A stretch of DNA of 35,217 nucleotides, taken from assembly GCA_019314525.1 (NCBI GenBank), contig JAFCZD010000005.1:1-35217 (forward strand), read 5' to 3'. The position numbers were made by a program, and so were the translations under genes. The notes beneath the pieces are model-generated. The model was not told the DNA's origin, searched no databases, and saw only the letters and a list, made by a program, of their open reading frames with translations. This document shows, in pieces, positions 1 through 35,217 of the stretch; positions within the stretch are counted from its first letter, which is position 1, and each line of letters opens with the position of its first letter. The DNA comes from Deltaproteobacteria bacterium (GTDB taxonomy: Bacteria > Myxococcota_A > Polyangia > GCA-2747355).

Positions 1-3000
1 CCCGTGGCGTTATGCCAGCGGGTGTAGTTTCCGTCGCCTTCGTCGGCGAGGTAGATGCCCGTGGTGGCGACCTTGCCGACCTTGCCAAAGGGAGCTGCCG
101 CTGAGCCGCTGGTGTCGCCCGTGACGAGCACGAAGACATCCTTGCCCGGGGTGGCCGCCGTCGCTGCTACGTAGAGCTGCTGCCCATTGAAGCTGGCGTA
201 GAGCTTGACGCCCTGCTCGTCGATGACCTCATAGGTCGTGTCGTCGACCTTGCCGTCGAGGATATACTTCCGACGTGGAATGCCAGCGGCCGCGTCGCAA
301 CCGTTGACCGCCACGGGCAGACCAAGAACCGTGTCAGTGCAGCTGTCGCAGGCGTCTCCTGCGCCGTCGCCGTCACTGTCGCTCTGATCGTCGTTCTTCG
401 TGCCCACGCAGTTGTCATAGCTGTCGAGGATGCCGTCGGCGTCCGCGTCGGGGATCTGCGTTTGAGCGACCTGGAGGACCTTCGTCTCGTGACCACCCAC
501 ACGGAGCTTGCCACCGGAGAGCAGCTTCGTCTTGGTGATGGCCGTCTGCTCCGTGGGCTTCATATGGTTGATGAGAAAGAGGTTCTCGGGGAAGGCCTTG
601 AGCTTATCTGTGGGCGGGTAGAAGACCACCTCTTTACCCACGGAGGTGGCGTCGTAACGATTGGAGAGCACGATGAAGTGCTGCCCCTCATCGTAACGAG
701 AGAAGGAGTAGATGTCTTTTCCACCGGAGTCGCGGTCTGCGTTAATGCGCACAAAACGGTTGCCCTCGCTACCAAGCCCAGCGGAGTTTTGGCCCTGCAG
801 TCCTGGGTTATTCTTGCGAATGATCAGCAGCTTCTGATAGTGGGCGTGCATCTCTGGGTCATGACTGAAATTCATCGTGCCGCGCTCTTGCTCGGCGGCC
901 TGCTCGTCACCGTAATAGATCATCGGCACACCAGGCAGCATCAACTGCACACCTGCGGTTGCCCGCTGCACGCCCTTATTCAGCCCAGCCTTCAGCAGCA
1001 AACGGTCTTCGTCTTGGTTTCCGATATAGAGCATCTGTAAGACGCGCTCGGGGTCCACCCTCTCCCGCACCATCTTCTCGCCTGCGGAGCTCATCAGGTG
1101 CTCAGATTCACCCCAGGCCTCGTTGACGTCATCGAAGCCCGAACTGCCTACGAAGACATCTTTGAACTTCCAATAGAGCGCGGTGTGGTAGGCGATATCG
1201 AACTGCTCATCAAAGAAGCCCGGCACAGGTTTGAGGATCTCTGCCAGCATCGCGCCGCCGGGGCGCTTGGCGACGACGTGCCGACGCGCCATGCGCCAAA
1301 AAACGGGTGAGATGAAGCTCGCGATGTCGCAGCGGAACGAATCGACGCCACGTTCGAGCCAGAAGTCGATAAAATCCAGAAAGAGCCCATACGATGCGGT
1401 GCTGTTGTAGTTCACTGCGGGCAAGGTTGAAAAATCGAAAGCGTACTCAAAAGGGCGATCCGTGTTGCCGTCGTTGAAAACGAAGAGGTCGCGCAGGGGG
1501 GAGGCGGGGTTGTTGGTCGCCGCTTGGAAGAGCGGGTGACGATCCGAGGTGTGGTTGGCCACCGTATCGAGCATGATCTTCATGCCAAGGCGGTGGGCCT
1601 CAGCAACCATGGCATCCCAGTCCTGCATGGTGCCGTAGTCTGGGTGGGTGGTGTAGAGGGCTGTGGCAGCATAACCATGGGAGGTGGGGCCAGGGGTAAT
1701 GGGCATCAACCAGAGCACGTTGACCCCTAGCTTCTTCAGGTAGGGGAGCTTCTGGGTTAACCCTTTGAGGTCACCTTGGTTGTCGCCATTGGTGTCGAGA
1801 AAGCGCCGAATGAAGATGGTGTAGATGACAGCGTCTTTCTTCCAAAAGCGCGACTGATCGTCGAGCTCCTGGCTCGTGATGCCATCGTTGTTTACACGCA
1901 CCACGAGGGTACGTGCATGGGAGTTGCCCACCTGCAAATAAAAGAAGTACGCGCCCGTTTGGGGCTTAGCGAAGCTGACGGTCTTGCCGTCATTTTCGGG
2001 GGTCAACGTCACCTGCTGGGGGTTTTCCAGGTCTTGAAACCACTTGAAGGTGCCCATGCCGCGGGTATTGCGCCCATCGAGATAGACCTTGCCATCCCTT
2101 AGCGTTGCGTCGGCGCTCGCTCGAATCGTCGCATCGAAGGCGTTGACCACCACGAGCTCCATCTCGCCTTCATCGCTCCACGTGCCCTCATGGTCTTTGA
2201 CCTTGAGGCCAATGCGGTAGGTGCCTGCCGCCGTCGCCGTGGCGCGGGCCGCGCAGGTTTGGCCAGAGAAGGGGATGTGGTTTGCGGCGACGCCGTTGCC
2301 TTCATCGTCAAAGTTCAGCACTCCCAGGTAGTTCTTCTCGGTGCGCTCCTCATCGTAGGATTTGAAGGTTACGTTACCTGGACCGCTGATCTTGCGCCAC
2401 GCAAACTCCGTGAGGCCCACGCGATCGGGGTCTTTCGATGCGCAGCCAGCGAGCTGCACTTCATGCCCTACATAGCCAAAGCGCGTGAACCCGGCCTTGG
2501 CGATGGGCTTGGTGTTTTCGCGATTGACGATGATGTAGGTCGTGAAGGTGTCACCGTCGTTGCCTGCCTGGTCCACCAGATCAAAGTCTACTGCGTGAAA
2601 ACCTTCGGGAGGGTTATCGATGGTGGCCGTGACCCGAGTCCCGCTCACGCTGGTGGCAACCACACGGCTCCTCGGCGCAGGAGGTGCGCCGTTGGGTTTG
2701 TAAAGGGCGGGGGGCTCGGTCTCATGCAAGGTCGCTTTCACGCGCGATGCGTCGAGAGCGCTGCCTGCGTTGCCCAGACGTGCCTCCACGCTGATGGTGA
2801 TGGAAGACCCTGAGGTCGTGAGCGTGCCCGACGCTGGGTTGACGGTTTCGGGGCGGTATTGTGGGCGTTTGGGGTCACGCACAAAATAGAGGTTGTCCTT
2901 GCCAAATTGCCCGCCAAAACCTGGGAAAATCTCCTGGTCGTCGTTGAAGAAGTTGCCGTCGGGCACCTCGTCTGGGTTGAGACCGCAGTCGGAGAGCGTG

Positions 3001-3359
3001 ACATAATCGGCAGCGTTGGAGATGAAGACGTAAATATAGTCGCCTTCAAGGAGGTCGAGGCTCACAGACCACAGGCTGCCATCCCAATTCATTTCGATGG
3101 CGCCCTCACCAGGCCCATCATTGCCACCCGTCTGACAGAGGGGGTTATCCCCGCCAGCGACATCGAGCAAGAGATACGCCTGCTTGATGGTTCCGCTGTA
3201 CGCCACATTATTGACGTCAAAGGCAAAGGTGACGCGCTCGGTGTATTGCGCCTGCGCCGCGAAGGAGCTCAGCAGCACGATACAGGCCGCGAGCATTCCG
3301 GTGAGCCATTGCGCAACCGATCGCGAGAGCGAGGGGTGTTCAGAGAGTGTCCGGCGCAT
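1..3359 (-). CDS. Secreted GH13 alpha-amylase family glycoside hydrolase, C-terminus truncated by window start
   Basis: Minus-strand reading from ATG at 3357-3359: Sec signal peptide (MRRTLSEHPSLSRSVAQWLTGMLAACIVLLSSFAAQA), Ig/PKD-like N-terminal region, GH13 core (GVNVLWLMPI, DTVANHTS, GVDSFRCDIA, AEILKP, YIGNQDEDR), thrombospondin type 3-like Asp-rich repeat (DADADGILDSYDNC...DSDGDGAGDACD), then a C-terminal LDGKVDD... domain. Not in the ORF track because it runs off the window. Confidence 0.9.
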   Translation of the reverse strand, partial: MRRTLSEHPSLSRSVAQWLTGMLAACIVLLSSFAAQAQYTERVTFAFDVNNVAYSGTIKQAYLLLDVAGGDNPLCQTGGNDGPGEGAIEMNWDGSLWSVSLDLLEGDYIYVFISNAADYVTLSDCGLNPDEVPDGNFFNDDQEIFPGFGGQFGKDNLYFVRDPKRPQYRPETVNPASGTLTTSGSSITISVEARLGNAGSALDASRVKATLHETEPPALYKPNGAPPAPRSRVVATSVSGTRVTATIDNPPEGFHAVDFDLVDQAGNDGDTFTTYIIVNRENTKPIAKAGFTRFGYVGHEVQLAGCASKDPDRVGLTEFAWRKISGPGNVTFKSYDEERTEKNYLGVLNFDDEGNGVAANHIPFSGQTCAARATATAAGTYRIGLKVKDHEGTWSDEGEMELVVVNAFDATIRASADATLRDGKVYLDGRNTRGMGTFKWFQDLENPQQVTLTPENDGKTVSFAKPQTGAYFFYLQVGNSHARTLVVRVNNDGITSQELDDQSRFWKKDAVIYTIFIRRFLDTNGDNQGDLKGLTQKLPYLKKLGVNVLWLMPITPGPTSHGYAATALYTTHPDYGTMQDWDAMVAEAHRLGMKIMLDTVANHTSDRHPLFQAATNNPASPLRDLFVFNDGNTDRPFEYAFDFSTLPAVNYNSTASYGLFLDFIDFWLERGVDSFRCDIASFISPVFWRMARRHVVAKRPGGAMLAEILKPVPGFFDEQFDIAYHTALYWKFKDVFVGSSGFDDVNEAWGESEHLMSSAGEKMVRERVDPERVLQMLYIGNQDEDRLLLKAGLNKGVQRATAGVQLMLPGVPMIYYGDEQAAEQERGTMNFSHDPEMHAHYQKLLIIRKNNPGLQGQNSAGLGSEGNRFVRINADRDSGGKDIYSFSRYDEGQHFIVLSNRYDATSVGKEVVFYPPTDKLKAFPENLFLINHMKPTEQTAITKTKLLSGGKLRVGGHETKVLQVAQTQIPDADADGILDSYDNCVGTKNDDQSDSDGDGAGDACDSCTDTVLGLPVAVNGCDAAAGIPRRKYILDGKVDDTTYEVIDEQGVKLYASFNGQQLYVAATAATPGKDVFVLVTGDTSGSAAAPFGKVGKVATTGIYLADEGDGNYTRWHNAT

Positions 3360-5818
3360 TATTTCACCTCGAGATTGGAGATTGAAAGTTCGAGCATCTC
3401 GTCCGCGTCGACGTTGCCATCTTCATTGTTGGCAGCCCCAGCCAGCGCTGGTCCGTAGAGCACGCCTGCGTCGTTGGTGTCCCAGGGGCCCACAACCACC
3501 CAAATACTGGTGGGCATGGTGCCAAAGAGCGTCTCAAGGTTGATCACCGCCTCGAGCACTCCACCATTTTGGGTAGGCGTCGCGACACCCAGTTGCGTGG
3601 TGGACGTGGAGGCATCGGCGAGCATGGTGTCGGGGGTTCCAAACTCGAAGATCCCCGCAAAATCGCTGTCATTTTCGTCGGCGACAAAGATCATCTTGCT
3701 GCTGGTGGGCACCGTCCCGGCTTTGCCCCAGGGCGCTGGACGCGACCCCGTAGGCGCCGTAGCGGACACCAGGAGGAAGTGGTCCGAGCCTTCCCCTGCG
3801 TCGTCGGTGGCGATGTAGAGGATCTTGCCGGAGACCGCCGCGTGGATCTTCATGGTGCTGCTGTTGCCCGCCACCTGCTTGGCTTCGCTGTCCAGCGCGC
3901 CATCGAGGTCGAAGACCACCGGATCTGGCGGATCCACCGTGCCCGAGAGTTCGTAGGAGGGAGGAAAGCTCCCGATGAAGCCAGCGTCATAGTCTGTGTC
4001 ATCGAGGTCAACGGTGACCCCACCGCTGAGCATGTCCTCAGGCGTCCCCGCGATATTGACATCGCGCCAGGTGCCGATCACGTAGACAGGTGTAACCACC
4101 GGCTCGGTGGTTACTTGAGCGATGAAGTCTGGGATCTCCTGCTTGAACATCAAGGCCGCGTTGGGCGTGTTGCTGGGGTCTTGCTGATCGTTGAGGCCAG
4201 CTCCCGTACCCTCATGGATAGTCGCGCTGCTGTAGTTCAACGTGCCCTGGCCCGTGTCTACCTGGCTCAGGTCTCGGGGGTCGATCAGCTTGGGGCTTTT
4301 GCATTCCGTGTCTGTCCAATGGTCCCGCGAAACATCGCAGAGCTCGGTGACGAGGTTTTTCATCACCGTAGGAAAGGCCGTCCCTGAGGAGATGACGGTC
4401 TTATTGAGCAAAGAGCAGCCTGCATCTTTGGGACAGCGCACCACTTTCCAACTGTAGGGGCGGCTTTTGTTGAGGAAGATCGTGCGCTCCCAAACGCCAG
4501 GATGGTCAGAACGCTCGACCATTTGCAGCCCTAAGGTCTCGCCCCCAGAAAAGTCATCGGAGGTGTTATTCCCAAAGGCGTCCTCGGCTGGGCCGAAACC
4601 ACCTGTGAGGAAGACAGCTTCACCGGCGTAGAGGCCCTTTTTGCTGCCTGTGAGGTTGAGCCAGGCGTTCTTCACGTCCACACGGAAGGTCACAGGCACC
4701 TTGTCTACGTTGCCCATGAGGATCTCAACAACTTTGGCGTCGGCGTTAACCACGCCGAACTCCGTGAAGCGACCGGGGTGCTCTTGCCCACCCTCCATGA
4801 GGATCACCGAGTAGGGGAAGGTCGCCGGCTGGTCTCCACCCTCCACGCGGTTGGGATCGATCTTCACCAGCGCCTCACCCTCCCAGACATCGTCGCCATC
4901 GTCGTCCGAGAGCGTGATGGTGGTTGGAGAGTCGATATTGAAGGTACCCTCGGCGTCGAAGCTCGCCACAAGAGAGGGCGCCAAGAGCGCCTGCGCGGGG
5001 CGATCGTCCACGCGGAAGGTCACCCGCACCGTACCGCCGGGGGGCGGTTTTATGCCGAGCCGCAAGAGGTTCACGGTTTGCGCCACAGCCTCTTTCACCT
5101 CGAAGATGGCCAACTCGGAAAGGGGCTGACCTGCAGCGTCAGCCACACGCGCGGTGTAGCCGATATACTCAGGCCCCTTGTTGTCATCGTCCGTGGCGGC
5201 GGTACGCAGGGGATCCACGGCGACGTTGAGCACCGCTTCCCAAATGTGGTCGCCGTCGGCGTCCAGCAGTTGCACCTTGTTCAAGCCTGGGTTGAACGCT
5301 CCCGTTGCGGGGTCGACGGAGAGCAGCAGCGAGGCCTCGGTAACGTCAGCCTTTTCGCTGTCATCGAGCCGGAAGGTCAAGGGCGCCGTCACGGCCGAGC
5401 CACTGCCCGTGAAATTGCGCGTGCCCACCACGGCGTTTCCTGCCGCGTCTTTGACGCCATCGACACGCAAGGTGTAGGTGGTGCCCACGTCTTGAGGGTC
5501 TGTGGTCAAGACCACCGACGAGCTGTCGGCGCTCTTGGCGCTGAGCACCGCGAGCATCTGTGCGGGCTGCACCGCCAGGTCGCCAACCTCATAGTTGGCG
5601 GCCACCTGAGCGCTCTCGGCGTCCACGCGGCAGGCGAAGGTCACCTGCATGCGTGTCGTGTCCAACGCCTTGACGTCGGCGATACCGCGCCCCCGGGGGC
5701 ACACGTCACCATCATCGCCACTCGCGCAGGCGCCCATGGCCAACGCGCTGAAGAGAAGGACACCGAAGGGAAGGAGATAGGGGGCTACCAGTTGACGGGT
5801 TGCTTTAGCTTTGCTCAT
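3359..5818 (-). CDS. Large lipoprotein with Ig-like/Big_5-like and putative carbohydrate-binding modules
   Basis: ORF of 824 aa; likely start MSKAKATRQLV (5818), with ATGA overlap to the upstream gene and TAATG overlap to the amylase. Lipobox-like LFSALAMGAC. Repeated VTFRVD... modules with DGDxxWE motifs. Confidence 0.85.
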   Translation of the reverse strand: MSKAKATRQLVAPYLLPFGVLLFSALAMGACASGDDGDVCPRGRGIADVKALDTTRMQVTFACRVDAESAQVAANYEVGDLAVQPAQMLAVLSAKSADSSSVVLTTDPQDVGTTYTLRVDGVKDAAGNAVVGTRNFTGSGSAVTAPLTFRLDDSEKADVTEASLLLSVDPATGAFNPGLNKVQLLDADGDHIWEAVLNVAVDPLRTAATDDDNKGPEYIGYTARVADAAGQPLSELAIFEVKEAVAQTVNLLRLGIKPPPGGTVRVTFRVDDRPAQALLAPSLVASFDAEGTFNIDSPTTITLSDDDGDDVWEGEALVKIDPNRVEGGDQPATFPYSVILMEGGQEHPGRFTEFGVVNADAKVVEILMGNVDKVPVTFRVDVKNAWLNLTGSKKGLYAGEAVFLTGGFGPAEDAFGNNTSDDFSGGETLGLQMVERSDHPGVWERTIFLNKSRPYSWKVVRCPKDAGCSLLNKTVISSGTAFPTVMKNLVTELCDVSRDHWTDTECKSPKLIDPRDLSQVDTGQGTLNYSSATIHEGTGAGLNDQQDPSNTPNAALMFKQEIPDFIAQVTTEPVVTPVYVIGTWRDVNIAGTPEDMLSGGVTVDLDDTDYDAGFIGSFPPSYELSGTVDPPDPVVFDLDGALDSEAKQVAGNSSTMKIHAAVSGKILYIATDDAGEGSDHFLLVSATAPTGSRPAPWGKAGTVPTSSKMIFVADENDSDFAGIFEFGTPDTMLADASTSTTQLGVATPTQNGGVLEAVINLETLFGTMPTSIWVVVGPWDTNDAGVLYGPALAGAANNEDGNVDADEMLELSISNLEVK

Positions 5819-8800
5819 CACTGCTTCTTCCATGAGACATCGTCTGTGACCCAGACGAAGGGTGGTGCGTCGGTAAACTTCTTATAGGTGATCTCGTCGC
5901 CAAAGAGACAGCGCACCTGCACGAGGCCATCTCCGTCAGGGTCGCCGAGGATGCGCACGGCGTTCTCGTTGCCTGGGTATTCCTGGCCATCGGAATAAAT
6001 CGACGGCCCGAGCTGAGGATCCGCAACGATGGCGAGGGGATCGTCAGATCCCACGCGATGCGAGGCGAAGGTCTTCCATTGCAGGCTCGTTCCGAGGGGC
6101 ACGTCTCTGATCAAGATGGAAAAGACATGGTCGCCTGCGGCGAGGTCTCCGTGTTGGCCATCGTCAGAGAGTTGCGGTTCGATACCATCTAGAGGCTGTC
6201 CTGCAGGGGGGAAACCACCCAATTGGGCCGTCACCGGCTCGCTGATGTCGCTCTTTTGCGTGCCATCCACGGAGACAGTAGCGCCAAGGATGAAGAGCCC
6301 CTCGCGCTTGGCTGCCAACGTCGCAGCGTTGATCGCTCGTGAGGGGATGCGTCCTCCCACTTTTTCGGTGTCGGACACGAGGTAGGAGATTAGCACGTCC
6401 ACCTTGGGGGCCTTGGCAACTGCTACGACCTCGATGCTGTTTTCGCACGCGTTGCCCGACAGGTCGGTGACACCGGAAGGTGTGATGGTATAGCGTTCAC
6501 CCGCGCTCATGGCCGAGGTGGTGAGCACCACCACGTCTTGAGAAAACGTCGTCGAGGTGGAATTGAACGCCGCCGCGCGACGTATGGGTGCAGCCCCGAA
6601 GTCTGCCGTGGTCACGCTAACGCCGCGGATGGCGTAGCTGCCCGCCGCCGCAGCCGTCTCAGGCCAGAGGGGCTCATCGAAGCCCAGGGCCACGCTCGTG
6701 GGCGAGAGCGCCTGGGCAAAGATAACCTTGGGTGTAGAGGTATCGCCAAACCCCTTGAAGGGCACCACCTGCTCGGTGAGCGTATTGGGCGGCGTCGCCG
6801 CGTCCAAGACGTTGCCAACGGTGAGGGTGTAGTCGGCTTCGATGGTCTGCGCCGTGGTGGTCAGCAGCACCTCTGTGCTCCCCGGTTGAAGCTCTGCCGC
6901 TGTCACCTGGGGCGCTGTGCCTTCGCCCGCGATAACATAATTGGCCACGTTGGTGGCTGACGCGCGCTCAACCTCTTCATCGAATTTTACGAGCAAGGAT
7001 GTGGGGCTGCGAGGCTGCGCACCCACGACTGAGGGTGGGCGTGTATCTTCGTCGGGGACCAGCGTGCTTGGGGAAGTGAAGCTCTGAGTCAGCTGGCGAG
7101 ATTGAACATTCTCCGAGACATCGGCGATGGTGTTGTAGCTGAGGGTGTAGGTGCGTGAGAGGGGCATCTCGTCCACCTTGAGCCAAATTTGGTGTGGCAG
7201 CAGCTCGCTGTCGCCGAGTGTGCCGACGCGGTCCACCGAGAGGCCCAAAGGCTCTCCACTGGCCGCGTCGTTGGCGAAGAAGACAAAATCGGAGCTATCA
7301 GCGCCCAAGCGCTCGTCAAAGGTGAGGATCAGCGAATAGGACGAGAAGACGTTGATGTCCACCAAGCGCGGTACCTTGAGGTCGGGGGTCAAGCACGCGG
7401 GGTCGACGTCGCGCACACCGTCATCATAGTCGGTGGTGGTGCCCGCCGCCGTCTTGAATGCCTCGATGTCACGCCATGTGCCCACGACGATGGCTGGACA
7501 GTTGATATCCGTGCTGCGAGACACACAGACCTCGTCGGGGTTTTCCCGTTTGAACATGATGGTGGGAGGACCCGCGTTGCCAAAGGGCCCAGGCTTGTCG
7601 AGCCCTTCGAGGGAGAGGGTCGCAGCAGAGTAGCTGATGCCGCTTTGAGGGGTGCCGTCGGCTCCTGGGATACCGAGGGCCACCAGCGTGATGGGGCTGA
7701 TATCCACCCCTGTGGCGTCATTGGTGCTGCAGAGGCTCTTGTGCACCTTCACCAAGGTGGTGGGTGGATTCTTCCATTCTCCAGGTACGCCATGAGCCAC
7801 TTTCCATGCGTAGGTTCCCGGCGGCGCCAGCACTGTCAGGGTGTAGACGGGTTTGCCCTGGTGTGTTTGTTCACTGGGTTTCATCTCGAAAGCGGGTACG
7901 CCTGTGACGTCCGTGCGCCCCCCGATGGCCATAGAGTTGCCGTCGAGGTCTCGGGCTACCGCGAGCACCGTGCCCGTTAGATAGAGCCCTGAACCAGCGG
8001 GCAGCCCACGTTCGTTGCCTCGAGGATCCAAGAACGCAAAGCCCGGGACCGCGCCAAAGGTCATCTTGAAGAGCGCAAACCCGCTGAACGCGTGGGTGCC
8101 CCCGTGGCTCACCGGGTTGCCCGAGAGGTCGCGAACGCCGCTCAGCTTCAGCTCGTAGGGACGTCGTTTCTTCTGAGGTTCCGTGACCAGCCAAACTTCG
8201 CGCTGATCGCGGACGATGGCCGCCCGCACCTCGAGGGGCAAGCCCAAGCTGGAGACGATGCGATAGTTTGCGCTATTTTCCGCGCTCACAGCATCGAGGA
8301 CCTCGCCGAAGGTCACGACGACGACCTGTCCGATGGTTGGATCATCGCCAGTGCCTGGGTTGAGGTCCCGCAGGGGTGCCGAGCGCACACCCACCACCAC
8401 AGGGGGGGTATAGTCCGGCTTGATGGTCACCTGGCTTCCAGCTGGCAGGGGGTTTCCGTTGGCGCTGGCGTCGAGCAGGTTGGTCACCTCCAACGTGTAG
8501 GTCTTACGAAGATCGGGCGCGCCCACCATCAACGTCACCTGCCGGCCGCTCGCAGCGGCCGTGAGCACAGGTAGCACGTCCCCAGCATCATCAACGATGG
8601 CATAGTTGGCAATTTGGCTCGCGCTGCCGAACTCCATGGCCTCGGAGAATTCAACCTTCACCACGGAGGTGGAGAGGAATTGCGCCGCCATCAACGCTGG
8701 GGGCTCGGCGTCGTCGGTGCTCGCCGTGAGCGGTGCTGGGCAACGATTGCAGATGCCATTTTCGCGAGCCTCTGGGATACCTGCAGGTGTGAGAGGTGCA

Positions 8801-10092
8801 CGCTCGCGGGCGTCGCCGAGGCGCAAGCCACCGGCATAAAAGCCATCTTTGCCCAGGGTGACAGGGCCACCTCCGAGATCGGACTCGAAGGAGAGGTTGC
8901 CCCCGCTCGCCTTAATGTCTTTGTGCAGGTTGACGTGGTTTTTGTTGCTGGCTTCGTCACCAAAGACGTCACGACGAATGATCAGGCAGTCAGGCTGCCC
9001 GCTGAGGCTGAGGGTATCTCGCACCTCGAGGAGGCGCGCGTTGCCTGGCCACTCCTCGGTCCGTGTCCAGCCCTCACCTGCAGATCCATTGGTGTATTTG
9101 TATTTAACGCGCATACCACGAGGCAGCACCAGCACGCGGGTGAAAACGCCATCGCTGGCCACCTCGTCGCCATTGGTGCCATCATCGAACATCTCGCCGT
9201 CGGCGTCGTTGGGCGTCATCTGTGTCTTCAGCAGCCCAGCGGTATCAGCGAGTGGGGAGGTCTCTTCTACAGTGATCGCCAAGTAGACTTTGCCCGACTT
9301 CGGGGCCTGACGAACCAGCTGCGTCACCCCATTGCCGTCGAGGGCGTTACCGCTGACATCAACGGTGAACATCACCTTGATCAACGAGGCGTCACAGACG
9401 ATGGGCACCTCAAGGGTCTCTACGGCGGCTGCCAGGGCTGCCTTGTAGCGCATCACCAGGTCGGAAGGCGTGCCGCTCTCTTTGACAAAAACTTCATCGA
9501 GGCGGGCGTCGAGGGCATGAAAGGTGGGCGTCGCACCTTCGAAGGTGCCAGCCTGGGCCAATTCGACGACGATGTCCTCGAAAGCCGCGATCTCGTCGCT
9601 CCCCGTTGCCAGTTGTGCAGCCAAGCCGCAAAAGACGCTCTCTGGCATAGAAGAAAAGGCGCCGCCCTGACCGGCGATGCGCTCCTGGACGAGCTGGGCG
9701 TGGGCTGTCTGCTTGCTGTCCACTTTGCCCAGGTCGGCCTTGTCTGAGCGGGCAAGGGAGGGCCAGATCGCCTTGAGCACCCGTTGGCCTGCCTCGGCCG
9801 TGAGCCGCAACCCGACGACGTCGCGGTTGGGCGGCAGGGTCAGCTCATTCACGGCGCCTGCGGTGACGCTCTCTTCTAGCAGCAGCTGCTCGTTTTCATC
9901 GTGCAGACGAACGCGCGCGACGGTCCCTGCTGGAAAATCGAGTTCAAAAGAAACTTGGGCGGCAGGGGGAGGGGTTGGATCGAAGCCTGCGCAACCCCAG
10001 CCCACGGCAAGGAGCACCGCCAGGCAGAAGGTTCGGAGGCAGCCGGGAGGAAGGCTAGAGGTGAGGGCGTATGGTGAAGAATATGCTCTCAT
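5818..10092 (-). CDS. Very large lipoprotein with repeated Big_5/SbsA-like Ig domains and CBM-like modules
   Basis: ORF track gives 1464 aa from 10212; better start MRAYSSPYALTSSLPPG at 10092, followed by lipobox-like LLAVGWGCAG. Multiple PPxVxxxxxxSxxxVxVxFxExxxxxSAxNxANYxI repeats. Confidence 0.85.
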   Translation of the reverse strand: MRAYSSPYALTSSLPPGCLRTFCLAVLLAVGWGCAGFDPTPPPAAQVSFELDFPAGTVARVRLHDENEQLLLEESVTAGAVNELTLPPNRDVVGLRLTAEAGQRVLKAIWPSLARSDKADLGKVDSKQTAHAQLVQERIAGQGGAFSSMPESVFCGLAAQLATGSDEIAAFEDIVVELAQAGTFEGATPTFHALDARLDEVFVKESGTPSDLVMRYKAALAAAVETLEVPIVCDASLIKVMFTVDVSGNALDGNGVTQLVRQAPKSGKVYLAITVEETSPLADTAGLLKTQMTPNDADGEMFDDGTNGDEVASDGVFTRVLVLPRGMRVKYKYTNGSAGEGWTRTEEWPGNARLLEVRDTLSLSGQPDCLIIRRDVFGDEASNKNHVNLHKDIKASGGNLSFESDLGGGPVTLGKDGFYAGGLRLGDARERAPLTPAGIPEARENGICNRCPAPLTASTDDAEPPALMAAQFLSTSVVKVEFSEAMEFGSASQIANYAIVDDAGDVLPVLTAAASGRQVTLMVGAPDLRKTYTLEVTNLLDASANGNPLPAGSQVTIKPDYTPPVVVGVRSAPLRDLNPGTGDDPTIGQVVVVTFGEVLDAVSAENSANYRIVSSLGLPLEVRAAIVRDQREVWLVTEPQKKRRPYELKLSGVRDLSGNPVSHGGTHAFSGFALFKMTFGAVPGFAFLDPRGNERGLPAGSGLYLTGTVLAVARDLDGNSMAIGGRTDVTGVPAFEMKPSEQTHQGKPVYTLTVLAPPGTYAWKVAHGVPGEWKNPPTTLVKVHKSLCSTNDATGVDISPITLVALGIPGADGTPQSGISYSAATLSLEGLDKPGPFGNAGPPTIMFKRENPDEVCVSRSTDINCPAIVVGTWRDIEAFKTAAGTTTDYDDGVRDVDPACLTPDLKVPRLVDINVFSSYSLILTFDERLGADSSDFVFFANDAASGEPLGLSVDRVGTLGDSELLPHQIWLKVDEMPLSRTYTLSYNTIADVSENVQSRQLTQSFTSPSTLVPDEDTRPPSVVGAQPRSPTSLLVKFDEEVERASATNVANYVIAGEGTAPQVTAAELQPGSTEVLLTTTAQTIEADYTLTVGNVLDAATPPNTLTEQVVPFKGFGDTSTPKVIFAQALSPTSVALGFDEPLWPETAAAAGSYAIRGVSVTTADFGAAPIRRAAAFNSTSTTFSQDVVVLTTSAMSAGERYTITPSGVTDLSGNACENSIEVVAVAKAPKVDVLISYLVSDTEKVGGRIPSRAINAATLAAKREGLFILGATVSVDGTQKSDISEPVTAQLGGFPPAGQPLDGIEPQLSDDGQHGDLAAGDHVFSILIRDVPLGTSLQWKTFASHRVGSDDPLAIVADPQLGPSIYSDGQEYPGNENAVRILGDPDGDGLVQVRCLFGDEITYKKFTDAPPFVWVTDDVSWKKQ

Positions 10093-10100
10093 CAGGTAAC

Positions 10101-12329
10101 TCAAAAGCTCGTGGCGATGGTGCCAAGGCCGCGCACCACATTCTTGAAAGAATAGCTCGCCACTTCGTCTTTGGAACCCCCGCGTGTGACCTTCACGTCC
10201 TTGTTCAACCACTGCATATTCCAGGCGAGGGTCACCCCGCTGAATTGGTATTTTAGGTCGATGAAGAGGTTCGTCTTGAAGGTGCGATAGTCTGGATAGT
10301 CTGGTCGTCCACCCACCACAGCCCCGGACCGTGCTTTTTCATCCCAATAGTCAAAGCGAAAGCCCCCGCGCACAGAGAACTCATCGTTGAGTTGCGTGGA
10401 GATCTGGGTGCGGGTGAAGATCAGGTGGCCCGCATAGTCATCGCCCTCGACGTCGAGGTCGCGCAGGTCTCGGTCGTAGATGTACTTGACCTTGGTCTCC
10501 CAGAGCAGCCCACGGCCCACGTCGAAGCGGTAGCCGAAGTCGAGCAACGCGATGAGCGTGCGCCGCGCCTGGTTCTGCTTGTAAACCGCGCGAGGATCGC
10601 GACCGCGATCGTTGGTGTTGGCGTAGGAGAAAAAATCCGTGTCCGTCATGCCATCGGGGAAAAGGAAGTCTGGGTAGACGCCGTAGTAGTTGCCGGCCTT
10701 GTCTTGTGGGCAGACGTTTGACGCGATGGGCACACCGTTCTGATCGGTGATATTGGTGCCCGTGCAGCGATCCTGAGCGTCGGTGTTGTATTCGAGGAAG
10801 GTGAACTCTCCCTGCACCTCTAGCGCGCCTCGGGTGAGTTTGGGCGAGATCGTCGCGCCATGCCAACCCACGATGGACTCATAGAACTTGTCGTTCCAGT
10901 CGATGAACTCGTTGGCGATATTGAGCGTGGGCACCTGTCCGTCGACGAAACCATCGGTGAGCAGGACGTCCGTCTCTCGACGCGCGCCAAAGTTGGCGAC
11001 CCAATCGGCGCTGATATTGAAATACTCCACACGGATGTCGAGGCCGATACCGAAGGGATCCGCGAGGTCGGTGCGGGCCTTGAGGGCGTAACCGTGGGCC
11101 CGCTTCATGGGAATGGGTGAGATGCCTTGGTTTCCATCGACGCTGTTGAAGACGTAGTCCAGATCTGGGTCCGAAAAGGAGTAGGCAAGGAGCAGGTTGC
11201 TATCGACGAAGCTCTTGTTGAACTGCATCTCAAGGGTGCTATTGACGTTCTGGTAGCGGGGCAGGGTAGCCACCCGACCGTCCTTCTTGTCGATGAAGTT
11301 CGTCGATCCGAGGGAGTCGGGATCGTTGAGGTCAGCCTCTTCGTCGAGCAAATAGGTTGCAATGGCCGTCCAACTCAAAGAGTCCAAGGGGCGCTGCGAG
11401 AGCTTGAGCGCATAGGCGGCGTCCCGCGTCCAGAAGGGGTTTTGCACGAGAGGGTCGTCGATGCCCGTGTTGTAGCCCGCTGAAGCGAAGAGCTTGGGCA
11501 GCGCGATGCGCGCGAAATGGTAATCGATGGTGCCCCAAGGGATGGTGCCGTCGAGGAAGAGGCCATTGGCGTTGTCACGGTCGATATAACGCACCTTGCC
11601 GATGGTCCACGCGTTGTACATGGCCAGGTCACTCGAGCCAGCGTGAAAGGTCTTCACGGTGGGGATCGGGGGCCGCATGCGTACGTAGAGCCCACGCAAC
11701 TGAATATACGCGGAGTGGTTCATGCCCAGGCTCTCGCCCGTGCCATCGGCGCCCCGCGGAAGGCCCGCCGCGTCTACAGAGAGGTCGCCATTTTCATAAA
11801 ACTCGGCCCATTGCCGATGGAAGCGGCTCTTGATGCGCGCGCCCACCTCCACCCGGTCGGAGACCCGTCCATCGAGATAGAGGGTAAGCTCAGAAGCAAA
11901 ACCGTTGTTACCGGTGAAGTTATCGCCTCGTGGGTGTGGTGTGCCGTAGCTGATGGACCCCTGACTCTGGTCGTTTTGGTAAAGGATCTTCGTGTAGGTC
12001 TCTGCGCGCCAGGAAAGCCGTGGCTTCTTGACGGGCGCCGGAGGGCCTCCCTTGGGCATGGACCTGCGAATTTGCTTCTCCCAGGCCTGCAGAAACTTCT
12101 TCTGTGCCGCGTTGAAGGGAGCCTTGGAGAGGTCGACGCTGGGCGTGTCATCGTCGTCATCTTCCTCTTCCTCGTCATCCACCTCTTCTTCATTTGCAGG
12201 CGTGACGTCCTTGGCGCTCGAGGGCTTGGATGCAGGTTTGGTGGCGCTTGGTTTTGGTTCTGGCTGAGCGATGGCGAAAGACGGTGTTAAAAACAGGAGG
12301 AAGAGGAAAATGGAAAGCAGCCGAGGCAT
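10101..12329 (-). CDS. Outer-membrane beta-barrel protein (putative glucan porin-like component)
   Basis: 742 aa, signal peptide MPRLLSIFLFLLFLTPSFAIA, Asp/Glu-rich stretch (EEEVDDEEEEDDDDD), alternating beta-strand pattern, C-terminal Phe (...GTIATSF) typical of a barrel-assembly signal. AGGAG ribosome-binding site upstream of ATG. Confidence 0.75.
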   Translation of the reverse strand: MPRLLSIFLFLLFLTPSFAIAQPEPKPSATKPASKPSSAKDVTPANEEEVDDEEEEDDDDDTPSVDLSKAPFNAAQKKFLQAWEKQIRRSMPKGGPPAPVKKPRLSWRAETYTKILYQNDQSQGSISYGTPHPRGDNFTGNNGFASELTLYLDGRVSDRVEVGARIKSRFHRQWAEFYENGDLSVDAAGLPRGADGTGESLGMNHSAYIQLRGLYVRMRPPIPTVKTFHAGSSDLAMYNAWTIGKVRYIDRDNANGLFLDGTIPWGTIDYHFARIALPKLFASAGYNTGIDDPLVQNPFWTRDAAYALKLSQRPLDSLSWTAIATYLLDEEADLNDPDSLGSTNFIDKKDGRVATLPRYQNVNSTLEMQFNKSFVDSNLLLAYSFSDPDLDYVFNSVDGNQGISPIPMKRAHGYALKARTDLADPFGIGLDIRVEYFNISADWVANFGARRETDVLLTDGFVDGQVPTLNIANEFIDWNDKFYESIVGWHGATISPKLTRGALEVQGEFTFLEYNTDAQDRCTGTNITDQNGVPIASNVCPQDKAGNYYGVYPDFLFPDGMTDTDFFSYANTNDRGRDPRAVYKQNQARRTLIALLDFGYRFDVGRGLLWETKVKYIYDRDLRDLDVEGDDYAGHLIFTRTQISTQLNDEFSVRGGFRFDYWDEKARSGAVVGGRPDYPDYRTFKTNLFIDLKYQFSGVTLAWNMQWLNKDVKVTRGGSKDEVASYSFKNVVRGLGTIATSF

Positions 12330-12391
12330 TGAAAATGGGCTCCTTTTTGCACGAACGTCTAGGGAATTGCTGATAGTCTCTGCCGCACTGC

Positions 12392-12408
12392 AGCAAGATT
12401 CCTGCCAG
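12392..12408 (-). promoter_or_regulatory. Sigma-54 (RpoN) -24/-12 promoter driving the barrel-lipoprotein-amylase operon
   Basis: Minus-strand CTGGCAGGAATCTTGCT against consensus YTGGCACGRNNNTTGCW: one mismatch, GG-N10-GC spacing exact. Predicted +1 near 12381, about 50 nt before the ATG at 12329, just downstream of an NtrC-family regulator gene. Confidence 0.8.
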
Positions 12409-12440
12409 CGTCTAAATGACCAAAATGATGAGGATAGCGC

Positions 12441-12494
12441 GTTGCGGATTACAACATGTGGCGCAGGCTTCCCACGCTTGTTGTCATCTGCAAC
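12441..12494. promoter_or_regulatory. Pair of 15-bp GTTG-N7-CAAC dyads, candidate enhancer sites for the sigma-54 activator
   Basis: 12441-12455 GTTGCGGATTACAAC and 12480-12494 GTTGTCATCTGCAAC. Each is an imperfect dyad; they match 13/15 when one is reverse complemented. Centres are 39 bp apart, at about -67 and -106 from the predicted +1. Confidence 0.6.
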
Positions 12495-12524
12495 AGCCGA
12501 TGGGTAGACGACGACACCATTGTC

Positions 12525-13937
12525 CTAGAAGTCCTCGCCAGGCTCGTCTTCCCCCTCGACTCCATCGTAGCGACGGAGCTTCTTCCAGAGGGTCGTCCGG
12601 TTGATGCCAAGGATCTCGGCGGCCTTGCTCTTCTGGCCGCCACAAGCACGCAACACCACCTCGATATGGTGCCGCTCGAGGTCCTCGAGGCTCCTGCCCT
12701 CGAAGGGGTAGGGACTCTCCGCACATCGCGAGGCGGGCGCCGGGATACCTTCAGCGTGGGGCGCCACTGAGATCTCGTCTGAGAGGTCTGCACTATCGAT
12801 CACCCCCCCGGAGGAGAGAATCACCGCACGCTCGATCACGTTCTGTAACTCGCGCACATTGCCAGGCCAAGGGCGCTGCTGCAGGTATCCGAGGCCTGCC
12901 TCCGTGATGCCCTCCACCGGTTGACGCACTTTCAACGCTGCTTCACGCACAAAGCGCTCTGCGAGCAGGGGAATATCTTCAGGTCGATCCCTCAGCGGCG
13001 GGATCTCGATGCTGATCACGTTTAGGCGGTAGAAGAGATCCTCACGGAAGGTCTTTTGCTGCACCTCTTGGCGTAGATCTCGGTTCGTCGCCGCCACCAC
13101 GCGTACGTCTACCTTCTTCGTCTCCACCGCCCCAACAGCTTTGACCTCTCCCTCTTGGAGCAGCCGTAAGAGCTTGGGCTGCATATCGAGAGCCAGCTCA
13201 CCCACCTCGTCGAGAAAGAGGGTCCCGCGGGCCGCGGCTGTTACCAACCCAGCCTTGGCCACGTGAGCGCCGGTAAAAGAGCCTTTGGCGTGCCCGAAGA
13301 GCTCGCTCTCCAAGAGCGTGCCCACCATGGCGCCGCAGTTAATGGGCACGAAGGGGCGCGCGGCTCTATCGCTGTGCACATGGATCGCCCGCGCCACGAG
13401 CTCTTTGCCGGTGCCGCTCTCCCCGCTGATCAAGATTGTGGTGTTGGTCCGGGCCACCTTGCGGATCATCGCGCTGAGGGCGCGCATCTTCGCTGAACCA
13501 CCCAAGATCGCATCGACGCCGCTCTTTGCGCGCAGCTCACGCCGGAAGACCTCGTTTTCATCTTGGAGCGCCCGCTCTTTGAGCGCACGGCCCACCACGA
13601 TCCGCATTTCGTCAGGGGTGAAGGGCTTGGTGATGTAATCACGAGCGCCCTGCTTCATGCCCTCAATAGCTGTCTCCAACGAGGGGTAGCCGGTAACGAG
13701 GATTACCACCTGTTCTGGCTGCTCTTCCCGCATGCGTTTGCAGAGCTCGAGGCCATCCATCTCGGGCATCTTGATATCCGAGAGCACCACATCGAATTCG
13801 CTCTCTGCGAAGCGAACCAAGGCCTCGGATGCCGAGGCGGCCACGACCACTTCGTGACCCGCTCGACGCAAGATATCCGAGGAGAGCGTCCTCACCCCAC
13901 GCTCATCATCAACCACCAGTATTCGTGCTTGCACCAT
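12525..13937 (-). CDS. NtrC-family sigma-54-dependent response regulator (REC-AAA+-Fis HTH)
   Basis: Likely ATG start MVQARILVVDDERGVRT (13937; the ORF-track start at 13979 is TTG). Receiver domain (VVLSDIKMPEMDG), AAA+ Walker A GESGTGKE, GSFTGA loop, C-terminal Fis-type helix-turn-helix (KAAEILGINRTTLWKKL). Confidence 0.95.
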   Translation of the reverse strand: MVQARILVVDDERGVRTLSSDILRRAGHEVVVAASASEALVRFAESEFDVVLSDIKMPEMDGLELCKRMREEQPEQVVILVTGYPSLETAIEGMKQGARDYITKPFTPDEMRIVVGRALKERALQDENEVFRRELRAKSGVDAILGGSAKMRALSAMIRKVARTNTTILISGESGTGKELVARAIHVHSDRAARPFVPINCGAMVGTLLESELFGHAKGSFTGAHVAKAGLVTAAARGTLFLDEVGELALDMQPKLLRLLQEGEVKAVGAVETKKVDVRVVAATNRDLRQEVQQKTFREDLFYRLNVISIEIPPLRDRPEDIPLLAERFVREAALKVRQPVEGITEAGLGYLQQRPWPGNVRELQNVIERAVILSSGGVIDSADLSDEISVAPHAEGIPAPASRCAESPYPFEGRSLEDLERHHIEVVLRACGGQKSKAAEILGINRTTLWKKLRRYDGVEGEDEPGEDF

Positions 13938-13980
13938 GATCCTCACGATCGACCTTAGGCCGTCTCCAATATGCGCCAAC

Positions 13981-16200
13981 TCAACGGCCGTTGGCTACCT
14001 CCTCGAAGGAAGGCAAGATGACGCGAAATGTCGCGCCGGACCCTTGGGTACTCTCGACCTCGATCTTGCCCCCATGATCGCTGACGATCCCATGACTCAC
14101 CGAAAGACCCAAGCCTGTACCAGCCCCTGGAGCCTTTGTCGTGAAAAAGGGATCGAAGATCCTGTCGATATTTTTCCCCCGGATACCCGGCCCGTCATCA
14201 GAAAACTCGACATAGACCTGCGCTGGCGCCACATCATCCAGGGTGCCGCTGCGCAGGGTGAGCGTACCACCATCTGTCATCGCGTGCCCTGCGTTGGTGA
14301 GCAGGTTGACGAAGACCTGCTCAAGCCGACGCCCATCCACCAGCACCAGGGGAAGATCTGCGCTGAGCTCTTCCACCACCTTCACCCGCCGCTTTCGCAG
14401 ATCGGGTCCCACGAGCGCCAAGGTGTGACGTATTAAATCAGCGAGGGGTTGAGGTCGCTTTTCACCGGACTCCTGGCGAGAGAAGTCCAGCAGGTTGCGC
14501 ACGATCATCTGTACGCGCTGCGCCTCTTCTGCGACCAACTCGAGAGCAGCCCTATCGGGCGAGTCGGCGTCTACCCCTTCGAGGAGCAGCTTGGCGTAGC
14601 CAAGGATCGTCGTCAGCGGGTTGTTGATCTCATGGGCCACACCCGCCGCCAAGACGCCAACGCTCGAAAGCTTCTCCGAGCGCAAGAGCTGTTGCTGCAG
14701 GCGAGCGCTCTCGGAGAGATCCTCCTGGAGGATCACCGCGCCATCCACCTCGCCGCTGCGGCTGCGTAGGGGAGTGATACGAACTCGGTAACGCAAGGGC
14801 TTGCGCGCGGAAAAGGGCGTGCGTTGTCCCTTGGTCAGGTTGAGATCCACCTCACCACCCACATCCAGCACACGCTCCAATCGCTCCAAAACCCCGGCTT
14901 CGTCGCGTTCGGCTGGAAAGACCTCATCGAGCAACTGCCCCACAGCGTCGGCCGCCACCACCTCGCTGAGCTGCTCCTGGGCGGGGTTCAGCGTCAGGAT
15001 GCGCCCATCCTTGTCGATGGAGATCACACCAATGGGCAGGCTGCGCACCAGGTTTTCGCGGAACTCCGTAAGGGCGTACATGCACTCGCGGTCGTCCCGC
15101 AACTCAGACACCATCACAGCGAAGCTCTCGGCGAGTTGCCCGATCTCGTCCCGTTCGCGCACCTTATCAAAGGCGATGTCGAGGTTCCCCGCGGCGACCT
15201 GTCGTGTCTGGCGTACCAGGCGGGAGAGTGGGCGCGTCAAGCGTCGGGCGCTGAAGGCTCCCACCCCGAGGGCTAGGACCAACATTCCGATGACCACCGC
15301 CAGGGTATTTCGGGCCGTGCGGCTGGCCAAGGCGTAGGCGTCGCGGGTGGGCTGGTGCAGGATCACCCCCCAGCGCACCGCGCGGAACTCGCTCATGCCA
15401 GCGATATTGCGATAAACCGAGAGCCAACGGCGCCCTTGGTCGTCATCCCACTCGAGGTGCCCCGCTTCGTGGCTGGCGAGGAGGCGATCGATGACAGGGT
15501 CGCGCCGCCGCTGCTGCCCACCACTGCCCACCTTCGGACCTTCACCGCGCGCGGCCACTCGCCGGCCCGATCCATCGACCACCAGGAGGCCCGCGTTATT
15601 GCCCAAGCGAGGTTCGGCAAGGCGCTGGCGCACGAAGGTCAGGTCCACCACGCCAGCAACGAAACCAAAGAGAGCGCCACGACGATCGCGGGCCTGCACC
15701 ACCATCAGCACACGCCGCTTACCGTCTGCGCCAAAGAGCACATCGCTGACATAACCTCCGTAAGTATTGGCCTGTTCGCGCTCGAAACCCGTACCCGCGT
15801 CCAAAGCATCCCCGGCTACACGTTTGCCACGTGCATCAAGCGCAGTAGCCGTGTCGAGGAGGGGGAATTCGGCACGAAGACGGCGCAGCAGGCGAGCCAA
15901 CGCACGTTTCTCCGTATCACCCTCGGACGCGACGTCGCGCAAACCACCCCAACCGCTCGCGGTCACCGCGAGGGCCCGTCGCGTGTCCTGCAGCCGTGTA
16001 TTGAGTTCATGACCAATGGAGCGAATCAGCGCCAGATGGCCTCGGGTGACCTCGTCCTGCACGTTGCCGCGCGCGCTGTGGATAGCGATCCAACCCAACA
16101 GGAGGGTAGGTGTGAGCGCCATCAAGGCGAGGAGGATCACCAGCCGGGAGCGCAACCCGGCCCGAACCCGAGGGGGCAGCGCCACCTTTTCTTCGGTCAT
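13981..16200 (-). CDS. Membrane sensor histidine kinase (extracytoplasmic Cache-like domain, HAMP, PAS, HisKA, HATPase)
   Basis: Start MTEEKVALPPRV at 16200 overlapping the upstream stop (ATGA). Two transmembrane segments, HAMP, PAS (VRSLPIGVISIDKDGRILTLNPA), H-box AHEINNPLTTILG, N/G boxes (VFVNLLTNAGHAM, FSDDGPGI, GTGLGLSVSHGIV). Confidence 0.95.
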   Translation of the reverse strand: MTEEKVALPPRVRAGLRSRLVILLALMALTPTLLLGWIAIHSARGNVQDEVTRGHLALIRSIGHELNTRLQDTRRALAVTASGWGGLRDVASEGDTEKRALARLLRRLRAEFPLLDTATALDARGKRVAGDALDAGTGFEREQANTYGGYVSDVLFGADGKRRVLMVVQARDRRGALFGFVAGVVDLTFVRQRLAEPRLGNNAGLLVVDGSGRRVAARGEGPKVGSGGQQRRRDPVIDRLLASHEAGHLEWDDDQGRRWLSVYRNIAGMSEFRAVRWGVILHQPTRDAYALASRTARNTLAVVIGMLVLALGVGAFSARRLTRPLSRLVRQTRQVAAGNLDIAFDKVRERDEIGQLAESFAVMVSELRDDRECMYALTEFRENLVRSLPIGVISIDKDGRILTLNPAQEQLSEVVAADAVGQLLDEVFPAERDEAGVLERLERVLDVGGEVDLNLTKGQRTPFSARKPLRYRVRITPLRSRSGEVDGAVILQEDLSESARLQQQLLRSEKLSSVGVLAAGVAHEINNPLTTILGYAKLLLEGVDADSPDRAALELVAEEAQRVQMIVRNLLDFSRQESGEKRPQPLADLIRHTLALVGPDLRKRRVKVVEELSADLPLVLVDGRRLEQVFVNLLTNAGHAMTDGGTLTLRSGTLDDVAPAQVYVEFSDDGPGIRGKNIDRIFDPFFTTKAPGAGTGLGLSVSHGIVSDHGGKIEVESTQGSGATFRVILPSFEEVANGR

Positions 16201-17669
16201 GGTGCCAGACCCGACTTGCCGGGCTGTGATGCAGCTGGAGATCCAGCCGGTGCGGTGGCTGGTGCGGTCGCCGGTGTTGTGGGTGGGCCCAGGAGTCGTC
16301 GCCACGCCTTCGCCACTGCCGCGAGGGCCTCTTTGGGCTGCGCGTCCCCAAGGAGCACCGCTTGCACTGCGGGAGTAAAATCGTCGAAAATACGTGCCAT
16401 GATCGGATGAGCGGGACGCGCGCGGGCACCCTTCAAAGCGGCGCGAAAGGCTCCGATCAGGGGCAGGCGCTTCACCCTGGCACGATCATAAACTTCAGCG
16501 ATGGCAGGAAGAAGCCCCGCACGCTCGGCGAAGACCATTTGAGCATCTCCATCGGCGAGAGCCATGGCCAGCTTCCAGGCCAGAGCAGGGTCTTTGGCGC
16601 AGCGTGAGACGACGAAGCCGTGGCCGCTCATGGGCGCCGTGGGTCGCCCTGAGGGCCCCATGGGCAAAGGAGCGACGCCGAGGTGTCGATGCTCACGGAA
16701 AGCAGGCTGCTTGAGGATCGCCCGCGCAGCCCAGGGCCCGTTGACCATCATCGCCAGCTCGCCGCGACCAAAGCGTTGCAGCTGATCTTCATAGTCGTTG
16801 GAGAGCCGCAGGTGGGGCGGGGCGATGTGATGGGTGCGCGCCAAGTCACGGTAGAAGCTCAGCGCCTGCACCGCGCGCGCCTTATCAATAAAGATCTCGC
16901 CGGAGTCAGGGTCTAAGAGCTGACCCCCATGGGCCCACAAGAAGGGGAGAAACCAATATCCATCCGCGCGCACATAAAAACCCCACCGGATCGCCTGTGA
17001 GACGACGAAGGCAGGCGAACTCGACGGCTTCCCGGCTCGGTCCGTCGTGAGTCGCTGACCCACGCTAATGAGCTGCTTCAGCGTCTGCGGTGGCTTCTTT
17101 AAGAGGGCTTTGTTGTAGAGCAGCGCCAGGCCATCCACGCTGGTCGGTACGAGGTAGGTCTTTCCGCGGTAGCGCCCAACATCGGCGGCCTCTGCGAGAT
17201 AATCGCCTCGTGGCACGACCTTGCCCTTGGCAGGGCGCAAGAAGCCGCGCTCGACGAAGCCAGCCAACCACGGCAACTCAGCACGAAAGACATCAGGCGC
17301 GTTTGGCGCACAACCTGTCACAGCCCGGCGGAAAGCGTTCTGCGCCTGAGAAAAGGGGATCACCGTCGCGCGAACGCGGACATCGGGGTAACGCTCTTGC
17401 ACACGAGCAATCACGTCATTGAGCGCCTCGGTCTCATGGGGGTTGAAGGTGTGCCAGAGCCGCACCTCTTGGCCTGGTGGTTTCGTGGATGTGTGGTCGC
17501 GGCACGCAGACAAGGCTCCCAAACCAAAGAGAAGGAAGCTCGTCAACCATGGCGACGCAAGTCTTTGCGTGCAAAATCTCACGTCCGGCAACTTGCCGCA
17601 CCCGCCTGCAACTGGCAACTGTGAACATTTGTTCGCAGTTGGCCGTGAAGAAGAGTGCACGCCAAACAT
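16197..17669 (-). CDS. Extracellular solute-binding lipoprotein, maltose/maltodextrin-type; start uncertain (17669 ATG or 17582 GTG)
   Basis: Lipobox-like FGLGALSAC; VRLWHTFNPHETEALNDVIARVQERYPDVRV and DVFRAELPWLAGFVERGFL are typical of sugar-binding proteins. The GTG at 17582 gives a conventional signal peptide (VRFCTQRLASPWLTSFLLFGLGALSAC). Confidence 0.85.
   Translation of the reverse strand: MFGVHSSSRPTANKCSQLPVAGGCGKLPDVRFCTQRLASPWLTSFLLFGLGALSACRDHTSTKPPGQEVRLWHTFNPHETEALNDVIARVQERYPDVRVRATVIPFSQAQNAFRRAVTGCAPNAPDVFRAELPWLAGFVERGFLRPAKGKVVPRGDYLAEAADVGRYRGKTYLVPTSVDGLALLYNKALLKKPPQTLKQLISVGQRLTTDRAGKPSSSPAFVVSQAIRWGFYVRADGYWFLPFLWAHGGQLLDPDSGEIFIDKARAVQALSFYRDLARTHHIAPPHLRLSNDYEDQLQRFGRGELAMMVNGPWAARAILKQPAFREHRHLGVAPLPMGPSGRPTAPMSGHGFVVSRCAKDPALAWKLAMALADGDAQMVFAERAGLLPAIAEVYDRARVKRLPLIGAFRAALKGARARPAHPIMARIFDDFTPAVQAVLLGDAQPKEALAAVAKAWRRLLGPPTTPATAPATAPAGSPAASQPGKSGLAP
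17586..17641. promoter_or_regulatory. Dyad-rich putative operator region upstream of the solute-binding protein operon
   Basis: Palindrome CGGCAA-C-TTGCCG (17586-17598), direct repeats GCAACTG-GCAACTG (17608-17621), and 26-bp near-perfect palindrome CAACTGTGAACATTTGTTCGCAGTTG (17616-17641, one mismatched pair). Confidence 0.5.
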
Positions 17670-17724
17670 TGAATGTGGAGGTTGTTTTTCCTAGAAACAA
17701 GCACTTGCGGCGCGCACGATGGTG

Positions 17725-17739
17725 GGCATGAACACTGCA
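17725..17739 (+). promoter_or_regulatory. Weak candidate sigma-54 promoter upstream of the 17768 barrel gene
   Basis: GGCATGAACACTGCA: GG-N10-GC spacing correct, but several non-core mismatches and a predicted 5' UTR of only about 18 nt. Confidence 0.3.
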
Positions 17740-17767
17740 TGACCTGGTCGCAGCTCAGGAGGCTTCC

Positions 17768-18478
17768 ATGCGCATAACCCTCATTATCGGCGCCACTCTG
17801 CTTGGGGTCTGGAGTATGTCTAGCCCTGCAGAAGCTCAGCCGTGCTGTGCTCCTCGCCCCGTACATGTTCGTCCTGTGTATGTTCACCCAGCGCCTGTTC
17901 CGGTACGCCCCGTCTATCGCGTGCAAGGCCAACGTTATCGGCCCACTTTTCGCATCCCTTGGTCTATCGGCCTCCATGTGACGGGGATTTCGACAAACCA
18001 ACGCGTCGGAGACGAAGGGGTTGCTCTCGGGGGCATGGGCGGGCACGTGCGTATGCGTGGCTACCGTTGGGGCACGGAACTCTCCCTGGATGTCCTGGGA
18101 AATCGCTTCCTCGAAGGTGGCGTTGAGCGCGTAGCGGTGCCCCTGCAGGTCTCAGGCATGCTTTATCTGGTCCCACGGGGCCAACTCCAAGTCTACCTAC
18201 TCGGGGGAGCGCAAGCCGTTTTCTCCCATGTAACCTGGAACCTACCCAACCTGAGCACAGACCAGACGTTCACTCAGGTGGGCTTGCACGCAGGCGTTGG
18301 AGCAGAGCTCTTCCTCTCGCGCCGCTTCGCGCTCACCGCGGATCTTCGCGTCTTTGGCCTGGCGCGCAGCGACGAGGCGGACGACGGTGTTCATTATGCG
18401 GGCATTGATCAGGAAGCGGTTGTCCCGCAGAAGACGTCGGGCATGCAAGCCAACATCGGCGTCAACTACCATTTCTAA
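17768..18478 (+). CDS. Small outer-membrane beta-barrel protein
   Basis: 236 aa, AGGAGG ribosome-binding site, signal peptide, His/Val/Pro-rich N-terminus, beta-strand alternation, C-terminal ...GVNYHF. Confidence 0.7.
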   Translation: MRITLIIGATLLGVWSMSSPAEAQPCCAPRPVHVRPVYVHPAPVPVRPVYRVQGQRYRPTFRIPWSIGLHVTGISTNQRVGDEGVALGGMGGHVRMRGYRWGTELSLDVLGNRFLEGGVERVAVPLQVSGMLYLVPRGQLQVYLLGGAQAVFSHVTWNLPNLSTDQTFTQVGLHAGVGAELFLSRRFALTADLRVFGLARSDEADDGVHYAGIDQEAVVPQKTSGMQANIGVNYHF

Positions 18479-18579
18479 ATGTGTCGCTAGCGAACCTCAC
18501 TCAGTTTCGCGCCGCAGCAACATGTGCACCCAACTACTATGGGTAGGCAAAGTCCGCACGAGCGTGTAAAACCTGCGCC

Positions 18580-19452
18580 ATGAAGTCCATGACCGGTTTT
18601 GCGCGGGTGAGCTTCGCAGCCAAAGGCGCCCGCTATCGCGTCGAGCTGCGCAGCGTCAACAGCCGCTTTCTCGATGTGAAAATCCGCCTACCTTTTCATG
18701 ATGGGGAGCTCGAGAGCCAAGCGACGGCGCTGCTGCGTAAGCGTTTGGCTCGTGGACGCGTCGACCTTTGGGTGCATGAAGAAGGTTCCGTGGATGGACA
18801 GGCCCACCTGCTCCTTGACACATCGGTGGCCGTTGATGTCGGTCAAGTCCTGCAAGACCTCGCCCGCCATCTTGGATCCGATTTGGCGACCGCGGCGCAA
18901 CTGCTTCCCCCCTTCAAAGAACTGGTGACCACTGGCACCATTGCCGAGAGTCCTGAACGCTGGAAAGCGCTCCATCCGGCCTTAGAGCAAGCCCTGGAGC
19001 GCTTGGTGGAAGAACGCCTTCGCGAAGGACAAGGCCTCCTCGCCGATCTTCGCACTCATTTGCAAACCCTCGTGGGTCTCACGCAGCGAGTGGAAGAGCT
19101 AGCGGCTGGCGAGCCTGCTCGGGCCCAGCAACGCCTCGTCGAACGCTTGAACCATCTGGGCGTTGGCGACACGCTGGACGCCGCGCGGTTGACGCAGGAG
19201 GTCGCAATCCTCGCTGACAAGGCCGATATCAGTGAAGAACTCGCGCGCCTGCGGATCCATGTCGGGCAATTCGATGCCCTGCTTGGCGAGACCAAACCCG
19301 TGGGACGACGGGTGGAGTTCATGCTGCAGGAGCTGCAGAGAGAGCTAAATACCATCGCTTCCAAGACAACGACGGCAGAGACCACCACCTTGGTCGTAGA
19401 GGCCAAGGGCGCCTTGGAGAAGATGCGCGAACAAGCGCAGAACGTGGAGTAA
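18580..19452 (+). CDS. yicC: YicC/YloC family endoribonuclease
   Basis: MKSMTGFARVSF... VELRSVNSRFLDVKIRLP ... C-terminal GRRVEFMLQELQRELNTIASKT; adjacent to gmk. Confidence 0.95.
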   Translation: MKSMTGFARVSFAAKGARYRVELRSVNSRFLDVKIRLPFHDGELESQATALLRKRLARGRVDLWVHEEGSVDGQAHLLLDTSVAVDVGQVLQDLARHLGSDLATAAQLLPPFKELVTTGTIAESPERWKALHPALEQALERLVEERLREGQGLLADLRTHLQTLVGLTQRVEELAAGEPARAQQRLVERLNHLGVGDTLDAARLTQEVAILADKADISEELARLRIHVGQFDALLGETKPVGRRVEFMLQELQRELNTIASKTTTAETTTLVVEAKGALEKMREQAQNVE

Positions 19453-19457
19453 GGTCG

Positions 19458-20090
19458 ATGCAGGGCAAGCACGGACTACTCTTTGTTCTCTCTTCGCCAT
19501 CTGGCGCGGGGAAGACGACCCTCTGTCGGCGCCTACTCGACGAGTTCCCCGAACAGCTCTGCTTCTCCGTCTCCACCACGACCCGCCCCAAACGTCCCAA
19601 TGAGCGTGATGGGGTCGACTACTATTTTGTCGACGAGCCAACCTTCACGAGGAAGGTCGAGGCAGGAGACTTCGCCGAGTGGGCCGAGGTCCATGGCAAT
19701 CGCTATGGCACGGCCTGGGCCACGATCCATGAAAACGTGGACGCAGGTCGCGATGTAATCTTCGATATCGATTACCAAGGCGCCCAAGGGCTGCACGCTA
19801 AGTTTGCTAGTGACACCGCCATGGTCTTCGTTTTACCGCCGAGCCTCGAGGAGCTCGCGAAGCGTTTACGGGGACGAGGAACCGACGCGTCGGATGTGGT
19901 GGAGCGACGCCTGAACAAGGCGAAGGAGGAGCTTCAGCACTATGGGGAGTACCAATACCTCGTGCTGAATGATGATCTGGACCAAGCCTACGCGGAGGTC
20001 AGGGCGATCTATGTGGCCGCCCATTGCGTCAAACATCGACGGAGCCGCCTCGCTCAAGCGCTCATCGAAGAAAGTCGTCTTGGCAGTTGA
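19458..20090 (+). CDS. gmk: Guanylate kinase
   Basis: LLFVLSSPSGAGKTTLCRRLL P-loop; FSVSTTTRPKRPNERDGVDYYFV. Confidence 0.97.
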   Translation: MQGKHGLLFVLSSPSGAGKTTLCRRLLDEFPEQLCFSVSTTTRPKRPNERDGVDYYFVDEPTFTRKVEAGDFAEWAEVHGNRYGTAWATIHENVDAGRDVIFDIDYQGAQGLHAKFASDTAMVFVLPPSLEELAKRLRGRGTDASDVVERRLNKAKEELQHYGEYQYLVLNDDLDQAYAEVRAIYVAAHCVKHRRSRLAQALIEESRLGS

Positions 20091-20215
20091 GCCAAAACAC
20101 GCGCAGCCAATGAGGGCATGGCAAATTTCACCCACTCTTCACTACGAGCTTGTTGCCAGCCTCTGTCATGGGGCATAGACTTCAAGATAGACGGTAGCAT
20201 AGGGCATTAATCTCT

Positions 20216-22390
20216 GTGTCGACACCATTGGAAACGCAGCTCGAAGAGCTGTTGGCAAAGGTCAAAGCCTATAATCCGAGCGCGGACCTCTCCCTCGTGA
20301 CGGATGCCTTCACCACAGCGGGGGATGCCCACGCGGGACAGAAACGCAAATCGGGCGAGCCGTATTTCATCCATCCAGTCTCCGTCGCCCACTTGATCGC
20401 AGACCTCAAGCTCGACGTGCCCAGCATCTGCGCTGGTTTGCTGCACGATTGCGTCGAGGACACAGAGATGACCCTGGAGAACCTCGAGGAGACTTTCACG
20501 CGCGAGGTCGCCTTCTTGGTGGATGGGGTGACCAAGCTCGGCAAGTTGCCCTGGAATACGCGTGAAGAGCGGCAAGCGGAGAATTTCCGCAAGATGCTCT
20601 TGGCCATGGCCAAAGATATCCGAGTGGTCCTGATCAAGTTGGCCGATCGCACGAATAATATGCGCACGCTGGAGCATATGTCCGAGGATGGGCAGGACCG
20701 AATCGCCCGCGAGACCATGGACATCTATGCGCCCCTCGCCAATCGCCTCGGCATTTACTGGTTGCGAGCGGAGCTCGAGGACCTCTCTTTTCGCTACCTC
20801 TACCCCAACGAATACCGGCAACTCTTAGAGGATCTTGAAGCGACAGAAGAGCAGCGGCGCGCCTATGTCGTGGAGGTTGAGCAGACCCTACGCCGGCTGA
20901 TGGCGCGAAACGATATTCGGTGTGAGGTCCATGGTCGAACCAAGAACCTCTGGGGCATCTACAACAAGATGCGCAACCAGAAGCGCAGCCTCGACCAGAT
21001 CTATGATGTCGTCGCCTTTCGTGCCCTCACCAGCACTATCCGTGATTGCTACGCCGCCCTCGGTGTCGTCCATGAGAAGTTCACTCCTATCCCGGGACGC
21101 TTCAAGGACTACGTGGCGATGCCCAAACCCAACCAATATCAGTCACTACACACCTCCTTGATGGGGCCGAGGGGAGAGCGGATGGAGGTGCAGATCCGCA
21201 CCTACGAGATGCACCGTGTGTGTGAAGAAGGTATCGCTGCGCATTGGGTCTACAAAGACGGCAGAGGAGGGCTCTCAGCCAGTGACCAGCAGAAGTTTGC
21301 CTGGCTCCGACAGTTGGTGGAATTTCAGCGTGATCTGAAGGATCCCGCGGAGTTCATCGACGCAGTCAAGATCGACCTCTTCGCGGATGAAGTCTATGTC
21401 TTCACGCCCAATGGCGACGTCAAGGCCTTTCCCGCTGGTGCCACCCCTGTGGACTTCGCCTTCGTCATCCACACGGAGGTCGGCAACCACTGTGCTGGCG
21501 CCAAGGTCAATGGCCAAATGGTACCCTTGCGACACAAGCTGCGTAATGGCGACACCGTTGAAATCATCACCAACTCCAACCAGAGGCCGAACAAAGATTG
21601 GCTCAAGACCTGCGCCACCGCGCGAGCACGCTCCAAGATTCGCCACTACATCCGGGGTGAGCAGCGCGACCGCGGACGGGCTCTGGGCAAAGAACTGGTA
21701 GAGCGCGCGCTGCGCCAGGCGGGTCACTCCTACCAGAAGATGCAGAAGCAAGGCGCGCTCAAACGCGCGACCCTTGATTTGCATGCTGGCAACAAGGAAG
21801 AAGACCTTCTGATGCAGGTCGGCTTTGGCAAGGTCACGCCCACGCAGGTGGTGCGTTCGATCTTCCCCGAAGAAACGCCAGCCGCCGATGCCACAGACAA
21901 GGGTGGGCGACTCAAGCGACTCACCGGGATCTTCAGCAAACCACGCCGGCGGGCACCAAGCGGCATCCGCGTGCAAGGTGAAGAGGACGTGCTTGTGCGC
22001 TTCGCGCACTGTTGCAACCCGCTGCCCGGCGACACCATCCTCGGTTTTATCACCCGCGGCCGAGGCGTAACGATCCACAAACTCGATTGCCCCAAAGCGC
22101 TCAACCTCGACCCCGAGCGGCGCATTGACGTCTCCTGGGATAGTGAATCCGAGGTCTCCCATCCGGTAACGATCAACGTGCACTCCACGGACAAGCCTGG
22201 CTTGCTCGCTGAGGTGAGCAAGACGTTCTCTGAGCTGAAGGTGAACCTGGCGCAGGCAAATTGCAGAGTCACGCCCAATGGGAGGGCGATCAACACCTTC
22301 CACTTCCAGGTAGCACACCTCGATCACCTCAAGCAGGTGATGCGCGCACTACAAAAAATCAGAGGTGTCTATTCGGTGGAGCGGGTCTAA
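20216..22390 (+). CDS. rel: Bifunctional (p)ppGpp synthetase/hydrolase, RelA/SpoT family
   Basis: HD domain LLHDCVEDTEMT, synthetase region GRFKDYVAMPKPNQYQSLHTSLMGP, TGS (VYVFTPNGDVKAFPAGATPVDFAF), C-terminal ACT domain. GTG start. Confidence 0.95.
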   Translation: MSTPLETQLEELLAKVKAYNPSADLSLVTDAFTTAGDAHAGQKRKSGEPYFIHPVSVAHLIADLKLDVPSICAGLLHDCVEDTEMTLENLEETFTREVAFLVDGVTKLGKLPWNTREERQAENFRKMLLAMAKDIRVVLIKLADRTNNMRTLEHMSEDGQDRIARETMDIYAPLANRLGIYWLRAELEDLSFRYLYPNEYRQLLEDLEATEEQRRAYVVEVEQTLRRLMARNDIRCEVHGRTKNLWGIYNKMRNQKRSLDQIYDVVAFRALTSTIRDCYAALGVVHEKFTPIPGRFKDYVAMPKPNQYQSLHTSLMGPRGERMEVQIRTYEMHRVCEEGIAAHWVYKDGRGGLSASDQQKFAWLRQLVEFQRDLKDPAEFIDAVKIDLFADEVYVFTPNGDVKAFPAGATPVDFAFVIHTEVGNHCAGAKVNGQMVPLRHKLRNGDTVEIITNSNQRPNKDWLKTCATARARSKIRHYIRGEQRDRGRALGKELVERALRQAGHSYQKMQKQGALKRATLDLHAGNKEEDLLMQVGFGKVTPTQVVRSIFPEETPAADATDKGGRLKRLTGIFSKPRRRAPSGIRVQGEEDVLVRFAHCCNPLPGDTILGFITRGRGVTIHKLDCPKALNLDPERRIDVSWDSESEVSHPVTINVHSTDKPGLLAEVSKTFSELKVNLAQANCRVTPNGRAINTFHFQVAHLDHLKQVMRALQKIRGVYSVERV

Positions 22391-22400
22391 CGTGACCACC

Positions 22401-22435
22401 AGCGTGGCTGGGCAGCGTGGCTGGGCAGCGTGGCT
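22401..22435. repeat. 13-bp tandem repeat, about 2.7 copies
   Basis: AGCGTGGCTGGGC AGCGTGGCTGGGC AGCGTGGCT, 10 nt past the rel stop codon. Confidence 0.9.
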
Positions 22436-22479
22436 TAGAGTGGAGTGGCAGACCTAAAGATCCCCAATGGGGTCCACAA

Positions 22480-22506
22480 GAAACGCGAGAAACGCGAGAA
22501 ACGCGG
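22480..22506. repeat. 9-bp tandem repeat, 3 copies
   Basis: GAAACGCGA GAAACGCGA GAAACGCGG. Confidence 0.9.
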
Positions 22507-22520
22507 AGAGACCGTTGTAT

Positions 22521-22679
22521 CTACTGCTTAGGGGCGGGTTCTCCAGGTGCACCAAAACCGGCAAAGAGCTCCTCATAGGAGAGAGTGCTCTTGCGTGCGC
22601 CTTCGTTCTTGCGTTTGCGCCCCGCCCGATAGAGACGAGCACGCCGCTTGGCCGTAGTTTTTCTCGAATTTGAAGCCAT
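22521..22679 (-). CDS. Small highly basic protein of unknown function
   Basis: MASNSRKTTAKRRARLYRAGRKRKNEGARKSTLSYEELFAGFGAPGEPAPKQ; GAGG ribosome-binding site upstream of the ATG. Resembles short Lys/Arg-rich proteins I recall from deltaproteobacterial genomes. Confidence 0.6.
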   Translation of the reverse strand: MASNSRKTTAKRRARLYRAGRKRKNEGARKSTLSYEELFAGFGAPGEPAPKQ

Positions 22680-22865
22680 TTTGCGCCTCGCTTTTGGCCC
22701 CGTCAAAGACGGCGGCGAATTAGGTCGCTTTAATAGCGGATTCATCTTGGGGTGTCAACGACACGAATCATTTCGAATCCCACAAGCTTTTCGCTAGAGT
22801 GTGGACAATAGTGCTAGAATCCCACGAGTTCTGGAATCGACAATGGCCTCGACAGTGAGGGTTTC

Positions 22866-24710
22866 ATGTCCGACGCGCAAGTAGTTTGCCCCAAGTGCCA
22901 ACAGACAACACCAAGCAGTGCAGCCTTCTGTGGGCATTGCGGGCACGATTTAAGGCAAGATGAGCCAGTTGTGGCCGAGAAGAAGACGATGTTCGGCTAT
23001 CGAGCTGACATGATCTTTGCCAGTGCTGCCAAACCCGGTGCAGGTGCTGCACCAGCAGAGGCCGCAGAGCCACCAGCGCCTGCTGCAGCGACGCCTCCCG
23101 CAGCCACCGCTGCAGAGCCCCCAGTTCCGGCTGCTGTGGCGCCTCCTGCGGCTGCTGTGGCGCCTCCTCCTGCGGCGGCGGCTCCCGCGCAGAGCACGCT
23201 CTTTGCTGACCGCTACGCGCCTGAGGGTGCCCCCCATACCCTGCCCGTGGGCACGCTCCAGGTGGCACGAGATACTCAATCAAATGAGCTGGTGGATCTG
23301 CTCATCGTCGCCCCTGACCACTTTGCTTCGCCTCTCGACACCGAGCGAGCAAGACGTGAGTTGCGACAATTGCAGAAGGTGGAGAGCCCTCATCTCGTTC
23401 GCGTCGTCGACCATGGTAAGAGCGGAAACCAGATCTACATGGCCATGGAGCACATTGATGGCGCAACCCTCGAGCAACGGGTCGCTCAGGGACCTTTGAC
23501 ATTGCCGGAGGCCCAGAAGGTGATCCGGGCGCTTGGCATCGGTCTTTCAGACGCGCAGAAGGCCGGGGTCATCCATCGTGACGTGGCTCCACATAATGTC
23601 GTCTTTGCTGAAGATGACACGATTAAGATTCGCGGTTTCGGCGTCGCACCCCTGATCAAACGCAACGTCATGGGTACCCCAGAATACCTGAGCCCCGAGC
23701 AAGCCGCCGGGCGTCCCGTGGACCAGCGTTCTAGCATCTACAGCATTGGTGCGTTGTTCTTCTACATGATCACTGGGGAACCACCCTTTTCTGGCAGCGC
23801 CGAGGAAATTCTCGAACAGCACCAACGAGCCGAACCACCGTCACCAGCGGACCGACGTCCCGACCTTCACCTGCCACCACGTGCGGCCCAGCTCATCACC
23901 AAAGCGCTCGCCAAGAGTTCAAGTCGACGTCATCTGACATTGCGACAATTCCTCCGTGACCTTGATTCCCTCAGCGAGAGCGCCCCCATGGTGCAGCAAC
24001 CAGTCGCTCCCGCGATCCATACCTTCGAGACTCCCCTGCATGGGGTCACCTCCCTCAGCGGGGGTGACCGACCCCCGTCATCCGAGTTTCCAGCCATCAA
24101 GGCTGCACAGCAAATGGCGGCCGCCAGCGTCTTGGCTGAGACGCTGCCCGATAAGGCAACACCAGATGCGCCACAACAAGCCGAAGATGGTCCCAGTGCT
24201 GTTGGTGCAGGTGGAGGGGGCGCGGTATCGGGTGAGATGAGTGGTGGTGCAAGGGTCAGCATGCGTCAGAAGGACGCCCAGCCTTCGAAAGTTGCCGACG
24301 AACCGGTGGTGACACCTCCCAGTGGCCAAGAGGCTCAAGGGGCAAAAGGTGGCAAAGGTGGCTTTCGGGAGACCATGTGGTTCTTCAAGGGCGAGATTGA
24401 GTCTGAGCTGGCTCAACAGGGGGAGACTTCTGAGGCGCCGGCCCCAGAGGACGCCCACGAACTGGCAGCCAAGTATCGTGACGATGGTAGCCTCGACGAG
24501 GATGAGGCCAAGCGCCTCTCGCTACGCACTGGCAAGACACAGATGATGCAGGCGGCAAAAATCCCATCAGGTCAGTTACCTGGTGAGAAGATGAGCGCAG
24601 ACGACTTTATCGGCGAGTTCAACAAGGGCCGAAAACTTGGCTTGTGGATCTCCCTCGGGGTGCTTGGGCTCGCGGGTGTGGGAGCAGCACTCTTCTTCCT
24701 CTTGCGTTGA
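22866..24710 (+). CDS. Zinc-ribbon Ser/Thr kinase-like protein, tail-anchored; probable pseudokinase
   Basis: N-terminal CPKCQQ...FCGHCG zinc ribbon, Ala/Pro linker, kinase fold (HRDVAPHNVVF, GTPEYLSPEQAAGR, YSIGALFFYMITGEPPF), C-terminal transmembrane segment LGLWISLGVLGLAGVGAALFFLLR. Confidence 0.9.
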   Translation: MSDAQVVCPKCQQTTPSSAAFCGHCGHDLRQDEPVVAEKKTMFGYRADMIFASAAKPGAGAAPAEAAEPPAPAAATPPAATAAEPPVPAAVAPPAAAVAPPPAAAAPAQSTLFADRYAPEGAPHTLPVGTLQVARDTQSNELVDLLIVAPDHFASPLDTERARRELRQLQKVESPHLVRVVDHGKSGNQIYMAMEHIDGATLEQRVAQGPLTLPEAQKVIRALGIGLSDAQKAGVIHRDVAPHNVVFAEDDTIKIRGFGVAPLIKRNVMGTPEYLSPEQAAGRPVDQRSSIYSIGALFFYMITGEPPFSGSAEEILEQHQRAEPPSPADRRPDLHLPPRAAQLITKALAKSSSRRHLTLRQFLRDLDSLSESAPMVQQPVAPAIHTFETPLHGVTSLSGGDRPPSSEFPAIKAAQQMAAASVLAETLPDKATPDAPQQAEDGPSAVGAGGGGAVSGEMSGGARVSMRQKDAQPSKVADEPVVTPPSGQEAQGAKGGKGGFRETMWFFKGEIESELAQQGETSEAPAPEDAHELAAKYRDDGSLDEDEAKRLSLRTGKTQMMQAAKIPSGQLPGEKMSADDFIGEFNKGRKLGLWISLGVLGLAGVGAALFFLLR

Positions 24711-24733
24711 CCCGTTCCTCTTGCGTTGACCAG
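24696..24733. repeat. 19-bp tandem duplication spanning the kinase stop codon
   Basis: TTCCTCTTGCGTTGACCCG TTCCTCTTGCGTTGACCAG, 17/19 identical. Confidence 0.9.
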
Positions 24734-24765
24734 CGTCCCCGCTGACAAAGAGTAACCGACGGTGC

Positions 24766-25695
24766 TCACATCCGCGTGACAGCGTCGCCTTTGAGCTTGA
24801 TGGCCAGGGTGCCGATGAGCACCTTGACCTCCCCTTTGGCATCGACATCTTGAACAATACCCGTCTTGCCGGCGAGCATACCGCTGATGATGCGGACGTG
24901 ATCGTTCTTCTGCAGTCCGCCCGTCTTCTTCTTGACGGCCTCCTTGCGCAACGCAGCGCGCATCTGCAGCTTGTCGTTCTTCCGACTCCAGGAGAGACTG
25001 TGAAGCGCTGGAAGCAGCTCCACGAGCGCTGTCGCTGCGACATCCACAAAGGCCTCGGCTTCTGAGATCACCTCCTCGCGCGCGAACGTCTGATGAACCT
25101 TCAGCCAACTTTTTGCTGCCGGCAGGGCCTTCACCAGCCCAAGGAAACCTGGGTCGTCGAGTTCTGGGCAGGGCACCAACGCGTGTCCGGTGATACCAAT
25201 GCTGAAGGCAGGACCAAGGGCCCTGATGCTAGCGAGAAGCTTTTCGCGTTCGAAGAAATCCGCGCTTCGCCGCTCTAAATTCTCCCGATCCACCGCGGCA
25301 TCACTATGCAGCGCGAAGGCAACCTCGATCTCGTGGCTGTCGATCCTCAGCCCGAGGTAAGCGTGGTTGTGAAGAGGCGAAGGGTCACTCACCAACGAGG
25401 CGAGAGAGCGGCTACGCGAAATGAACCCATCGAGTTCGCGCTGAGTCTCTCGGTTTCTTACGAAGAAGAGGTGCTGGCAAGATACCTGCCGATGATTCCA
25501 GACAGCAGGGTGCTCAATGCTGACTTCAGAAGCGAGAGGCTCTCCGTCGCTCCCCTCCAAGCGTGGCGTGAGGATATGCCCGAGGGCTTCGAGCTTCTGC
25601 TTTACCTGCAGCCGCTCCCGGTTGAAGACGTTGCTGCACCACTTGCGGTCCAAGTAGGCATCAAAGTCACTTTCTGTGAAGCCGATGAAGTGCAC
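24766..25695 (-). CDS. DUF1054/YktB-like N-terminal region fused to a C-terminal KOW domain
   Basis: N-terminus FIGFTESDFDAY...KQKLEALGHILTPRL resembles the YktB/DUF1054 start; C-terminus GLQKNDHVRIISGMLAGKTGIVQDVDAKGEVKVLI is a KOW motif. Confidence 0.6.
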   Translation of the reverse strand: MHFIGFTESDFDAYLDRKWCSNVFNRERLQVKQKLEALGHILTPRLEGSDGEPLASEVSIEHPAVWNHRQVSCQHLFFVRNRETQRELDGFISRSRSLASLVSDPSPLHNHAYLGLRIDSHEIEVAFALHSDAAVDRENLERRSADFFEREKLLASIRALGPAFSIGITGHALVPCPELDDPGFLGLVKALPAAKSWLKVHQTFAREEVISEAEAFVDVAATALVELLPALHSLSWSRKNDKLQMRAALRKEAVKKKTGGLQKNDHVRIISGMLAGKTGIVQDVDAKGEVKVLIGTLAIKLKGDAVTRM

Positions 25696-25797
25696 GGGGC
25701 GGGATTATTCGCGCTACGCCCAGACGTGTCAATGCCAGAGGTGTCGATGGTCTAACGTGTCACTGGAGAGCACAAATTTGAGGATGGAACATGTGGC

Positions 25798-26241
25798 TCA
25801 AGCGGGGGCTTTCTCGCCTGTGCCGCTTGCAGCTTCGTCGCCTTGAGGCTCACCGATCTCCTCGCCAATAGCGGCGTCACCATGAGCGGTGGTGCTGTCC
25901 TCAGCAGAGACAGCCTCTGGCTCCGCGAGGGCTGCCGCCTCGGCTATAGCCTCTTCGACCACATTGGGAATTGCCATCTCTTCGACGTTCTCTTCACCCG
26001 CTAACACCTCCTCCATGGGCTCCACGGGCATCTCCTCTATGGATTCCACGGGCATCTCCTCTATGGATTCCACGGGCATCTCCTCTATGGATTCCACGGG
26101 CATCTCCTCCATAGATTCCACAGGCATATCCTCCATGGGTTCCATGGGCATCCCCTCCCTGGCGTCCATGGGGCTCTCCTCCACGGCCTCAGGTGCTTGC
26201 TTTTGTACCAGAGCTTCACATAGCTCTTCATAGGAGATCAT
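25798..26241 (-). CDS. Acidic tandem-repeat protein
   Basis: 147 aa with repeated 8-aa unit EEMPVESI. Confidence 0.65.
   Translation of the reverse strand: MISYEELCEALVQKQAPEAVEESPMDAREGMPMEPMEDMPVESMEEMPVESIEEMPVESIEEMPVESIEEMPVEPMEEVLAGEENVEEMAIPNVVEEAIAEAAALAEPEAVSAEDSTTAHGDAAIGEEIGEPQGDEAASGTGEKAPA
26008..26175. repeat. 24-bp coding tandem repeat, about 7 copies
   Basis: CTCCTCTATGGATTCCACGGGCAT, three identical copies (26032-26103) flanked by diverged copies. Confidence 0.95.
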
Positions 26242-26286
26242 CGGTGCATTCCCTTTCGCGAGAGAAGTGTATCGTATCCGCCCCTT

Positions 26287-26328
26287 GCCCAGATCTCAAC
26301 GCCCAGATCTCAACGCCCAGATCCCAAC
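26287..26328. repeat. 14-bp tandem repeat, 3 copies
   Basis: GCCCAGATCTCAAC GCCCAGATCTCAAC GCCCAGATCCCAAC, directly abutting the stop codon of the PDZ lipoprotein gene. Confidence 0.95.
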
Positions 26329-26862
26329 CTACTCGACGATGGGCCAACGAGGTCGCAGTTCACGCTGGCCCCGCATGAGCCTGATGGTTAGATGGCTTTG
26401 TTCAGCCATCTCCTCCCAGACCTTCATGAATTGCCCAGGACGTTCAATGGAGGCGCCGTTCACGCGGGTCACGACATCACCGTGCTGCAGTGTTCCAGGC
26501 CCCCCATAGGCCAACACACGCCAACCAACGAACCTGCCCCGATGAAAAGCTGGCCTCACCTCTAGTTGCCGGATGAAGCTCTGGGCCCCTTTTTTCTGGA
26601 TTCGCTGCAGCGCGGCGCGCCGGATGGCCCAGCCGCCTTCGGCCCTCTTGACCAGAAGCTCATCACTGGACGCGAGCTTGGGTGTCTTGCTCTTGGCCAT
26701 ACTTGCCGACTGCGGTGGCGGGAGATCCGGGAGATCTCGCGTCACGTCTGCACCAGCCGCGTTTGCGCCAGTCACCTCTGGCTTGGGGGTGCTGGCGCAG
26801 CCGGGCAGGGCACACCCGCTGAAAAGAAAAAGAAGGGGGGCAGTCCATCGATATGAGTTCAT
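26329..26862 (-). CDS. Lipoprotein with GspC-like PDZ domain
   Basis: Signal peptide with Cys (LFSGCALPGCAST); C-terminal PDZ-like FVGWRVLAYGGPGTLQHGDVVTRVNGASIERPGQFMKVWEEM. Confidence 0.75.
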   Translation of the reverse strand: MNSYRWTAPLLFLFSGCALPGCASTPKPEVTGANAAGADVTRDLPDLPPPQSASMAKSKTPKLASSDELLVKRAEGGWAIRRAALQRIQKKGAQSFIRQLEVRPAFHRGRFVGWRVLAYGGPGTLQHGDVVTRVNGASIERPGQFMKVWEEMAEQSHLTIRLMRGQRELRPRWPIVE

Positions 26863-27572
26863 GACCTCTCCTCCCCCCGCAGCGCTTCGAGGGCGCCCAG
26901 AAGCGCAAAGATACTGTTGTGGATCCCCTCTGGAGACGCGTCGCCTTCGATGACCGCCACCTCGCCAATGCGCGCGTCATCATCCCCAAGAGACCTCCTG
27001 GACCGTTGCCAACGTCCCTGGAGGAGGTCCCATGTGGCGCTCCGTGCCTCAGGCTGCAAGAGGTCCTCATAGCGTTCAGCCACACGCTGCTGGAAGCGGT
27101 CCGTTTCGAAAATCTCCGCCGCGTCACCACGACTCGCCCGACGCTGGGCCGCTCGCGCGGGGTGGATTCGCAAGAAAACCGTGAGGTCTGGGATGATGGC
27201 TTGGCGGTTAATTGCCTCCACCCAAGCGTGCTCACATTCGAGCCCCTGATACGCCAATGACGAGAGAAGATAACGATCGCTAACCACGTGCTGGCCCTCA
27301 TCCAGGCGGGGCAAGATCTCGTCGTTGAGATGGTGAAGGCGATCAGCCGCGAAGAGCAGCGCAGTGCCCGCGCTAGGCATCTTCCATTCACCACGCAAAA
27401 CATCCCGCAGAAGGCGTCCCACAGGCCCGCTGGAGGGTTCCTGGGTTAGGTGCGCTGGGTGTCCAGCCTTGGCCAGTTGCTCCACGAGCAGACGCGCCTG
27501 CGTTGTGGTGCCACTGCCATCAATGCCCTCGAGCGCGACGAAGAGCCCACGATCATGGGCATGTGAAATCAA
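26859..27572 (-). CDS. tmk: Thymidylate kinase
   Basis: FVALEGIDGSGTTTQARLLVEQL, TQEPSSGPVGRLLRDVL, VVSDRYLLSSLAYQG. TTG start overlapping the upstream stop. Confidence 0.93.
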   Translation of the reverse strand: MISHAHDRGLFVALEGIDGSGTTTQARLLVEQLAKAGHPAHLTQEPSSGPVGRLLRDVLRGEWKMPSAGTALLFAADRLHHLNDEILPRLDEGQHVVSDRYLLSSLAYQGLECEHAWVEAINRQAIIPDLTVFLRIHPARAAQRRASRGDAAEIFETDRFQQRVAERYEDLLQPEARSATWDLLQGRWQRSRRSLGDDDARIGEVAVIEGDASPEGIHNSIFALLGALEALRGEERS

Positions 27573-29497
27573 GGGGTCCTCCTGCGACGCCAGAAGACCA
27601 AAAGCAGCAGAGCAGCGAGACTCGTTCCACCTGCGGCGCTCATAGCCACTTTCATTGAACTGCGGTGCTGATGACGCAAATCGTCGATGCGCTTCTGAGC
27701 CAGTTCACTGCCCGGATCGAGCATAAGAGCACGCTCGAGTCGCCAGCGTCGCCCCGACCCCTCGTCGCGACCAGCTTCAGCGATCAGACGCATCGCTTCA
27801 GCACGCCGAAAAGACGCCGCATTGGGGGCGAGGAGCGCGAGGGCCTTGCCAAGGGCCAGGGCTGCACGAGCATGACAAGCCCGATCACCCTCGGCACACA
27901 ATCCAAGCTGCGCCTCCCCCTCTCTGAGGTAAATACGGGCGATCTCTCCTCGCTCGCTGCCCTCTGGCTGAAGCGCCAAGAGTCGATCCAGCTGCGCCAC
28001 CGCTGTCTTGCGTCGTCCCGTGCGCGCGAGCTTCAGGGCAACTTCATAGCGCTGCCGTTGCGCCTGAGCCCTACGTTCATCCGTCGCAACGGAGAGCTTC
28101 TCAGCCAGGGCTATTCCGTCGTGTTCCCTGCGCAAAGTCTCGGCCACCGCGTCCACCTGGCCCTTTGCGCGACCGGCCTTAATCTCCAAGGTGGCCAAAC
28201 GCGCAGCTAACTCATGTCGAGCCAACTGCCGATAGGTAAGATAGAGAGACCGCGCCCGCTCGGTCTTCTTGCCCCCGGCAAGCTTCAGTTGTCGCTTCGC
28301 CGCTCGCGGAGGGCGACCGCTAACGTAGCGGAGGGCAGCCCAGCGCGCGGCGCGGCGTACCTCACCGTTTGAATCATCCATATGAGCGACCACTGCCGCT
28401 ACCGCCGCCAGGGTTCGCGCCTCTCCATAGGCGTGGAGCATTTCAACCTGGAGGGAGGGATCGGCGTTGGCCAGAGCAAGCTCGGGTCGGGAGCGGTTGA
28501 GGCGATCGAGTTGGTAGCTCGCGTAGCGGGCGATACGATAGGTTAGAGGGTGTTTTAGCAGCGGGGCGCGCGCCAAAGAGGGCACGGCTGCGCTGCCCAT
28601 GGCGCGCAGGGCGCGACCGCATTGGTCGCGAAAAGCTTCTCCATGTCGGTACGCAAAGAGCAAGATCGTCGATCCAGCCTCGCTCCGCCCTGTGGCCACG
28701 AGGGCACGAGTCAGCACGACAGAATAGAGAGCCTCCTGTCGCGCCAGAACAAGTTTCTCAGGGAGCGAAGCGGGATCGAGAACCGAGAGGGCTTCGAGCC
28801 AGTCGGTCTCCTTTTTTGCGTCCTTGCCCTTCACAGGGCTGCTGAAGCGCCCATGGCGATCAGGCACCGCCGCGCCAATGCGACGCAGCACACGCTTGAA
28901 GTTCGCAGCCGAGACTTTGGTGCGCCGTAGGAGGGCACGGTGCAGCAGGGGCAGGTCAGCGGGTTGGGCCGCCAAGATCTCCCTGAGCGCCTTCTTGTGC
29001 CCATTCTTGTCAGCGTTCGCGAGCGCTGCCCGTGTTCTTCTTAGTTGCGAGTCGGTCAGGGTTGGCCGCTCTTGCTCAAAAGGATTGTCTAGGGTCAAGT
29101 TGGCGCCTTGCGCGCCACGCTTGTGGTGTGATTGAGCTGGAGAGGCAGGCGCGTCCACTTGGGAAAGGACCAACGCCAGCCCAGCCGTTGCACCAAGAAC
29201 CGTGGTTGGCCAAAGCAGTCCACGCATCAGCCGCAAAATGCCCATCAGCACGCTAGTTCCAGCCTGGAACAACGCACAAGACGCCTGCCTCAGCGCCCCA
29301 GGGAGCTTCCGACGGAGCGGCGCGATGGCATCCCTGAGCATGTAGGAGATCTGCAGCCAACCTGCCAGCGAGGTGCGGGTTGCGGCCCAGGCAAGACGCA
29401 AGAGCCAGCTGCCCATACGCAACCCGAACGCGAGACTCAGCAAACAGAGGCGGAGCCAGAGGGGGAGGGATGGGGGCTCGTGAACTCTCGAGGTCAT
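27569..29497 (-). CDS. Membrane protein with HEAT/TPR-like repeats
   Basis: Hydrophobic N-terminal region, HEAT-like middle (AAVAAVVAHMDDSNGEVRRAARWAALRYV), TPR-like C-terminal part, C-terminal transmembrane segment TSLAALLLLVFWRRRR. Confidence 0.7.
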   Translation of the reverse strand: MTSRVHEPPSLPLWLRLCLLSLAFGLRMGSWLLRLAWAATRTSLAGWLQISYMLRDAIAPLRRKLPGALRQASCALFQAGTSVLMGILRLMRGLLWPTTVLGATAGLALVLSQVDAPASPAQSHHKRGAQGANLTLDNPFEQERPTLTDSQLRRTRAALANADKNGHKKALREILAAQPADLPLLHRALLRRTKVSAANFKRVLRRIGAAVPDRHGRFSSPVKGKDAKKETDWLEALSVLDPASLPEKLVLARQEALYSVVLTRALVATGRSEAGSTILLFAYRHGEAFRDQCGRALRAMGSAAVPSLARAPLLKHPLTYRIARYASYQLDRLNRSRPELALANADPSLQVEMLHAYGEARTLAAVAAVVAHMDDSNGEVRRAARWAALRYVSGRPPRAAKRQLKLAGGKKTERARSLYLTYRQLARHELAARLATLEIKAGRAKGQVDAVAETLRREHDGIALAEKLSVATDERRAQAQRQRYEVALKLARTGRRKTAVAQLDRLLALQPEGSERGEIARIYLREGEAQLGLCAEGDRACHARAALALGKALALLAPNAASFRRAEAMRLIAEAGRDEGSGRRWRLERALMLDPGSELAQKRIDDLRHQHRSSMKVAMSAAGGTSLAALLLLVFWRRRRTP

Positions 29498-29653
29498 CGG
29501 GACAGGGCCTCTCGTTGCGTGCGCAAACACACGCTAATAGCAGATTCGAGTATAGGGAAAAGAGCGGAGACAACAAAAAAACAGGGTGGGGGTGCAAAAC
29601 TCCTGCGCCTGGATGGCTCCACACTGGACCTTCGCAGGGTAAGTCGCGAACGT

Positions 29654-30016
29654 TTAGTGTAGGGGCGTGGGGGCTACACCAAAAGCCCACTCGGGAAACT
29701 CATCCCGTTCTTCAGCTTCGAAGCTGGAGAAGCGCACTCCCATTCCTGTGAGCGAACGCGTCCGTGAGTCCGAACCATAGTGGAAAAAATAGTGATGTTT
29801 CACCGCACCCCTGGCGACGATGGGCGTCGCTCCATCCGGTGCCTCGAAGGTAACCGCCACAGCCGTGCCGATAGGCAAGGGCTCACGAGTCTCGATGAAG
29901 ATCCCCCCCTCGGAGACATTCCTCGCCACACAGAACGTCTCCCCGTGTGCTGCGGATTCCAGCCTCACGGGGCATAGGGAAGAAAATCTGTGCCAACTGC
30001 GTCGGTCTGTGGACAT
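29654..30016 (-). CDS. PilZ domain protein
   Basis: DRRSWHRF...CPVRLES and ARNVSEGGIFIET match the PilZ RxxxR and (D/N)xSxxG motifs. Confidence 0.85.
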   Translation of the reverse strand: MSTDRRSWHRFSSLCPVRLESAAHGETFCVARNVSEGGIFIETREPLPIGTAVAVTFEAPDGATPIVARGAVKHHYFFHYGSDSRTRSLTGMGVRFSSFEAEERDEFPEWAFGVAPTPLH

Positions 30017-30341
30017 TCGGACTCCTCTGCAACCTGAAATGGCTGCAACAGGGCCTATGGTCTACCGAAGGTTTGATGAAGTCAAAAATCCTACATGTAG
30101 GTATTAGTGAGATATATACGTGGCGAGTAAAAGTGTGGGTTTCCCATATGGATGGGGTCATCGCATGAGGACGAACGTGGTATGGTCGATGGGGTAAGAT
30201 TTGGGATAAAGGAAGAGATGTTGCGCTGCTTACTGAAGTTCACCCGAGAGTAATGGCATACTGAAGGCCCCCTTGGGAGTACAACGTGTCTTTCAGCACG
30301 TGAATAGGTTCTCACACGACCCGTCGAAAGCGGGTAACGAA

Positions 30342-31163
30342 ATGAACAAACGCCTCTTTACGGCCATCATTGCCACCCTCAGTCTGCTGTGGGCCCAGCC
30401 TGCGCAAGCAGATCGCATCGATCGTCTCGTGCGTATCCTGAAGACCGATTCTAGCTACAAAGTTCGCATGCAAGTCGCTATCGCCCTCGGCAAACTGAAG
30501 GCGAAACAAGCCGTGGGAGCTTTGATTTACACCTTGCGCGATCCCAACCAAACGGTGCAGGGCGTCGCAGCCGCCGCTCTTGGGCAGATTGGAGACCGCC
30601 GCGCGCTGTCCAGCCTGCGCTCACTGAAGCAACGAACGAAAAATAGTTTTGTACGGAAACAAGCGGCTCGAGCTATCGGCATCATCGATGGGGGAGGTGG
30701 AAGCGCGCCTCCACCCAACGCGCGCTTTTACGTCACCATTGGCAAACTCAGCAACAAATCAGGCAAGGGGGGCGGTCAGCTGTCCAAAGCCTTTGGCGCT
30801 GCTCTGCGCAAGGAGTTTAGCCGGGTCAGTGGAGTGGCAACTCGTTGGTATGGTGGTGGCAAACCAACAGCGAGCCAGCTGCGCAAGCGGCGCATGAAGG
30901 GCTTCGTCATCGATGGCTCAATCCTCAGCCTTTCCCATAAACAAAGCGGTGGAAATATCGAAATTTCTTGCAGTATTCGTGTATCTCTCGCCACCTACCC
31001 AGGTAACAGCATGAAGGCCTTCTACTCCGGGGGCGCGAGCACGGCCGTCTCCGCGCGTTACTTCAACCCCTCACAAGCATTCAGCGTCTACAAAGACCTC
31101 GTTGATGGTGCCGCCACTGGCGCCAAGCAGCATATCGTGCGGTCTTTTTTAGCCCACCAGTAG
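30342..31163 (+). CDS. Secreted HEAT-repeat protein
   Basis: Signal peptide MNKRLFTAIIATLSLLWAQPAQA; HEAT repeats (YKVRMQVAIALGKLKAKQAVGALIYTLRDPNQTVQGVAAAALGQIGDRRAL); C-terminal alpha/beta domain. Confidence 0.75.
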   Translation: MNKRLFTAIIATLSLLWAQPAQADRIDRLVRILKTDSSYKVRMQVAIALGKLKAKQAVGALIYTLRDPNQTVQGVAAAALGQIGDRRALSSLRSLKQRTKNSFVRKQAARAIGIIDGGGGSAPPPNARFYVTIGKLSNKSGKGGGQLSKAFGAALRKEFSRVSGVATRWYGGGKPTASQLRKRRMKGFVIDGSILSLSHKQSGGNIEISCSIRVSLATYPGNSMKAFYSGGASTAVSARYFNPSQAFSVYKDLVDGAATGAKQHIVRSFLAHQ

Positions 31164-31172
31164 GAGCAGCAG

Positions 31173-31805
31173 ATGGGCAAGAGTTATAAACGTCACCTTC
31201 GTAATTATCTACTCGACCGCAGGTTCCAACTCCGATTCACCATCATCATCGTGCTCGTCGCCGCGGTGCTCACGGGCGGCCTCGGGTCCTTTTGGTATGG
31301 CGAAATGCGGAAGGCTTCACGAATGGTGGAGGTCAACGCGCTCACCACCATGACCGACGACGAGGTAAAGAAGGTCGAAGATGAGATGGCCACCGACGAT
31401 GGCATTCGCTTGGGAGTGCTTCTCGGCTTCGGTGTACTCCTCGCCTTGGTGCTCGCGGGCTTCAGCATCATCTTCACTCACCGCATTGCAGGACCGCTCT
31501 TCAAGATCAGCCGCCATCTACGCGATCTTCGAGACCACAACCTCTGTGAGGTTTGGGATCTCAGAAAGAGCGACCAGTTGCAGGAGTTCTGGGCCGTTTT
31601 TAAGGAGACGCACACAGCACTACGAGATCGTCAAGAAGAAGAAATTCAGGTATTAGCAGCGGTTTTAACGAAGACCGAGGCCATGGACGGCCTGCAGGAT
31701 GATGAGGCTATCAAGAAGCTCGCGCAGCTCCGAGACAGGAAAATCCTTTCCCTCGAACCGCCTGCCGTCGAACCCTCCGAAGAGGCTGAATCCCAGTCAG
31801 GATGA
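31173..31805 (+). CDS. Two-transmembrane HAMP-domain protein without an output domain
   Basis: Transmembrane segments FTIIIVLVAAVLTGGLGSFWYG and LGVLLGFGVLLALVLAGFSIIF, followed by HAMP-like HRIAGPLFKISRHLRDLRDHNL. Confidence 0.75.
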   Translation: MGKSYKRHLRNYLLDRRFQLRFTIIIVLVAAVLTGGLGSFWYGEMRKASRMVEVNALTTMTDDEVKKVEDEMATDDGIRLGVLLGFGVLLALVLAGFSIIFTHRIAGPLFKISRHLRDLRDHNLCEVWDLRKSDQLQEFWAVFKETHTALRDRQEEEIQVLAAVLTKTEAMDGLQDDEAIKKLAQLRDRKILSLEPPAVEPSEEAESQSG

Positions 31806-31807
31806 AG

Positions 31808-31835
31808 TGACCGGCTCCATCTGACCGGCTCCATC
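31808..31835. repeat. 14-bp perfect tandem duplication
   Basis: TGACCGGCTCCATC TGACCGGCTCCATC, 2 nt past the stop codon of the HAMP protein. Confidence 0.95.
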
Positions 31836-31844
31836 AGAGCCATC

Positions 31845-33215
31845 TCACTGACGATCTTTTCGCTGTGGCTTCTTGTTCGCTGAGCGTTCTCGTGCGCGGT
31901 AGAAGATGCGCAAAGGCACCCCCTCGAACTTATACTGGTCGCGCAAACGGTTCTGTAGGTAGCGACGATACGAAGTCGTTACACCATCAACATAGTTGAC
32001 GTGCACGATGAATGTGGGTGGTCGCGTGTCAGCTTGGGTAATGTAGAAGAGCCGCACCTGACGTCCGTGATAGGCAGCAGGATGATGAGCGTTGAGGGCT
32101 GATTCCAAGAATCGGTTCAACTCGGAGGTCGAGATGCGCCGTTGGCCCTCAGCATATACTCGCTTCACCATGGGCAGGATCTTATTGACGCCTTTGCCTG
32201 TCTTGGACGAAAGCAGCACCTGGGGGGCATAACTGACGAAGGCGAGCCGGTCGTCGAGTTGCTGGTCCAGCTCACGGCGTGCTTGTCTCCCAGGGACGAG
32301 AAGATCCGCTTTGCTCAAGATCAAGATCAACCCCCGGCCCGCTTCGAGCGCCATATTCGCGATCTTGGCGTCCTGCATTGCGATGGGTTCCGTGGTATCA
32401 AGCAAGAGGCAGGTCACATCTGCCTCACCCACGGCGCGCAGGGCGCGCAGCACGGAGATCTGCTCCATCACCGGTCCAGAGCGGCGCTTGCGACGAATCC
32501 CTGCGGTGTCCACCACCACAATTCGCTCCCCATCGGCGTCAATCTCGACATCCACCGGATCCCGGGTTGTGCCTGGCACATCGGAGACAATGGAACGCTC
32601 AGCGCCAGCGAGCCGGTTGAGCAGGGCGCTCTTGCCCGCGTTGGGTCGCCCCACGAGCGCGATGCGAATACCGTCTCCCTTGGCCGAAGGCTCTGATGCT
32701 CCTGCGTCCGCTCTTTCAGCGGCGATCCACTCGAGGACTGCGTCGATGAGGTCGTCTATGCCAAGCCCATGCTCCGCTGAGACGGGGAAAATGCGCTCGA
32801 CCCCCGTGGCATAGAATTCCGCGACCAAGGGGTCTTGCTTGGGCCCATCAACCTTATTGGCAACATGGAGCGTTGGTTTGCCCGAACGCCGCAGAAGATT
32901 CACGAGCTCGGTGTCCGTGTTGGTGATGCCCTCGCGGGCGTCCCAGATGAGGAGAACGAGATCCGCCTCCTCCACAGCCACTTCTGTCTGCTCACGAATG
33001 AGCCCGTCCATAGCGCCAGGCGTGGCGTCACTCTCGAAACCGCCGGTATCCACCAACTGGAAGGGCACGCCCTCCCACTCAGCCCGTCCATAGTGCCGAT
33101 CACGGGTCAAGCCCGGCTCGTCGGCCACCAGCGCGCTGCGACGCCCCACGAGACGATTGAAAAGAGTTGACTTGCCCACATTGGGGCGACCGACGATGGC
33201 GACAAAAGGAATCAT
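31845..33215 (-). CDS. der: Ribosome biogenesis GTPase Der (EngA)
   Basis: Two GTPase domains (VAIVGRPNVGKSTLFNRLVG; IALVGRPNAGKSALLNRLAG) and a C-terminal KH-like domain. Confidence 0.97.
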   Translation of the reverse strand: MIPFVAIVGRPNVGKSTLFNRLVGRRSALVADEPGLTRDRHYGRAEWEGVPFQLVDTGGFESDATPGAMDGLIREQTEVAVEEADLVLLIWDAREGITNTDTELVNLLRRSGKPTLHVANKVDGPKQDPLVAEFYATGVERIFPVSAEHGLGIDDLIDAVLEWIAAERADAGASEPSAKGDGIRIALVGRPNAGKSALLNRLAGAERSIVSDVPGTTRDPVDVEIDADGERIVVVDTAGIRRKRRSGPVMEQISVLRALRAVGEADVTCLLLDTTEPIAMQDAKIANMALEAGRGLILILSKADLLVPGRQARRELDQQLDDRLAFVSYAPQVLLSSKTGKGVNKILPMVKRVYAEGQRRISTSELNRFLESALNAHHPAAYHGRQVRLFYITQADTRPPTFIVHVNYVDGVTTSYRRYLQNRLRDQYKFEGVPLRIFYRARERSANKKPQRKDRQ

Positions 33216-33226
33216 TATTCTACTGC

Positions 33227-34183
33227 TTACTCGTAGCCGAAACGGCGACGCAGGGTTGGCTTACGCGTCCAGTCACGACTAACACGGACAACGAGCTTGA
33301 GGTGCACGGTGCACCCGATGAGGCCACTGATCTCTTCACGAGCGAGGGTCCCCACCTCTTTGATGCGGCTGCCCTTGGCACCAATGATGATCGCCTTCTG
33401 CCCCTCACGTTCAACGTGAATGGCGGCCTCGATCATCACGTCCCCCTTTTCGGGGCGCTCCTCAAAGCGCTCCACCTCTACCGCGGTGGCAAAGGGGACC
33501 TCCTCATGGCACTGCAGGAACACTTGCTCACGAATGAACTCAGCCACCAGGAAACGTTCCGCGCGATCAGTGAACATCTCCTCGGGGTAGAGGTGCGGCC
33601 CTGCGGGGAGCATCTTCTGCACCTCATCCACGAAGCGGTCGACACCATCGCCCGCTTGCGCTGACATGGGCACAATGCGGGAGAACCCACGTGAACTCCA
33701 GGCCTCGATCAGGGGCAAAAGCCAGCGACGGTCGCGCAACAAATCGATCTTGTTGAGGACAACGATGAGCGGGATCTCCCCGTGCAACTGGCGAACTTGC
33801 TCGAGCACATACTCGTCTTCGCTGTTCAGCTCAGCCCGTCCACGACGTGCCTTGGAGCTGACCTCGGTGATCAACACGACGCAATCAACGCCATCAAGGG
33901 CGTCGAGGGCCTCCTGCACCATGAAGCGGTTCATATTTGCGCGGGTGCGGTGGATGCCGGGAGTGTCCAGCAAGACCATCTGCGCCTTGGCGTCGGTGCG
34001 TACCCCGAGAATTCTGTTGCGTGTGGTTTGCGGTCGCGGGCTCACGATCGCCAACTTCTCGCCCAATACAGCGTTGAGCAACGTCGACTTGCCAACATTT
34101 GGCCGGCCCACAAGAGCTACAAAGCCAGCATGAGTATCGCTAGGGGATGAGTTGGAGGCTTTGCCTTGGGGTTGACCGCTCAT
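33227..34183 (-). CDS. era: GTPase Era
   Basis: FVALVGRPNVGKSTLLNAVLGEKLAIVSPRPQTTRNRILG, DTPGIH, KH domain AIIIGAKGSRIKEVGTLAREEI. Confidence 0.97.
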   Translation of the reverse strand: MSGQPQGKASNSSPSDTHAGFVALVGRPNVGKSTLLNAVLGEKLAIVSPRPQTTRNRILGVRTDAKAQMVLLDTPGIHRTRANMNRFMVQEALDALDGVDCVVLITEVSSKARRGRAELNSEDEYVLEQVRQLHGEIPLIVVLNKIDLLRDRRWLLPLIEAWSSRGFSRIVPMSAQAGDGVDRFVDEVQKMLPAGPHLYPEEMFTDRAERFLVAEFIREQVFLQCHEEVPFATAVEVERFEERPEKGDVMIEAAIHVEREGQKAIIIGAKGSRIKEVGTLAREEISGLIGCTVHLKLVVRVSRDWTRKPTLRRRFGYE

Positions 34184-34197
34184 GGAAGGAGGTACCC

Positions 34198-34482
34198 ATG
34201 GGCGTGCTTGCCCTGGTGCTCGCTATCATCGCCATGCTCTTCTCGGTGCTCCCCACCTTTGGTGTGGCACAAATGTTGGGTATTGCGCTGGGCATACTCG
34301 CGCTCTTCTTTGGCGCAGTGGCGCGGGATCGCAGCAAGAGAGCGGGGAGGGGGGGGATGCTGGCCACAGCTGCTGTGGTCGTAGGCATCATCGCAATCAT
34401 CGTCAGTGGGCTGGTTTTTGCCACATGTCAGGTCGTCACCCAGGAGATGGGGCAGAAGCTTGGCGACTCCAAGTCCAGGTGA
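34198..34482 (+). CDS. Small multi-transmembrane protein
   Basis: AAGGAGGT ribosome-binding site then MGVLALVLAIIAMLFSVLPTFGVAQMLGIALGILALFFGAVARD...; three hydrophobic segments. Confidence 0.75.
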   Translation: MGVLALVLAIIAMLFSVLPTFGVAQMLGIALGILALFFGAVARDRSKRAGRGGMLATAAVVVGIIAIIVSGLVFATCQVVTQEMGQKLGDSKSR

Positions 34483-35044
34483 TCCGAGGCCCCATTTCGA
34501 CGAACATCGGAATATTCGCGAGGTCGGTGACGAAACCATGGTAGGAGATGCTCAGCCCCACCATCCAGCGGGGCGAAATTTGGTAATCGACGGAGAGCCC
34601 AAGACGTACACCAAGGTCAGTGCTATAGGCGTCGGCGAATCGACGATGCAGAGCACCCACCCCCGCCTCGATGCGTGGCAGAAAACGCACCAGGTCAAGG
34701 GTATAGACCAGACCAAAATCAGCAGTCATTACATGGAAGTCGCCCCCCACTTTATCAGCAGCGCCTTCAATGCTGTGCATCGTCCACAGACCGGCGACCA
34801 CCAGCCCAAAGGTGTCAGAGAGGCCATAGCGCAGCTGAAGGCCCACGCCCCACCCGTCGGGTTCGTGCCGGTTATCGAGCAGCAAATAGGCGTAGTGCGG
34901 GCTCACTCCAAGCTCGAGTTTCCCACTTTCCGCCCTGACAGGAGAGGCGAAGAAGATCGTAAGGGCAAACACACTAATTCCAAGAAAACATCCAGTTCCA
35001 TGGCAGGCTTTCACGCTTGTCTCTTTCCATCGCAGCAGCGCCAT
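34436..35044 (-). CDS. Outer-membrane beta-barrel-like protein
   Basis: Signal peptide ISVFALTIFFASPVRA, then beta-strand alternation (LELGVSPHYAYLLLDN, GVGLQLRYGLSDTFGLVVAGLW). Confidence 0.65.
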   Translation of the reverse strand: MALLRWKETSVKACHGTGCFLGISVFALTIFFASPVRAESGKLELGVSPHYAYLLLDNRHEPDGWGVGLQLRYGLSDTFGLVVAGLWTMHSIEGAADKVGGDFHVMTADFGLVYTLDLVRFLPRIEAGVGALHRRFADAYSTDLGVRLGLSVDYQISPRWMVGLSISYHGFVTDLANIPMFVEMGPRITWTWSRQASAPSPG

Positions 35045-35105
35045 TGACAGCGCCCATGGCGACTGTTAGATATCGCGCACTTATGCTCCAAACACCGGGG
35101 TAACA

Positions 35106-35217
35106 ATGGCCACGAAGAAATATACTCGCAAAGAGCTCCGTCAACCTGATGAGTTCATCTCTTTTTCCAACAAGGCCTGGAAGTGGGCCACTAACAACGC
35201 CAAAGGTCTGGCCGTGG
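35106..35217 (+). CDS. Partial CDS, N-terminus resembling TPR/YfgM-like proteins; truncated by window end
   Basis: ATGGCCACGAAG... MATKKYTRKELRQPDEFISFSNKAWKWATNNAKGLAV. Confidence 0.5.
   Translation, partial: MATKKYTRKELRQPDEFISFSNKAWKWATNNAKGLAV

Follow-up and report, generated by a model that had tools for sequence, protein, structure and literature searches.

A CBM9/DOMON-like module shared by a secreted GH13 amylase and its neighbouring lipoprotein in a predicted surface alpha-glucan locus of uncultured Polyangia

The window analysed here, a whole contig of 35,217 bases, carries at its beginning two adjacent minus-strand genes, one for a secreted alpha-amylase-family protein and one for a lipoprotein, which raises the question whether both proteins end in a common module and what such a module would do at the cell surface. 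The initial annotation had proposed that the two C-termini align over about 80 residues, resemble a CBM9/DOMON-like beta-sandwich and may bind glycans or the cell surface. Pairwise BLASTP confirmed the common module, as the C-termini are homologous with 50.1 bits, E=1e-13, 36% identity and 60% positives over 85 aa. The segments first noted lie at 27-263 in the amylase and at about 3665-3907 in the lipoprotein, both on the minus strand; the alignment of about 80 residues is thus real, but the module itself extends over about 175 aa, as is evident from the complete copies on the lipoprotein and on amylase homologues. Since the contig ends at base 1 within the amylase gene, only the first approximately 95 residues of its module are visible (3-302, minus strand), the remainder lying past the contig end, while the lipoprotein copy is complete (3374-3919, minus strand), as supported by profile, alignment and an AlphaFold2 model of 3368-3949. 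Complete amylase copies are present in two relatives, the genome G003 and the locus L040. A profile of seven sequences matches the two window copies at E=1.7e-82 and 1.5e-38, values inflated by the presence of both copies in the profile, and these are the only convincing copies in the 7.57-Mb window assembly, the next matches having E=0.6 and 2.6.

Searches and the Pfam scan were based on an alignment of seven members, whereas the structure model and the tree rest on 29 aligned members. Among these 29, one column is Trp or Phe in every sequence and another is Trp in 26, the two corresponding to residues 74 and 100 of the modelled 3368-3949 segment; residue 100 is Ile in the lipoprotein copy of the window. 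The lipoprotein module is closed by an EF-hand-like loop (ANNEDGNVDADE; 3398-3433, minus strand), recognised by its sequence pattern, which may bind calcium; the pattern recurs in 24 of the 29 modules, with the incomplete window amylase among the five lacking it.

No Pfam family covers the module, as none of the seven members gave a match above noise, and the lipoprotein copy had no match in NCBIfam. A sequence search of the PDB with the larger profile likewise yielded no match. Pfam CBM9_1 (PF06452) matched none of the seven members at E<=1; that this model works is indicated by its matches in 34 of 39 related genomes. The AlphaFold2 model of 3368-3949 is confident and all-beta (pLDDT 92, pTM 0.88), and the Foldseek comparison of the lipoprotein module ranked Thermotoga CBM9 (1i82) first in the PDB at probability 1.00 with a borderline TM of 0.48, followed by the CBM9 7nwo (probability 0.92) and dopamine beta-hydroxylase 4zel (probability 0.51). 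Since no PDB match reached E<=0.001, the resemblance is one at fold level. In line with this, hhalign of the module profile against 14 CBM9_1 domains from related genomes gave a score of 28.2 (E=0.0012, probability 19.8), which exceeds the best of 60 column shuffles (17.0) and a reversed control (12.6). Conserved aromatic columns exist, and the profile alignment to CBM9 is unreliable around the sugar-clamp region. Taken as a statement on fold, the proposed CBM9/DOMON-like beta-sandwich is therefore supported by the model and by this weak profile match, but membership in the CBM9 family is not supported, given the missing CBM9_1 match and the low hhalign probability.

To learn where else the module occurs, 84,980 species genomes were scanned with two peptide patterns taken from the alignment, a query that biases the scan to close relatives. 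Of the resulting 24 named loci, all except L046 come, by record title, from Planctomycetota, Verrucomicrobiota, Kiritimatiellota, Ignavibacteriota, Sumerlaeota, Eisenbacteria and Myxococcota. By reading and Pfam, the hosts comprise 18 GH57 proteins (including L036, which is incomplete but clearly of the same type), two GH13 proteins (L040, L041) and four stand-alone, short Kofleriaceae-type lipoproteins with an Asp/Ala-rich linker. Directly N-terminal to the module, most GH57 hosts show a CBM25 or CBM53 match; several of these matches fall short of the curated cut-off. Occurrence is rare, with the module in 6 of 379 Myxococcota genomes and in 3 of 246 sampled genomes of the planctomycete phylum, usually as a single copy per genome. 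A search of the literature (PMC) returned no paper joining three of GH57, Planctomycetes, PEP-CTERM and CBM25.

Because the module sits on GH57 or GH13 glycosidases in 20 of the 24 loci, glycan binding is plausible from the sequences, and since its relatives are mostly found on starch- or glycogen-type enzymes, it probably helps cells to hold starch-like polymers at their surface during digestion. This makes it a candidate new starch-binding family. For binding to the cell envelope, the other role suggested initially, no evidence was found; anchoring is better explained by the putative lipobox of the lipoprotein and the MYXO-CTERM-like tail of amylase homologues described below.

A rather unlikely explanation is that the module has no ligand and acts as a structural, sorting-associated spacer of the choice-of-anchor type, positioning enzymes before the surface anchor of the respective lineage. 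Such a role would fit its frequent position just N-terminal to a surface-sorting signal or tail, be it a Por_Secre_tail (L044-L046), dockerin-like repeats (L030, L035, L048), PEP-CTERM-like tails read by eye in some hosts or MYXO-CTERM-like tails, or after a lipoprotein linker, and it would fit the occurrence of the module alone as a lipoprotein. Yet the stand-alone lipoproteins are already anchored N-terminally, so that a bare spacer would be of little use there; moreover, all 20 enzyme hosts are GH57 or GH13 proteins rather than mixed enzymes, and the two aromatic columns are conserved.

We consider it improbable that the module binds something other than alpha-glucan, namely another polysaccharide, a glycan of the cell's own envelope or matrix, or another module in an amylase-lipoprotein docking. 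Known CBM9 modules bind beta-linked glucan and xylan oligosaccharides (PMC8280721), and homotypic docking would be in keeping with an operon in which two proteins each bear a copy. In addition, reading by eye revealed no recognised starch or glycan gene in the neighbourhoods of the stand-alone lipoproteins L026 and L029, which lie beside probable radical-SAM genes; this makes it less certain that the module always binds starch. Against these ligands stand the starch-binding-module matches of most host enzymes and, with regard to docking, the single module of most genomes, in which a partner would usually be absent. The genes next to the two lipoproteins, all read by eye in Kofleriaceae-type genomes, are a probable radical-SAM/SPASM gene (CNNNCIFCMEE) directly upstream (L029, 8613-9671; L026, 8685-9776; plus strand) and a PilZ-like gene downstream.

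The amylase gene (3-3359, minus strand), with its 3' end cut by the contig end, encodes an N-terminal signal peptide and a catalytic domain at 855-1817 (minus strand; aa 515-835 by Pfam). Its assignment to GH13 follows from PF00128 (E=7.6e-51) and the presence of the conserved regions: the motifs DTVANH, DSFRCD, MLAE and GNQDED are intact and the catalytic Asp, Glu and Asp are in place. Its best PDB relatives are GH13 enzymes. Region IV reads NQDEDR (about 1005-1022, minus strand; aa 780-785), with Gln for the usual His of NHD; the homologues have TQD (G003) and NQD (L040). The module is preceded by a thrombospondin-type-3-like, Asp-rich linker (DADADGILDSYDNC...SDSDGDGAGDAC; 324-449, minus strand).

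In the homologues from G003 and L040 the protein ends in TSP3-type repeats, which in L040 account for the TSP_3 Pfam match after its module, followed by a Cys motif, a hydrophobic stretch and an Arg cluster. This architecture resembles the MYXO-CTERM tail, which in Myxococcus targets proteins for display at the surface by myxosortase (PMC11980579), although the model TIGR03901 scores the two tails at 19.5 and 17.2 bits, just below its curated cut-off of 20, and the window amylase's own end lies off the contig. In G003 (L013, 7943-12733, minus strand) the amylase frame continues without a stop past this tail into what appears to be the lipoprotein signal of the next gene, either a fusion or an assembly error.

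The module-bearing lipoprotein (3359-5818, minus strand) starts with MSKAKATRQ... and carries LAMGAC as a putative lipobox, and the stop codon of its gene overlaps the start of the amylase gene (TAATG). Upstream of it lies ORF3 (5818-10092, minus strand; start MRAYSSP...), a large putative lipoprotein in which Big_5 Ig-like domains and choice-of-anchor X segments were recognised, together with a weak match to pullulanase X25. A second region, spanning about 200 columns, is common to both proteins (hhalign Prob 98.2, E=3e-14) and located at 3962-4696 in the lipoprotein (PVTFRVDV...GEAVFLTG...VGTWRDV) and at 7399-8067 in ORF3, both on the minus strand. Outside the module the AlphaFold2 model of the lipoprotein has a mean pLDDT of 60.8 and is too weak beyond the first approximately 360 residues for firm domain calls. 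Matches of this low-confidence model at probability 1.00 extend over about 230 columns and fall on two-domain segments of CGTases and of 1qho, an amylase of five domains; they suggest folds of the starch-binding type.

Further upstream, ORF4 (10101-12329, minus strand) encodes a secreted protein of 742 aa that, judged from its signal peptide and a barrel-like sequence, is a probable outer-membrane beta-barrel. It had no Pfam match at E<=1, while its G003 homologue (69% identity) has a sub-threshold match to OMP_b-brl_3 (E=0.0095). The gene junctions (TAATG, TGATG and a gap of 8 bp between ORF4 and ORF3) suggest that ORF4, ORF3, the lipoprotein and the amylase form one operon. The long plus-strand frames opposite to it (462-1040, 2190-2813, 4778-5887 and others) are expected by chance at about 60% GC. 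Next follow genes for an NtrC-type response regulator (12525-13979), a histidine kinase with HAMP, PAS and weak Cache matches (13981-16305) and a MalE-like sugar ABC-transporter binding protein (16197-17669; PF01547, E=4e-34; sub-threshold in the MalE model NF007011 with E=1.8e-21), all on the minus strand and the first two assigned by Pfam.

Conservation of the locus was examined in related genomes. G003, from the same order, keeps the order histidine kinase, NtrC-type regulator, barrel, ORF3, lipoprotein and amylase with both module copies, and carries two additional genes between the barrel gene and ORF3, one for a second GH13 protein and one for a small lipoprotein. The inserted genes (L110; 900-1382 and 1375-4233, minus strand) encode, for the GH13 protein, a TSP3 match and a dockerin-like tail and, by eye, a small cohesin-like lipoprotein; a cohesin/dockerin pairing suggested on this basis was discarded, as Pfam gives no support. 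In G413 (locus L040) the order ORF3, lipoprotein and amylase is kept and the ORF4 homologue lies on a separate contig. There the module is found on the amylase only, the lipoprotein ending where it would start, from which it follows that the pairing is dispensable. An ORF4 homologue is present in each of the three genomes that have the operon, but not in G001, a member of the window's own family that is without lipoprotein and barrel.

The occurrence of both modules in one operon and the G413 arrangement would fit a recent duplication of the amylase module into the lipoprotein, without a separate history of the latter. Such an origin is not favoured by the sequences and appears quite improbable, since the lipoprotein module is 42-47% identical to those of the G003 lipoprotein and of the stand-alone Kofleriaceae proteins, but only about 31% identical to the copy on its own amylase. 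In the best tree, too, a single starred group unites the three amylase copies, with the lipoprotein copies grouping away from it, although AU tests rejected neither the union of lipoprotein and amylase copies (p=0.099) nor that of lipoprotein copies with the Kofleriaceae stand-alone modules (p=0.145). Chance resemblance of the two C-termini is ruled out by the E-values and the spread of the family.

Taken together, we slightly favour the reading that the window ends in a locus for the capture and digestion of alpha-glucan (starch or glycogen) at the cell surface. The amylase would be exported, with a MYXO-CTERM-like tail, judged from its homologues, probably retaining it on the outer surface. 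The two lipoproteins with their strings of beta-sandwich domains would hold the polymer beside the enzyme, aided by the CBM9/DOMON-like module that the amylase and one of the lipoproteins have in common. Products would probably pass the outer membrane via the ORF4 barrel and then be imported by maltodextrin-type ABC transport, with the adjacent two-component system controlling the locus. The alpha-glucan reading is supported by transport genes, namely the MalE-like one of the window and those for MalK-like, MalE-like and permease proteins elsewhere in the window genome (contig G000:C700), and by the CGTase and 1qho matches of the lipoprotein model. It is weakened by the neighbourhoods of L026 and L029, by the G413 lipoprotein lacking the module, by the borderline TM to CBM9 and by the low pLDDT of the N-terminal part of the lipoprotein. 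More tentative is the wider proposal that the module founds a new alpha-glucan-specific carbohydrate-binding family, spread across phyla on GH57 proteins, GH13 proteins and lipoproteins, and that the locus serves uncultured Polyangia for starch uptake at the surface independently of SusC and SusD.

Compared with CBM9 (PF06452; Thermotoga Xyn10A CBM9-2, 1i82) and the DOMON superfamily, its best structural match, the module shares N-terminal DGxLD and LY[LV]A motifs in the same order and an accessory position on secreted glycosidases. It differs in its Pfam and hhalign results, in its hosts, which are GH57 and GH13 proteins instead of xylanases, and in its EF-hand-like tail. Furthermore, CBM9 clamps the sugar with two aromatic residues (PMC8280721), whose counterparts in the module are not assignable with confidence. 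Glucodextran_C (PF09985), the C-terminal module of glucodextranase, is similarly an accessory module tied to alpha-glucan enzymes, but represents a separate Pfam family that matches none of the seven members. Among 59 relatives this family was found only in the window genome and G003, the two genomes with the paired module; in the former, a secreted stand-alone Glucodextran_C protein (L104, 1390-2238) is followed on G000:C700 by the MalK-like, MalE-like and permease genes (L112, 2241-6353, plus strand).

To our knowledge, few studies have characterised extracellular GH57-family proteins or the use of starch by myxobacteria. Binding assays could readily be applied to a module that is rare, has no name and accompanies starch-type enzymes in several phyla, and a conserved locus lacking SusD would represent a further means by which Gram-negative bacteria retain and break down starch on their surface. 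With the Sus system of Bacteroidota (SusE, SusF, SusG) the locus shares the predicted combination of surface amylase, surface lipoproteins and outer-membrane protein in one regulated locus, and SusG is among the GH13 relatives of the amylase. It differs in that SusD (PF07980) is absent from the window genome (assembly 84% complete) and that no SusC is recognisable, since ORF4 has no Pfam match. The best reading by analogy is that the locus would work like Sus, but without SusD.
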